From NCBI RefSeq assembly GCF_002087085.1, contig NZ_MWQY01000026.1, positions 1 to 52,157 on the forward strand: 52,157 bases of DNA. Reading direction: 5' to 3'. The DNA is from Marispirochaeta aestuarii (lineage in GTDB: Bacteria; Spirochaetota; Spirochaetia; JC444; Marispirochaetaceae). A model generated the notes under the pieces. The model did no database searches. It was not told where the DNA came from and was given only the letters and a program-made list of their open reading frames with translations. Numbering within the stretch: the first letter of the stretch is position 1; every line of letters starts with the position of its first letter. Made by a program: the position numbers and the translations under genes. This document shows positions 1 to 52,157 of the stretch, piece by piece.

Positions 1-74
1 CAGAAAAGCCTATCGACCGCCGCCTGTTCATGCATATCTATGTGCGTTCGCCCTGGCATCAGGCCATATTCCGG

Positions 75-103
75 TTTTCATTACTCCCTCTGAAGCGTAT
101 ACT
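75..103 (+). promoter_or_regulatory. Possible sigma70-type promoter for the first SDR gene
   Basis: TTTTCA (75-80) and TATACT (98-103) are separated by 17 bases. The -10 box is good and the -35 box is weak. The predicted transcription start would fall at or within a base or two of the ATG at 111, and no Shine-Dalgarno sequence precedes that ATG, so the message may be leaderless. Confidence 0.35.
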
Positions 104-110
104 GACTGTC

Positions 111-917
111 ATGGAAAAACATATAGCAGTTGTTACCGGAGCGAGTTCCGGAATCGGCCGTGCCTTTGCCGAAGAGTATGCCCGCCGCGGCTATGATCTT
201 ATTCTGACCGGAAGACGTACCGGGGTGCTGGATTCCTTTTCCGCTGAGCTGAGGGAACGGTGGAATACCTCCGTGGAGACGGCGATATTCGATCTTTCCG
301 ACCCTGAGGAGCTTGAGCTTTTTGCCGGAAATATCGCTGCCAGACGCATCTCCGTGCTGGTCAACAATGCAGGTTTCGGCAGTCCCCGGGCCTTCAGTGT
401 CGATACCTACGAGAACCAGGTGCGGATGATCAAGGTGCACGTCGAGGCTGTGGTCCGACTGTGCCATGCCGTGCTTCCCGGAATGCGCGAAGAGGGAGAG
501 GGGACCATTATTAATGTATCGTCCCTGGCAAGCTTTTTTCCGGCCCCCCTGGACGCCCTTTACAGCGGTACCAAAGCCTTTCTGACCCGCTTTTCCGAGG
601 CCCTGCAGCTTGAACAGTCCGGTACCGGTATCCGTGTGCAGGCCCTCTGTCCCGGATTTATCCGTACGGAATTTCATGAGCGTCTTGGTCTTGGCAAGGA
701 GTTCAACCGAAAAAGTTCCGGAATCTTCCGCTGGATGGAACCGCAGCAGCTGGTCCGTGCCTCCCTCAAGGCCCTGAATCGCAGGAGACCCCCTGTTATT
801 GTCGTGCCGGGCCTCTTTTACCGCTTCCTCTACCTGATTCACAGACTCGTTCCCCGCAGTATTATCTACCGCAGCATGGACGGCCGCATGATGAACCGGG
901 TTGACGGAGGGGAATAG
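111..917 (+). CDS. Short-chain dehydrogenase/reductase (SDR), YqjQ/DltE-like
   Basis: A classical NAD(P)-dependent oxidoreductase of about 268 residues; the substrate cannot be told from sequence. The Rossmann motif TGASSGIG lies near residue 10, the NNAG motif near residue 85, a catalytic Ser in NVSSLAS, and the YSGTK catalytic Tyr-Lys pair near residue 153. The open frame extends upstream to position 30, but homology starts with the beta strand before TGASSGIG, so the ATG at 111 is preferred. That ATG has no visible ribosome binding site. The C-terminal 40 residues are hydrophobic and basic (a stretch around FYRFLYLIHRLVPRS), which would suit membrane association, as in other members of this subgroup. 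The gene stands alone: downstream comes a repeat region and then the flavodiiron gene. The family assignment is secure and the physiological role is unknown. Confidence 0.85.
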   Translation: MEKHIAVVTGASSGIGRAFAEEYARRGYDLILTGRRTGVLDSFSAELRERWNTSVETAIFDLSDPEELELFAGNIAARRISVLVNNAGFGSPRAFSVDTYENQVRMIKVHVEAVVRLCHAVLPGMREEGEGTIINVSSLASFFPAPLDALYSGTKAFLTRFSEALQLEQSGTGIRVQALCPGFIRTEFHERLGLGKEFNRKSSGIFRWMEPQQLVRASLKALNRRRPPVIVVPGLFYRFLYLIHRLVPRSIIYRSMDGRMMNRVDGGE

Positions 918-1010
918 GACCGCTGTTTCCTGCCCTCCGTAACAAATGTTACTTACTGTATCAGGATTGCGCCGTACACTTGTACCTGTAGCCGGGGGCT
1001 GTGCAAGACC

Positions 1011-1196
1011 GATGGCGACCGTACAAGAGTGAAGGGCCGGCTTTGCCGGTCCTGAACGAGGCAGAGCGGAGCTTGAGGACGATTTCGTCCGATGGCGACC
1101 GTACAGTACAAGAGTGAAGGGACGGCTTTGCCGGTCCCGAACGAGGCAGAGCGGAGCCGGAGGACGGTTTCGTCCGATGGCGACCGTACAAGAGGA
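1011..1196. repeat. Tandem 80-85 bp repeat, 2.3 copies, hairpin-rich, abutting the fprA ribosome binding site
   Basis: Copy 1 is 1011-1090 (80 bases) and copy 2 is 1091-1175 (85 bases). A truncated copy 3 at 1176-1196 runs straight into the GAGGAG of the next gene. Copies 1 and 2 differ by about five substitutions and by a five-base GTACA duplication in copy 2. Each full unit contains two short dyads: CCGGC-TTT-GCCGG, and GGACGA-TT-TCGTCC (GGACG-GTTT-CGTCC in copy 2). The unit has open frames on the minus strand but nothing that looks like a gene. The remaining intergenic bases (918-1010) hold no recognisable feature. Confidence 0.85.
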
Positions 1197-1202
1197 GGAT
1201 GC

Positions 1203-2399
1203 ATGGAACGGAATATCAGGAACAATATTACCTGGGTGGGAAAGATCGACTGGGAGCTGACCAGATTTCATGGCGATGAGTATTCGACCCATCGCGGGAG
1301 TTCCTACAACTCCTATCTTATCCAGGAAGAGAAGACCGCGCTCATCGATACAGTCTGGGCTCCCTTTGCCCGGGAGTACGTGGACAACCTGGCAAAGGTA
1401 ATCGATCTGAACAAGATCGACTATGTAATCGCGAATCATGCCGAGGTGGACCACAGCGGAGCTCTGCCGGAGCTGATGGCAAGGATTCCGGATGTGCCGA
1501 TCTACTGTACCGCCAACGGGGTAAAGTCCCTGAAAGGGCATTACCACCAGGACTGGAACTTCGTGACCGTAAAAACCGGAGACACCCTGGATCTGGGAAA
1601 CGGCAAACAGCTCATTTTTATAGAGGCCCCCATGCTCCACTGGCCGGACAGCATGTTCTGCTATCTGACAGAAGATGCCGTACTCTTCAGCAATGACGCC
1701 TTCGGACAGCACTATGCATCGGAGTACCTGTTCAACGACCTGGTGGACCAGACGGAGCTTTATGAAGAGGCGATAAAGTATTATGCCAATATCCTGACCC
1801 CCTTCTCCGGTTTTGTTACCAAAAAGATCAACGAGGTTCTTGCTCTGAATGTTCCGGTGGAGATGATTGCCACAAGCCACGGGGTAATCTGGCGGGAGGA
1901 TCCCACCCAGATTGTAAAAAAATACCTGGAGTGGGCGGATTCCTATCAGGAAAACCGGATAGCACTTATCTACGACACCATGTGGAACGGGACCCGGCGT
2001 CTGGCCGAGGCGATTGCCGAGGGGATCCATGCCGCCGATGATACCGTGGACGTTCGTCTTTTCAATATGGCGGAGCGGGACAAGAACGATGTCATCACAG
2101 AAATATTCAAATCCAGGGCGGTGCTTCTGGGTTCCCCCACCATCAACAAGGGTATCCTTACGGCCATGGCATCCCTGATAGAAGAGGTAAAGGGCCTGAG
2201 GTTCAAAAACAAGAAGGCCGCCGCCTTCGGCTGTTACGGATGGAGCGGAGAGTCCGTGGGGATTCTGAACGAACAGCTGAAGGAAGCCGGTTTTGAGTTA
2301 ATCGGTGAGGGCGTAAAGGCTCTCTGGAATCCCGATGAGGAGAGTCTGAATGCTGCAAAGGAATACGGACGAAAGTTTGTGGCGGAGCTGGTAAGATAA
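1203..2399 (+). CDS. fprA: Flavodiiron protein (A-type flavoprotein, FprA/ROO family)
   Basis: A cytoplasmic O2 and/or NO reductase that takes electrons from rubredoxin or a reductase and protects anaerobes. The 398 residues match the usual length of about 400 for class A proteins. The N-terminal metallo-beta-lactamase-like domain carries the diiron motif H-x-E-x-D-H (NHAEVDHSG) near residue 82, and further ligands follow in the region of MLHWPDSMF and SNDAFGQH and in the later TSHGVIW. The C-terminal flavodoxin domain begins near residue 255 with [10 protein letters not shown], the FMN phosphate loop. The ATG at 1203 is chosen because GAGGAG lies 6-11 bases upstream and family homology starts there; the longer open frame simply runs back through the repeat. 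A bidirectional terminator follows. Rubrerythrin, a functional partner, is encoded nearby on the other strand. Confidence 0.95.
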
Positions 2400-2412
2400 T
2401 ACAGGCACTGTA

Positions 2413-2441
2413 AAAAAGGCGGCCCGAGGGGCCGCCTTTTT
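2413..2441. terminator. Bidirectional rho-independent terminator between fprA and the LysM gene
   Basis: A perfect 13-bp stem (AAAAAGGCGGCCC paired with its complement) closes a GAG loop and ends in T5; read from the other strand it also ends in a T run. It sits 13 bases after the fprA stop and 3 bases after the stop of the convergent gene. Confidence 0.88.
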
Positions 2442-2444
2442 CGT

Positions 2445-3182
2445 TTAATCCCGGGGTACCTGGCTTTTAATTTCGCCGTTTACCCAGATTCCCGAACGTT
2501 CCTCACCGGGACGGGAGGGTATGTCCATCACCATTCCCGGGTACATCAGGTCCCAGTTGTCAGGCTGGGGCAGCTTGTTCTTGTTGGCCTCGTAGAGAGG
2601 TTTCCAGGCGGAGGTGTCCCCGTATACGAAGGGGTATCCCGCAATGCGCCAGAAGCAGTCTTCTGCACCGGGGAGTTTCCGTACCAGGTATGCAGCAGGG
2701 AGTCCCGATTTCGAGGGTTCCTCTTTCGGTTCCTGGGGCTGAACAGTTCTGGCCCCGCCGAAGGTTTCAAGCAGTGCTATGGCCTCACGGCTGCTCTCCG
2801 AACTCTGGCTGTAGGAACCGTTGTTGTAGAGTTCACCGGCGGCTTCGATGAATCCCACGGCTTTGGCAAAATCAGCCGGGTTCTCCCTGGATCTTCCCGA
2901 GCGCTCCACCTGCCCCCGAAGACCGACTGCCCTCTGCAGGAGCTGATTCGCACGGTACTGGGCAAGCATGCGGGCCACGTATTCATCCGATTTTTGCGCA
3001 TACTCCGCTGAAAGCTCGGCGTATTCCCTGGCCTTCAGGTATTCTCCGTCTTCCAGGGCTTCCTCGGAAAGCTGTTTGTAGCGCAGGGACTCGCGGTAGT
3101 CGGGGTTATCCCGCAGACTCTGGGCGGACACGGCAGAAACAGAGAGGACAAGTACCAGAATGAAGATTATTCCGTGTTTCAT
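2445..3182 (-). CDS. Exported LysM-domain protein
   Basis: A 245-residue protein with an N-terminal signal peptide (hydrophobic run IIFILVLVLSVSAVSAQ, likely cleaved after AQ or SA). A charged helical region at about 30-100 resembles TPR-like or DUF4398-type helices. The C-terminal LysM-like module spans about 165-230: it starts YLVRKLPGAEDCFWRIAGYP and ends with the PGMVMDIP strand. LysM modules bind peptidoglycan, so a periplasmic wall-anchoring role is likely. Proteins with this layout (helical N-terminus, degenerate LysM with CFW-I-A-G) are common in spirochaetes. The start ATG overlaps the stop of the upstream lipoprotein gene by one base (TAATG), which implies translational coupling and a shared function. 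Confidence 0.75.
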   Translation of the reverse strand: MKHGIIFILVLVLSVSAVSAQSLRDNPDYRESLRYKQLSEEALEDGEYLKAREYAELSAEYAQKSDEYVARMLAQYRANQLLQRAVGLRGQVERSGRSRENPADFAKAVGFIEAAGELYNNGSYSQSSESSREAIALLETFGGARTVQPQEPKEEPSKSGLPAAYLVRKLPGAEDCFWRIAGYPFVYGDTSAWKPLYEANKNKLPQPDNWDLMYPGMVMDIPSRPGEERSGIWVNGEIKSQVPRD

Positions 3183-3598
3183 TATTCCTCCTCCTCCAGG
3201 CCTGCTTCCCTGCGGGCTTCTGCTGCGTTCTGTTCAACAGTGCTGAGGGCGCTCTGGGCCTTCTCCAGGGCTTCGATAGCCGCTTCTCTGTTGGCTTTCG
3301 CCTCTTCGAAGGCGGCACGATAGGTCTGTTCCGCTTCTTCGTATTTTTCTTTAGCCGTATCCCATTCTCTGCTCTGCTCAGCGCTCCGGGCTTCCGAGTA
3401 CAGCTCCTGTGCCTGGGCATAGGTTTCGGGGGCACCCTTTGCTGCTTTCAGGGAATCCGCCTGTGCCTTGGCGTCTTCCACCCTCTGCCTGAAAGCGCTG
3501 AGGTCGACAGTCTCCACCTGGGTCGGCTCCGGTTCCGGCGCCGAAGCACAGGCTGCCAGCAGGGACACCATCAGTAATGCTGCTATGAGCTTTTTCAT
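3182..3598 (-). CDS. Small coiled-coil lipoprotein (DUF4398-like)
   Basis: A 138-residue predicted lipoprotein. MKKLIAALLMVSLLAAC is a typical signal with the lipobox LAAC at residues 14-17. The mature part is almost wholly helical and rich in Ala, Glu and Lys, with heptad-like repeats (SAEQSREWDTAKEKYEEAEQ and similar), and it ends in a run of five acidic residues. The longer open frame starts upstream of the lipobox, but GAGGA lies 8-12 bases before the ATG at 3598, so that start is used. It is the first gene of a two-gene operon with the LysM protein. It may be an envelope scaffold; no enzymatic motif is seen. Confidence 0.75.
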   Translation of the reverse strand: MKKLIAALLMVSLLAACASAPEPEPTQVETVDLSAFRQRVEDAKAQADSLKAAKGAPETYAQAQELYSEARSAEQSREWDTAKEKYEEAEQTYRAAFEEAKANREAAIEALEKAQSALSTVEQNAAEARREAGLEEEE

Positions 3599-3654
3599 AA
3601 TTCCATCCTCATTTTTTCTCTTCTTATAATAGACTACCCCCTTATGAGGGGAAA

Positions 3655-3696
3655 ATGCAAGAAAAAACCCGTTTCCGGGCTCACGGAAACGGGTTT
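3655..3696 (-). terminator. Rho-independent terminator of the rubrerythrin gene
   Basis: A 13-bp perfect stem AAACCCGTTTCCG/CGGAAACGGGTTT (3665-3696) with a GGCTCA loop. On the minus strand it is followed by a T-rich tail (TTTTTTCTTGC). It lies 22 bases past the rubrerythrin stop. Confidence 0.82.
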
Positions 3697-3717
3697 GTAC
3701 AGAATTTCCAGGCTCTT

Positions 3718-4239
3718 TTAGATATCGAGATTGGCCGGCTCGTAGTACTCCCTGGGGTGTTTGCAGCAGGGACATTTTGCAGGCGGCTCGGTGCCTTCGT
3801 AGATATAGCCGCATACGCCGCATTTCCAGGCAATCGGGGTCTCCCGCTTGTATACAGTGTTGTTTTTTACCATTTCCAGCAGCCGGTCGTAGCGGTCCCG
3901 GTGATGGGCTTCAACCTTTGCGATCTGGCTGAAGAGGGTTGCAGCTTCTTTATTGCCTTCTGCTTCCGCCTCTTTTGCGAAGGTCGGGTACATGTCGCTG
4001 GTTTCGTAGTCTTCTCCGTCCCGGGCGTCCTTCAGGTTGGATGCTGTGTCTCCCAGGTGCCCCGCAAGCTTGAACTGGTCCTTTGCGTGGCGCATTTCGT
4101 TGTCGGCGGTCTCTTCAAAAATCCTGGCGATATAGTGATATCCCTCCTTTCGTGCCACCTGGGCATAGAAGGTATACTTGTTTCTTGCCTGTGATTCTCC
4201 GGCAAAAGCCGCCATCAGGTTCTCTTGAGTCTTTCCCAT
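3718..4239 (-). CDS. rbr: Rubrerythrin
   Basis: A cytoplasmic non-haem diiron peroxidase that reduces H2O2 in anaerobes, fed by reduced rubredoxin. The 173 residues contain an N-terminal ferritin-like four-helix domain with the diiron ligands in AGESQARNKY, ETADNEMRHA and KVEAHHRDRY. The C-terminal rubredoxin-like domain has its Cys pairs in CGVCGYIYEG and CPCCKHP. Two in-frame ATGs are available (4245 and 4239). AAGGAG is 3 bases from the first and 9 from the second, so the second is preferred. A near-consensus promoter precedes it and a strong terminator follows, so it is probably transcribed alone. No obvious PerR box was seen. Confidence 0.96.
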   Translation of the reverse strand: MGKTQENLMAAFAGESQARNKYTFYAQVARKEGYHYIARIFEETADNEMRHAKDQFKLAGHLGDTASNLKDARDGEDYETSDMYPTFAKEAEAEGNKEAATLFSQIAKVEAHHRDRYDRLLEMVKNNTVYKRETPIAWKCGVCGYIYEGTEPPAKCPCCKHPREYYEPANLDI

Positions 4240-4268
4240 TCTCATTCTCTCCTTGAGGTATTTACCCC

Positions 4269-4297
4269 ATAATAGAATGGGTGATCTTCGCTGTCAA
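4269..4297 (-). promoter_or_regulatory. Sigma70-type promoter of rubrerythrin
   Basis: On the minus strand, TTGACA (4297-4292), a 17-base spacer and TATTAT (4274-4269). The start site would lie about 20 bases upstream of the ribosome binding site. Confidence 0.72.
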
Positions 4298-4388
4298 GAA
4301 TCGTTCCTGAATAATATGCGGGGATTAGTATACCTCTTCTTTTAGAGATCTCGCGTTTTTAGTAATGTCCGCTGCTGAAAAACCTGTG

Positions 4389-4417
4389 TTGATCTCGGTA
4401 CCTATCCGTTGCATAAT
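4389..4417 (+). promoter_or_regulatory. Probable promoter of the aminotransferase operon
   Basis: TTGATC (4389-4394), a 17-base spacer and CATAAT (4412-4417), 29 bases before the start codon. AAGGAGAGG follows directly upstream of that codon. Confidence 0.5.
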
Positions 4418-4445
4418 AAGCTTTCAAGAATCAAGGAGAGGAAAT

Positions 4446-5639
4446 ATGAAGATAGCCGAACGGATCAGCAATCTTGGAACGGAAACCGCCTTCGCCGTAT
4501 CCGGAGAGGCCAGGGCTTTCGCCGCTGCGGGAAACACGGTGTATCCCTTTCACCTGGGGGACATGAATATCCGTACCCCGGATAATATTATCAACGCAGC
4601 TCATCAGGCCATGCTGGCGGGGAAGACCGGATACGCTCCCAATGCAGGGATCCCTGAACTCAGGGAAGCCCTCGCTGAAGATGTGAACAGGGCACGGGGA
4701 AGCTCCTATACTGCGGCCAATGTGGCCATTCAGCCCGGGGGAAAACCCGTCATAGGCAAATTTATCCAGGCCGTGATGAATCCCGGTGACGAGGTCCTCT
4801 ATCCGAACCCGGGATATCCCATTTACGAATCCCAGATTGAGTACTACGGCGGCAGGGCTGTTCCCTACGGATACGTTCCCGGAGATGAGAACTTCCGCCT
4901 TGATTTCGACGCCCTTGAAAAGTCAGTGACCACGAAAACACGGCTGCTTATTTTTAATGACCTTCAGAATCCCACCGGAGCGGAATCCTCCCGGGAAGAG
5001 CTGGAGGCTGTTGCCCGTTTTGCGGTAAAGCATGACCTTAAGGTTCTCTGCGACGAAGCCTACTTCGATATCCGCTACGGCGGGGAGTCCGTATCCCTGA
5101 GTTCCTTTCCGGGCATGGAGGAACGCTGCGTAATCCTCTATACCTTCTCCAAGAAATTCGCCATGACCGGCTGGCGCCTGGGTGCTGCCATCGGACCGGT
5201 GGATATTATCGACGTTATTGCCCGGATCAATCTGAACGACGAATCCTGCTCAAACCACTTTATCCAGGTTGCCGCCGTGGAAGCCCTCAAGGGGGACCAG
5301 AGCGGACCCCGGAAAATTCTTGAAGTTCTCAAGGAACGGCGGGACCTGGGGGTGGACATTTTGAACTCCATCCCGGGGATTTCCTGCTACCGGCCGAATG
5401 CTAGCTTCTATCTGTACCCCGATGTAACGGAGCTTATGGAAAAGAAGGGCTTTGATAATTATGAGACCTTTCGAAAGGATGTGCTCCACAAAACCGGTGT
5501 AAGCTTCTGTACGCGCCTCCATTTCGGCAGGGCCCTTCCGGGGGAAGAACGGAAATATATCCGCCTTGCCTATTCCGGTATAGATGCTGATCTTATACGC
5601 AAAGGACTTGGTCTCCTGAAAGAGTATTCTCAGAAGTAA
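4446..5639 (+). CDS. PLP-dependent class I/II aminotransferase
   Basis: A cytoplasmic fold-type I aminotransferase of 397 residues, the usual family length. Visible are the substrate and cofactor signatures FNDLQNPTGA (near 180), CDEAYFDI (near 205) and the PLP-lysine motif TFSKKFAMTGWRLG with the Schiff-base lysine near residue 236. The C-terminal Arg that binds the substrate carboxylate is probably in YIRLAYSG. The family includes aspartate, alanine and aromatic aminotransferases, and the sequence alone does not separate them. The start at 4446 is set by the preceding AAGGAGAGG. The RND adaptor gene begins 17 bases downstream, so the two may be co-transcribed; no functional link is apparent. 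Confidence 0.88.
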   Translation: MKIAERISNLGTETAFAVSGEARAFAAAGNTVYPFHLGDMNIRTPDNIINAAHQAMLAGKTGYAPNAGIPELREALAEDVNRARGSSYTAANVAIQPGGKPVIGKFIQAVMNPGDEVLYPNPGYPIYESQIEYYGGRAVPYGYVPGDENFRLDFDALEKSVTTKTRLLIFNDLQNPTGAESSREELEAVARFAVKHDLKVLCDEAYFDIRYGGESVSLSSFPGMEERCVILYTFSKKFAMTGWRLGAAIGPVDIIDVIARINLNDESCSNHFIQVAAVEALKGDQSGPRKILEVLKERRDLGVDILNSIPGISCYRPNASFYLYPDVTELMEKKGFDNYETFRKDVLHKTGVSFCTRLHFGRALPGEERKYIRLAYSGIDADLIRKGLGLLKEYSQK

Positions 5640-5656
5640 ACGGTAGAGGAAAGCGC

Positions 5657-6571
5657 ATGAAACGGTACCGTACACCGTCAGCGGCCCGGCATGTCGCCGC
5701 TTTCGCCCTGGTTCTGGCTTTCTGGCTGGTCTTTCCCCTCGAGGCACAGCAGGGGGGCGGAGCAGGGCGGGGAGGAGCCGGAGGTCCCGGAGCAGGGGAA
5801 TCGGCCCTGATCGGCACCGCCTCGGTTGAATCCCGGGGAAGGGTAATCCAGGTCGGCGGCAGGCTGAAACCCAAAACCAGCATTGTGCATACCTCCACCT
5901 TTACCGGCGTTGTGCGGGATATCCCCGTGGAACCCGGGGATTCCGTAAGCACCGGGGAGCTCCTCTTTACCGTGGACCGCAACGAGGCGGGTCAGACCTT
6001 TCAGCTGCATACCGTGCGCTCCCGTATCGACGGTATTGTTTCAAAAGTCGATCTGCTGGCGGAGGAAGAGGTCAGCGCCAACGGTGCGGGGGTGACGGTA
6101 ATCGGCCGTCGGGAGTATATTCTGGAGGCCAAAATCAGCGACAAGGACGCCTTCAAAGTCGCCCTGGGGCAGCAGGTTTCAGGCCGCAGGGTGGACGGAG
6201 GAGATCTGACGGGTCGTCTGAGCCTTCGTTCCCCCGAACCCGACTACGATACCGGTCTCTTCGAGCTGACCTTCGAGTTTCCCGCGGGGCCGCAGACCTT
6301 TGCCGGAGCATTTGTACTTATAGATCTTCCCACCGAGCTTATCCGGGGAATATTTGTTCCCTCGGAGTCCATAGACCGGCGTTACGGTCGGAATTTCCTC
6401 TGGCTTGTGGATCCCGACACCCGTACCCTTATACGGCGTGAAGTCGAACTGGGAACCTCTCTGGGGGATGAAACCCTGATAAACGCCGGACTGGCCGAGG
6501 GCGACCGCTACCTGCGGGTCTTGAGCGGCCGGGAACAGGAAGGCGCTCCTCTTCCGGCAGGAGGACGTTAA
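5657..6571 (+). CDS. RND efflux periplasmic adaptor, short form without helical hairpin
   Basis: The membrane-fusion subunit that would link the inner-membrane RND pump to an outer-membrane channel. It has 304 residues, against about 350-400 in typical AcrA-like adaptors. It has an N-terminal signal (hydrophobic AFALVLAFWLVFPLEA), then a Gly-rich linker. The split lipoyl domain follows, with VEPGDSVSTGELLF running almost directly into RSRIDGIVSKVDLL; the long coiled-coil hairpin normally inserted there is absent. Beta-barrel and membrane-proximal domains make up the rest. The pump gene starts 6 bases downstream. Borrelia BesA is a known hairpin-less adaptor, so this may be a spirochaetal trait. 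No outer-membrane factor is encoded next door. Confidence 0.85.
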   Translation: MKRYRTPSAARHVAAFALVLAFWLVFPLEAQQGGGAGRGGAGGPGAGESALIGTASVESRGRVIQVGGRLKPKTSIVHTSTFTGVVRDIPVEPGDSVSTGELLFTVDRNEAGQTFQLHTVRSRIDGIVSKVDLLAEEEVSANGAGVTVIGRREYILEAKISDKDAFKVALGQQVSGRRVDGGDLTGRLSLRSPEPDYDTGLFELTFEFPAGPQTFAGAFVLIDLPTELIRGIFVPSESIDRRYGRNFLWLVDPDTRTLIRREVELGTSLGDETLINAGLAEGDRYLRVLSGREQEGAPLPAGGR

Positions 6572-6577
6572 AACACC

Positions 6578-9500
6578 GTGCTGCGGCTGATTTTCAAGCG
6601 TCAAAAGGTCCTTATACTTGGTTTTCTGCTCCTCTGTGTACTGGGAATTATCCTGGTCACCGAGCTGCCGGTACAGCTTTACCCCCAGACCCAGCGCCCC
6701 CGGGTGCGGGTACGGATAAACTACACCGGATACTCGGCGGTCGATTTTTCCCGCCAGTACGGTGAGGATGTGGAAGCCCAGTTTCTGACCGTCGAAGGGG
6801 TGAGCACCCTGGAGGCGGAGTACCGCAACGACTCGGGAGATTTTACCCTGACCTTTGACTGGAATACCGACAGCGACACCGCCAAGGCGGACGTCGAGGC
6901 GGTCATGAACACCATACGCAGCCTGCTTCCGGAGGATGTCCGGGATGACTACTGGGTACGTTTCTTTACCGGGGAGAACGCGGGTTTTCTCCTCATGGGG
7001 GTGCGGGCCCCCGGGATCTCACCAAAAGCTCTCTACGAACTGATCAAATCAAACCTTGAAAACCAGCTCTCCCAGGTGGAGGACGCGGAACTGGTGGAGA
7101 TCGTCAATATCGAGGACAAGGAGGTGGAGGTCCTGCTGAACAACGCCGCCCTTCTTGCCTACAGCCTGAGTATCAACGATGTTGATGCGGCCTTCCGGCG
7201 GGGACACCTTCCCAGGCCCCTGGGAAGCATAGAGGATACAGAGAGAGATTTCTCGGTACGGAATCTGACCGATATCAATACTATCTACGATCTTGAGAAC
7301 CTGATTATCGCCGACAGGGGTAATGTGGCCATCCGCCTCAAGGATGTGGCGGATATTCGCATCAGGTACACCCTCCCCGGGCAGGCGCTGGTTCTCGATG
7401 GCGCTCCGGCGGTGCGGATCAATGCCACCCCCAAGGACGGCGGCAATATCCGGCAGATGTCCCAGGATGTGCTGGAGATCCTGGAAACGGCCATTCAGGA
7501 CGGGGTTCTCCCGGAGGATACTGCCTTTCAGCTCTATGTAGACCCTGCGGAATACATAAACCGCTCAATCCGCAACGTCGTATCCGCGGCCCTCCTGGGA
7601 GCAGGCCTTGCCATGCTGATCGTGCTTCTGACCCTGGGGGAACTGCGGAATACCCTGCTCATCGGTATATCGATTCCCGTGACCATGATCCTTTCCTTTA
7701 TCCTGATGTACTTTTTCGACGTCAGTCTGAACCTTATCTCCCTGGGGGGAATTGCCCTGGCGGTGGGGATGGTGATAGATCCATCCATTGTGGTCCTGGA
7801 GAATATCCACCGCCACTATAGCGAAACCCCGGAGATCCGGGAGCCCCGGCACCTGATGCACATTATCATCACTGCTGTAGGAGAGGTGGCGGTTCCCGTT
7901 ACCGCCTCGACCCTGACGACCGTCCTGGTCTTTCTGCCTATCTCATTTACCGCTCCCCTGACCAACGCGATCCTGGGCGACCAGGCGAGTACGGTAATCT
8001 TTGCTTTGGCCTTTGCCCTGCTGATCTCCCTTAGTCTCATTCCCCTGGTTGCTTTCCGCCTCCACCCGCTCAAGTTATCGGGCAATACGGAGAAGCCCCG
8101 GGGACTCACCCGTTTTTCCCTGGCCTTCATGCACGGCCTGACCAGGGGCTATCGCGGACTTTTATCTTTCCTGATAAAAACCCGGGTCAGGGCAGGAGGC
8201 CTTATAGCGGGCTCCTTCGTTCTTCTTGCTCTTTCCGTTTCCCTGCTCCTGCCGCTGATTCCGAAGGAGATTATCTCCTCTCCCTTAAGCAACCGGATCA
8301 TCGTTTTCTTCCGCAGCATGGAAACTGAAGATCGGGTGGAGATTGTTGAAAATATAGTGCCGCGGCTGGAATCCATGGTCCATGAAAGCCTGGGTGATGC
8401 GGTGGACCGGACCTTTGCACAGGTTTCAGGTCGTTTTAACATTCTCTTTATCGATCTGGTGAGTTCCGGACATGCCGAAGAGTCCCTGGCAGCTCTGCAG
8501 CGGGTCTTCGTTTCCGACAACAGGTTCTACTACAATGTAAACATGTGGGACCCTGCCCAGCTGCCCCTGCCGCGGACCAATGATCTCCAGCTGAGCGTTC
8601 ACGGACCGGAAGAGGCGGTCAAGGTCAATCTTCTGGAAGAGATCCGGGACCTGGTTAATCAGTCTGAATTGTACGGAAGGGTATTCACCGACCCTGCGAC
8701 GGGAGTGAGCAATCAGCTTTCCCTTCGCCTTCGGCGGGAGATAATCGAAGGATTCGGAAACCTGACCGAGAGCTCCCTGAATACCCTTACCGGCAGGATC
8801 CTCCGGGGGACGGCCTCCATGGATTTCGAGGACGGTCAGGAGACAATTACCGTGGCGGCGGAGTTCCCTGAAGCGAGCCTGGACGGCATCGAGATGCTGG
8901 AAAACTTCCTGATTCATACCAGCGCGGGGATTGTGCCCTTAAAGCATTTCTATGACTTTTCCCGGGATACCGCCGTGGCGGGAATCGCCAGTGAGGACGG
9001 AGAGCATATATTCCGGCTCTACGGCAGAATGCTTCCCGGGACGCCGGCGGCGGAACGGGTAAAAAATGAGGAGAGCATCCGCAGCATTCTGCGGGAAAAA
9101 CTTGCTCTGCCGCCGGGCTATACGCTTGCCTTTGACAATCCCCAGGAGGAGCTGGACGAGGCGATCCGTTCTCTCTTTATCGCCCTGGCCGCCTCGGTTG
9201 CCCTTATCTACCTGGTGCTGGCTTTTCAGTTCAATTCCCTGCGCCTGCCCCTGGTCATCCTGGTTACCGTTCCCCTGGGCTTTATCGGGGTTGTGCTGAG
9301 TCTGTTTGTGTTTAAATCATCTCTGAATCTGAACTCCCTTCTGGGGACGATCCTGCTGGCCGGGGTGGTGGTAAACAACGCGATTATCATGATCGATTTT
9401 TATCTGCGCATATCTTCCCATCATGAATCAAAGACAGACGCCATAACCATTGCTGCGGGGCTGCGTTTCCCGCCCATAATCATTACCATGCTGACCACCA

Positions 9501-9664
9501 TACTGGGGATGCTTCCCCTGGCAATCGGTCTTGGGGAAGGGTCGAATATTGTTCAGCCCCTGGGAATCGCCGTGTCCGGAGGGCTCTTTATCTCAACCCT
9601 CTTTACTCTTTTTGTCGTTCCTGCGATTTTGAGTTTTATTCCGAAGGAGCAAAAAGAGACATGA
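6578..9664 (+). CDS. RND-family efflux transporter permease
   Basis: A 1028-residue inner-membrane pump of the AcrB/MexB superfamily, with TM1 at the N-terminus (VLILGFLLLCVLGIILV), two large periplasmic loops and the usual duplicated 6+6 TM layout. The family TM4 motif reads GMVIDPSIVVLENI: one Asp is kept, but the position after it is Pro instead of the Asp or Asn seen in most relatives. The TM10 region is VVNNAIIMIDF. Substrates may be drugs, lipids or bile-like compounds; metal export is less likely because no metal-binding Met or His cluster is seen. The start is GTG at 6578, with GGAGG about 15 bases upstream. The next gene overlaps its stop by 4 bases. Confidence 0.93.
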   Translation: MLRLIFKRQKVLILGFLLLCVLGIILVTELPVQLYPQTQRPRVRVRINYTGYSAVDFSRQYGEDVEAQFLTVEGVSTLEAEYRNDSGDFTLTFDWNTDSDTAKADVEAVMNTIRSLLPEDVRDDYWVRFFTGENAGFLLMGVRAPGISPKALYELIKSNLENQLSQVEDAELVEIVNIEDKEVEVLLNNAALLAYSLSINDVDAAFRRGHLPRPLGSIEDTERDFSVRNLTDINTIYDLENLIIADRGNVAIRLKDVADIRIRYTLPGQALVLDGAPAVRINATPKDGGNIRQMSQDVLEILETAIQDGVLPEDTAFQLYVDPAEYINRSIRNVVSAALLGAGLAMLIVLLTLGELRNTLLIGISIPVTMILSFILMYFFDVSLNLISLGGIALAVGMVIDPSIVVLENIHRHYSETPEIREPRHLMHIIITAVGEVAVPVTASTLTTVLVFLPISFTAPLTNAILGDQASTVIFALAFALLISLSLIPLVAFRLHPLKLSGNTEKPRGLTRFSLAFMHGLTRGYRGLLSFLIKTRVRAGGLIAGSFVLLALSVSLLLPLIPKEIISSPLSNRIIVFFRSMETEDRVEIVENIVPRLESMVHESLGDAVDRTFAQVSGRFNILFIDLVSSGHAEESLAALQRVFVSDNRFYYNVNMWDPAQLPLPRTNDLQLSVHGPEEAVKVNLLEEIRDLVNQSELYGRVFTDPATGVSNQLSLRLRREIIEGFGNLTESSLNTLTGRILRGTASMDFEDGQETITVAAEFPEASLDGIEMLENFLIHTSAGIVPLKHFYDFSRDTAVAGIASEDGEHIFRLYGRMLPGTPAAERVKNEESIRSILREKLALPPGYTLAFDNPQEELDEAIRSLFIALAASVALIYLVLAFQFNSLRLPLVILVTVPLGFIGVVLSLFVFKSSLNLNSLLGTILLAGVVVNNAIIMIDFYLRISSHHESKTDAITIAAGLRFPPIIITMLTTILGMLPLAIGLGEGSNIVQPLGIAVSGGLFISTLFTLFVVPAILSFIPKEQKET

Positions 9665-10503
9665 TCTTCCTTCTCTCCCTATCCGCTGCCCTGCTTTTTG
9701 GAGTAGGCGATTTCTCCGGTGGTTTTGCCTCCCGGCGCCAGCCCGTGGGGGCGGTGCTGTTTACCTCCCAGCTCTTCGGGCTGTTGCTGGTGAGTCTTGT
9801 ATCGCCCCTCCTGCTCGAGGGAGTACCCAGGGCCGCAGACCTGCTGTGGGGAGCCGCCGCGGGTATCGGCGGGGCCGTTGGTATTCTGTTTCTCTATCAC
9901 GCCCTGGCCCACACCGTGGTTGCCATCGTCTCTCCCACCGCTGCCCTCGTGGGAGCCCTGCTTCCCCTGGTGTTCGGCCTCCTGATCGGGGATGCCGTCT
10001 CGCCGATCGGATGGATCGGTATCGGTCTCATCCTGCCGGCGGTTGTTCTGTTAAGCTATGAACACCTGGAAGCCGGTACCACTGTGGAGGAACGACGGCG
10101 GGCCTTCCTTTACGGGATCGGTGCGGGGGCCGGTTTCGGTCTCTTCTTTATTCTGATTGCCCAGACCAGTCCGGCGGCGGGCTTATGGCCCCTGGCGGGA
10201 GCAAGGATCACCTCCCTGGCCATGGTTGCCTGCTACAGCATCCTGAGGGGACGCTCGCTGATTGTGCGGGGACAGGGAATCGGTGCGACAATCATGGCCG
10301 GTACCTTCGATATGGCCGCCAACATCGCCTTTATGCTGGCGGTCCAGAGCGGGCGGATCATTCTGGTTACCGCTGTAACCTCGGTCTATCCGGCCCCGAC
10401 GGTGCTGCTTGCCCGGCTTATCAACGGCGAGAAGGTCCACCCCCTGCGCTGGGCCGGGCTTGCCGCGGCGGCCGCGGGGGTAGCCTGCATGGGAATCGGC
10501 TAA
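9661..10503 (+). CDS. DMT-superfamily (EamA-like) transporter
   Basis: A 280-residue integral membrane protein with about ten predicted TM segments in two EamA-like halves. The first half begins LSLSAALLFGVGDFSGGFASR; the second begins near residue 145 (LYGIGAGAGFGLFFILI). Such proteins move metabolites such as amino acids or nucleosides across the inner membrane; the substrate here is unknown. Its ATG overlaps the RND pump stop (ATGA), so it is the last gene of that operon. It converges on a minus-strand membrane protein with only 9 bases between them and no clear terminator. Confidence 0.85.
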   Translation: MIFLLSLSAALLFGVGDFSGGFASRRQPVGAVLFTSQLFGLLLVSLVSPLLLEGVPRAADLLWGAAAGIGGAVGILFLYHALAHTVVAIVSPTAALVGALLPLVFGLLIGDAVSPIGWIGIGLILPAVVLLSYEHLEAGTTVEERRRAFLYGIGAGAGFGLFFILIAQTSPAAGLWPLAGARITSLAMVACYSILRGRSLIVRGQGIGATIMAGTFDMAANIAFMLAVQSGRIILVTAVTSVYPAPTVLLARLINGEKVHPLRWAGLAAAAAGVACMGIG

Positions 10504-10512
10504 GCGGTGATT

Positions 10513-11028
10513 TTACGGGACTTCCTTATCCAGGCGGATAAGAGTGTCCCGTTCCGCCTCGGTGGGAAAAAGATAGTACATCGACATCAGCGAGAGAAGC
10601 ACCAGGAAGTAGACATCCAGCCTGCTGCCCCCGGAAAGAATAAAAAGGACGAAGCCCAGAACCGCACACATTTCGCACATGGCCGAAGGGGGAATCAGCA
10701 GGGCAACGGCGGAAGACCGCCGGGCACGGTGATGATTCTGGTAGATAAGCCATTTTAAAAAAGAAAGCATGATCCCGGGCTCGGGTTTCCTGATTGTTTT
10801 TTTCCACAAAAAGGCCAGCACAATCAGCCCTGCGGACAAAAGATAGACCACGGACCGGAATATCGAATAATTTGCGGCAGTCAAAAGAGGTGTAAGCGCG
10901 ACCCGGATCAGTCCCGACAGCAGCAATTCAGCCACCAGGAGGAAAATAATCGCCGTCACCGGCTGGATTGAAGCCACAAGGCGGCTGATTTTGTATTCAC
11001 CCTCGTAATCCCGGTTTTCGTAACTCAT
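10513..11028 (-). CDS. Hypothetical four-helix membrane protein
   Basis: 171 residues with about four hydrophobic segments: near 20-42 (VTAIIFLLVAELLLSGLI), 55-78 (SVVYLLSAGLIVLAFLW), 117-132 and 138-158. I do not recognise the family. A Cys pair (AMCEMC) sits just before the third segment. The start at 11028 is preferred over an ATG at 11046 because GAGGAG lies 5-10 bases before the former. It is downstream of the HypA/HypB-like operon on the same strand but separated from it by 83 bases that include a strong hairpin, so it may or may not be co-transcribed. Confidence 0.6.
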   Translation of the reverse strand: MSYENRDYEGEYKISRLVASIQPVTAIIFLLVAELLLSGLIRVALTPLLTAANYSIFRSVVYLLSAGLIVLAFLWKKTIRKPEPGIMLSFLKWLIYQNHHRARRSSAVALLIPPSAMCEMCAVLGFVLFILSGGSRLDVYFLVLLSLMSMYYLFPTEAERDTLIRLDKEVP

Positions 11029-11073
11029 GCTGCTCCTCTTGATCAATCCTGATATCAGTCCATACTATGGTGT

Positions 11074-11107
11074 ATCCCGGTCTTTCTGCAACAGCAGAGA
11101 CCGGGAT
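11074..11107. other. Strong intergenic hairpin without a T tract
   Basis: A ten-base stem ATCCCGGTCT/AGACCGGGAT encloses a second stem CTGC-AACA-GCAG. Neither strand has a run of T after it, so it is not a standard rho-independent terminator. It lies 4 bases past the stop of the zinc-ribbon gene and could stabilise the 3' end of the operon transcript. Confidence 0.4.
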
Positions 11108-11111
11108 GTTG

Positions 11112-11354
11112 TCAGTACCCGACCCCTGCGTTCATAACGCTCTCCGGGTCAAAGGCGTGGCAGGGGGTTACTCCGTGGACCGAGCCGCATTGGGTGCAGC
11201 TGGCCTCGAAGGTCTCCATTTCAAACTCCTTACCGCACTGTCCGCATTTTACCTGCAGCGGTACCGGCATGAACTGGGAGGAGAATCCCATCATGCGTAC
11301 CTTGTCTACTATCTGCCGTCCTGTTTCAAAGCTTCCGGAACATCCTTCGTGCAT
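11112..11354 (-). CDS. Small HypA-like zinc-ribbon protein
   Basis: An 80-residue cytoplasmic protein. It begins MHE, the same first three residues as HypA, whose His2 binds nickel. It carries a zinc ribbon built from CGQC (near 37) and CTQC (near 53), then a further Cys-His pair in TPCHAF. Full HypA is about 113 residues, so this is a shortened relative or a convergent form. AAAGGA lies 7-12 bases upstream of the ATG. It is the last gene of a four-gene minus-strand operon; the ABC ATPase stop is 11 bases upstream. The HypB-like GTPase in the same operon supports a metal-delivery role, which remains inference. It could instead be an unrelated zinc-ribbon or rubredoxin-like adaptor. Confidence 0.7.
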   Translation of the reverse strand: MHEGCSGSFETGRQIVDKVRMMGFSSQFMPVPLQVKCGQCGKEFEMETFEASCTQCGSVHGVTPCHAFDPESVMNAGVGY

Positions 11355-11365
11355 TGCTCTTTCCT

Positions 11366-12388
11366 TTATATGGTAATCTGGTCCAGGCGTTTACCCGCCC
11401 GGAGTTCGCCCCGGAGGGTTTGAATCCTCCTGTCCAGGGCCTCTATCTCGTGCAGTATTCCCCGTTCGCCATCGCTGGTTTCGATGATCGAGGCGATACC
11501 GCCGTTCCTGATGATGATCCTCTTGTCGGCCATCAGGGCCAGGATGGGGTCGTGGGTCGCCATCAGGACGATCTTCTCCTCCGACAGCAGCAGCTCCAGG
11601 GCCTTTTTCCGGTCGATCCCGGCGTTTTCGATCTCGTCGATCAATACGATGGGAGACTTGCTCAGGATCGCGGTATCGGCGATCATCAGGGCCCGGGACT
11701 GTCCGCCGGAGAGGGAGGTGATGGGGGTCTCAGGGCTGAACTGTTCCCCCGCCAGCTCGTTTGCCCTGGCGATGATCTTCTCCGTTACCTCGTCGGTGTT
11801 CTCTATGAGTCTGCTCTCCGCGTGGAGGGTAACGAACTCCCGGACCGTCAGGTCCATTACAAAGTTCATGTTCTGACTGAGCTGTGCCACCAGCTTGTCG
11901 GAGGTGGAAAAACGCCACTTTTTATCCGGCTCAGTACCGTTGACCAGGACCTGTCTGCCCGTCGGCGTGTCCCGCTGGGCCATCCACTCGATGTCCGCCA
12001 GAAGACGGCTTTTTCCCGAGCCCGTGGGGCCGACTATGGAGACAATCTCTCCCGGCCGTATTTCCAGGGCCTCGAAACCCTCGGGTTCTCCGCTCTTGGT
12101 GGTCCCCGGCAGAATGCTTACGCTCCGGACACGGGTCCCGCTGTTCAGGCCCAGGAACTCCAGCATCTGTTCTATGTAGGCCCTGGCGCCGGATACGGTT
12201 TCATCGACGTCGATGGCCTTGTCTTCCCTGAACTCATCTTCCAGGGAGTGGAGGTACTCCTTTAAGGGGAGCTGTTCCCTGGGAGAGTACTCCAGCCCCG
12301 CGGAGGAAAAGTAGGAGTCTATAAAGGGGTATTCTTCGAGAAGTGCCGCTACCGGCAGGGTCTCGATGTCGCGCTTAATTTTGCTCAT
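11366..12388 (-). CDS. Soluble ABC-type ATPase with DUF1858-like N-terminus
   Basis: 340 residues. The N-terminal region of about 120 residues starts with ETLPVAALLEEYPFIDSYF, which resembles the DUF1858/ScdA-N helical domain (pattern ...LLEKYPE...L...G). The ABC domain follows: Walker A GPTGSGKS (near 145), Q-loop AQLSQNMNF, signature LSGGQSRA, Walker B IVLIDEIENAG and H-loop ATHD. No membrane segment is present and no permease gene is nearby, so it is unlikely to power import. It may act as a mechanochemical ATPase on a protein partner. The start at 12388 has GGAG 8-11 bases upstream and overlaps the GTPase stop by 14 bases, so the genes are coupled. The longer open frame, reaching 12442, lies inside the GTPase gene. 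Confidence 0.78.
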   Translation of the reverse strand: MSKIKRDIETLPVAALLEEYPFIDSYFSSAGLEYSPREQLPLKEYLHSLEDEFREDKAIDVDETVSGARAYIEQMLEFLGLNSGTRVRSVSILPGTTKSGEPEGFEALEIRPGEIVSIVGPTGSGKSRLLADIEWMAQRDTPTGRQVLVNGTEPDKKWRFSTSDKLVAQLSQNMNFVMDLTVREFVTLHAESRLIENTDEVTEKIIARANELAGEQFSPETPITSLSGGQSRALMIADTAILSKSPIVLIDEIENAGIDRKKALELLLSEEKIVLMATHDPILALMADKRIIIRNGGIASIIETSDGERGILHEIEALDRRIQTLRGELRAGKRLDQITI

Positions 12389-13082
12389 GCTGGTTCTCCA
12401 GTTTGATTTTCCGTACGTTTCCCATCTGGAACTGTTCGCCAATGCGCGTCTCTCCCAGGCAGTAGGAACAGAGGGCCGAGGGCATGGGAAAGCGCAATTC
12501 CTTCCCCTTGACGGAATCGATCTCGTTGTCGCTGTCGTGCATAAGGGTGCTCAGTTCGAAGGCCCCCTGTCCGGTGAGGCCGTTTACATGGATAATCGTC
12601 GCCCGGGGATTCACCATGCCCACGCGGCTGGCGAAGACCTCCCGCTCGGCCTGGGAGACGATATCCCCCTTGGTAATGACCACGATGTCTGCGCTCTTGA
12701 GCATGGGACCGATCTTTTTGGGGGTGTTGATGCCGCTCAGGTTGTCGATCACGCAGATCGCCCGGATCTCCTTGATGTAGGGGGAACAGCGGTTGCAGAG
12801 CCCGGCTGATTCGCTGATCAGGATGTCCAGACCCTCACGGATTCCCCACTGGGTAACCTCTTCGATGTTACTGACGAAGTAGTGGTCCGGACAGAGGCTG
12901 CCGGATAACCCCTTTTGCACGGGAATTCCCGCCTTCGCGTAGAGCTGATCATCCTCGGTTGAGAGGCAGTCGAATTTGGCAACGCCGATCTTGAAGCCCT
13001 TCCGCCTGAGGGATTCGGCGGTCTTGAGGATGACCGCTGTTTTTCCCGATGACGGGGGGCCGGAAACGGTTATCAGGTTCAT
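12375..13082 (-). CDS. HypB/CobW-like P-loop GTPase
   Basis: 235 residues of the SIMIBI/G3E class, like HypB, UreG and CobW, which insert or deliver metals with GTP hydrolysis. G1 is GPPSSGKT (residues 8-15). A switch-like ESAGLCNRC lies near 110 and G4 is TKGD near 160. Two CxxC pairs (CNRC near 116 and CSYC near 215) are candidate metal sites. The start ATG overlaps the stop of the upstream gene as ATGA (13079-13082); the longer open frame upstream runs inside that gene. The HypA-like partner two genes downstream fits a HypA-HypB pair, but no NiFe-hydrogenase or urease gene is present in the window. CooC-like or other P-loop maturation roles are alternatives. Confidence 0.8.
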   Translation of the reverse strand: MNLITVSGPPSSGKTAVILKTAESLRRKGFKIGVAKFDCLSTEDDQLYAKAGIPVQKGLSGSLCPDHYFVSNIEEVTQWGIREGLDILISESAGLCNRCSPYIKEIRAICVIDNLSGINTPKKIGPMLKSADIVVITKGDIVSQAEREVFASRVGMVNPRATIIHVNGLTGQGAFELSTLMHDSDNEIDSVKGKELRFPMPSALCSYCLGETRIGEQFQMGNVRKIKLENQHEQN

Positions 13083-14332
13083 GCGCTCTCCTCCGTCATG
13101 GCAGCCAGGCTGCTGGTCCGGTTGAAGATTTCTTCGCTTACAGCGATCTCCCGGCTCAGGTCGTGGGATTTGATGTAGTCCCAGCCCAGCCACATGAAGG
13201 GGGTTCCCTCAGCCAGCCGGTTGTCGACATCCGGGTTCAGGGAGGGGAAGAGTCCCTGGTGGGCCAGGACCTCGCCGATCTTTTGGGATCCGAAGAAGTC
13301 GACCACCGGTTTGAGATCCTTCTCCTTGCCCCGTTTGCTGAGCATGAAGATGGGGCTTACAATGGCTCCGTCCTCGGGCCAGACCGCCTGCATGGGCCCG
13401 CCTTCCCGCACGGTTTTGGTAAAGAAGTAAGGCATGATGGTGACCGCGGGCCGGGCGTTCTTCATGCGGTCGCTCTTGACCATCTGGGAGGGGTGCAGGG
13501 CCTGGAGCATGACACGGCCGAGCTCCTCCACCCCGGCATCGCCGTAGCGGCTGCGGAGGGTGAGCAGAATGGCGTTAAAGAGGTCGAAATCTCCCACCGG
13601 CAGGGAGACGGACTGACCGAAGTCGCCGCTCAGGAGTTCCTTCCAGCTCCGCGGTACAGGACGTCCCGCAAGCTCCTGGGTGTTTACCAGGAATACCGCC
13701 GGGACCGCGGCGATTATGGAGTAGACACCTGCGGGATCCTTAAGGTCGAGGCCGGCGAAGGCGGGATTCTCGCCCTTCCAGTCCAGCAGGTCCGTAAAGG
13801 CGTTCTGCTCCCGGAGGCGTCCGATGCGCTGGCGGTCGAAGAAGAGGTCGAAGCCGGCGGAGATAAAGATATCCGGCAGGGACTCGATGGAGGTGGAACT
13901 GTCGATGTGTTCCTCCACCCACTGGGTGCCCACGCTGGCGGCCTTCAGTTCCGCCTCGATTGCCCTGCCATGCTGCCTCCGGTAGGCGCTGCTGAAGTTG
14001 TTGAACTCCTCGAGGATGGGAATCCGCACCGGGCAGGGGAGGAGTCCGGTCATGCTGACCGACTCTTCCTGCCCGTTCTGCGGCGTCCCGCTCAGGCTAA
14101 GGTCAGCTCCGTCACGGTGCTCAGCGATCGCCTCGTTCAGGAGACTAACGAAGAGCTCTGAATTGATTTTCCGTATCTCCAGGGCCGTTTTCAGGGAGAC
14201 CAGCTTGCCGTATCCGGCGCGCTGAGAATATTCGGCCATCCGGGGAAAGCCCCGGGCAACGAAGATATCCACGGTTTCGGGATATTTTTCCGTGATGGTG
14301 TAGATGGTATCGTTTATATCAATGTAGTTCAT
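13079..14332 (-). CDS. Cytoplasmic solute-binding-fold protein with N-terminal DUF1858-like domain
   Basis: 417 residues with no signal peptide or lipobox. Residues 1-60 (MNYIDINDTIYTITEKYPET...FVARGFPRM) fit the DUF1858/ScdA-N pattern. From about 95 to 400 the protein resembles type 2 periplasmic binding proteins of iron or thiamine ABC systems: LPDIFISAGFDLFFD, VPAVFLVNTQELAGRPVPRSW, a PYFFTKTV strand and AHQGLFPSLNP. A binding protein that stays in the cytosol cannot serve an importer in the usual way, so it may be a ligand or cofactor carrier for the ATPase and GTPase encoded downstream. First gene of the operon; GAGG lies 10-13 bases before the ATG. Confidence 0.78.
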   Translation of the reverse strand: MNYIDINDTIYTITEKYPETVDIFVARGFPRMAEYSQRAGYGKLVSLKTALEIRKINSELFVSLLNEAIAEHRDGADLSLSGTPQNGQEESVSMTGLLPCPVRIPILEEFNNFSSAYRRQHGRAIEAELKAASVGTQWVEEHIDSSTSIESLPDIFISAGFDLFFDRQRIGRLREQNAFTDLLDWKGENPAFAGLDLKDPAGVYSIIAAVPAVFLVNTQELAGRPVPRSWKELLSGDFGQSVSLPVGDFDLFNAILLTLRSRYGDAGVEELGRVMLQALHPSQMVKSDRMKNARPAVTIMPYFFTKTVREGGPMQAVWPEDGAIVSPIFMLSKRGKEKDLKPVVDFFGSQKIGEVLAHQGLFPSLNPDVDNRLAEGTPFMWLGWDYIKSHDLSREIAVSEEIFNRTSSLAAMTEESA

Positions 14333-14437
14333 GCTGGAACCTCGCTTTCATGATCAATACAGTAATATAATACAGAAGAGACTTCGGTAACATAGGATAC
14401 GAAAAAGGATCATTATATGAAGTTGCTGGTAAAAACC

Positions 14438-14466
14438 TTGACCTCGAGTTAAAGTGCCGGTACTCT
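14438..14466 (+). promoter_or_regulatory. Possible promoter of the PII-EIIA-Mrp operon
   Basis: TTGACC (14438-14443), a 17-base spacer and TACTCT (14461-14466), 36 bases before the first ATG of the operon. The 170-base divergent gap also holds AT-rich stretches (TATAAT on the minus strand near 14413) that could belong to a promoter for the opposite operon; no -35 was assigned to it. Confidence 0.42.
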
Positions 14467-14502
14467 GGTTCTGCGATATTCCTCGCATTAAAGGCGGCAG
14501 TC

Positions 14503-14841
14503 ATGAAACTGATGGTTTTTGTCTTGAACCGCGAAGAACTCCTGGAACAGGTGCTGGAGGCTTATGCCGAGGTGGGAATACCCGGGGGAACGATCCTGGA
14601 TTCCGAAGGGATGGGACGCTTTCTTACCTACGAGGTCCCCCTGTTTGCCGGCTTCAAGGAGTTCATGAAGGGGAACAAGCCCTACAATAAAACGATTTTT
14701 TCCGTCATCCGGGACGAAAGCCTGATTCCCAGGTTTCACAAGCTGCTGACGGAGGTCTGCGGGGATCTGCGTGATCCCGGCACCGGTATTCTGTTTACTG
14801 TCCCGGTCGACTGGGCCGCAGGACTGGCGGAGGAGGAGTAA
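14503..14841 (+). CDS. PII-like (GlnB-superfamily) regulator
   Basis: A 112-residue protein with the ferredoxin-like pattern of PII relatives. MKLMVFVLNREELLEQVLEA is the first strand and helix, and IPGGTILDSEGMG gives the second strand with a Gly-rich turn. A central loop (LFAGFKEFMKGNKPYNKTIF) precedes the last strand and helix. It lacks the T-loop signature of GlnB/GlnK, so it would sense something other than glutamine status, perhaps a nucleotide or an ion. It heads an operon with an EIIA-like protein and Mrp subunits; its stop overlaps the next ATG by one base. A role in adjusting antiporter activity is inferred from position alone. Confidence 0.7.
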   Translation: MKLMVFVLNREELLEQVLEAYAEVGIPGGTILDSEGMGRFLTYEVPLFAGFKEFMKGNKPYNKTIFSVIRDESLIPRFHKLLTEVCGDLRDPGTGILFTVPVDWAAGLAEEE

Positions 14842-15305
14842 TGGCAATAAATATTAGCGAACTGCTGAATCCGGCCTGTATCGAACTGGATCTCTCGGCG
14901 AAAAAGAAACCCGATATCCTGCGGGAGCTCAGCTCCGTGCTGGCCCGCTGCGGGGACGTGGGGAACCAGGACAAGCTCTACAAGGAGCTTCTAAAGCGGG
15001 AAAAGATGACCAGTACCGGAATCGGGAGCGGCATCGCCATTCCCCACTGCCTCTCGTCCCAGGTAAAGGAGATGCACGTCGCCTTCGGGCGCAAACTCGA
15101 AGGCGCCAAATTCGACGCTGTGGACAATCAGCCGGTCAGCCTCTTTTTTCTGCTTGCAGGTCCGGAGGGCGCCCATTCCAGGCATCTCCAGATACTGAGC
15201 AGACTGGCCCGCTACCTTCACGATCCGGCCTTCTGTCAGGAGCTTCATACCGCCTCGTCCCCTGAGGAGGTCATTGCCGCTTTCAGGCGCAAGGAATCGG
15301 AATGA
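14841..15305 (+). CDS. PTS EIIA-like protein (PtsN/fructose type)
   Basis: 154 residues of the PTS EIIA type 2 family. The phosphorylatable His is in GIGSGIAIPHC near residue 67, matching the family motif TGxGxGxAIPH. A stand-alone EIIA of this kind usually regulates other proteins, as EIIA-Ntr does for potassium transport, and does not phosphorylate a sugar. It is coupled upstream (TAATG) to the PII-like gene and overlaps the start of mrpE by 4 bases. No EIIB, EIIC or HPr gene is present in the window. Control of the antiporter by PTS phosphorylation state is plausible but unproven. Confidence 0.85.
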   Translation: MAINISELLNPACIELDLSAKKKPDILRELSSVLARCGDVGNQDKLYKELLKREKMTSTGIGSGIAIPHCLSSQVKEMHVAFGRKLEGAKFDAVDNQPVSLFFLLAGPEGAHSRHLQILSRLARYLHDPAFCQELHTASSPEEVIAAFRRKESE

Positions 15306-15814
15306 GACTCGAGACCCGCTGGGCCCTTGTCAGGTTTCTCATTACCTTTCTGTCCCTTTTCCCGGGCTGGATGCTGTTTACCTGGTCTCTGGATCCCGGT
15401 TCTCTCGTGGCGGGAATTGTATCCAGCCTGGTGGTGGCCTGGTTTACCTATTCCATCTTCGTGGACGAGTCCGAAGCCGCCCGCAGGGCCCATCTTCCGC
15501 GGCCGCACTACTTTATCGTCTACCTGGTTGTCCTGGTTTTCAACATGTATGTGGCAAGCTTCCAGGTCCTCTGGCAGATCCTCCGGGGAAAGATCAACCC
15601 CGGGATCGTACATTTCCGGACAAGGCTGAAAACCGACATAGCCAGAGTCGCCCTGACCAGCTCCATTACCCTGACCCCGGGCACCATAACCCTGGATCTG
15701 ACGGACGACCACCTGGTCGTGCACTGGCTCGATGCACGGACAACCCACTCCCGCTATGCCGGTGAGCTGATCAAGGGCATCTACGAAAAACTCCTGAGAC
15801 GCATATGGCTCTGA
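15302..15814 (+). CDS. mrpE: Mrp/Mbh antiporter subunit E (MbhA-like)
   Basis: A 170-residue inner-membrane subunit of the multi-subunit cation/H+ antiporter. It has two or three hydrophobic segments near the N-terminus (FLITFLSLFPGWMLFTWSL, LVAGIVSSLVVAWFTYSIF, YFIVYLVVLVFNMYVASF). A cytoplasmic domain follows with the family signature LTSSITLTPGTITLDL near residue 120. It starts inside the stop of the EIIA gene (ATGA) and is the first of eight overlapping antiporter genes, in the E-F-G-A'-A''-B-C-D order of archaeal Mbh operons. Confidence 0.92.
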   Translation: MRLETRWALVRFLITFLSLFPGWMLFTWSLDPGSLVAGIVSSLVVAWFTYSIFVDESEAARRAHLPRPHYFIVYLVVLVFNMYVASFQVLWQILRGKINPGIVHFRTRLKTDIARVALTSSITLTPGTITLDLTDDHLVVHWLDARTTHSRYAGELIKGIYEKLLRRIWL

Positions 15815-16071
15815 TGCTGGAAATTACAATCTACTTTCTCGTCGCCTCCAGCGTAATCAGTCTGGTCCGGGTTGTAATCGGCCCCACCGTGGCGGACCGC
15901 ATGATCGGACTGAACCTGGTGGCTTCCCAGATCCTTACCCTGCTGGTTCTCGTTTCGGTGGCCCTGGAGCGCTCCATTTACCTGGATGTCGCTCTGGTCT
16001 ACGATATCTTCGGCTTTATCGGCATCCTGCTCATGACCCGTTACTTTTCCGGGAAAAAGGGGGAGATATGA
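15805..16071 (+). CDS. mrpF: Mrp/Mbh antiporter subunit F (MbhB-like)
   Basis: 88 residues with three TM helices. Family signatures are VVIGPTVADRMIGLNL near residue 25 and LDVALVYDIFGFIG near 60. Two start codons are possible: ATG at 15805, used here, or ATG at 15814, which overlaps the mrpE stop as TGATG. The short overlap with both neighbours implies tight co-translation. Confidence 0.92.
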   Translation: MALMLEITIYFLVASSVISLVRVVIGPTVADRMIGLNLVASQILTLLVLVSVALERSIYLDVALVYDIFGFIGILLMTRYFSGKKGEI

Positions 16072-16397
16072 CCATTGCGGCGGCGATCTTTTTCGGACTG
16101 GGGATCATTTTCAATCTCATGGGAAACATCGGCGTACTGGTTTTTCCCGATGTCTATACCCGCCTGCAGGCCTCGTCGACCTGCGCCACCACCTCGGTAC
16201 TCTCCTTTTTTATCGGCTGCATGTTCATTGCCGGCTGGGGGCCCATGACAGGGCGGCTTATTGTAATAACCATCTTCTTCTTTGTTACCAACCCCATCTC
16301 CGCCCACATAATAGCCCGTTTCGCCTGGCAGAACGGGATCGTTCCCTGGCGTCAGAGTTACACAAAACGGCGGGAACTGGGAGGAGATGATGATTGA
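16068..16397 (+). CDS. mrpG: Mrp/Mbh antiporter subunit G (MbhC-like)
   Basis: 109 residues with three TM helices. The MnhG/PhaG signature is seen in NIGVLVFPDVYTRLQASSTC (residues 22-41), followed by TSVLSFFIGC and the IIVITIFFF-type third helix with NPISAHIIAR. It starts at the ATGA overlap with mrpF and overlaps the next gene by 11 bases. Confidence 0.92.
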   Translation: MTIAAAIFFGLGIIFNLMGNIGVLVFPDVYTRLQASSTCATTSVLSFFIGCMFIAGWGPMTGRLIVITIFFFVTNPISAHIIARFAWQNGIVPWRQSYTKRRELGGDDD

Positions 16398-16623
16398 GGT
16401 TCTGCTGGCGTTAATGCTGATTACCGCGGTAATCTCCCTCCAGGTACGGGACATGCTGGCGGCGGTCCTTACCTTGAGCGTCTTGAGCCTCCTCAGCTGC
16501 CTGGTTTTTTTTCTCTTCCATGCGCCGGACGTCGCTCTTACGGAGGCTGCCGTGGGAACCGGGGTAGGGACGGTGGTGATGATCTGGATCGTCTACAAGA
16601 CCGAGAGGCGGGATGAGACATGA
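16387..16623 (+). CDS. DUF4040 subunit (MbhD-like; part of split MrpA C-terminus)
   Basis: 78 residues with three TM helices, matching the DUF4040/MbhD piece that in large MrpA proteins lies after the NuoL-like domain: VRDMLAAVLTLSVLSLLSC, then FHAPDVALTEAAVGTGVGT. The DVALTEA acidic segment is the conserved core. As a separate gene this is the arrangement of archaeal Mbh and some bacterial Mrp operons. Two adjacent ATGs (16387, 16390) are possible starts. Confidence 0.88.
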   Translation: MMIEVLLALMLITAVISLQVRDMLAAVLTLSVLSLLSCLVFFLFHAPDVALTEAAVGTGVGTVVMIWIVYKTERRDET

Positions 16624-16922
16624 AGAGGAAGCACTGGCTCATGTTCGCTGAAATACTTGTTCTTTCCCTGACCGCACTTTTTCTTTTTACTGCCCTTAAG
16701 GGGGAGCACCCGGTATCTTCCGGAATCCGGGACTATATCGTCGCGAACGGAAGCCGGGAGACCGGGGCTCTGAACCTGGTGACCGCTATTTACCTGGGCT
16801 ACCGGGCCTTCGACACCCTGGGTGAGACAATCGTCCTGCTCCTGGCAGTTTCGGGGGTAATCTACTTTACCGATTTTTCCGCCGAAGGAGGGAGAGAAAG
16901 TGAAGAAGACGACCATACTTGA
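16620..16922 (+). CDS. MbhE-like subunit (second part of split MrpA C-terminus)
   Basis: 100 residues with two TM helices. The sequence NLVTAIYLGYRAFDTLGE near residue 52, followed by a TM helix (TIVLLLAVSGVIYF), is the hallmark of the MbhE segment that is fused to MrpA in Bacillus-type antiporters. It begins at the ATGA overlap with the DUF4040 gene, and its last 23 bases overlap mrpB. Confidence 0.88.
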   Translation: MKRKHWLMFAEILVLSLTALFLFTALKGEHPVSSGIRDYIVANGSRETGALNLVTAIYLGYRAFDTLGETIVLLLAVSGVIYFTDFSAEGGRESEEDDHT

Positions 16923-17316
16923 CCTGGTGGCCCGCAAGCTTGCTCCCTTCATGCTGCTCTTCGGGTTCTATCTGCTGACCTACGGACACCTCTCCCCGGG
17001 CGGGGGGTTTCAGGGAGGCGTTGTTATCGCCTCCGGTGTTATCCTGCTGGCCATCAGCCGTGGGGTGGAAGCCGCGGAGTCCCTCTTTCCGGTTCTTGCC
17101 CTCACCAAGGCTGAAGCTTTTGCTTTTTTTCTCCTCCTGGCCGCGGGACTTGCCGGGGTGGTCGCAGGTATCGGCTTTCTCGGGAATCCCGTTGTCCGGG
17201 CGGATGTGCAGGCCGTTCCCCGGGCTGGAATGATCCTGCTTTTCAATGTGCTGATCGGCATCAAGGTCGGCGCCGGAGTCAGCCTGATCTGCATGCACCT
17301 GTTCAGGGAGGAGTAA
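16900..17316 (+). CDS. mrpB: Mrp/Mbh antiporter subunit B (MbhF-like)
   Basis: 138 residues with four TM helices and the MnhB signature LAPFMLLFGFYLLTYGHLSP followed by GGGFQGGVV near residues 12-40. The start is GTG at 16900, supported by AAGGAGG 9-15 bases upstream. TAATG overlaps the start of mrpC. Confidence 0.92.
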   Translation: MKKTTILDLVARKLAPFMLLFGFYLLTYGHLSPGGGFQGGVVIASGVILLAISRGVEAAESLFPVLALTKAEAFAFFLLLAAGLAGVVAGIGFLGNPVVRADVQAVPRAGMILLFNVLIGIKVGAGVSLICMHLFREE

Positions 17317-17654
17317 TGGTCTGGTTTCTTATCGGCGCAATCTTTCTCGTCGGTCTCTGGGGCATCATGAACAAGGCGAACATGATCAAAAAGGTAATGG
17401 CCCTGAGTATTGCCAACAGTGCTGTCATTCTGCTCTTTATCTATTACGGCTCCTTTTCCGGTGATACAGCGCCCATCGAGGGAACTTCGGCCCGGATGGT
17501 GGACCCCCTGCCGCAGGCTCTGATGCTGACGGCAATAGTGGTCGGAATCTGCGTGGTAGCCCTGGCCCTGGTCCTGGTCTACCGCTTATATCTTAAGTTC
17601 GGGACTCTGGATATGCGGCGAATAGAAAAGAAGGCCTGGGAACTGCATGACTGA
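17316..17654 (+). CDS. mrpC: Mrp/Mbh antiporter subunit C (MbhG-like, NuoK-like)
   Basis: 112 residues with three TM helices, related to NuoK. The signature is IFLVGLWGIMNKANMIKKVM, then ANSAVILLFIYYG and PLPQALMLTAIVVGICVVAL. The loop GTSARMVDPLPQA matches the family DPLPQAL motif. It overlaps mrpD by 8 bases. Confidence 0.92.
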   Translation: MVWFLIGAIFLVGLWGIMNKANMIKKVMALSIANSAVILLFIYYGSFSGDTAPIEGTSARMVDPLPQALMLTAIVVGICVVALALVLVYRLYLKFGTLDMRRIEKKAWELHD

Positions 17655-19314
17655 AAACCTGATAATCTGGATCCTTGTTTCTCCCCTTTTCGGCGGGGCC
17701 CTGGCTCTTTTCGGAAAGATCTTCAAAAGAGCGGAAGGATTTTTCTGTCTGCTTTCTGTTCTCAGTTTTGCGGGACCGATCTTTTCTCTGCTGCATCTGC
17801 TGGAACCGGTGGCCGGAGGGGCCGCTCTGTTCTACCCCCTGGGGGGCTGGGCGGAGCCCTATGGTATCAGTCTGGTGCTGGACGGTTTTGCCTGGATTTC
17901 CGCGGCCCTTATCAGCCTGATTACACCCCTGATCGCCCTCTTTGCCCTGGGAAACAGAAAATACGGAGCCCGTTTCTTCTTCTTTTTAATGCTTCTTTCC
18001 GGCGGTATGTACGGGGTCGCCCTGACGGGGGACCTCTTTACCATGTTCGTGGGCTTCGAGATCATCGCTATTTCCGCCTATGTGCTGATAGCCTGGGAGG
18101 GTACCCCAACGGGTCTGGTGGCGAGTTTCAAGTACCTGATGCTCAGTACCACGGGGATCCTCTTTTTTCTGTTCGGCATATTCCTGATCTACCGGGACCT
18201 GGGGGTCCTCTCCATAGACAGAATCTCGACCCTGCTCCAGAGCGCCGGCGGGGTTCGGAACACCCCTACCATGCACCTTGCCCTGGCCTCCCTTTGTGTG
18301 GGAATCGGGGTGCGAACTGCCTTTATCCCTTTTCATACCTGGCTTCCCGAGGCCCATGCCTATGCGCCCCATCCGGTATCGGCCCTGCTTTCCGGGGTGC
18401 TTATAAAGGTCTCCTTTTTCGCCATGGTTCGGATCCTTCTGGAATTCGGCGGTTCCTATATGTGGGAGCTGCTTCTCTGGATCGGGGCTGTTACCGCCAT
18501 CAGCGCCGTTGTTAGTGCGCTGGCCCAGAGCGATGCCAAGCGCCTTCTGGCTTACCACTCCATATCCCAGATGGGATACATCCTGGCTGTCTTCGGTGCG
18601 GGATCCTCCTTTGCCCTCAGCGCCTCGTTTTTCCATGCCCTGAACCATGCTCTTTTCAAGAGCCTTCTTTTTCTTACCGTCGGGACCGCGGTGGGCTTAA
18701 GGGGGGTACGGAACCTCTATAAAATTTCGGCCCTGGGCCGCAGGATTCCCCTTTTCGGGCTGGCCTTTTTTGTGGGGGCTCTTTCGATATCAGGAATTCC
18801 CCCTTTTAACGGCTTCGCCAGCAAAGCCTATATATCCTCCGGAATGAGCGGGTCACCGGCTTATGTGCTTCTATGGATAACCAGTTTTCTTACCATCGCA
18901 AGCTTTGTCAAACTCAGCAGGATCTACTTTCCCGGACCAAAGGAGCCGTTCCCCGCGGTCCAGCCGGATACGGTACTGGTTCGGGATTATCTTCCCGGCA
19001 AACTGGAGCATCTGGTGGTCATTGTGCTGGCCCTTCTCTGTCTGGGAAGCGGGGTCTTTGGCGTCCAGGTGGCCGGTTTCCTGAATGTTATGCTCTATCA
19101 TGAGGAGTTGAGTTACACAGTATCCCTCTTCGGCTGGAAAAAGATGCTCTCCCTGCTGCCGGCGGTAATTCTGGGTTTCGCGGCCTTTCGTCTGGTGACA
19201 ACTTCATGGGGAAAAGGCCTCTCCGCCCGGCTCAAGGCGCTTGCCCCGGACCTGCATACGGTGCTGATTTTCTTTTTTATCGGTCTTCTTGCCTTTGCGG
19301 CGGTGGCTTACTGA
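17647..19314 (+). CDS. mrpD: Mrp/Mbh antiporter subunit D (MbhH-like, NuoN/NuoM-like)
   Basis: 555 residues, somewhat longer than the usual MrpD of about 500. It is the proton/cation-translocating antiporter-like subunit with about 14 TM helices. Conserved elements are the acidic residue in LFTMFVGFEIIAISAYVL (near 140), HTWLPEAHAYAPHPVSALLSG (near 230) and the Lys/His channel in SDAKRLLAYHSISQMGYI (near 297). It is the only large antiporter-like subunit in the operon: the NuoL-like part of MrpA is not encoded, as in Mbh complexes. It is the last gene of the run; the next gene starts 46 bases downstream and looks unrelated. Confidence 0.93.
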   Translation: MTENLIIWILVSPLFGGALALFGKIFKRAEGFFCLLSVLSFAGPIFSLLHLLEPVAGGAALFYPLGGWAEPYGISLVLDGFAWISAALISLITPLIALFALGNRKYGARFFFFLMLLSGGMYGVALTGDLFTMFVGFEIIAISAYVLIAWEGTPTGLVASFKYLMLSTTGILFFLFGIFLIYRDLGVLSIDRISTLLQSAGGVRNTPTMHLALASLCVGIGVRTAFIPFHTWLPEAHAYAPHPVSALLSGVLIKVSFFAMVRILLEFGGSYMWELLLWIGAVTAISAVVSALAQSDAKRLLAYHSISQMGYILAVFGAGSSFALSASFFHALNHALFKSLLFLTVGTAVGLRGVRNLYKISALGRRIPLFGLAFFVGALSISGIPPFNGFASKAYISSGMSGSPAYVLLWITSFLTIASFVKLSRIYFPGPKEPFPAVQPDTVLVRDYLPGKLEHLVVIVLALLCLGSGVFGVQVAGFLNVMLYHEELSYTVSLFGWKKMLSLLPAVILGFAAFRLVTTSWGKGLSARLKALAPDLHTVLIFFFIGLLAFAAVAY

Positions 19315-19360
19315 TGAAAAAAATGGATTTTCTGATATTTGTGAGTATACTAGAGAAAGT

Positions 19361-20464
19361 ATGCATCATGGGTTTCCGCATCCAGGAGTACGATCTTTAT
19401 TAACTCTTCTCATTTCTATCTCCTGGATACTGCTGTTCTCTCCGCAGCTGAATGGGGAGACCATGGTGCTCCACCGCTTTTATTCGGAACAGCGGGAGAC
19501 GGAAATAGAAGAACTTCTCTATCTCGCCGCCGGAGTGGAGCTTACCGGCGCGGGTCTTTCCAGCAGCCGGAGTGCCGAGAATCCCGACTATATCCTGCAT
19601 ACCCGTTATCGGCGTGACGGGGAGAATCTTATCCTCCAGTATAAGCTCTCCCGGAAGGGATTCAGGAGAGGATCAGAGGAAAGTCTTGCAGAAACCGGGA
19701 TCAATCTGCGGATAAATCACTATTTTGATCAGATAATCGCTTCTACCGTCAACTATCTGCTCAACACTGCCGAAATAGAACGCCACAGTTCTCCGGAAGC
19801 CAGGATTGAAGGAATTCTTCCGGAAAACCCTGAATCCGGGGGTACGGAAACAGTTCTCCGGGAGAAACCATCAGAAAAGGATATCGACAGTAAAGCGGAG
19901 CAAAGAACAGAGAAAGCCGCAGGAAACAGGGCTTCCCCGGAAGGCTCAACAGTAACGGGAAATCCCGCTTCAGAAAAAAGCTCTGGTCCCGGAATCTACG
20001 GCAGCGCCGGAACCGGAGCTCTTATGCTCCTGGGCGAGATCACCGAATATTTTCATTACGGCCTGGCGGGAACAGTTTCCGCCGGACTGGAGTGGCCGAG
20101 TCCGAAAAGAACAGTACAACTGGGAGCCCGGGTCAACCTGATCAGGGTCTTCAATGATCAGCAGACCAACGGAGCACCCCTCTACTTTACTACCGCCGGG
20201 GTCAACCTTGTTCTTGGAAGCAGTCCGGAGCAGTCAAACCTTTTTTTTGCCGGGATCACCGGCGGCGCCGCCCTCATCAGCGTTGCTGATTTAGATGGCA
20301 TCATGACCAAGACAGTGCCTTATGCCGAGGGAAACCTGGCAATGAGGGTGCCCCTGGGCGCACGGCTCTACCTGAAGCCCGACCTGGCTCTGCTCTGTAT
20401 CTTTGACGATGACCTTCTGATAAGCGGGATTCTGCCGTCCCTCGCTGCAGGGCTGGAGTTTTAA
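19361..20464 (+). CDS. Hypothetical exported envelope protein
   Basis: 367 residues, unrecognised family. The ATG at 19361 gives a signal-like segment (LLTLLISISWILLFSP). The region 40-140 has alternating strands and helices (HFYSEQ-like to VNYLLNTAE), with features of a domain that collects TolB- or CsgG-like strands. A low-complexity, hydrophilic linker rich in Glu, Ser and Gly covers about 145-215. The last 150 residues are alternating hydrophobic strands ending in SLAAGLEF, with a terminal Phe typical of outer-membrane beta-barrels. It is followed one base later by a lipoprotein gene, which suggests a two-gene envelope unit. Function unknown. Confidence 0.6.
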   Translation: MHHGFPHPGVRSLLTLLISISWILLFSPQLNGETMVLHRFYSEQRETEIEELLYLAAGVELTGAGLSSSRSAENPDYILHTRYRRDGENLILQYKLSRKGFRRGSEESLAETGINLRINHYFDQIIASTVNYLLNTAEIERHSSPEARIEGILPENPESGGTETVLREKPSEKDIDSKAEQRTEKAAGNRASPEGSTVTGNPASEKSSGPGIYGSAGTGALMLLGEITEYFHYGLAGTVSAGLEWPSPKRTVQLGARVNLIRVFNDQQTNGAPLYFTTAGVNLVLGSSPEQSNLFFAGITGGAALISVADLDGIMTKTVPYAEGNLAMRVPLGARLYLKPDLALLCIFDDDLLISGILPSLAAGLEF

Positions 20465-20465
20465 C

Positions 20466-20867
20466 ATGCTGAAGAGATTATTCCTTCTGATCATGATGTC
20501 GTTCTTCTTTTTTCTTGGAGGCTGCGACGAGTACGCCCTGCTGGAACAGTATCAGCTCGATGTGGAAGTAGCAGACTGGATTCCTGTTCCGGAGAATTTT
20601 TCTGTCAGCAGTAGTGGCAGCAGAAATATTTCCATAAACTGGTCATATCCCGATACCTCCCTGATCGACGGTTTCCGGATCGCACGTATGGATACTGCCG
20701 GGGGATCAACAATTATCGCGGATGAAGGTCAGCTTGGTAGCAATGAGACCTCGTATGTGGATACTGGTCTGGCGCCAAATGTCTGGTATATTTACTATAT
20801 GTATGCCGTATCCGGAACGTATCGCTCCTATGCAACTGAACCTAAAAGTGGTTTTTCAAATCCTTGA
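20466..20867 (+). CDS. Lipoprotein with a fibronectin type III-like domain
   Basis: 133 residues. The signal (LFLLIMMSFFFFLGGC) ends in a lipobox LGGC, so lipidation at Cys19 is expected. The mature part has an Fn3-like sandwich: PVPENFSVSSSGSRNISINW, then DGFRIARMD and a YVDTGLAPNVWYIYYMYAVSG segment, typical of strands C to G. It is probably a surface or periplasmic binding module that works with the preceding beta-rich protein; the spacing is one base. It converges on a minus-strand coiled-coil gene 12 bases downstream. Confidence 0.68.
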   Translation: MLKRLFLLIMMSFFFFLGGCDEYALLEQYQLDVEVADWIPVPENFSVSSSGSRNISINWSYPDTSLIDGFRIARMDTAGGSTIIADEGQLGSNETSYVDTGLAPNVWYIYYMYAVSGTYRSYATEPKSGFSNP

Positions 20868-20879
20868 TTATCTCTCGAC

Positions 20880-21677
20880 TCAGTCTTCAACGATCTGTTC
20901 CAGAATTCTCTCCATCTCAGTGTACGCCTCCCGGCGTCCTGAAAGACGTTCCTGCAGGCCATAGTTGGAAAAGAAGCGGTCCGCCGAGTCCAGCAGGCCC
21001 GGGTATTCGGAGCGTACCCGGGGAGAGGCAATCAGGGCCCGCAGCAGCGCCCTGGTACTCAGGTCCTCCATTCTGAGGGCCCTGCTGTTCGCTGCAAGCT
21101 GCTCTTTCTCCCGTATCTGCCGCAGCGCGGCAGCCAGGTTGTTCCGGAGCTGCCGTTGATCCAGCTCCAATTGAAGATTTTCCTGCTCCAGGCTCTTGAT
21201 TTGTCGTATCAGTGTACTGTTTTGCGAGGGGGGGGCTTGTTCCCGAGCGTCCGGCACTGTTTCCGAGTCCAGTATTGGAGCGGAGGCGGGAGCGGACATA
21301 TCCTCCATTCGCCGGGATATAATCTCTTCCCGCTCGGCTTCCGCGGATTTAAGAAGTTTTTCCAGTTCCTTCAGCTCTTCGCCGGATTGGCCGCTGCTTT
21401 TCAGTTCTTCGTACTGCTTTCGCAGGGCGATAATCTCCTCTTCCTTTTCCCGGAGCTGCCGATCCGTCTGGGCTTTGAGGGTCTTGAGGAGCTGCCACTC
21501 ACTGGTCAGAAAGCGGTTCTCCCGCAGGGTCACCGCCCGTATCTGGTTCTCCGCCTCGCTGTGCATGATCCAGATGAATCCTGCAGTCAGGGCAATCAGA
21601 AGGCTGTTTACAATTAAGGGCAAGAAGAGCTGGTTCCGCCGGATTTTCGGCTTCATGTTTTGATGATTATCCTGCAT
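20880..21677 (-). CDS. Membrane-anchored coiled-coil protein
   Basis: 265 residues, unrecognised. One N-terminal TM helix (residues 18-38, LFLPLIVNSLLIALTAGFIW) is followed by two coiled-coil stretches (about 45-118 and 155-200) separated by a Pro-, Ala- and Ser-rich linker. A helical C-terminal part contains LLRALIASPRVRSEYPGLL. The layout resembles bitopic division or structural proteins with long periplasmic coils, but no specific family can be named. A shorter start at 21656 (MKPKIRRNQ) is also possible. Its 5' end faces the HD-GYP gene, so the 57-base gap must hold divergent signals. Confidence 0.6.
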   Translation of the reverse strand: MQDNHQNMKPKIRRNQLFLPLIVNSLLIALTAGFIWIMHSEAENQIRAVTLRENRFLTSEWQLLKTLKAQTDRQLREKEEEIIALRKQYEELKSSGQSGEELKELEKLLKSAEAEREEIISRRMEDMSAPASAPILDSETVPDAREQAPPSQNSTLIRQIKSLEQENLQLELDQRQLRNNLAAALRQIREKEQLAANSRALRMEDLSTRALLRALIASPRVRSEYPGLLDSADRFFSNYGLQERLSGRREAYTEMERILEQIVED

Positions 21678-21734
21678 ATGCCTTACTGTGTATTCAGTCT
21701 ATCATTTAGCATCGGCAAATGCTATGGTACTGCC

Positions 21735-23144
21735 ATGCTGAACAGGAACCGCCTGCGCATTCGCCTGATTGTCCTGATTATCCCCCTGGTTGTGGCTGTA
21801 ATCCTTGGCAGCGGCATCTTCGCTTCCCTGGAGGCCCGAAAGGCCCTCGTCCGTGTCGTTAATCGTCACATGGTCTATAAAGCAGAACAGCTCAGGGATT
21901 ATGTTACCAGCGAATGGGGTATCCTCAACGAGCTGGACCTCGATGCACAGCAGGAATACCGGATCATCGCCGAAGAGTCCCTCAAATCCTATGCTGTATC
22001 TCTGCTGCGGGGAAAGACGGAAAACATTATCGCCTTCGATGGAGACGGCAATGTCCAGATGAGGATCGGGTACGGTGATTTTCCTGACCCCGAGCCATGG
22101 AGCGGTGCTCAGAATTATGAATCTTTACACCAGGGCTGGTTTTCCGGAACGCTCCACGGAGAAAAGCGGGTGGGGGTTGCCTTCGATCTGGAGGCCTTCG
22201 GCTGGACCGTGCTGATCAGCGAGGGGGAGGAGGCCTATTTTACGGAAATTCAGGAGATCCGCTATACCTATTTCTGGATTCTGGCTTCCACTATTGTTCT
22301 TATCAGTATTCTTATCGCCGTCTACCTGGGATACATCATTCGTCCGGTGGAGCATCTTACTCAGACGATGCAGCATATAAGCAGCTCCCAGGATCTGTCC
22401 ATGCGGGCACAGATCGAGTCCACCGACGAGATAGGTTTTCTGGCTGACCGATTCAACTCCATGATTTCCTCCATGCAGAGGAGCTATATGGATCTGCAGC
22501 ATGCCCGGGATGCGGAGGAGTCATCAAGAAAGACAGCAGTCCAGCGTGAACTGGAGACCCTCAATCTGCTGGGAAGGGTCTCGGATTTTCGGGACGAGGA
22601 TACCGGGGAGCACCTGAGGCGTATTGGTTCTTTTTCCGCTCTTTTTTCCCGCCTCCTGGGGCAGACCGGGAGGGAGCAGGATCTCATTTTTTACAGCGCT
22701 CCCCTTCACGATATCGGGAAAATCGGGATTCCCGATTCAATCCTGCTGAAACCCGGACGGCTTACCGACGAAGAGTTTGAACAGATGAAGCTTCATACTC
22801 TTTTCGGCTACAACATACTCAAGGATGCCGAGAGTGAGTATCTCTCCCTGGGGGCCCGGATAGCCCTTACCCATCATGAAAAATGGAACGGCAGCGGGTA
22901 TCCTGAAGGTCTTGCCGGGGAGGACATTCCCCTTCCCGGACGGATCGTCGCCCTGGTGGATGTGTTCGACGCCCTCATCTCCGAACGGCCCTATAAAAGG
23001 GCCTGGCCCCCGGAGGATGCCTTTGCGCTGATTCTGGAGCAGCGGGGAAAACACTTTGATCCGGCGCTTGTGGATCTTTTTGAAAAGAACTTCCCGGCCT
23101 TTCGTACCATGCTGGGCCTGCCTGATTTTTCCCTTGAGTCCTGA
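21735..23144 (+). CDS. HAMP and HD-GYP domain c-di-GMP phosphodiesterase
   Basis: 469 residues. TM1 is near 10-30 (LIVLIIPLVVAVILGSGIF), a periplasmic sensor region covers 31-180, TM2 lies near 185-205 (WILASTIVLISILIAVYLGY), and a HAMP domain with YIIRPVEHLTQTM at its start and IESTDEIGFLADRFNSM as its second helix follows. The HD-GYP domain occupies about 290-455: HDIGKIGIPDSILLKP, then HHEKWNGSGYPEGLAGEDIP with the GYP element, then VDVFDALISERPYKRAW. Proteins of this class hydrolyse cyclic-di-GMP and so tune motility or surface behaviour. The start at 21735 has no good Shine-Dalgarno site; an upstream ATG at 21660 would add a Cys-containing stretch and overlap the divergent gene, so it is less likely. 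Confidence 0.88.
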   Translation: MLNRNRLRIRLIVLIIPLVVAVILGSGIFASLEARKALVRVVNRHMVYKAEQLRDYVTSEWGILNELDLDAQQEYRIIAEESLKSYAVSLLRGKTENIIAFDGDGNVQMRIGYGDFPDPEPWSGAQNYESLHQGWFSGTLHGEKRVGVAFDLEAFGWTVLISEGEEAYFTEIQEIRYTYFWILASTIVLISILIAVYLGYIIRPVEHLTQTMQHISSSQDLSMRAQIESTDEIGFLADRFNSMISSMQRSYMDLQHARDAEESSRKTAVQRELETLNLLGRVSDFRDEDTGEHLRRIGSFSALFSRLLGQTGREQDLIFYSAPLHDIGKIGIPDSILLKPGRLTDEEFEQMKLHTLFGYNILKDAESEYLSLGARIALTHHEKWNGSGYPEGLAGEDIPLPGRIVALVDVFDALISERPYKRAWPPEDAFALILEQRGKHFDPALVDLFEKNFPAFRTMLGLPDFSLES

Positions 23145-23145
23145 G

Positions 23146-23199
23146 GCAGATCTCTAAATAATCTCTTATCAACAAAAAATTATTTATCTGCAATTTTCT
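23146..23199 (+). terminator. Possible weak terminator after the HD-GYP gene
   Basis: An interrupted stem (GCAGAT with ATCTGC, ATAAT with ATTAT) spans 23146-23191 and is followed by AATTTTCTT. The central loop is large and AT-rich, so termination would be weak. Confidence 0.3.
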
Positions 23200-23228
23200 T
23201 GTCAGGTATGCAGTTTTGGTACTATACT
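23199..23228 (+). promoter_or_regulatory. Probable promoter of the hybrid kinase gene
   Basis: TTGTCA (23199-23204), an 18-base spacer and TATACT (23223-23228), about 46 bases upstream of the start codon. Confidence 0.52.
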
Positions 23229-23273
23229 TCAGGTTGAAAGTTGTGTGTCGGATTTCACACCCCTTTCAGGAGC

Positions 23274-26200
23274 ATGATCGTGAGGTCCAGAGCCCTTGTT
23301 TCTCTATGTTCAGTTCTCGTTTTCTCCCTGTTTTTCAGCTTCTCACCCTTGAGGGCTGTTCCCATACCGGAGCATTTCCGCTTCGACTCCTTTACAACGG
23401 AGGACGGCCTCGCTAATTCTTCGGTATCCAGGATCATTCAGGACCGGGATGGAATAATCTGGATAGCCACCCAGGCGGGACTGAACAAGTTTGACGGATA
23501 TACCTTTACCCATTACGAACATGACCCTTTCAATGAGAACTCCCTTTCCCATAACCTGGTGCAGACCATGTATCTCGACGGCGACGGCAGCTTATGGGTG
23601 GGAACCTACGGCGGTCTGAACCATTTCGATCCAGTCAGCGACACCTTTACGCGCTATATCAACGTGCCAGGGGATGACACCTCCCTGAGCAATAACATTG
23701 TTACCGCTGTATCCCGCGACACCAGGGGGACGCTCTGGGTCGGAACCCTTGGTGGGCTCAACCGCTTCAATGAAGAGGCTGAACTCTTTATCAGGTATCT
23801 GCCGGGTCAGGACCGGGAGAAATCCCTGGCGAACGGGGTGGTCCGGGATTTTATGCTGGACCTCGAGGGCAATTTATGGATAGGAACGAACGGCGGGTTA
23901 TGCCTCTACAGCTACGATTCAGATGACTTTACCGTGTATCGCCACGACCCGGATAATCCGGATTCTCTGCCCTCTCCCTATGTAATGACGATGATTCAGA
24001 ATCCTGAAGATCCGGAACGCTTCTGGGTTGGGACCTGGGGGGGCGGGGTTTCGGAGTTTCACATACCTTCAGGTTCGGTACGGGACTTTGATCTTCCAAA
24101 GAAGGAGGTCTACCGGATTCTCTACGATTCCAGGGGAAGACTCTGGATCGGTACCTGGGGCGGCGGCCTGATTGTGCTGAATCCCCGGAACGAAAACCTG
24201 GTTCATGTGACGGCCTCGAGTCAGAAGAGCAGTCACGGCCTTCTACACAATGTAGTCTACTCCCTTATGGAGGACTCTTCCGGAATGATCTGGATCGGGA
24301 CCAATGGAGGGGGAATCAATACCTATGAGGACTGGAAGAACCAGTATGCTTCCATAATCCCTGATGCTGAATCTCCTTCGTCTCTGGCACCGGGCAAAGT
24401 GGAGGCTCTTCTCCAGGATCCGGACGGAACCCTCTGGAGCGGCATCTACTCCGGCGGCCTTAACCGAAGGTACCCGGAAAGCGGAAAGATCCGGCGCTAT
24501 ACACACGATCCTGAAGACCCTTTCAGCTTGAGCAATGACATTGTAAACGCCCTGCTGAGGGATTCCCGGGGAACCCTCTGGGTAGGAACCAACGAGGGAC
24601 TGAACATATACATTCCCGAAGATGATAATTTCAAACGGGTCCTGGCCGACGGCACCGCTTTGACACCTCCGGAGGATACGATCTTCGAACTCTACGAAGA
24701 CAGCAGCGGGGGTATCTGGCTCGGTACGAATATTGCGGGAGCGGTCCGGATGGATCCTGCCAGTGGGCTGTATCGTCACTACACCCATGATCCGGACGAC
24801 CCCGGCAGTCTCAGCGACAATCTGGTACGTACCATTCTCGAAGATCCTGACGGTACCGTATGGATCGGGACGAATAACGGACTTAACCGGCTTGATCCGT
24901 CAGGCGGGCAGTTCAAACGCTATCTGTATAATCCCGATGATCCCGCGGGCCTGAGCAACAGCAATATCCGTGCCCTGGTTCGGGATACCTCGGGAATTCT
25001 CTGGATTGCGACCTCCGGGGGCGGTTTGAACCGCTACCATCCTGAAACTGACAGTTTTTCCTATGTCTCCCGCAGGGACGGGCTCTTAAGCAATCATATT
25101 CTCAATATGGTTGAGGGCCGCCCGGGAGAACTCTGGATGAACACGACCCGCGGCGTTTCGGTATATGATATCAGCTCCGAAAGCTTTAGGACCATCGATG
25201 CATCCACCGGGTTGCTCTCGGACGAGCTTGCCAACGGGCTGCATGTGGGACCCGGCGGAAAAATCTACATAGGCAGCATCAACGGCATTACCAGTATCCA
25301 GGAAACCCCGGATGAATCGGAAATGTTTATTCCTCCCATTTCGCTGGTCCGTTTTGAAGTCCTGGGAGAAGAGCGATCCCTGGAAAACGGTGATGACGGC
25401 GTATTCACCGAATGTACCCTGGAGGCCTCGGACAGCCTTATTTCCTTCCAGTTTTCCGCTCTGGACTACTCGGCCCCTGAGCGGAACCAGTATGCCTACA
25501 AGCTCGAGGGCTTCGACTCCGACTGGATCCGGGCAGGCTCCCGTAACTACGTATCCTATACAAATCTGGATCCGGGCCGCTATACCCTGCGCGTTATCGG
25601 AGCGGGGAGCAGGGGTAACTGGAACCATCAGGGGATTTCGATCCCCTTGAGGGTCCTGCCTCCCTGGTATCTGAGTGTCTGGGCAAAGATGCTCTATGCT
25701 TTGACCTTTCTGCTCTTAGTCCTTTCTCTGCTGCATTTCAACCAGATCAAACAGAGAAAGGCGGAGGAACGTTACCTGGAACAGGCGCGGCTGAACCGCG
25801 AACTGGATCGCAAGGTCAGGGAGAGGACCGCAGAGATCGAAAGGGCGAAGCAGGTCGCAGAGGAAGCCACCCGGGCCAAGAGTCTATTTCTGGCGAATAT
25901 GAGCCATGAGATCCGGACCCCCCTGAACGGAATTTTCGGGATGCTCTCTCTTCTCTCGAGAACGAAGCTGAATTCGGACCAGCAGGAGTACCTGGAAAAC
26001 TCCAAAAGCGCGGTGGGGAACCTCAATTCCCTGATCAACGATCTTCTCGATATCGAAAGAATTGAATCGGGAAAGATCCGCATCGAAAACGCCCCGTTCT
26101 CCGTCGCCCAGGCTGCCGAATATGTCAGGACCCTTTTTGAACAGGGTGCTGCAGAAAAAGGGATCGATCTGACACTGAAGCTTGATCTTCCCTCGGATCT

Positions 26201-27008
26201 GGACGTTGTTATGGGAGACCGGAACAGATTTATCCAGATTGTCAGCAACCTGGTGGGAAACGCCGTCAAATATACGGAGCAGGGGTCCATCCTCTTCGTT
26301 GTGGCCACAGAAAAGAAAAACGATCAGGAAATCCGCTGCGAAGTTACAGTGCAGGATACGGGTATCGGTATGCCCGATGACCAGCTCCATCGAATTTTTG
26401 ACAGCTTTTCCCAGCTGGATATGGGCTATGGCAAGGCTTCCAAGGGAGCCGGACTGGGGCTGGCAATTGTGAAGCAACTGGCGGAAGCCATGGGGGGGAC
26501 TGTGTCTGTGAGCAGTCAGCTGGGGAGAGGATCGACCTTCCTGGCAACCCTCCTGTTCTCGCCGGCTCCCGAGGGATCCGGGTATCAGGAGGAAAAACCG
26601 GATCAGGGAGAACAGTTTTCGCTGGCCAAGGATGGACAACTGCGTGTACTTGTCTGCGAAGACGAGGCCATTAACCGTATCTATATCAGCAAGTTCCTTC
26701 AGTCCAAAGGCTATGAGGTCGATCTGGCGACCAACGGGAATGAGGCCCTGGACCGGGCCCGGGAAGGGGCCTACTCCCTTATTCTGATGGATATCGGCAT
26801 GCCCGGCATCAACGGACTGGAGGCCGCAGGTCAGCTGCGGGCCCTTGGAATGAACACCCCCATTCTCGCCCTGACAGCCCATACCTTTTCCGAGGATATC
26901 CAGCGCTGCCTGGAGGCCGGTATGAACGATTTTGTGGCCAAACCGATAAACGAACAGACCCTGCTCAGCAAAATCAGGACGTGGATAAAAAATCCGGTGC
27001 AGACCTGA
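23274..27008 (+). CDS. Hybrid histidine kinase with beta-propeller sensor (HTCS-like, no DNA-binding output)
   Basis: About 1244 residues. A signal-type helix (ALVSLCSVLVFSLFFSF) precedes a periplasmic sensor of roughly 14 Reg_prop repeats (motif SLWVGTYGGLNHFDP and variants) making two beta-propellers, from about 35 to 640. A Y_Y_Y domain (about 719-789, with YAYKLEGFDSDW), a TM helix near 801-822 and a short coiled coil follow. The kinase core has phospho-acceptor His near 878 (NMSHEIRTPLNG) and a HATPase with VQDTGIGMP and GAGLGLAI. A C-terminal receiver carries the phospho-Asp near 1173 (ILMDIGMPG). Bacteroides relatives sense glycans and end in an AraC domain; this one lacks it and must signal to a separate protein. 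AGGAG lies 1 base from the ATG but 7 from a GTG at 23280, which could be the true start. Confidence 0.9.
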   Translation: MIVRSRALVSLCSVLVFSLFFSFSPLRAVPIPEHFRFDSFTTEDGLANSSVSRIIQDRDGIIWIATQAGLNKFDGYTFTHYEHDPFNENSLSHNLVQTMYLDGDGSLWVGTYGGLNHFDPVSDTFTRYINVPGDDTSLSNNIVTAVSRDTRGTLWVGTLGGLNRFNEEAELFIRYLPGQDREKSLANGVVRDFMLDLEGNLWIGTNGGLCLYSYDSDDFTVYRHDPDNPDSLPSPYVMTMIQNPEDPERFWVGTWGGGVSEFHIPSGSVRDFDLPKKEVYRILYDSRGRLWIGTWGGGLIVLNPRNENLVHVTASSQKSSHGLLHNVVYSLMEDSSGMIWIGTNGGGINTYEDWKNQYASIIPDAESPSSLAPGKVEALLQDPDGTLWSGIYSGGLNRRYPESGKIRRYTHDPEDPFSLSNDIVNALLRDSRGTLWVGTNEGLNIYIPEDDNFKRVLADGTALTPPEDTIFELYEDSSGGIWLGTNIAGAVRMDPASGLYRHYTHDPDDPGSLSDNLVRTILEDPDGTVWIGTNNGLNRLDPSGGQFKRYLYNPDDPAGLSNSNIRALVRDTSGILWIATSGGGLNRYHPETDSFSYVSRRDGLLSNHILNMVEGRPGELWMNTTRGVSVYDISSESFRTIDASTGLLSDELANGLHVGPGGKIYIGSINGITSIQETPDESEMFIPPISLVRFEVLGEERSLENGDDGVFTECTLEASDSLISFQFSALDYSAPERNQYAYKLEGFDSDWIRAGSRNYVSYTNLDPGRYTLRVIGAGSRGNWNHQGISIPLRVLPPWYLSVWAKMLYALTFLLLVLSLLHFNQIKQRKAEERYLEQARLNRELDRKVRERTAEIERAKQVAEEATRAKSLFLANMSHEIRTPLNGIFGMLSLLSRTKLNSDQQEYLENSKSAVGNLNSLINDLLDIERIESGKIRIENAPFSVAQAAEYVRTLFEQGAAEKGIDLTLKLDLPSDLDVVMGDRNRFIQIVSNLVGNAVKYTEQGSILFVVATEKKNDQEIRCEVTVQDTGIGMPDDQLHRIFDSFSQLDMGYGKASKGAGLGLAIVKQLAEAMGGTVSVSSQLGRGSTFLATLLFSPAPEGSGYQEEKPDQGEQFSLAKDGQLRVLVCEDEAINRIYISKFLQSKGYEVDLATNGNEALDRAREGAYSLILMDIGMPGINGLEAAGQLRALGMNTPILALTAHTFSEDIQRCLEAGMNDFVAKPINEQTLLSKIRTWIKNPVQT

Positions 27009-27069
27009 GTTCCGTTCATCTACGAATACCCCCGTTCAGCTCCCCATACAGCGATTCACACGGTTTTTC

Positions 27070-27097
27070 TTGAACCTCCCTTGTCTCCTGCGATACT
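27070..27097 (+). promoter_or_regulatory. Possible promoter of TRAP module A
   Basis: TTGAAC (27070-27075), a 16-base spacer and GATACT (27092-27097), 28 bases before the dctP start. Both boxes are imperfect. The rest of the 116-base gap shows nothing clear. Confidence 0.3.
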
Positions 27098-27124
27098 GGA
27101 GGTAAATCAACAAGGAGGATTGTT

Positions 27125-28123
27125 ATGAGAAAAACAATCGTTGCTGTTCTGTGTGTCCTGTTACTGACTGCCGGGCTATTCGCCGAAGGCAGGCAGGAGG
27201 GGGCAGCGGAAACCTACAAAATTACCGCTGGTCTTGGTTTGAATGACAAGTCGGCAGCCTATGAAGCCATGGTGTATTTTAAAGAACTTGTGGAAGAAGG
27301 CAGCGACGGACGTATCGTAATGGAAATTTACCATTCAAGTCAGCTTGGAGACGACCGGGAGATGATGGAAGCCCTGCAGCGGGGAGAACAGGAGATGACT
27401 GTCCCTTCAACCGCTCCGATTGTCCCCTTTGTTCCGGAGTTCGGTGTCTTTGATCTCCCCTTTTTGTTTCCTAAACACGAAGATGCAGACCGGGTTCTAG
27501 ATGGCGAAATTGGACAGAGGATTCTGGACAAACTATCTGATGTCGGACTTAAAGGACTGGTTTATTGGGAGAATGGGTACCGAAATCTCACTAATAGTGT
27601 ACGTGAGGTGAGAACTCCCGCAGATGTTAAGGGTATGAAAGTCCGTACAATGGAAAACCCAATGCACCTGGATGCCTGGAGAACCATGGGGGCTAATCCT
27701 ACGCCCATGGCTTTCGGCGAGCTTTTCTCCGCCATGCAGCAGGGGGTTGTGGACGGCCAGGAAAATCCCTGGGGTACCATTTATCTTCAGAACTTTCATG
27801 AAGTCCAGACATTTGCGTCCGATACAGGTCATGTTTATTCACCCTTCGTTTTGATGATCAGCCAGAAGTACTGGGACAATCTTCCTGCCGATCTGCAGAA
27901 GGTTGTTATGGATGCAGCTGTTAAATCCCGGGATAAGAACCGTGAGCTTAATCGTAAATATAACAAAGAATATATGTCAAAACTAAAGGAAGTTATGACT
28001 GTTTCAGAACTGACTTTAGAAGAAAAAGCTCAGTTTCAAACTGCTGTTCAATCTGTTTATGACCAATATGCTGATGCAATCGGAAGGGGTTTGATCAACG
28101 AAGTGATGGAAGAACTTAAGTAA
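27125..28123 (+). CDS. dctP: TRAP transporter substrate-binding protein, module A
   Basis: 332 residues, periplasmic DctP family. The signal peptide (IVAVLCVLLLTAGLFAEG) has no lipobox Cys. The family core is clear: a YHSSQLGDDREMMEALQRGE segment near 60-80, GLKGLVYWENGYRNLTNS near 140, and the carboxylate-binding region KGMKVRTMENPMHLDAW followed by TPMAFGELFSAMQQGVVDGQ near 170-215. Family ligands are usually organic acids bound through the conserved Arg (in KVR), but sugars, ectoine and other compounds occur, so the substrate is open. Base composition is mixed: the first 650 bases are near the genome norm and the last 340 become AT-rich. AAGGAGG lies before the ATG. A hairpin separates it from dctQ. 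Confidence 0.93.
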   Translation: MRKTIVAVLCVLLLTAGLFAEGRQEGAAETYKITAGLGLNDKSAAYEAMVYFKELVEEGSDGRIVMEIYHSSQLGDDREMMEALQRGEQEMTVPSTAPIVPFVPEFGVFDLPFLFPKHEDADRVLDGEIGQRILDKLSDVGLKGLVYWENGYRNLTNSVREVRTPADVKGMKVRTMENPMHLDAWRTMGANPTPMAFGELFSAMQQGVVDGQENPWGTIYLQNFHEVQTFASDTGHVYSPFVLMISQKYWDNLPADLQKVVMDAAVKSRDKNRELNRKYNKEYMSKLKEVMTVSELTLEEKAQFQTAVQSVYDQYADAIGRGLINEVMEELK

Positions 28124-28151
28124 GGGGCATTCTTAAAATAATGTAATTGGT

Positions 28152-28194
28152 CACCGGATCAAGGGCACATAATGTCAAGATCCGGTGGTTTTAA
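28152..28194 (+). terminator. Intercistronic hairpin between dctP and dctQ, module A
   Basis: A 9-bp perfect stem CACCGGATC/GATCCGGTG with an 18-base loop, followed by GTTTTAAT. It probably acts as a partial terminator or as a 3' barrier that raises dctP mRNA levels over dctQM. TRAP module B has a hairpin in the same position. Confidence 0.5.
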
Positions 28195-28214
28195 TCTATC
28201 AGAGGAGACATAAG

Positions 28215-28718
28215 ATGTTTTTCGGACGTTTCCAGGCAGCCCTTGAAAAGGCATATTCCATGTTTCTCATACTGTTAACATTAACAATGTTTATAATTGT
28301 TGCATTCAATGTTTTCATGCGCTTTGTGATGAATCAGTCCCTAGGCTGGGCGGATGAACTGGCGCGTTTCATTTTCATCTGGATAGGTTTTCTTGGGGCT
28401 GTACTAGCATATAAAAACGATGAACATGTTGGGCTTAGTTTTTTGATTGATGCCATACAGTCCTCCAGGGGGAAGCGCATCATTAGCGTTATACAGCAGA
28501 TCCTTAGCCTCGTAGTGCTGTTGTTTATTACCTATTTCGGGTACCAGGCTTCAACCACTGTCATGAATGTATCTCCAGCATTATCCATCCCCATGTCCTT
28601 AATGTATCTCATTGTACCTTTTTGTGGAGGTATGATGTGTTTGCTTGGAATTGGAAAGCTCATCGCGATTTTCCGGGGGGCGGAAATACAGACTAATATC
28701 AGGAATTCGGTGGAGTAA
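28215..28718 (+). CDS. dctQ: TRAP transporter small membrane subunit, module A
   Basis: 167 residues with four TM helices (residues about 15-38, 50-70, 88-110, 128-150). The DctQ signature is RFVMNQSLGWADELARFIF followed by WIGFLGAVLAYKNDEHVGL near residues 35-75. The start at 28215 is fixed by AGAGGAG 8-14 bases upstream. The gene is clearly AT-rich compared with most of the window. DctM starts 3 bases after its stop. Confidence 0.92.
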   Translation: MFFGRFQAALEKAYSMFLILLTLTMFIIVAFNVFMRFVMNQSLGWADELARFIFIWIGFLGAVLAYKNDEHVGLSFLIDAIQSSRGKRIISVIQQILSLVVLLFITYFGYQASTTVMNVSPALSIPMSLMYLIVPFCGGMMCLLGIGKLIAIFRGAEIQTNIRNSVE

Positions 28719-28721
28719 TGT

Positions 28722-30002
28722 ATGTTGTGGATTTTCCTCTTTTTTCTATTTTCCTCAGTTATTCTTGGACTTCCTATTGTTTTTGCACTCGGTATAGCCA
28801 ACATAGTCATGTTGCAATTGTTAGATCTTCCATTCACTATTATTGCAAGTAAGATGATATCGGGAATGAACAGTTTTCCACTCCTCGCGATCCCATTTTT
28901 TATGTTCGTTGGGGAGGTAATGAGTCGTGGTGGTATAGCTCGCAGACTTGTCAAACTGGCAGATGCTTTTGTTGGACACATTACAGGGGGGCTTGGTCAT
29001 GTAAATATTCTTGCCAGCATGTTCTTTGGCGGTATAAGTGGATCAGCAATTGCTGATACGGCTGCTATTGGAGGCTTGATGGTTCCGCCTATGGTACAAC
29101 AGAAATACACACCATCATATTCCGCTGCAGTTACCGCAAGTTCTGCGGTAATTGGCATAATAATTCCCCCCAGTATTCCTTTTATTTTATACGGAATAGT
29201 AACAAGTACATCAATAGCAAGGCTTTTTCTGGGTGGTATAGTTCCAGGTCTTATCGTCGGTTTTGCTCTGATGGTAACTACCTATATTACAAGCAGTCGT
29301 TATGGTTATGGGAAAAGAGAGAAAGGCAAGTCTTTTTCCCTAAAGGAGGTCTGGTCTGCATTTCAGGCAGTTTGGCCGGCTCTGACTCTACCGGTGATCA
29401 TTGTAGGCGGTATTCTCGGTGGAATATTTACTGCAACCGAAGCTGGGGCAGTAGCAGCTTTTGTTGCACTTCTTCTTAGTCTCTTCTATTACCGTGAAAT
29501 TCAGATTAAAGATCTTCCCGGAATATTTCTATCTACTGCCAAGACAACTGCAATTGTTCTGTTTCTCAGTGCAATGGCCATGGTTTCTGCCTGGCTGTTG
29601 ACAAGGGCAAGAGTCCCGGTTGCTTTATCAAATCTTCTGACAGCTATTACAGAATCTAAACTGCTTATTCTTCTATTTTGTAACATGCTTTTATTCCTTG
29701 TTGGCTTTGTCATGGATTTGACACCTGCAATTCTTATCCTTGCACCCATACTCACACCTTTAATGATGAATATCGGAATCGATCCGGTTTACTTTGGGGT
29801 AATAATGTGTATTAACCTTGGGATTGGGTTAGTTACACCACCAGTGGGAACTGTTTTGTATGTGGCATGCGGTGTTGCAGATGTGAGAATGGAGGGTTTG
29901 GTAAAGTCTCTTCTTCCGTTTTTGTTTACTCTGCTTGTAGTTCTGTTATTACTTATTCTTTTTCCAGAATTGGTCATGTTCATTCCCAACTATTTCAGCT
30001 AA
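28722..30002 (+). CDS. dctM: TRAP transporter large membrane subunit, module A
   Basis: 426 residues with about twelve TM helices, DctM/SiaM type, an elevator-type Na+-coupled permease. Conserved segments are FPLLAIPFFMFVGEVMSRGG near 48-67, the GGISGSAIADTAAIGGLMVPPM loop region near 103-125, IIIPPSIPFILYG near 148-160 and LGIGLVTPPVGTVLY near 366-380. Gene composition is about 32-35% G+C in sampled 60-base lines, against about 58% in the module B homologue, so recent acquisition is likely. It overlaps nothing; the URO-D-like gene follows after 52 bases. Confidence 0.95.
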   Translation: MLWIFLFFLFSSVILGLPIVFALGIANIVMLQLLDLPFTIIASKMISGMNSFPLLAIPFFMFVGEVMSRGGIARRLVKLADAFVGHITGGLGHVNILASMFFGGISGSAIADTAAIGGLMVPPMVQQKYTPSYSAAVTASSAVIGIIIPPSIPFILYGIVTSTSIARLFLGGIVPGLIVGFALMVTTYITSSRYGYGKREKGKSFSLKEVWSAFQAVWPALTLPVIIVGGILGGIFTATEAGAVAAFVALLLSLFYYREIQIKDLPGIFLSTAKTTAIVLFLSAMAMVSAWLLTRARVPVALSNLLTAITESKLLILLFCNMLLFLVGFVMDLTPAILILAPILTPLMMNIGIDPVYFGVIMCINLGIGLVTPPVGTVLYVACGVADVRMEGLVKSLLPFLFTLLVVLLLLILFPELVMFIPNYFS

Positions 30003-30054
30003 ATCAGTAATGGATCTGAAAAAAAATCATATATATTGAAGGAAAGGTGAAAAT

Positions 30055-31122
30055 ATGACATCTCGTGAACGATTTCTTGCTGCAGCCCGGGGACTGTATA
30101 CTGATTGCATTCCGGCAGCACCATATAATGGTAATTTTGGAGCGGCTCTGGCCGGTATACCGATATCAGTTTATAACACTGATGGAAAACAGATGGCAGA
30201 TGCCCAGACTCTTGCTTGGGAAAAGATTGGGCAGGATGTAATCGTTGCGCAGTCTGATAATTACTATATTGCTGAAGGATTCGGATGTGTAATTGAACAG
30301 CCGTACGATACAACCCCAAATTTGGTTAAACCAGCCGTTGCGACACTTGATGAAGTTGAAAAACTCAAGGTGCCGGATCCGTACAGAGACGGACGGATGC
30401 CTGTATATCTCGAAGCAATTTCTTTGTTGCGCGAAAGGTTTGGTAATGAAGTTGCAATACGTGGTCCGGGAACAGGACCATTTTCACTAGCCAGCTATTT
30501 GATGGGTGGGACTACCGAGTTCCTGATGCAGATTGCATATTGTGAAGCCGACAATGATTCTGTAAAAGAGTCACAATTATTCGAATTGATGGATGTTTCT
30601 TCGGATGCTCTTATAGTCTTTTTAAAAGCTCAGCTATCTGCAGGTTCTGATACTGCAATGGTTGGAGATTCTCTTGCTTCATTGAGTATGATCTCACCAA
30701 AGATTTATGAGAAATATGTCTTCCCTTACGAATGCAAGGTTTTCCAGAGCATCAGGGCGGATGTAAAAAAGCGTGATGCAGTAACTATTTTACATATTTG
30801 CGGCGATACCCGGGATATTCTTCCCAACATGGCCCAAACAGGTGCTGATATTCTTGAAATTGACGCAAAGGTTACTCTTGCTGATGCTCGGATTCTTGTT
30901 GGGGATAAAATTGCACTTATGGGAAATCTTGAACCCACAACAGTTTTGTTTGCTGGGACACCAGAACATGTGCAAAATGAATCTTTGAAATGCATTCGGG
31001 CAATGGAAGGCTCTCAAGGTGGGTTCATCCTTGGGTCAGGTTGTGAGGTGGTGCCAAAGAGTCCTGAGGTAAACTTGAAAATGATGGTAGAAACTGCTCA
31101 TAATGCATCAGGGAATATGTAA
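30055..31122 (+). CDS. URO-D-superfamily protein, MtaA/CmuA-like methyltransferase candidate, module A
   Basis: 355 residues of the uroporphyrinogen decarboxylase superfamily. The zinc-binding pattern of the methyltransferase branch (MtaA, MtbA, CmuA) is present: H-x-C in LHICGDTRDIL near residue 246 and a C-terminal Cys in ILGSGCEVVPKSPE near 330. The Arg and Asp positions typical of HemE are not evident, so haem synthesis is unlikely. By family knowledge it could move a methyl group between a corrinoid protein and an acceptor thiol, but no corrinoid protein or substrate methyltransferase is encoded nearby. Placement after dctPQM suggests it acts on the imported compound or its product. AAGGAAAGG precedes the ATG. 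The gene is AT-rich like dctQM. Confidence 0.82.
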   Translation: MTSRERFLAAARGLYTDCIPAAPYNGNFGAALAGIPISVYNTDGKQMADAQTLAWEKIGQDVIVAQSDNYYIAEGFGCVIEQPYDTTPNLVKPAVATLDEVEKLKVPDPYRDGRMPVYLEAISLLRERFGNEVAIRGPGTGPFSLASYLMGGTTEFLMQIAYCEADNDSVKESQLFELMDVSSDALIVFLKAQLSAGSDTAMVGDSLASLSMISPKIYEKYVFPYECKVFQSIRADVKKRDAVTILHICGDTRDILPNMAQTGADILEIDAKVTLADARILVGDKIALMGNLEPTTVLFAGTPEHVQNESLKCIRAMEGSQGGFILGSGCEVVPKSPEVNLKMMVETAHNASGNM

Positions 31123-31181
31123 AAGTATATTTATTCGACAGTGAGTTTGCGTTACTTTATCCAGGGGGATCAGGGTTCTTG

Positions 31182-33227
31182 ATGAGCATCCGAGTTCGTA
31201 TTTTTCGTTCTTATATGATATTGATTCTCCTGGTTCTTCTGTACTTATGCTGTTCATTCCTTTTAGGTTCTTTTCGTTTGCAGCTTGAAAAGGATAAAAT
31301 TTCTATTCTTGAAGTAAAAACAACTTGGGAAGAGTTGCGTGTCCTGGTGAATGAGACAACAGCCGATTGGAACGACGGTAAAACATATGAAGAGTTTATA
31401 AAGAAGAGTATACAGTTTGAGGCAAGAATAAACAAACTGGTAGAATCAGATAACCGCAATGTATGGTATTGGCGACAGGTCAATCGGTACATCGATAACT
31501 TATACTCTGTGTGGCTGATGGCGCGGGTAAATGTTGACAGCCTGATAGAGACACGAGAAAGTCTTGAATTCCATAAGATGGAGAAGTCGCTTGTTCAAAT
31601 CCCCGGTCCTCAAAGGCTTTATCATTTTTTTATTAGGCTTATGGAAAATGCCGATAATGAGAACGATCCACATATAATTATTCTAAAGAAATATACTGAT
31701 GCAGTTGAGTTTTTTCCTATCTACAGTAATGCTGTCGACTATGGATTTTCAATTGCACTGCAAAAAATGGGGATTCAATATAATCATATAATAGTCATTC
31801 AGAATTATTTGAGTGCTATTTTCTTTATTCTTTTCCTCTTGAGCTTTGTGACAATCTCTCATCATTTTACTAACTCCATTTCTTCACCTATTATGCAAGT
31901 AAGCGATAAATTAAACACCTTTATTGGTAGAAATGTGGAAAGCGAATATAATGGTCAAAATGACGAGGTGGCCATGCTGGAGGCGAGTGTGGATGACCTG
32001 ATCGAGCATTATACTCACCTGGCAAGACTGGCCGGCCGGCTCTCCCGGGGTCATATAGAGACTTCCCTCCTTTCGCTCCCCCGGCAGGGAGTGGTCGGAA
32101 AGGCCCTCAAGGAGGTCGCCTCCTATCTTAAAGGGCTGGCAAAGACCGCAGACTGGATCCGGGACGGAAAATACGGCGCCCAGGTCAAGGAGAAGTCGGA
32201 ACAGGATGTACTTGCCCGGAGTTTCAATATTATGTCCAGGGAGATTGCCGAGAAGATCAGCACCCTGCGGAGCATGTTTGAGGCTATAGATGAGGGGATT
32301 ATTCTGGCCGACTGCGAGGGCCGGATCCTGGAGGCAAACCAGAAGTTCCTCTCCCTCATGGAGGTGGGAGATCCGGGAGAACTCGATTCTATCGACATCT
32401 TTACTCTGATTATTCCCGAGGAGGAAATCCAGGGGCAGATCAGAAAGGGACTGCCCGTGTATGATTTGTATTGCACCATCTTCAATCGTAAGAATGAGCG
32501 GATTCCCGTCAAAGTGAACGTGCGTCCCCTGAATACGGCTTCCGACGGGGGTAATAGCGTAATGATGCTGATTTCAAATGAATCCCTGCGGGTACGAATG
32601 AAGCGCGAACAGGAAACCCTGGCAGCCCAGGCCCTGGAGGCTGAATTAAGGGCTTTGCGGGCCCAGATCAATCCCCATTTTTTCTTCAATACCCTGAACA
32701 CCATAGCCCATCTTATCGAAACGGATTCCCCCACAGCGGTGGGGGTTGTGGAAAAACTTGCCGGGATGTTCCGTTACACCCTGCTGTCCACAAAGCATAA
32801 AACTGTACGACTGCACGAAGAGCTCCTGCATGTGCGGGAGTTCCTCGCCATAGAGAAAATCCGCCACGGCTCCCGGTTGGAAGTCGATTTCAGAATTGAG
32901 CGGTCTGTTGAAGAATCCGGTATTCCTCCCATGCTGTTGCAGCCGATTGTGGAAAACAGTATAAAACACGGAGCGGATAAAAACGGAATAATCCGCATCA
33001 TGCTGAAAGCCTGCAGGGAACAGGATGATCTCTGTATAGACATTTCGGACGCCGGCGATTCGGAAGTCGATATTGCAGGTCTGCTGGACAACAGCCGCAC
33101 GGGCCTGCAGAATGTAAACCGGCGTTTGATGACCCTGTACAGAAAGCATCTCGAGTTCATCAGGAGGAATACAGGTGGTCTCATGGTCAGGATCAGGGTT
33201 CCCCTGGACGGGGAGGGAACAGGATGA
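31182..33227 (+). CDS. LytS-type sensor histidine kinase, apparent mosaic gene
   Basis: 681 residues. TM1 is near 12-30, an extracytoplasmic sensor domain covers about 31-205, TM2 lies near 208-228 (YLSAIFFILFLLSFVTI), and a HAMP region is near 230-280. A PAS domain spans about 365-470 (FEAIDEGIILADCEGRI), and the His_kinase family core LRAQINPHFFFNTLNTI has its phospho-acceptor His near 499. The HATPase includes PPMLLQPIVENSIKHG. Residues 1-261 are encoded by AT-rich DNA like the TRAP genes upstream; from about base 31,965 the composition jumps to about 60% G+C. The break falls within HAMP, a natural module border. The response regulator overlaps by 4 bases. Likely job: sensing the TRAP substrate or its bound form. 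Confidence 0.9.
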   Translation: MSIRVRIFRSYMILILLVLLYLCCSFLLGSFRLQLEKDKISILEVKTTWEELRVLVNETTADWNDGKTYEEFIKKSIQFEARINKLVESDNRNVWYWRQVNRYIDNLYSVWLMARVNVDSLIETRESLEFHKMEKSLVQIPGPQRLYHFFIRLMENADNENDPHIIILKKYTDAVEFFPIYSNAVDYGFSIALQKMGIQYNHIIVIQNYLSAIFFILFLLSFVTISHHFTNSISSPIMQVSDKLNTFIGRNVESEYNGQNDEVAMLEASVDDLIEHYTHLARLAGRLSRGHIETSLLSLPRQGVVGKALKEVASYLKGLAKTADWIRDGKYGAQVKEKSEQDVLARSFNIMSREIAEKISTLRSMFEAIDEGIILADCEGRILEANQKFLSLMEVGDPGELDSIDIFTLIIPEEEIQGQIRKGLPVYDLYCTIFNRKNERIPVKVNVRPLNTASDGGNSVMMLISNESLRVRMKREQETLAAQALEAELRALRAQINPHFFFNTLNTIAHLIETDSPTAVGVVEKLAGMFRYTLLSTKHKTVRLHEELLHVREFLAIEKIRHGSRLEVDFRIERSVEESGIPPMLLQPIVENSIKHGADKNGIIRIMLKACREQDDLCIDISDAGDSEVDIAGLLDNSRTGLQNVNRRLMTLYRKHLEFIRRNTGGLMVRIRVPLDGEGTG

Positions 33228-33976
33228 TACGTGTACTTATTGCGGATGATGAAAAACCTGCCAGGGGACGTTTAGTCTCTTTTATCTCCGAGTATCCGGA
33301 ATTCCTGATTCTCGGAGAGGCTTCCGACGGACAGGAGACTGTTGCCCAGGTGAACCGGTTTGAGCCTGATGTACTGTTTCTCGATATCCAGATGCCGAAG
33401 AATAACGGATTCGAAGTCCTCCAGCAGCTGACCTGCGACCCTGTAATAATATTCACCACGGCCTATGATGAGTACGCCATTGCGGCTTTCGATGTCCATG
33501 CCCTGGATTATCTTCTCAAGCCCTTCAGCAAGGAGCGGTTCAGCAGTACTGCCGCTCTGATCAGGAAAATTCTGCTGGACCCCATGGACTACAAGGAGCG
33601 GGTACGCAGCGCTGTCGGACAGATCGCTTCAGGGGATGCATATCTTGAACGGGTCACGGTGAAGGACAGACATGTATACTCCATTATCCCTGTGCAGAAT
33701 ATTCAGTGTATAAAAACCGCCGGCGGGCTGGTATATATTCAGACAAAGGAGCGGGAGTTTCAGACGGATACGACCCTGAACCAGTTTGAGCAGCGCCTCG
33801 ATCCTTCCATGTTCATGCGCATACATCGAACGGCGATAGTCAACCTGGAAAGGATCGAGAAGATTCTACCCTGGGGGCAGGGACGTTTTGCCCTTGTGCT
33901 GGAAAATGGGAATTCCCTCCATATCTCCCGGGACCGGCTGCAGGAGTTCAAGTCCCGGGTCGGTCTGAAAGTCTGA
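33224..33976 (+). CDS. LytTR-family response regulator
   Basis: 250 residues. The N-terminal receiver has the acidic pair in IADDEKPARG, phospho-Asp near 54 (LFLDIQMPKNNG) and the conserved Lys in LLKPFSKERF. The C-terminal LytTR DNA-binding domain begins near 145 with VTVKDRHVYSIIPVQNIQCI and holds the typical MRIHRTAIVNLERIEKILPW segment near 203. It forms a canonical LytS/LytTR pair with the kinase through the ATGA overlap. The likely target is the TRAP module A promoter, but no paired LytTR direct repeats were identified with confidence. Confidence 0.94.
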   Translation: MIRVLIADDEKPARGRLVSFISEYPEFLILGEASDGQETVAQVNRFEPDVLFLDIQMPKNNGFEVLQQLTCDPVIIFTTAYDEYAIAAFDVHALDYLLKPFSKERFSSTAALIRKILLDPMDYKERVRSAVGQIASGDAYLERVTVKDRHVYSIIPVQNIQCIKTAGGLVYIQTKEREFQTDTTLNQFEQRLDPSMFMRIHRTAIVNLERIEKILPWGQGRFALVLENGNSLHISRDRLQEFKSRVGLKV

Positions 33977-33992
33977 TTCAGTTTCGCAGGTT

Positions 33993-34988
33993 CTACAGAT
34001 AGTATCCCAGCACAACGAAGAGGGGCAGGGTAACCGCGGCTCCCAGGTAGCTTAAAATAATGCCGCTGCCAGAGTAGGGCAGCTGCTCCGGTCGGCCGTA
34101 GTTCTGGATGGCGATCATGATGTTGGTGGCCGGCGGTACGGCGGCCTCGATTACCAGGAAGAGCTGCATCCATCGCCAGGTATCTGCCATGGTCATAGGT
34201 TCTCCCGGAAGCAGGGAGGGGCCGCCGAAAAGCAGGCGCAGTGACAGCATGGCCAGGAGTACGACCAGGGGATAGAGTACCTGCCTCACCAGCAGAAAGG
34301 GACCGAACTCCCTGTGACGGGTCAGGCTCTCATGGGGTACCCCGGCCAGGATTCCTCCCAGCACGATCATGATTCCGTCCATGGCAAAGCGGGAGTACTG
34401 TTCCACCGGAGAAGCGATAATCCTGGGAATATGGTCGTAGAGCCCGGTGGCGGCCAGGACTATCCCCGAGGCGATGCCCACAAAGGGGATGGTCAGCCTG
34501 AAGCGCATCTGCAGGGGTTCCCCCGGAACCCTCTTGATGATGTTGACCGCGAAGCTCCAGAAGATCAGCTGGTAGGCCATTACGTAGGTGAAGAGAAATA
34601 TCAGAATCGGCTCCGGGGCAATGGCCTCCAGGATGGGGAGGGGTACATACCCAACATTGTGGATGGCGAACAGCAGAATGAACTCGCTCTTGTTTTCCTC
34701 CTGCAGGCTGGAGAATATCCTGGTGTGCTTGAGCAGCCAGAGGACCAGAAGGTACTGCAGATAGATGGTAACGACGCACATGACAAAGAAGAGGGGCATC
34801 CAGTGGGCACCCCTGGAGAAGGCGTCATCCCAGGAGATTCCGTAGCGGGAGATATAGTAGAGGGGAAACAGGACATTCACAATAGCCGCGGAAAGCCAGG
34901 GCAGCAGCTTTCTGCGCATCCACCGGGGGTGAAAGATGATATATCCTGATACAACAAGCCCGATCAACCGTAAAAACGCTGCTGCCAT
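33993..34988 (-). CDS. Auxin efflux carrier (AEC/BASS-like) family transporter
   Basis: 331 residues with ten or so TM helices. The AEC signatures are seen in ILLFAIHNVGYVPLPILEA (near 103-120) and AMDGIMIVLGGILAGVPHES near 200. Near the C-terminus VIEAAVPPATNIMIAIQNYG matches the family APPA(S/T) segment. Bacterial members such as MleP or MdcF-like proteins carry malate, malonate or other carboxylates, so it may export or import an organic acid. Start ATG at 34988 with AGAGGA upstream. It converges on the LytTR regulator with 16 bases between them. The gene stands alone. Confidence 0.85.
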   Translation of the reverse strand: MAAAFLRLIGLVVSGYIIFHPRWMRRKLLPWLSAAIVNVLFPLYYISRYGISWDDAFSRGAHWMPLFFVMCVVTIYLQYLLVLWLLKHTRIFSSLQEENKSEFILLFAIHNVGYVPLPILEAIAPEPILIFLFTYVMAYQLIFWSFAVNIIKRVPGEPLQMRFRLTIPFVGIASGIVLAATGLYDHIPRIIASPVEQYSRFAMDGIMIVLGGILAGVPHESLTRHREFGPFLLVRQVLYPLVVLLAMLSLRLLFGGPSLLPGEPMTMADTWRWMQLFLVIEAAVPPATNIMIAIQNYGRPEQLPYSGSGIILSYLGAAVTLPLFVVLGYYL

Positions 34989-35102
34989 TGAGTCCTCTGT
35001 ATTCTTCTGGTATTCATTTTTCTGCTCTTCAGTGTAGACTAATTACTGATAAAAGCCAATCCGGAGTTACGCCGGAAACCTTTGAGGGGGAAGATTTTTC
35101 GG

Positions 35103-35849
35103 ATGGATAAAGGACTTATTCGGACCGGCAGCGGTTCCAGCTCTGAAGTTTTTAAAGCCTCCGATACGGAAGCCTTCAAGCTCTATTATCCCGGCTACAG
35201 TCTGCTCGAGGTTGTCCGGGAGTACGAGAATACCAGTTTTGTCCGCCGGGTATATGAAAAGGCTCCCTGGGTACAGGAGCCGGGACAGCGGGAGGGCAGA
35301 ATTACCCTGCCCCTCGAACTGATTCAAGGACAGGGGCTGGCGAAAATCCTGCGTTTCGGGGATGCCCGGGAAGTCGGGATGAGTCTCGGTATAATGCATC
35401 GGGACCTGCATGTACGGCCCTCCGAGGGTTTGCCCCCGGCGAAGAGTGTTTTTGAACCGGTAATCCTGGATTCCCCGGGTATTCCCGAAGGCAAACGGAA
35501 AAACTGCCTCTCCTTTCTACGGGAGCGGCGGGATGACCGACTCTGTCATGGCTGTTTTCATCCGGGAAACATAGTCCAGACAAACTCCGGCTGGCGCCTG
35601 ATCAACTGGAAATATGCATTTTCCGGGGACCCCCTGGCTGATGTGGCGGCCACCGTCTATCATCTGCGTTCCTCCTCCCGGGCCGGGCGTCGCTCTCCCG
35701 TTCTGGAGCCTCTGTTGCGGGACAGGCTGATTCGCTGGTATCTGAAGGGGTATTTCGGAAAAGAGGAAATTCCCCGGCAAGATATCACAATCTGGATGGA
35801 AATAACGGCCATCAGGTTCCGCGGATTTGCCAAGGAGAGACTAAGTTAG
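35103..35849 (+). CDS. Aminoglycoside-phosphotransferase-fold protein, probable pseudokinase
   Basis: 248 residues of the APH/choline-kinase fold, close to the family called Fibrobacter paralogous TIGR02172. The nucleotide lobe is visible (LIRTGSGSSSEVFK, then a Lys in AFKLYYPG). The catalytic loop, normally HGDxHPGN, reads HGCFHPGN, with Cys in place of the catalytic Asp. The metal-binding Asp, normally in IDW, reads LINW. Both substitutions were confirmed at codon level (tgt and aac). Activity as a kinase is therefore doubtful; a binding or regulatory role is more likely. The ATG at 35103 is chosen because GAGGGGG lies 12-18 bases before it; a TTG at 35082 is the alternative. Aldo/keto reductase follows 41 bases later. 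Confidence 0.7.
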   Translation: MDKGLIRTGSGSSSEVFKASDTEAFKLYYPGYSLLEVVREYENTSFVRRVYEKAPWVQEPGQREGRITLPLELIQGQGLAKILRFGDAREVGMSLGIMHRDLHVRPSEGLPPAKSVFEPVILDSPGIPEGKRKNCLSFLRERRDDRLCHGCFHPGNIVQTNSGWRLINWKYAFSGDPLADVAATVYHLRSSSRAGRRSPVLEPLLRDRLIRWYLKGYFGKEEIPRQDITIWMEITAIRFRGFAKERLS

Positions 35850-35890
35850 TATCCTGTTATATACGAATACATAGATAAGGAGTCATGTAT

Positions 35891-36901
35891 ATGTTGAAAC
35901 GACCATTAGGAAATTCCGGAATAGAGGCCTCTGTTGTCGCCTTCGGTGCCTGGGCCATAGGCGGCTGGAAGTGGGGCGGGACTGATGACGATGTCGCGGT
36001 ACGGGCGATCCACGCGGCCATTGACCGGGGTATGGACTTTGTTGATACCGCGCCTATTTACGGGTTCGGCCATTCCGAAGAGGTAGTCGGCCGGGCAATC
36101 CAGGATCGCCGTGACAAGGTTGTTCTGGCAACGAAGTGCGGTATGCGCTGGGACGAAAAAGTGGGACGCTACTTCTTCTCCCACCAGATGGATACCCCCC
36201 AGGGCCCTCAGCCGGTGGACATTCACATCTACCTTGATCCCGAATCGGTTCGCAACGAGGTGGAACAGAGCCTTAAGCGTCTGAAGACCGATTACATTGA
36301 CCTGATGCAGACACACTGGCAGGAACGGGTCTCCACTCCCATCGAGGACACCATGGAGATGCTGATCAAACTGAAGGATCAGGGAAAGATCCGGGCCATC
36401 GGGGTCTGTAATGCCGACCCGGAGGAGATGAAACAGTACCAGTCCGTGGGTCCCCTGGCTTCCGACCAGGAGAAGTTCTCCATGCTCGACCAGGAGCACG
36501 CCGCTAAGCAGAGGCAGTTCGCCGCCGAAGAGGGGCTGGCGTACCTGGCCTATTCTCCCATCGGACAGGGGCTTCTCACCGGTAAGGTTGGTCCTGACCG
36601 GCAGTTCAACCCGGGCGACCAGCGCCTGGACAACCCCCGCTTCAGTGTTGAGAACCGCAAAAAGGTTATGGCCATGCTGGATGAGTTCCGGCCTGTCGCC
36701 GATGCCCATAGGATCAACCTGGCCCAGCTCGCCATCGCCTGGACTTTTCATCAGCACGGCTGTACCCATGTGCTCGCGGGGGCCAGAAACGAAGAGCAGG
36801 TTACCGAAAACGCCGCCGCCGGAGATGTAAGCCTGAGTAAGGAAGAGTTGAGCCTTATGAAGCAGGTTCTGGATAAACACCTGCCGGGTCTGAAGCTCTA
36901 A
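35891..36901 (+). CDS. Aldo/keto reductase
   Basis: 336 residues, NADP-dependent (beta/alpha)8 oxidoreductase. The catalytic tetrad is seen: Asp and Tyr in DTAPIYGFGHSE (near 50-60), Lys in LATKCG (near 82) and His in MQTHWQE (near 140). Cofactor-binding residues lie in AYSPIGQGLLTGK and the C-terminal GARNEEQVTEN. The subgroup resembles sugar or aldehyde reductases of the AKR11-15 type. AAGGAG is only 2 bases from an ATG at 35885 but 8 from the ATG at 35891, so the latter is used. A mannitol-dehydrogenase-family gene starts 21 bases downstream, so both probably work in polyol or sugar-acid metabolism. Confidence 0.92.
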   Translation: MLKRPLGNSGIEASVVAFGAWAIGGWKWGGTDDDVAVRAIHAAIDRGMDFVDTAPIYGFGHSEEVVGRAIQDRRDKVVLATKCGMRWDEKVGRYFFSHQMDTPQGPQPVDIHIYLDPESVRNEVEQSLKRLKTDYIDLMQTHWQERVSTPIEDTMEMLIKLKDQGKIRAIGVCNADPEEMKQYQSVGPLASDQEKFSMLDQEHAAKQRQFAAEEGLAYLAYSPIGQGLLTGKVGPDRQFNPGDQRLDNPRFSVENRKKVMAMLDEFRPVADAHRINLAQLAIAWTFHQHGCTHVLAGARNEEQVTENAAAGDVSLSKEELSLMKQVLDKHLPGLKL

Positions 36902-36922
36902 ACAGATGAATGAGGGCAGTAC

Positions 36923-38530
36923 ATGAAGCTGACTCTGGAAGGACTTACAAAGGATATCCCGCAATGGAAGGCCGGCGGGTATCAGCTGCCGAAATACGAT
37001 ATCGAGAAGGTCAGGGCTGCAACCCTGGCCTCTCCGGTCTGGGTTCACTTCGGTTCCGGTAATATCGCCAGGGGGTATCTGGCGATGCTGCAGCAGAGGC
37101 TGCTGGATGCCGGCCACTCGGACCGGGGTATGATCATCTGTTCATCCTGGGACGAAGAGGTGGTGGACAGGGTCTTCCGGCCCCATGACAACCTGAATGT
37201 GGCTGTAAGCCTGCATGCCGACGGGAGTGTGGACAAGCAGGTTCTGGCAAGCGTGGCGGCCTATATTAAAACGAATTCCGAACTGCCTGAACTGCTGAGG
37301 ATTTTCGAGAACCCCTCACTGCAGATGGCCAGCCTGGCCGCTACGGAGAAGGCCTACTCCCTGAGGGATGCTTCCGGAGGCTATGCCCCCGAGCTCGCTT
37401 CCGCTCTGGAAGCCCCCCCTCGACAACCCGGGCACCTGATGGTACTGATCGCGTTCCTTCTGTACCGCCGCTACCTGGCGGGGGCTGCTCCCCTCGCTCT
37501 GGTGAGCATGGATAACTTTTCCCATAACGGCCTGAAGCTTTTCAGTTCCGTTCACGAAATAGCAGAAAGCTGGGTAAAGACGGGGAGTGTGGAAAAGGCT
37601 TTTCTGGAATATATCGGTGACCCGGCAAGGGTCTCCTTTCCCTGGTCAATGATAGACAGGATTGTGCCGAAGCCTTCGGAACAGGTCAGGGAGATGCTGA
37701 TTGATGACGGCTACGAGAGCGGCGATATCATCACCACGGCCAGGGGCTCAAAGGCCACCACCTTCGTCAATCTCGAGGAGGCTGAGTACCTGGTCATCGA
37801 GGACTCTTTTCCCAACGGCAGACCCGCCCTGGATAAGGCGGGGGTTATCTTTACCGACCGGGATACCGTGGACAAGGTGGAGACCATGAAGGTCTGCACC
37901 GGTCTGAATCCCCTGCATACTACCCTGGCCATATTCGGCTGCCTGCTGGGCTACGACAGAATCTATGAAGAGATGAAGAATCCCCTCCTGCGGCGTTTTG
38001 TCACCCGCCTGGCCTATGATGAGGGACTGCCGGTGGCGGCCCATCCGGGGATAATCGATCCGGAAGAGTTTGTTCACGAGGTTTTGACAAAGCGCTTTCC
38101 CAATCCCTTTGTCCCGGATATGCCCCAGCGTATCGCCTGGGACACCTCCCAGAAGGTTCCGGTGCGCTTCGGGGTCACTTTGAAGGCCTACGCAGCACGG
38201 GGCGCCGATGCCCTTGGGGGGCTGGTCTACATTCCCCTCTTCATTGCCGGCTGGCTGCGCTATCTGCTGGGGGTCAATGATGAGGGAAAACCCTTCGAGA
38301 TCAGTCCCGACCCCCTGGGGCCGGTGCTGCAGGAGAAGCTTGCCGGAATTTCCCTGGGGAATTCAGGTCCCTATACGGAAAACCTCAAGCCGATTCTGTC
38401 GGATGAAAAGCTCTTCGGCATCGACCTGGTTGAAAGCGGTCTGGCCGAGAAGATCTCTGTAATGTTCGGGGAGATGGTAAAAGGCCCGGGGGCTGTGACC
38501 CGGACCCTTGAAAAGTATTGCAGGGAATAA
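36923..38530 (+). CDS. Mannitol dehydrogenase family protein (fructuronate reductase-like)
   Basis: 535 residues of the polyol-specific long-chain dehydrogenase family (MtlD, UxaB, UxuB, mannitol 2-dehydrogenase). The Rossmann domain starts near residue 35 with VHFGSGNIARGYLA. The substrate domain carries the family motif KVCTGLNPLHTTLA near 330, with the catalytic Lys. It is somewhat longer than UxuB, which has about 490 residues. Which keto-sugar it reduces is unknown; fructuronate or tagaturonate would fit the neighbouring sugar-acid-type dehydrogenases. A strong bidirectional terminator follows at once. Confidence 0.88.
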   Translation: MKLTLEGLTKDIPQWKAGGYQLPKYDIEKVRAATLASPVWVHFGSGNIARGYLAMLQQRLLDAGHSDRGMIICSSWDEEVVDRVFRPHDNLNVAVSLHADGSVDKQVLASVAAYIKTNSELPELLRIFENPSLQMASLAATEKAYSLRDASGGYAPELASALEAPPRQPGHLMVLIAFLLYRRYLAGAAPLALVSMDNFSHNGLKLFSSVHEIAESWVKTGSVEKAFLEYIGDPARVSFPWSMIDRIVPKPSEQVREMLIDDGYESGDIITTARGSKATTFVNLEEAEYLVIEDSFPNGRPALDKAGVIFTDRDTVDKVETMKVCTGLNPLHTTLAIFGCLLGYDRIYEEMKNPLLRRFVTRLAYDEGLPVAAHPGIIDPEEFVHEVLTKRFPNPFVPDMPQRIAWDTSQKVPVRFGVTLKAYAARGADALGGLVYIPLFIAGWLRYLLGVNDEGKPFEISPDPLGPVLQEKLAGISLGNSGPYTENLKPILSDEKLFGIDLVESGLAEKISVMFGEMVKGPGAVTRTLEKYCRE

Positions 38531-38563
38531 AAAAGCCGGCGTCGCGAAGACGCCGGCTTTTTT
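38529..38563. terminator. Bidirectional rho-independent terminator
   Basis: A 15-bp perfect stem AAAAAAGCCGGCGTC/GACGCCGGCTTTTTT with a five-base GCGAA loop, lying between the convergent mannitol-family dehydrogenase and SDR genes. It overlaps the stop codon of the first by two bases. Confidence 0.92.
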
Positions 38564-39349
38564 CTAAACAGTCACCTTCATGGCTCCGGTGGTAAGCCCG
38601 CCGTCCACCATCATAAGCTGTCCTGTCACATATTCCGAGGCCTCGGAGGCCAGGAAGACCGCCATACCCGCAAGGTCTTCGGGTTTTCCCACCCGCTTTT
38701 TGGGGATGCGGTCCACGATGTAGTCCACCCAGGCCTGGTTTTCGTAGAGGACCCTGGTCTGCTCCGTTTTGAACCAGCCGGGACCCAGGGTGTTGACGTT
38801 AATACCGTCGTTGCCCCACTCATCCGCAAGGCTCTGGGTCAGCTGGCGGATTCCGCCCCGGCTCGCGCAGTAAGGTCCGATGCCGCCGGACCCGAACTTG
38901 CTGGTTCCGGAACCGATGTTGATGATGCGTCCGTACTTCTGCTTCAGCATCGATTTTTTTGCCACCGCGGCGCACATGAAGAAAGCGCCCTTGAGGTTGG
39001 TGTCCAGCACCATGTCCCACTCTTCGCCGCTCATCTCGATGGTGGGCTTCCGTACGTTGCAGCCCGCGTTGTTCACCAGGATGTCGATGCGTCCGTATTC
39101 CGCCATCACTTTGTCGGTGGCCTTGTCGATGCTGTCCAGGTCCCGGACATCCAGAGCCACCGGCAATGCGCGTCTTCCCAGGGCTTCTATCTCTCTGCAG
39201 GTACCTTCCAGGGAGGATTCCTTCCGGCTGGTAACCGCCAGGTCCGCTCCGGCTTCTGCCAGGGCTTTCGCAATCGCCAGGCCAAGTCCCCGGCTGGCGC
39301 CGGTTACCAGGGCTATTTTTCCGCTTAAATCAAACATGGATGTTGTCAT
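38564..39349 (-). CDS. SDR-family oxidoreductase, gluconate 5-dehydrogenase/KduD-like, with Arg in the YxxxK site
   Basis: 261 residues. Motifs: TGASRGLG near residue 17, NNAG near 92, catalytic Ser in NIGSGTS, and YCASRGG near 163, where the usual Lys of YxxxK is Arg (codon cgg). DGG near the C-terminus is typical of the KduD and Gno group. Lys-to-Arg changes generally lower SDR activity, so it may be a low-activity or specialised enzyme. AAGGAG lies 10-15 bases before the ATG. It follows the zinc-dependent dehydrogenase on the same strand after 28 bases, so the two form an operon for sugar-acid or polyol oxidation. Confidence 0.9.
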   Translation of the reverse strand: MTTSMFDLSGKIALVTGASRGLGLAIAKALAEAGADLAVTSRKESSLEGTCREIEALGRRALPVALDVRDLDSIDKATDKVMAEYGRIDILVNNAGCNVRKPTIEMSGEEWDMVLDTNLKGAFFMCAAVAKKSMLKQKYGRIINIGSGTSKFGSGGIGPYCASRGGIRQLTQSLADEWGNDGINVNTLGPGWFKTEQTRVLYENQAWVDYIVDRIPKKRVGKPEDLAGMAVFLASEASEYVTGQLMMVDGGLTTGAMKVTV

Positions 39350-39377
39350 AAACCGCGTTCTCCTTGTTGTGTTTGGT

Positions 39378-40409
39378 TCAGGGTTCCAGAATAACCTTCA
39401 TGAGTCCGGCTTCCCGATTGTAGAGCCGTGTGAAATAGTCGGCCCCTTCTTCCAGAGGTGCTACCTTGGAAATCAGCGAATCCACATCTACGCGTCCGCT
39501 CTGGATCAGCTGGAGAGACGAGGCAAACTCCCCGGAAGAGGCGTTGGAACCCCTCAGGGTAATCTGGTGGGAGACTATATGCTGCAGGGGCAGCTTGATC
39601 TCAGGCGCCAGGTTTCCGATGGCCGTAACGTTGCCGCCCTTACGGACGCTGTAGAGACAGGCATGCACGGTACTCTCCATACCCACCGCGTCCAGGGCAA
39701 TCTGGGCGCCCAGGCCGCCGGTCAGTTTTTTCATTTCTGCGGGTATGTCGTCTTTTTTTGGATTGAAGGTGCCGGTGGCGCCGAAATCCATGGCCTGCTT
39801 CAGGCGCCCCTCATCCACGTCGGCCACGTATATGCGTCCGCAGCCCGCGGTGCGCAGGACCTGCAGGGTCAGAAGCCCGATAATACCTGCGCCCATCAGA
39901 AGGGCAGTGTCACCGATGGTTATGGGGGTTATGCTGACCCCGTGGACAGCCACCGCCAGGGGTTCGATCATGGCGGCCTGGACGAAACTTACCTCATCGG
40001 GCATTGGATACAGCACGATGGCGGGAACCACCACATATTCGGCAAAGGCTCCATCCCGGTGATACTCGTCGCAGGCGACCCCCAGGACCTGGCGGTTTTC
40101 GCAGAAGTTGAAGTTTCCTTCCCGACAGTAGCGGCACTCTCCGCAGAAGAGGGTGGAGTCAAAGGTCACCCGGTCGCCTTTGGCATACCCTTTTACCCCG
40201 GGGCCGAGCTCTTCGATTACACCTGAGGCCTCGTGCCCCATGATCAGCGGGGGAATCCGCCGTCCGGTGCTGCCGTCAAGGCCGTGGATGTCGCTTCCGC
40301 AAATACCGCAGGCCTTTACCTTTATAAGGACCTCTCCCGCCTTGGGGGAGGGTTTCGGCGCATCGATTATTTCCTGATGATTGTACTCTTTCAATTGCAG
40401 GGCTTTCAT
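39378..40409 (-). CDS. Zinc-dependent alcohol dehydrogenase (MDR; sorbitol/threonine dehydrogenase-like)
   Basis: 343 residues of the medium-chain dehydrogenase family. The catalytic zinc site uses Cys in CGICGSDIHG (near 36-45) and the His-Glu pair in GHEASGVI (near 59). The structural zinc is held by four Cys in CGECRYCREGNFNFC (near 89-103). The nucleotide domain has GAGIIGLLTLQVL near 167. Substrates in this branch are polyols, threonine or sugar acids. AAAAGGAG lies 6-13 bases upstream of the start. A dyad-rich stretch about 70-100 bases upstream is a probable operator for a GntR-type repressor that is not encoded in this window. Confidence 0.92.
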   Translation of the reverse strand: MKALQLKEYNHQEIIDAPKPSPKAGEVLIKVKACGICGSDIHGLDGSTGRRIPPLIMGHEASGVIEELGPGVKGYAKGDRVTFDSTLFCGECRYCREGNFNFCENRQVLGVACDEYHRDGAFAEYVVVPAIVLYPMPDEVSFVQAAMIEPLAVAVHGVSITPITIGDTALLMGAGIIGLLTLQVLRTAGCGRIYVADVDEGRLKQAMDFGATGTFNPKKDDIPAEMKKLTGGLGAQIALDAVGMESTVHACLYSVRKGGNVTAIGNLAPEIKLPLQHIVSHQITLRGSNASSGEFASSLQLIQSGRVDVDSLISKVAPLEEGADYFTRLYNREAGLMKVILEP

Positions 40410-40457
40410 TCTGTGCTCCTTTTATATCCTGATATTACCTATGAACTGTTGATCTTG

Positions 40458-40515
40458 CATACAAAGATACGATCATATGTATGATACCATACAAGTTTAA
40501 TGGATGCAGCATACA
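40458..40515. promoter_or_regulatory. Putative operator cluster upstream of the zinc-dependent dehydrogenase
   Basis: A perfect dyad TGTATG-ATAC-CATACA at 40478-40493. The half-site CATACA occurs again at 40458-40463 and near 40510, there paired with an imperfect TGGATG. Such TGTATxxTACA-like dyads are typical of FCD-type GntR regulators. The cluster lies between the divergent minus-strand dehydrogenase operon and the plus-strand hydrogenase maturation operon. Confidence 0.42.
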
Positions 40516-40547
40516 ATCTCAATATCGGGAAAAAATAAATTCCGGTA

Positions 40548-40576
40548 TTGACAGAGCAGGGATAATTCGCTAAAAA
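40548..40576 (+). promoter_or_regulatory. Possible promoter of the hydrogenase maturation operon
   Basis: A consensus TTGACA (40548-40553), a 17-base spacer and TAAAAA (40571-40576), 79 bases before the first start codon. The -10 box is weak. Confidence 0.38.
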
Positions 40577-40654
40577 TATATCGAATGCTGAGATCGGACC
40601 CAGGTCCTTCAAGGCTTCCAATCTTTCCATTCCTGATCCGGAGGTACTAATCTG

Positions 40655-40936
40655 ATGGAAAAGCGTTTGGGCGTCGTTTCTATTCTGCTTGAATCCAGAG
40701 ATTCCGTGCGGACCATGAACACGATCCTCTCCGACTTTGGCGAGTTAATCCTGGCTCGTCAGGGGCTTCCCCTGCGGCACAAGGGTATTCACGTCATATC
40801 TCTGGTTGTGGAAGGCACAACCGACGAGATAGGTGCGCTGACGGGAAAGCTTGGGCGTCTGGAAAAAGTCCAGGTAAAATCCGTTCTCACCAGGTATCGG
40901 GAGGACGATAGTGACGAAACTGAAGACAAAGCCTGA
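40655..40936 (+). CDS. TM1266-like iron-only hydrogenase system regulator (ACT-like fold)
   Basis: 93 residues, matching the putative regulator family (TIGR03959) that sits with HydEFG genes. The fold is ferredoxin- or ACT-like: KRLGVVSILLESRDSVRTMN is the first strand and helix, HVISLVVEGTTDEIGAL the second, and VQVKSVLTRYRE the last strand. An acidic tail (EDDSDETEDKA) overlaps the hydG start. Family members are thought to bind a small ligand, possibly a metabolite signal for hydrogenase expression; the function is not settled. CCGGAGG lies 11-17 bases upstream of the ATG. Confidence 0.85.
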   Translation: MEKRLGVVSILLESRDSVRTMNTILSDFGELILARQGLPLRHKGIHVISLVVEGTTDEIGALTGKLGRLEKVQVKSVLTRYREDDSDETEDKA

Positions 40937-42320
40937 TTTTATCGACAGGAAAAAGCTTGAACATCTGGGCTCTCTCAATGAGCCTGACGAGGGTAGGCGG
41001 CAGGAAATCATCTCAAAAGCCAGGGAGCTCAAGGGACTCGATCTGGATGAAGCCGCAGAACTGCTTGCCTGCTCCAGCCCGGAAGCGGTACAGGACCTGC
41101 TTTCTGCGGCAGCCTTTGTAAAGCAGGAGATCTACGGTCCAAGGATGGTGTTGTTCGCCCCCCTCTATGCGGGCAACAAGTGCTGCAACGACTGCCTCTA
41201 CTGCGGTTTTCGCAGAAGCAATACAGAATTGACCCGTGTGACCCTTACGCGGGAGGCGATTGCGGCAGAGACCCTGGAACTCCTGCGACAGGGTCACAAG
41301 CGGCTCCTTCTTCTGACCGGCGAGGCCGCCGAGTACACCATGGACTATACCCTCATGGCCCTGGAGACCATGTACTCGGTCAGGGACAGAAAGGGTTCCT
41401 CCATCAGGCGCATAAACGTCGAACTCGCCCCCATGTCGGTGGACAATTTCCGGCGCCTCAAGGAAGGAAAAATCGGGACCTATACCTGTTTCCAGGAGAC
41501 CTATGATCCGGACCTGTACCGGCAGTACCATCCTGCGGGGCCCAAGGCAGACTACCACTGGCGCCTCGAGGTAATGGACCGGGCCATGGAGGCGGGGATA
41601 GACGATGTGGGCCTTGGAGTCCTCTTCGGGCTTGCGGATTACCGGAAGGAAGTTCTCTCCATGCTGATGCACGCCGCCCATCTGGAGGAACGCTTCGGCT
41701 GCGGACCCCATACCGTGAGCGTACCCCGCCTTGAACCGGCTTTGGGCGCCCCGGTGAGCGAATCCGTTCCGTATCCCGTTTCCGACCTGGATTTCAAAAA
41801 GCTCGTCGCGGTTTTGCGGCTCACCCTGCCCTATACGGGGATTATTCTCTCCACCCGGGAATCGGCACAGCTGCGAAGTGAACTCTTCCGCTATGGTGTA
41901 AGCCAGGTTTCTGCCGGGTCCCGGACCAACCCAGGCGGCTACGGCGAAGAACAGACCCGGGAAGAGGAGTTCAGCCACAGCCAGTTCTCCCTGGGGGACC
42001 ACCGCAGCCTGGCGGAGGTGGTGGACAACCTGGCGGATTACGGGCTGGTTCCATCCTTCTGTACCGGCTGTTACCGGATGGGGCGTACGGGAAGCGATTT
42101 TATGGACCTGGCAAAGCCGGGGCTCATCAGGCAGTTCTGCCTGCCCAACGGACTTGCCACCTTCGCGGAGTATCTGGAGGACTATGCTCCGGAAGAGCTG
42201 AAAAAGAAGGGCCTCACCCTTATCGAGAGAATAGCCGCGGACCAGCAGGAATCCATAGCCTCCATGATCAGGGAGAACAGCGCCCGGGTTGCTGGCGGAG
42301 AGAGGGATATCTATGTCTGA
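40911..42320 (+). CDS. hydG: [FeFe]-hydrogenase maturase HydG (tyrosine lyase, radical SAM)
   Basis: 469 residues, full length for the family. It cleaves tyrosine to p-cresol and dehydroglycine and supplies CO and cyanide for the hydrogenase H-cluster. The radical-SAM cluster motif CX3CX2C is in CCNDCLYCGF (near 88-97). The C-terminal auxiliary cluster pattern CX2CX22C is in CTGCYRMGR followed by QFC (near 385-412). A GTG start at 40911 is used, with GGGAGG 7-12 bases upstream; it overlaps the regulator gene by 26 bases. hydE overlaps its end by 8 bases. No hydrogenase large subunit lies in this window, so the enzyme it matures is encoded elsewhere. Confidence 0.96.
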   Translation: MTKLKTKPDFIDRKKLEHLGSLNEPDEGRRQEIISKARELKGLDLDEAAELLACSSPEAVQDLLSAAAFVKQEIYGPRMVLFAPLYAGNKCCNDCLYCGFRRSNTELTRVTLTREAIAAETLELLRQGHKRLLLLTGEAAEYTMDYTLMALETMYSVRDRKGSSIRRINVELAPMSVDNFRRLKEGKIGTYTCFQETYDPDLYRQYHPAGPKADYHWRLEVMDRAMEAGIDDVGLGVLFGLADYRKEVLSMLMHAAHLEERFGCGPHTVSVPRLEPALGAPVSESVPYPVSDLDFKKLVAVLRLTLPYTGIILSTRESAQLRSELFRYGVSQVSAGSRTNPGGYGEEQTREEEFSHSQFSLGDHRSLAEVVDNLADYGLVPSFCTGCYRMGRTGSDFMDLAKPGLIRQFCLPNGLATFAEYLEDYAPEELKKKGLTLIERIAADQQESIASMIRENSARVAGGERDIYV

Positions 42321-43344
42321 TATCTCCCGCTGGGAGGAACTGTTCCTGCAGGGCAGGCTCGATGAGCTCAGTGCGGCAGCTATGGACTTGACCCGGACGC
42401 ACTTCGGCGATTCAGTATTTCTGCGGGGACTCCTGGAATACAGCAACCACTGCAGCAGCAACTGCCTCTACTGCGGAATCCGCAGGGACAATTCCCGGGT
42501 TGAACGCTACCGTCTGGATGACCGGATGATCTACGCCGCCGTCGATTCAGGATTTTCGCGCGGACTGCGCACCTTCGTACTTCAGGGCGGGGAGGACCCC
42601 GAGTTCGGTACCGATCGGATGTGTCGCATTGTCCGGGAAATAAAAAAGCGGACCGGCGGGATGGCGGCTGTAACCCTGAGCTGCGGCATCCTCTCCCGGG
42701 AGGACTATGCGGCCCTCAAATCCGCCGGGGCGGACAGGTACCTGCTGCGCTTCGAAACCTCGGATCCGGAACTGCATCGTAACTTAAGGGATGGCGTCAG
42801 TCTGGAGCGGAGGCTGAAGGCTCTTGATGACCTTCGCAACCTCGGGTTTCAGACGGGTTCCGGCTTTATGGTGGGACTCCCCGGAGAAGACGACGAGCTT
42901 GTCCTGCGGAATATCCGCCTTGCCCGGGAACTCGAGCTGGACATGATCGGTATCGGGCCCTTCATCCCTCACCCCCAGACACCCCTGGCCGAGTCTCCCC
43001 AGGTTCCCCTGGAGAAGACCCTCCTTGCCACGGCGATGCTGCGCATAACCTGCCCCAAAGCCCACATTCCGGCCACCACCGCAGCCGGAAGCCTGGAACC
43101 CGACGGCAGGGAAAGAATGCTCCGCTGCGGCGCCAACGTGCTCATGCCGAACATCAGCCCCGTGGAGGTAAAGCCCCATTATATGCTCTATCCGGGGAAG
43201 ATCTGTCTGGATGAGGACGGCCTGCACTGCATCGGCTGTCTGGCAGGACGAGTGGCCTTGGTGGGACGGAAGCTGGATTTTGACCGGGCGGACGGACGTG
43301 TTATCCATGAGCGTGCCGGAGCAAAGGAATCTGCATCCGTATGA
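42313..43344 (+). CDS. hydE: [FeFe]-hydrogenase maturase HydE (radical SAM)
   Basis: 343 residues, typical length. HydE acts on the HydG-made iron-cysteine precursor during assembly of the diiron site. The CX3CX2C motif is CSSNCLYC near 47-54. The optional second cluster pattern CX7CX2C is present near the C-terminus in ICLDEDGLHCIGC, as in the Thermotoga protein. The barrel motifs VLQGGEDPEF and ETSDPELHRNLR are also seen. The start ATG at 42313 is preferred: family homology starts close to it and AGAGGGA lies upstream; the longer frame runs into hydG. It is coupled to the next gene by ATGA. Confidence 0.96.
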   Translation: MSDISRWEELFLQGRLDELSAAAMDLTRTHFGDSVFLRGLLEYSNHCSSNCLYCGIRRDNSRVERYRLDDRMIYAAVDSGFSRGLRTFVLQGGEDPEFGTDRMCRIVREIKKRTGGMAAVTLSCGILSREDYAALKSAGADRYLLRFETSDPELHRNLRDGVSLERRLKALDDLRNLGFQTGSGFMVGLPGEDDELVLRNIRLARELELDMIGIGPFIPHPQTPLAESPQVPLEKTLLATAMLRITCPKAHIPATTAAGSLEPDGRERMLRCGANVLMPNISPVEVKPHYMLYPGKICLDEDGLHCIGCLAGRVALVGRKLDFDRADGRVIHERAGAKESASV

Positions 43345-44663
43345 GCAGGCTGTGGAAACAGGAAACTGCGAAGGCCCTGGAGAACTTCGGACCCGGCGGG
43401 CTTCCCCGGCAGCTGATCCGGGCCTATGGCGAAGTCAAGCGGGCTGCACTGGCGGCGGTACACCGCCATGATCCTGAACTCTGGACGGAAGAGGCCGCCG
43501 CAGCCATTGCCGGAGCCTGTACCGCGATTATAAGGGGAGACCACGATGACGCCTTTCCCATCTCCCTGTCCCAGGGCGGGGCGGGGACCAGTATTCACCT
43601 TAACGTGAATGAGGTTATCTCCTCCCTGGTGGAACAGTCCTGCGGCTGCAGTCTTGATCCCCTGGAGGATCTGGCCAGGTTTCAATCCACCAACGATACC
43701 TTTGCGACAGCCGTCAATGTGGCCCTGCTCCGGGGACTGGCGGAGATAGAAAAGCAGGTGATCGCTCTGCAGGAAAAGCTCGTCCGGATGGAGACAGAAT
43801 ATGACGCAGTTCTGATGACGGGCCGTACGGAGATGCAGGATGCCCTGCCCCTCGGTCTGGGACAGCTCTTCGGTTCCTGGGCAGGAATGGCGGAACGGGA
43901 CCGCTGGCGCCTCTCCAAGCTTGCAGAAAGGATACGGGAAGTCCCCCTGGGGGGAACGGCCATCGGGACCTGCTTCAATGCTCCCCGGGATTACATGAAC
44001 GATGCCCTCCGGACCCTGCGGTCCATTACCGGGCTTCCCCTGGCGCGGAGTCAGAACCTTCCCGACGCGGTGGCCCACAAGGATTCCCTGGGGGAGTTGG
44101 CTTCAGGTTACGCTCTGGCCGCCGGAAATCTGCTGAAGATTGCCGGAGACCTTCTCTATTACACCAGCAGCCCTGTGGGGGAGTTTCAGCATCCGGATCT
44201 TCAGTGGGGTTCCAGCATAATGCCGGTAAAGGTGAACCCGGTGCTCCTGGAGTTTGTCCAGGGACTTGCACTGCGGGTAGAAGGGGATGGGAGGACCTCA
44301 TGTGTCTATGCCCGGGAATCCCGGCTTCAGCTGAACTCCATGCTTCCCTTTCTTGCAGAGAGCATCTTCCGCCAGGAGTCAGCCCTTTCCGCCGCCCTGA
44401 AAGCCCTCTGTCGCTTTCTGGACGAGGTGAAGATCAACACCCAACGCATGGAAGCCAATCTCGCCTCCTCCCCGGCACTTCTTAACGCCCTTCTGCCGAA
44501 GCTGGGCTATCACCGGCTGAAACCCCTGATCAATGAGTTTGCGGCTCAGCCGCCCCGGGACTTTGAGGAATTCCGGCGTCGGGCGGCTGCAGTATTGGAC
44601 CTGGATCCGGCTCTTCTGGACGGGTGGCTCAGTCCGGAAGAGCTTATCGGCCAATCCTTTTAA
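43341..44663 (+). CDS. Aspartase/fumarase-superfamily lyase embedded in the hyd operon
   Basis: 440 residues of the aspartate ammonia-lyase, fumarase and argininosuccinate lyase superfamily. The three conserved regions are visible: GGAGTSIHLNVNEVI near 75, TGRTEMQDALPLGLGQ near 155 and the signature GSSIMPVKVNP near 292. STNDTFATA matches the aspartase SSND region. Its length is shorter than AspA (about 470). It starts at the ATGA overlap with hydE and precedes hydF, so it is expressed with the maturases. A plausible job is release of ammonia for the bridging amine of the H-cluster ligand; lyases of this type are found in hyd clusters of other anaerobes. Which substrate it uses is not shown. 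Confidence 0.88.
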   Translation: MSRLWKQETAKALENFGPGGLPRQLIRAYGEVKRAALAAVHRHDPELWTEEAAAAIAGACTAIIRGDHDDAFPISLSQGGAGTSIHLNVNEVISSLVEQSCGCSLDPLEDLARFQSTNDTFATAVNVALLRGLAEIEKQVIALQEKLVRMETEYDAVLMTGRTEMQDALPLGLGQLFGSWAGMAERDRWRLSKLAERIREVPLGGTAIGTCFNAPRDYMNDALRTLRSITGLPLARSQNLPDAVAHKDSLGELASGYALAAGNLLKIAGDLLYYTSSPVGEFQHPDLQWGSSIMPVKVNPVLLEFVQGLALRVEGDGRTSCVYARESRLQLNSMLPFLAESIFRQESALSAALKALCRFLDEVKINTQRMEANLASSPALLNALLPKLGYHRLKPLINEFAAQPPRDFEEFRRRAAAVLDLDPALLDGWLSPEELIGQSF

Positions 44664-44679
44664 AGAACGAGGCAGGAAT

Positions 44680-45879
44680 ATGAAATCAACACCCCTGGCG
44701 GAACAGTCCCGGATCGTACTTCTTGGAATCCGAAACGCCGGCAAAAGCTCACTGATGAACGCCCTTTTCGGAAAGAAGGTCGCCATCGTTTCCGGGCAGC
44801 CCGGCACCACCACCGACCCGGTGACCCGAAGCTTCGAGATTCCCGGCCTTGGCCCCGCGGCGATAGTGGATACCGCAGGTATCGACGACGAAGGAGAGCT
44901 GGGGACTTTGCGTATAAAGGCTGCCATGGAACGGACCAGAAGCGCCGACATGGTGATCATGGTAAGTCCGGGCCACCTGAGCCCTACGGAAGCAGAAGAG
45001 CAGCTCTACTCCCGGCTCTTCGGCCGGGCAGCTGAAAATGGGAAGGCCCCGGCCCTGCTCGTGCTGACCCATGGCAGGGAAAACCTTGACAAAAAGAAAC
45101 GAGGCTGGCTTGAAAGCACCGGTGGCTTTTGCGTGGAGAACCCCGAAGCTAAGGGAATTGCCGAACTGATTGCGGCCATCGGAAAAATCGCCCCGGCGGC
45201 CGAACCGACACCCCTGGAGGGGCTTGTCAGCGAGGGCGACCTGATACTCCTGGTAACCCCCATCGATCTGGCGGCCCCCAAAGGGCGCCTCATCCTGCCC
45301 CAGGTGGAGACCCTCAGAGATGCCCTGGACCGGGACTGCGCTTCCCTGGTGGTAAAGGAACGGGAGCTTTTCCGTTTTTATCAGGCTCTTAAGGAGCCTC
45401 CAAAGCTGGTGATTACCGACAGCCAGGCCTTCCATAAAGTAGCCGCGGACATTCCCGAGGACCAGCCCCTTACCAGTTTCAGCATCCTCTTCGCCCGTAA
45501 AAAGGGGGAACTGGACAGGTACAATCCGGGACTTGCGGCTCTCGAGAAGATGAAGCCGGCGCCCAGAATTCTCATGCTGGAAAGCTGTTCACACCACCGG
45601 CAGGCGGATGATATCGGAACGGTTAAAATTCCGCGTCTCTTTCGCCAGATGGTCCGCCGGGATGCGGAGTTCATCTTCAGCCGCCGGATGCCGGAGAAAG
45701 ATGAACTGAAGGATCTGGATCTCGTAATAATGTGCGCCTCCTGTATGCTCACCCGTACGAAGGTCATGACACGCCTCGACGCCTTCAGGGATGCCGGAGT
45801 TCCGGTGCTGAATTACGGTCTGTTTCTGGCCTGGGCAAACGGGCTTTTCCCCCGGGCTCTGGAGCCCCTGGAGCAATAA
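44680..45879 (+). CDS. hydF: [FeFe]-hydrogenase maturase HydF (GTPase scaffold)
   Basis: 399 residues, typical. HydF is the GTP-binding scaffold that carries the diiron precursor to the hydrogenase. G1 is GIRNAGKSSLMNALFG near 18-32, G3 is DTAGID near 70, and a dimerisation domain follows. The C-terminal iron-sulfur ligands fit CxHx(n)CxxC: CSHH near 305, then CASC near 353. The ATG at 44680 fits homology; GGCAGGA precedes it. It is the last gene of the operon and lies 16 bases after the lyase stop. Confidence 0.96.
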   Translation: MKSTPLAEQSRIVLLGIRNAGKSSLMNALFGKKVAIVSGQPGTTTDPVTRSFEIPGLGPAAIVDTAGIDDEGELGTLRIKAAMERTRSADMVIMVSPGHLSPTEAEEQLYSRLFGRAAENGKAPALLVLTHGRENLDKKKRGWLESTGGFCVENPEAKGIAELIAAIGKIAPAAEPTPLEGLVSEGDLILLVTPIDLAAPKGRLILPQVETLRDALDRDCASLVVKERELFRFYQALKEPPKLVITDSQAFHKVAADIPEDQPLTSFSILFARKKGELDRYNPGLAALEKMKPAPRILMLESCSHHRQADDIGTVKIPRLFRQMVRRDAEFIFSRRMPEKDELKDLDLVIMCASCMLTRTKVMTRLDAFRDAGVPVLNYGLFLAWANGLFPRALEPLEQ

Positions 45880-45898
45880 GGCCGGGTATCTGTAAAGA

Positions 45899-45927
45899 TT
45901 GACCCCGCATATCCCATGGAGTATGGT
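45899..45927 (+). promoter_or_regulatory. Possible promoter of the SGNH hydrolase gene
   Basis: TTGACC (45899-45904), a 17-base spacer and TATGGT (45922-45927), 18 bases before the ATG at 45946. It begins 20 bases after the hydF stop; no clear terminator lies between them. Confidence 0.33.
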
Positions 45928-45945
45928 TTACCGGAGGAGTATGCC

Positions 45946-46578
45946 ATGGCTCGTATTCTCTGTTTCGGCGATTCAAATACCTGGGGGTGGAATCCTCACG
46001 ACAAATCCCGCTACGGAAAGGAGACCCGCTGGACCGGGAGACTGCAGGAGATGTTCGGAACCCTGCATGAGATTATCGAGGAGGGCCTCAACGGACGGAC
46101 CACCACCTTCGATGATCACGTCTCCGGAGGCGGTAAAAAAGGATTGAGCTATCTGATCCCCTGCCTGGAAACCCACAGACCCATCGACCTTGTAATCATG
46201 ATGCTGGGCACAAACGATCTGAAGCTGCGCTTTTCCCTGTCCGCCTATGATATCGCACGGGCAATGGACAGGCTTGTCGCAACCGTACTTGGCAGCACTG
46301 CAGGGCCTGCAGGAGAAAGCCCCCAGGTGCTCCTTGTGAGTCCGGCAAGGGTGGGCCCTTTATCGGACTTTAAAGAGATGTTTGCCGGGGCCCGGGAGAA
46401 GTCATTGCTGCTGGGCAGGCATTATCGTCAGGTGTCGCTTGAACGGGGGTGTCATTTTCTGGATGCCGCGGAGCTGATCGAATCGAGCCCTGTCGACGGA
46501 ATCCATCTGGAAAAGGAGTCCCATGGGATTCTGGCTGAGGCCTTTGTACAGAAGATCGGGCAGATCCTTCAGTCCTGA
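45946..46578 (+). CDS. SGNH/GDSL-family hydrolase
   Basis: 210 residues of the SGNH esterase fold. Block I is FGDSNTWGW with the nucleophile Ser near residue 9, block III is LGTNDLK with Asn near 87, and block V DGIHLEKESHGI supplies the catalytic Asp-His. No signal peptide, so it is probably cytoplasmic. It resembles arylesterase- or acetyl-ester-hydrolase-type proteins (YpmR- and TesA-like); the substrate is unknown. The start is decided by GGAGGAG 7-13 bases upstream of the ATG at 45946; an ATG at 45916 extends the frame with no such site. Confidence 0.88.
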   Translation: MARILCFGDSNTWGWNPHDKSRYGKETRWTGRLQEMFGTLHEIIEEGLNGRTTTFDDHVSGGGKKGLSYLIPCLETHRPIDLVIMMLGTNDLKLRFSLSAYDIARAMDRLVATVLGSTAGPAGESPQVLLVSPARVGPLSDFKEMFAGAREKSLLLGRHYRQVSLERGCHFLDAAELIESSPVDGIHLEKESHGILAEAFVQKIGQILQS

Positions 46579-46605
46579 ATCCTTCCGGAAGGATAAAGAA
46601 GTTTT

Positions 46606-46634
46606 TTGACGATGCCCTGAAACGGTGATACTCT
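46606..46634 (+). promoter_or_regulatory. Probable promoter of the first module B URO-D-like gene
   Basis: TTGACG (46606-46611), a 17-base spacer and TACTCT (46629-46634), 48 bases before the ATG at 46682. Confidence 0.48.
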
Positions 46635-46681
46635 GAAAAGAAGCTGCACACAGTCAGCCAGTTTAACTTTGAGAGTGTCAT

Positions 46682-47800
46682 ATGTCAGACGGAAAGAGGC
46701 GTATTCAGAAGGTCTTCAGCGGAGATCTTCCCGACAGAGTCCCCCTTGATATCGGCGGTATAAACAATTCCACAATGCACTGGAAGATTGAAAAAAAATT
46801 GTGCGAAGCCCTGGGGTTCCCCTGCGCCGGGAACAACATAATAGCCGTTGATCAGCAGGTAGTCGTGCCTGATGAACGTATTCTGGAATATTTCGGCGCT
46901 GACACGCGTACAATCTATATCCGGGAATCCGGTCCGTGGAAGGAGGGCGGCGACGGTCTCTTCTACGATCAGTGGGGAATCGGCAGGGTTTTCGACGGAC
47001 AATACTACACCATGAAGACCCATCCTCTCCGGGTTGATAATCCCCGGGAGGCTTTGTCCCTGTATCAGTGGCCTGACCCCCGTTCCGAATACAGGGTGGC
47101 GGGACTGGAAGAGCGTATCAGCAGCTATGCCGGCAGGTACACCCTGGTTCTGGAAGGACTGAGGGAGGTATGTTTCGGCCTGCCGTCGTGGATACGGGGA
47201 ATCACGGACTTCTACATGGACCTGGTTACCGATCCGGTATTCTCTCACGAATTTCTCGACCGCGTGCTGGAATGGAACCTGGAGGTTCTGCGTTTTGTGA
47301 TGGACCGGATAGGCGACTCCATCGATGTCGTCAAATTCGCGGACGATCTGGGCACCCAGGAGTCCCTGCTGATATCTCCGGATACCTACCGGGAATTCAT
47401 AAAACCCCGTCATGCCAGATATGTGGAAGAGATAAAGAAATACGGATGCAGGGTACTCCTTCATTCCTGCGGTGCAGTCCGACCGCTTATTGAGGATTTT
47501 ATTGAGATCGGCATCGACGCGCTGAATCCTGTTCAGATCTCCGCCGCAGGGATGGATCCCGGGGAGCTGAAGGAAGAGTACGGCGGCAGGATCGTTTTCT
47601 GGGGCGGCGGAATCGATACCCAGGCTGTACTCCCCGCCGTTACTCCAGACAAGGTTAGGGAAGAGGTCCGGCGCAATATGGAAATCTTCAAGAAGGGGGG
47701 AGGATACATTTTCGCCCAGGTTCATAATATTCAGCCGGATGTGCCGGTGGAGAATGTTATCGCCATGTATGAAGCATATCGTGAACATTCACAGTACTGA
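46682..47800 (+). CDS. URO-D-superfamily protein 1, module B
   Basis: 372 residues of the uroporphyrinogen decarboxylase superfamily. The N-terminus RRIQKVFSGDLPDRVPLDIG is the usual start for this group. The metal-site region reads LLHSCGAVRPLIEDF near 258, so the H-x-C part is kept. The C-terminal Cys of MtaA is replaced by a His segment, AQVHNIQPDVPVEN near 345, a form widespread in uncharacterised members. HemE active-site features are not obvious. It stands before the TRAP module B promoter and has its own promoter, so it can be expressed separately. The role is unknown; methyl transfer or decarboxylation are family-based options. Confidence 0.82.
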   Translation: MSDGKRRIQKVFSGDLPDRVPLDIGGINNSTMHWKIEKKLCEALGFPCAGNNIIAVDQQVVVPDERILEYFGADTRTIYIRESGPWKEGGDGLFYDQWGIGRVFDGQYYTMKTHPLRVDNPREALSLYQWPDPRSEYRVAGLEERISSYAGRYTLVLEGLREVCFGLPSWIRGITDFYMDLVTDPVFSHEFLDRVLEWNLEVLRFVMDRIGDSIDVVKFADDLGTQESLLISPDTYREFIKPRHARYVEEIKKYGCRVLLHSCGAVRPLIEDFIEIGIDALNPVQISAAGMDPGELKEEYGGRIVFWGGGIDTQAVLPAVTPDKVREEVRRNMEIFKKGGGYIFAQVHNIQPDVPVENVIAMYEAYREHSQY

Positions 47801-47802
47801 TC

Positions 47803-47839
47803 AACAATATTCCCTATTGTTATATACAATATGCTGTAT
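47803..47839. promoter_or_regulatory. Pair of dyads upstream of the module B promoter
   Basis: AACAATA-TTCCC-TATTGTT at 47803-47821 and ATACA-ATATGC-TGTAT at 47824-47839. The first is not followed by a T run, so a protein-binding role is more likely than termination. Confidence 0.38.
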
Positions 47840-47854
47840 CGAAGGAACTATTTC

Positions 47855-47883
47855 TTGACACCTGATATTAGCGATAGTACAAT
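47855..47883 (+). promoter_or_regulatory. Near-consensus promoter of TRAP module B
   Basis: TTGACA (47855-47860), a 17-base spacer and TACAAT (47878-47883). The start codon of dctP lies 45 bases downstream of the -10 box. Confidence 0.78.
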
Positions 47884-47905
47884 TTTTTGAAGTGCAAGAT
47901 TGTAC
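47877..47905. promoter_or_regulatory. Putative repressor operator overlapping the -10 box
   Basis: A 7-bp perfect inverted repeat GTACAAT (47877-47883) and ATTGTAC (47899-47905), separated by 15 bases. The left arm coincides with the -10 element, so a bound dimer would block transcription. Confidence 0.45.
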
Positions 47906-47927
47906 TGTAGTATCGAGGGAGGAAAAG

Positions 47928-48926
47928 ATGTTAAAGAAACTGTTATTGCTGTGTGTGATTGTGGCTTTTCTCGCCGCCGTTCCGGTTCTGGCGGAAGGGG
48001 CCAAGGAAGGTTCAGCGAAGACTCAAATCGTCAACGTTGCGTCGACCTTTCCGGATGATTCACCCCAGGATAAGGGACTCGATCTTTTCAAGAAGATCGT
48101 GGAAGAGAAAAGCAACGGCCGCTTTGAGGTTATTATACACACCGGCGGGGCAATGGGTAATGAACGCGAGACCTTCGAACAGCTGATCGACGGCTCCGTC
48201 GAGTTCGGCGCCAACGGCTCCGGCGATATCGGACAGTTCTATCCTGAATATTTCTGCTCCGAGGTTCCCTATATCTTCAAGAATGTTGATCAGTTCTGGG
48301 CTTACTGGAACGGCCCTCTTGGAAAAGAGATCTCCGATCTTATCGAAAAGGAACGGGGTGTCAAGACTGTAGGTGTCGTTCTGCGGGGTGCACGCTATCT
48401 GACCGCCAACAAACCCATCCGCAGGGTCTCCGATGTTCAGGGCCTGAAGATCCGTCTTCCCCAGCTCGAGTCCTGGATGATGGCCTGGGAAGAACTCGGT
48501 GCACTTCCTACACCCATCAATTTTTCCGAGGTATACCTGGCACTTCAGACCGGTACGGTGGAAGCACAGGAGAATCCCCCCGAGACCATTCTCAATTACA
48601 AATTTTACGAAGTTCAGAAATATCTGGTTAAAACAGAGCATATCTTCTCTGCAGCCCGTTTTCTGATGTCCAATATCTGGTTCGACCGGCAGTCTGCGGA
48701 AGACCAGAAGATGTTCCTGGATGCCATGAAGGAAGCCACCGACTATGCCAACGATCTTACCCGCGATGGCGATGCCCAGTATGTCAAACAGCTTGTAAAC
48801 GATCTCGGCATGGAACTGATCGAAGTCGACAAGGATGCTTTCCAGAAAGCTGTTCAGCCGGTACTGGAAAAACTTGGCCGCGAAGAGTGGAAACCGGGAC
48901 TTTACGAGCAGCTGCAGAAACTGTAG
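47928..48926 (+). CDS. dctP: TRAP transporter substrate-binding protein, module B
   Basis: 332 residues, DctP family. The signal peptide is LLLLCVIVAFLAAVPVLAEG with no lipobox. Core motifs are PDDSPQDKGLDLFKKIVEEK near 40, VQGLKIRLPQLESWMMAWEE near 165 with the conserved ligand Arg, and PTPINFSEVYLALQTGTVEA followed by QENPPETI near 195. GGAGGAAAAG lies directly before the ATG at 47928; the upstream part of the open frame runs through the operator. It has the same length as the module A protein but differs in sequence, and the gene has normal G+C. A terminator-like hairpin follows it. Confidence 0.94.
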   Translation: MLKKLLLLCVIVAFLAAVPVLAEGAKEGSAKTQIVNVASTFPDDSPQDKGLDLFKKIVEEKSNGRFEVIIHTGGAMGNERETFEQLIDGSVEFGANGSGDIGQFYPEYFCSEVPYIFKNVDQFWAYWNGPLGKEISDLIEKERGVKTVGVVLRGARYLTANKPIRRVSDVQGLKIRLPQLESWMMAWEELGALPTPINFSEVYLALQTGTVEAQENPPETILNYKFYEVQKYLVKTEHIFSAARFLMSNIWFDRQSAEDQKMFLDAMKEATDYANDLTRDGDAQYVKQLVNDLGMELIEVDKDAFQKAVQPVLEKLGREEWKPGLYEQLQKL

Positions 48927-48976
48927 GGCCGTCTTTATCGTCCGGTTCCATTCAGTAATGTTGTGAACCTTTTCTG

Positions 48977-49012
48977 GTACGCCACGGTTTTTGGCTGTGG
49001 CGTACTTTTTTT
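48977..49012 (+). terminator. Terminator-like hairpin between dctP and dctQ, module B
   Basis: A 9-bp stem GTACGCCAC/GTGGCGTAC, extendable by a G-T and a G-C pair, followed by seven T. This is a good rho-independent terminator inside the operon, probably partial, giving more DctP than DctQM. Confidence 0.75.
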
Positions 49013-49053
49013 GATGTTGCCGCTTAAGGCAATGTCCAAAGAGGAGCTGAAAA

Positions 49054-49566
49054 ATGAAGAAGGTGCTTGAACTGGTTAACGCTCTCGTCCTGCTGATAAT
49101 GTTTTTGCTTGTAATGACCACCATAATCTTCAGAAATATTCTGGAGATTCCATCTTCGTGGTCGCAGGAACTGTCTGAGTACATTTTCGTATTTATTGTT
49201 TTCATTGGATCCGCAGCTGTTATGAAGGACGAGGAGCACATCGGAATCGATACGGTAACCATCCTGCTGCCGAAAAAGGCACAGCGCATTGTAAGGATAA
49301 TCGGTCGTCTTTTGATTGCACCTTTTCTGTATGTCCTGGTTGCAGGCAGTTTCCCCAATATCGGGGCGACCTGGAACAACTATCTTCCCACTGTTCCATG
49401 GTTCAGGATGGGTGTGATTTATCTTATTGTACTGATTTCCGGAATAATTATGTCCTATTACCTGCTGCACAATCTGATACTGGATATTCGCGGTTTGTAC
49501 AAACCCATAACTCGTATTGATGAGCTTACACATCACGATTCTGCGGGTGAGGAGGATGCAGAATGA
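49054..49566 (+). CDS. dctQ: TRAP transporter small membrane subunit, module B
   Basis: 170 residues with four TM helices. DctQ features: ALVLLIMFLLVMTTIIFRNI (TM1), SSWSQELSEYIFVFIVFIGS (TM2), KDEEHIGID near residue 67, then two further helices. GAGGAG lies 9-14 bases before the ATG. The next gene overlaps its stop by 4 bases. Confidence 0.92.
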   Translation: MKKVLELVNALVLLIMFLLVMTTIIFRNILEIPSSWSQELSEYIFVFIVFIGSAAVMKDEEHIGIDTVTILLPKKAQRIVRIIGRLLIAPFLYVLVAGSFPNIGATWNNYLPTVPWFRMGVIYLIVLISGIIMSYYLLHNLILDIRGLYKPITRIDELTHHDSAGEEDAE

Positions 49567-50852
49567 TCTTTTTTATTACCTTCGGATTGATCGGCCTGCT
49601 TGCGTTGGGGGTGCCCGTTGCTTTTGCCCTGGGAGGTTCAGCTCTTTTCGGATATTTATACAACGCTGGGCCCAACGCGGTTCTGTCGGTAATATCCCGC
49701 AGAATGATGTTCGGCCTGAATAATTTTCTGCTTTTGGCTATTCCGTTGTTTATTCTCTCTGCGAAAATAATGAACAGCTCAAAGATAACCTCCAAGATTT
49801 TCGGGTTCGCCCATTCTGTCGTCGGCTTTCTCCCCGGCGGACTTGGACACGCCAATGTCGTGGCCAGTCTTATCTTTGCCGGAATGTCCGGTGCCGCCGT
49901 TGTCGACGCCGCCGGGCTTGGCCAGATCGAACTTGAGGCCATGGAGGACGGCGGGTACGACAAGGATTTCAGCGTTGCCATTACAGCCGCTTCTTCAACG
50001 ATCGGGCCTATTTTTCCCCCCAGTCTGCCCATGGTTGTATTCGGTTTTATGTCCGGGGTATCGGTGGGCCGTCTTTTTCTTGGAGGTGTCGTTCCGGGCC
50101 TGATAATGACGGCGATACTCATGCTGCTGGTAAGCTGGTATGCCCACCGGAGAGGCTACCCCCGTCTGGGACTGCTGTCCGTCAAGGGGCTGGCAAAGAG
50201 CCTCATGGATGCGATTCTCCCCCTTCTGACGCCGGTTATTCTTTTAGGCGGAATCTGGTCGGGTGCCTTTACTCCAACTGAAGCTGCGGCCATCGCCGTC
50301 CTCTACGCCCTGGTAATCGGTAAGATCGCCCTGAAGGAGCTCGGGTTCAAGGAGATAAAGCAGGTATTTATCGATACGGCCCGGGAGACGGCAGTTATCG
50401 GTATCATCGTAGCTGCTTCCGGGTTCTACGGCTGGATACTTATGCGCTCCGGGCTTACGGTTCGTATAGCAAACTCCTTAATGACCCTGAGCGATAATCC
50501 CCTGATTATCTTTCTGGTGGTGAATCTCTTCCTTCTCGTTATAGGATGCTTTCTGGATCCCACCGTAGCGATATTGATCCTTACGCCGATCCTGATGCCC
50601 GTTATCCAGCGAGTCGGAATAGATCCGGTTCATTTCGGGGTCGTGATGGTCCTGAACCTGATGATCGGCCTTCTGACGCCGCCCTTCGGGATTGTCCTTT
50701 TCGTCATGCAGCAGGTTTCAGGGCTCTCCTACGGACGGGTTGTGAAGGCGACAGCACCCTTTCTGCTGCCGCTTTTTATAGTCCTTGTTCTTATCGTGAT
50801 TTTTCCGGATCTGGTAATCGGGCTTCCCAACCTGCTTTATGCGGGCAGATAG
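49563..50852 (+). CDS. dctM: TRAP transporter large membrane subunit, module B
   Basis: 429 residues with about twelve TM helices, DctM type. Signatures: LNNFLLLAIPLFILSAKIMN near 54-73, AGMSGAAVVDAAGLGQIELE near 106-125, PIFPPSLPMVVFGFMSGVS near 148-166 and LNLMIGLLTPPFGIVLFVM near 365. Sampled composition is about 58% G+C, unlike its AT-rich module A homologue. It is coupled to dctQ by ATGA, and the URO-D-like gene starts 22 bases after its stop. Confidence 0.95.
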   Translation: MIFFITFGLIGLLALGVPVAFALGGSALFGYLYNAGPNAVLSVISRRMMFGLNNFLLLAIPLFILSAKIMNSSKITSKIFGFAHSVVGFLPGGLGHANVVASLIFAGMSGAAVVDAAGLGQIELEAMEDGGYDKDFSVAITAASSTIGPIFPPSLPMVVFGFMSGVSVGRLFLGGVVPGLIMTAILMLLVSWYAHRRGYPRLGLLSVKGLAKSLMDAILPLLTPVILLGGIWSGAFTPTEAAAIAVLYALVIGKIALKELGFKEIKQVFIDTARETAVIGIIVAASGFYGWILMRSGLTVRIANSLMTLSDNPLIIFLVVNLFLLVIGCFLDPTVAILILTPILMPVIQRVGIDPVHFGVVMVLNLMIGLLTPPFGIVLFVMQQVSGLSYGRVVKATAPFLLPLFIVLVLIVIFPDLVIGLPNLLYAGR

Positions 50853-50874
50853 CTGCTGCTCAGGGAACCTGTAT

Positions 50875-52005
50875 ATGAAGCCCAAAGAACGGGTGCGTGC
50901 AGCCATAGCGCATATCGAAACTGAGCAGCTCCCCACCTTCTCCTCCTTCACTCCCAGGCTGGCACAGAAATTGCGAGGGGAGTTGAGTATCCGGGAGGAG
51001 GATGTGGGGATTTATTTCGGAAATGATATGGTCCAGGTCGGTATCGGTATAGAAAAAAGCAATAACTATTCCACCGACCCCGAATATGTGTGTCCCTGGG
51101 GGATAACCTGGCGCAACATCAAAAACAATTTCGGATACTATACAACTATCATCGAGAACCCGCTTGCCGGTGACGAAGCAAAGCTCGATACATGGAGTGT
51201 CCCTGATCCGTCGGAGAAAAAACTCTACGGCGAAATGGAGCGGATTCTGGACCTGTACGGAGATGAGTACTGGATTGCAGGCTCCTGCCGCTGCAGCCTG
51301 TTCGAAACCGCCTGGTACCTGCGCGGACTGGATCAGTTCATGCTCGACATGCTGCTGAACGAAGAATACGTCAACACACTTCTGGACAAGATCATGGAAT
51401 TCCCCCGGGCGGTGCTGCTCGAATACATCCGCATGGGCGTCGATATGGTGTGGATGGGAGACGATGTGGCGTCCCAGCAGGGGATGATGATATCTCCCGA
51501 ACTGTGGAGAAAGTATCTGAAACCGCGCTATGCCAGCCTGTTCAGGGATTTCAAGGACGCCAATCCCGAAATAAAGATTGCCTATCACAGCTGCGGGAAC
51601 TGCGGCGCCATCGTGGAGGAGATGATAGAAATAGGTCTGGATGTGCTTCATCCTGTCCAGCCCCAGGCTATCGATCCGATTGAGACGAAGCAGCGTTTCG
51701 GCGACCGTCTGACCCTGATGGGGGGGCTGGATATCCAGCTCCTGATGCCGAAGGGGAATCCGAAGGATGTTGAAGACGAGGTCCTGCGGCTCATGCGCGG
51801 ATGCGGGAAAGACGGCGGATTTATCCTGGGCGGGGCCCATCACTTCCAGGAGGATACCCCTACGGGGAATATTCAGGCTCTTTACAGGACCATTCAGGAA
51901 CACGCCCTCACATCGGATAGTTTTCGTAAGCCTGTTGAATCAACCAGGGAAGTTTTTTCCCGGCTGAAGGAAAAACTGAACCGCGATTCAAAGATCGTAC
52001 CTTAG
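50875..52005 (+). CDS. URO-D-superfamily protein 2, module B
   Basis: 376 residues of the uroporphyrinogen decarboxylase superfamily. The N-terminus is MKPKERVRAAIAHIETEQLP. The metal-site segment reads AYHSCGNCGAIVEEMI near 240, with an extra Cys three residues after the family Cys. The C-terminal position of the MtaA Cys is His (GGAHHFQEDTPTGN near 323). Possible substrate residues lie in GSCRCSLFETAWYLRG near 140. It follows dctM by 22 bases and is probably co-transcribed. The ATG at 50875 fits family homology; an ATG at 50839 lies inside dctM. Function unknown; it differs enough from protein 1 to be a different enzyme or subunit. Confidence 0.82.
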   Translation: MKPKERVRAAIAHIETEQLPTFSSFTPRLAQKLRGELSIREEDVGIYFGNDMVQVGIGIEKSNNYSTDPEYVCPWGITWRNIKNNFGYYTTIIENPLAGDEAKLDTWSVPDPSEKKLYGEMERILDLYGDEYWIAGSCRCSLFETAWYLRGLDQFMLDMLLNEEYVNTLLDKIMEFPRAVLLEYIRMGVDMVWMGDDVASQQGMMISPELWRKYLKPRYASLFRDFKDANPEIKIAYHSCGNCGAIVEEMIEIGLDVLHPVQPQAIDPIETKQRFGDRLTLMGGLDIQLLMPKGNPKDVEDEVLRLMRGCGKDGGFILGGAHHFQEDTPTGNIQALYRTIQEHALTSDSFRKPVESTREVFSRLKEKLNRDSKIVP

Positions 52006-52059
52006 TTCAGGAAAGCCTTCCTTCGCGCTTCATAATTTGTTAATAAAAGGAGACAGTAC

Positions 52060-52157
52060 GTGAAAAACACTTATACCCCGGAAGAAAAACGCAGCCTCCT
52101 CAGGGATACCTGGCTCATGAAGGAGACGGGTGTCGTCCCGTTCATGATAGAGCTCGG
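52060..52157 (+). CDS. Start of a further module B gene, cut by the window end
   Basis: A GTG start at 52060 with AAGGAG 8-13 bases upstream. The first 32 residues read KNTYTPEEKRSLLRDTW after the initiator and then LMKETGVVPFMIELG, still open at the window edge. The PEEKRSLLRDTW and VPFMIELG segments could begin another URO-D-superfamily protein, but 32 residues are too few to assign it. It follows the URO-D-like gene by 54 bases on the same strand, so it belongs to module B. Confidence 0.6.
   Translation, partial: MKNTYTPEEKRSLLRDTWLMKETGVVPFMIEL

Follow-up and report, generated by a model that had tools for sequence, protein, structure and literature searches.

The locus described here raises the question of how one uninterrupted histidine kinase gene comes to have two halves of very different base composition, and whether the halves also differ in ancestry. 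The gene lies in a stretch of 52,157 nucleotides of Marispirochaeta aestuarii (contig NZ_MWQY01000026.1, positions 1 to 52,157), here called the window. A sequence-only reading of this DNA had proposed that a foreign sensor half, arriving with its TRAP genes, was joined in frame to a resident kinase half. We examine where the composition changes, how far the unusual DNA extends, what related genomes carry in the same place, and what event might have produced the arrangement.

Composition break within the kinase gene

The kinase open reading frame occupies window positions 31182-33227 on the plus strand when read from an ATG, or begins at 31179 if a TTG is the start, and runs for 681 codons without interruption. 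The sequence-only reading had pointed to 60-base lines of 30% G+C (at 31861) and 60% G+C (at 31981), to a break near 31,965 at about residue 261, and to an intact frame, and all three are reproduced. A change-point scan over the 681 codons finds third-position G+C rising from 0.36 to 0.65 at codon 260/261, which is window position 31,962, with a 2-unit support interval of 31,953-31,971 and no interruption of the frame across the junction. The log-likelihood gain is 26.9, compared with maxima elsewhere of 10.0 in 2000 permutations, 15.4 in 88 other genes of this genome (at least 400 codons each), and 5.9 in 17 orthologous kinases. The sharpest G+C contrast of the entire window, measured between 300 bases on either side, is 0.273 and falls at 31,971; the genome background was taken from fourteen other 20-kb pieces of the same genome, whose top contrasts range from 0.143 to 0.26. 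The runner-up in the window on the same 300-base measure is 0.233, near 40361, by the 5' end of a minus-strand alcohol dehydrogenase gene.

Downstream of the break, residues 261-681 (31962..33227, +) contain HAMP-like linkers followed by Pfam matches to PAS_8 (8e-8), His_kinase (PF06580, 1.2e-25) and HATPase_c (1.5e-4, which is under the curated cut-off). The adjoining gene (33224..33976, +) encodes a response regulator with Response_reg (1e-20) and LytTR (3e-25) domains, which puts the pair in the class of LytS/His_kinase (PF06580) kinases with LytTR regulators. Upstream of the break, residues 1-260 (31182..31961, +) hold TM1, a helical periplasmic sensor, TM2 and a first HAMP-like helix. The model of this half is all helical, with TM1 running into a periplasmic bundle, then TM2, a helix at residues 178-249, a loop at 250-262 and a helix at 263-288, and its confidence is fair for the periplasmic part and low for the HAMP-like part. 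A fold search with the sensor returned nothing at E = 0.001 or better; the most plausible match is NarQ, itself a sensor built in this helical way (probability 1.00, TM by target 0.65), for which the E of 0.3 is of weak significance. The break had been described as lying between HAMP helices, which agrees with the predicted succession of helix, loop and helix, but confidence is low in just that part and the kinase has no Pfam match to HAMP. HAMP-EnvZ structures give weak profile matches (E = 0.1-0.2, residues 230-318), and we refer to the region as a HAMP-like connector.

Extent and gene content of the low-G+C segment

The low-G+C side of the break is not confined to the kinase but extends upstream to about 28 kb. 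Over 28.2-31.96 kb the G+C is 0.407 against a genome mean of 0.531 in 3.7-kb windows, and only 2-3 of 238 such windows are equally or nearly as low. The genes in it, all on the plus strand, are those for the TRAP small permease DctQ (28185..28718, +; Pfam DctQ 5e-31), the TRAP large permease DctM (28722..30002, +; Pfam DctM 2e-123), a URO-D family, MtaA/CmuA-like protein (30055..31122, +; Pfam URO-D 2e-75), and the first half of the kinase. Third-position G+C is 0.34 in DctM, 0.34 in the URO-D gene, 0.36 in the kinase N-half and 0.49 in DctQ, against a genome mean of 0.617. DctM comes nearest to the 2,3-diketo-L-gulonate permease model, with a score below the cut-off, and the genes downstream encode sugar-acid-type dehydrogenases, so that sugar-acid uptake is a reasonable reading of what the operon does.

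The right edge is tightly placed, within about 20 bases at 31,953-31,971 (+), in the HAMP-like connector just before a conserved DEVAML helix, and identity to the closest relative, a genome of the same genus denoted G002, climbs from about residue 261, matching this junction. The left edge is less certain. Composition alone would set it further left, at 27,220 (interval 26,987-27,472), inside the gene for the TRAP solute-binding subunit DctP (27125..28123, +; Pfam DctP 6e-97). DctP, however, groups with G002 at 95/96, a grouping of the four other lineages without the window is rejected (p = 0.002), its synonymous identity to G002 is above chance, and G002 conserves both its start and the stretch before it. 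Because DctP keeps these ties to G002, the edge probably lies near the DctP 3' end or ahead of DctQ, approximately at 28000..28184 (+), where synonymous similarity to G002 is kept on the DctP side and lost on the DctQ side. Contrary signs are a DctP third-position G+C of 0.46 and an amino-acid distance to G002 that is not reduced, so that DctP looks resident, or replaced near its 3' end only, and its status is not fully settled. Directly upstream of dctP, at 23241-27008, is a gene for a 1255-aa two-component-type protein, in place in G002 at 72%, in which propeller-like repeats and histidine kinase and receiver motifs can be read by eye.

Gene order in relatives and a missing binding-protein gene

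Full-length orthologues of the kinase, with the same architecture and gene order, are present in G002 and G001, which belong to the same genus as the window's genome, and in G217, G048 and G180, with more distant ones elsewhere in the class. In G002, G001 and G048, the order is DctP-DctQ-DctM-SBP_bac_1-kinase-regulator, and a solute-binding protein (SBP) gene is beside or near the kinase in further orthologous loci too. In the window, the URO-D gene occupies the place held by the SBP_bac_1 gene in these three genomes, a point that the sequence-only reading missed. The window's genome has no SBP orthologue, the best match being 27% over part of the protein, and the gene beside the kinase that marks an SBP-dependent, three-component system is absent from the window. 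The TRAP-kinase-regulator cluster is also found free of an SBP gene in G217 (L151) and G180 (L152), and because these two other lineages lack it as well, the binding protein was probably lost on more than one occasion. In one further genome, the orthologous kinase (G051:C113:13815-15467, L011) has two in-frame TGA codons, with the matched stretch ending at query residue 546; this may be a decaying gene or the result of sequence errors.

The assignment of the URO-D gene to its superfamily by Pfam is clear; against the NCBIfam MtaA/CmuA model it scores 225 bits where the cut-off is 235, which leaves it outside the MtaA/CmuA methyltransferases as that model defines them. A second URO-D/MtaA-like copy is found in the same genome at G000:C2:321761-322807 (L163), 71% identical and with a third-position G+C of 0.71. 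Relatives at 60-71% occur in about 15 class genomes, and in several that were inspected (G002, G102, G066 and G030) they are near a different TRAP set, whose DctM is about 40% identical. In G102, the TRAP and SDR genes flank another open reading frame that looks by eye like a URO-D family member.

To both the left and the right of the low-G+C block, most window genes recur in G002 in an unchanged order, which bears on the possibility that the block is an artifact. If the sample held two related organisms, the assembler might have fused their sequences where these are conserved, and the genome is indeed a draft of 78 contigs with an estimated contamination of 3.4%. This would require two false joins at homologous positions, one of them exactly in frame, while the flanking genes on both sides keep the G002 order, and the assembly holds neither another copy of the sensor half nor the SBP gene. 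We regard an assembly chimera as improbable.

Two ancestries

Downstream of the break, the window is a close sister of G002, in the kinase C-half, the regulator and the flanking genes. Protein identity to G002 is 81% for both the C-half and the regulator, against 55-64% for other close lineages (55-62% for the C-half). In the C-half tree, the window and G002 form a clade at 99/99, and alternatives are rejected at p = 0.001 or less. Expressed relative to other lineages, the window-G002 distance is 0.40 (0.33-0.49) for the C-half and 0.39 for the regulator.

Upstream of the break, in DctQ, DctM and kinase residues 1-260, the window is no nearer to G002 than is usual between separate lineages. 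The relative distances are 0.81 (0.68-0.96) for the N-half, 0.93 for DctQ and 0.97 for DctM, so that the intervals of the two kinase halves do not overlap, and no comparable drop is seen in control pairs. Window-G002 identity is about what G002 has with G001: 55% and 57% for the N-half, 64% and 64% for DctQ, and 84% and 86% for DctM, with DctP at 79.5% and 80%. Synonymous identity to G002 is at chance in DctQ (0.24 versus 0.25) and in the N-half and near chance in DctM (0.30 versus 0.24), and these three have the lowest synonymous similarities to G002 among 28 syntenic segments.

The distance test by itself is silent on which member of the pair changed, and the recombinant could in principle be G002. 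Against this, it is the window's block that departs from its own genome, with third-position G+C of 0.34-0.36 in DctM, the URO-D gene and the N-half where the genome has 0.62; the G002 kinase has no internal break (gain 2.5); and the G002 order, including the SBP gene, is the same as in G001 and G048. That G002 is the altered genome is barely credible.

The trees are less decisive upstream. In the N-half tree, the window plus G002 clade is not recovered and the window joins G217 at 69/85, but the tree is weakly resolved and does not reject the window plus G002 (p = 0.33), and the concatenated upstream genes weakly favor that same pair (75/84) on long branches. Because of these two results, the upstream case draws on distance, synonymous saturation and composition, rather than on a well-supported conflicting branch. 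The same two results speak for vertical descent, with the sensor half diverging fast after loss of the SBP and base composition drifting locally, as does the fact that in every orthologue it is the sensor half that varies more. Yet synonymous identity is no better than chance in DctQ and the N-half and close to it in DctM, and less so in the C-half and its neighbors; selection on protein would not move third positions across four genes and then halt at one codon; and an equal excess distance is found in DctM, which is a conserved permease. We consider vertical descent very improbable. The kinase gene is instead a mosaic of two parts that differ in composition and history, as indicated by the change point, the distances and the trees, the N-half topology being weak. 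The sequence-only reading had named, as evidence against itself, full-length orthologues in close relatives with both halves giving one phylogeny; the orthologues do exist, but composition and distance argue against a shared history of the halves.

Search for a donor

A search of about 400 class genomes, 393 phylum genomes and plasmids turned up no close donor. Searches of the families of G048 and G217, the phylum and a re-centered class draw (mostly the same genomes as the first class search) gave nothing closer than G002, and the donor may be unsampled. The low-G+C lineage G048 was considered and set aside, because DctM and the N-half match it at synonymous sites no better than by chance, and plasmids gave no match. 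A donor by gene conversion within the genome was likewise rejected, the C-half having matches of only 43-54 bases and the N-half no second copy. A paralogue sharing the C-half at the nucleotide level, which the sequence-only reading had suggested looking for, is thus missing from the genome, as is one sharing the N-half, and because of this, the C-half is taken as the resident orthologue.

Proposed event

Very probably, homologous replacement exchanged about 3.9 kb (approximately 28.05-31.96 kb) for DNA from an unsampled low-G+C relative. We infer recombination as the route, and a direction of transfer in which the resident segment would have been swapped for the homologous DNA of a low-G+C spirochaete, with crossover edges near the end of dctP and where the kinase gene encodes the HAMP-like connector. 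The incoming cargo would be dctQ, dctM, the URO-D/MtaA-type gene and codons 1-260 of a gene for a LytS-type sensor kinase. The product would be a mosaic kinase in which a foreign helical periplasmic sensor with its TM helices is fused in frame to the resident HAMP-like, PAS and catalytic half, beside the resident LytTR regulator. The proposed swap of a foreign sensor onto a resident kinase half therefore stands as to the differing histories and the in-frame join, but the partners would not be unrelated kinases: since full-length orthologues are widespread, the sensor half was presumably replaced by its own homologue within a conserved operon. Arrival of the sensor with its TRAP genes fits DctQ and DctM but not DctP, which looks resident.

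The mosaic kinase most likely still controls the sugar-acid-type TRAP operon. The sensor of the relatives probably cooperates with the SBP encoded next to it, and the window's sensor, with the SBP gone, would respond directly or via another binding protein. A tentative and rather doubtful extension is that one event both exchanged the sensor half, with the join at the HAMP connector, and eliminated the SBP partner, turning a three-component system of SBP, kinase and regulator into a direct-sensing two-component system. A comparison of conserved sites between SBP-bearing and SBP-less sensors is suggestive in a few sites only: two window residues, R152 and P143 (at a site that does not vary among 12 SBP-bearing or other sensors), recur in the SBP-less G217, and because of these two, the donor may already have been of an SBP-free type.

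Relation to known systems

Sensor kinases activated by a solute-binding protein include XylFII-LytS, TorT-TorS and LuxP-LuxQ, as reviewed in PMC6321045. Like them, the window's relatives pair an SBP_bac_1 gene with a LytS-type (PF06580) kinase and a response regulator, in an arrangement where gene order suggests that the SBP binds the sensor; unlike the XylFII-LytS type, the window has no SBP gene and its sensor half appears foreign. In Ruminiclostridium cellulolyticum, an SBP gene lies beside a two-component pair controlling sugar uptake, and both the three-component CuaDSR and the two-component CuaSR forms are reported to perceive the signal (PMC10384115). The comparison there is of mutant and recombinant strains, whereas here the SBP was lost in nature, together with a replacement of the sensor. 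By analogy, because CuaSR reportedly perceives its signal without the SBP, a working SBP-free kinase in the window is plausible.

Chimaeric kinases and receptors made by engineering, such as Cph8, NarX-FrzCD, NarX-Tar and Tar-EnvZ, can work (PMC3782828, PMC6321045), and a join in the HAMP-like connector accords with this. Like these, the window's kinase places the sensor half of one protein on the signaling half of another, here joined in a HAMP-like linker, but it is natural, lies between homologous kinases, and is accompanied by the replacement of neighboring genes as part of one segment. Studies of how two-component systems evolve have called domain shuffling rare, looking mostly at the gain and loss of whole domains (PMC4603909, PMC3040137). 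The window resembles such shuffling in that a kinase acquires a different input half, and differs in that the half replaced is a homologous one, one edge being located to about 20 bases. Less usual here are the replacement of half a gene within a family, the tight junction, and a segment that also lacks the partner gene.

One way in which two-component pathways presumably acquire new inputs is by exchanging sensor halves, and the junction in this kinase sits in the type of linker where synthetic biologists splice kinases. The sensor halves of G002 and the window would offer a natural crossover for asking whether a join at the HAMP connector alters the signal perceived or the need for an SBP.
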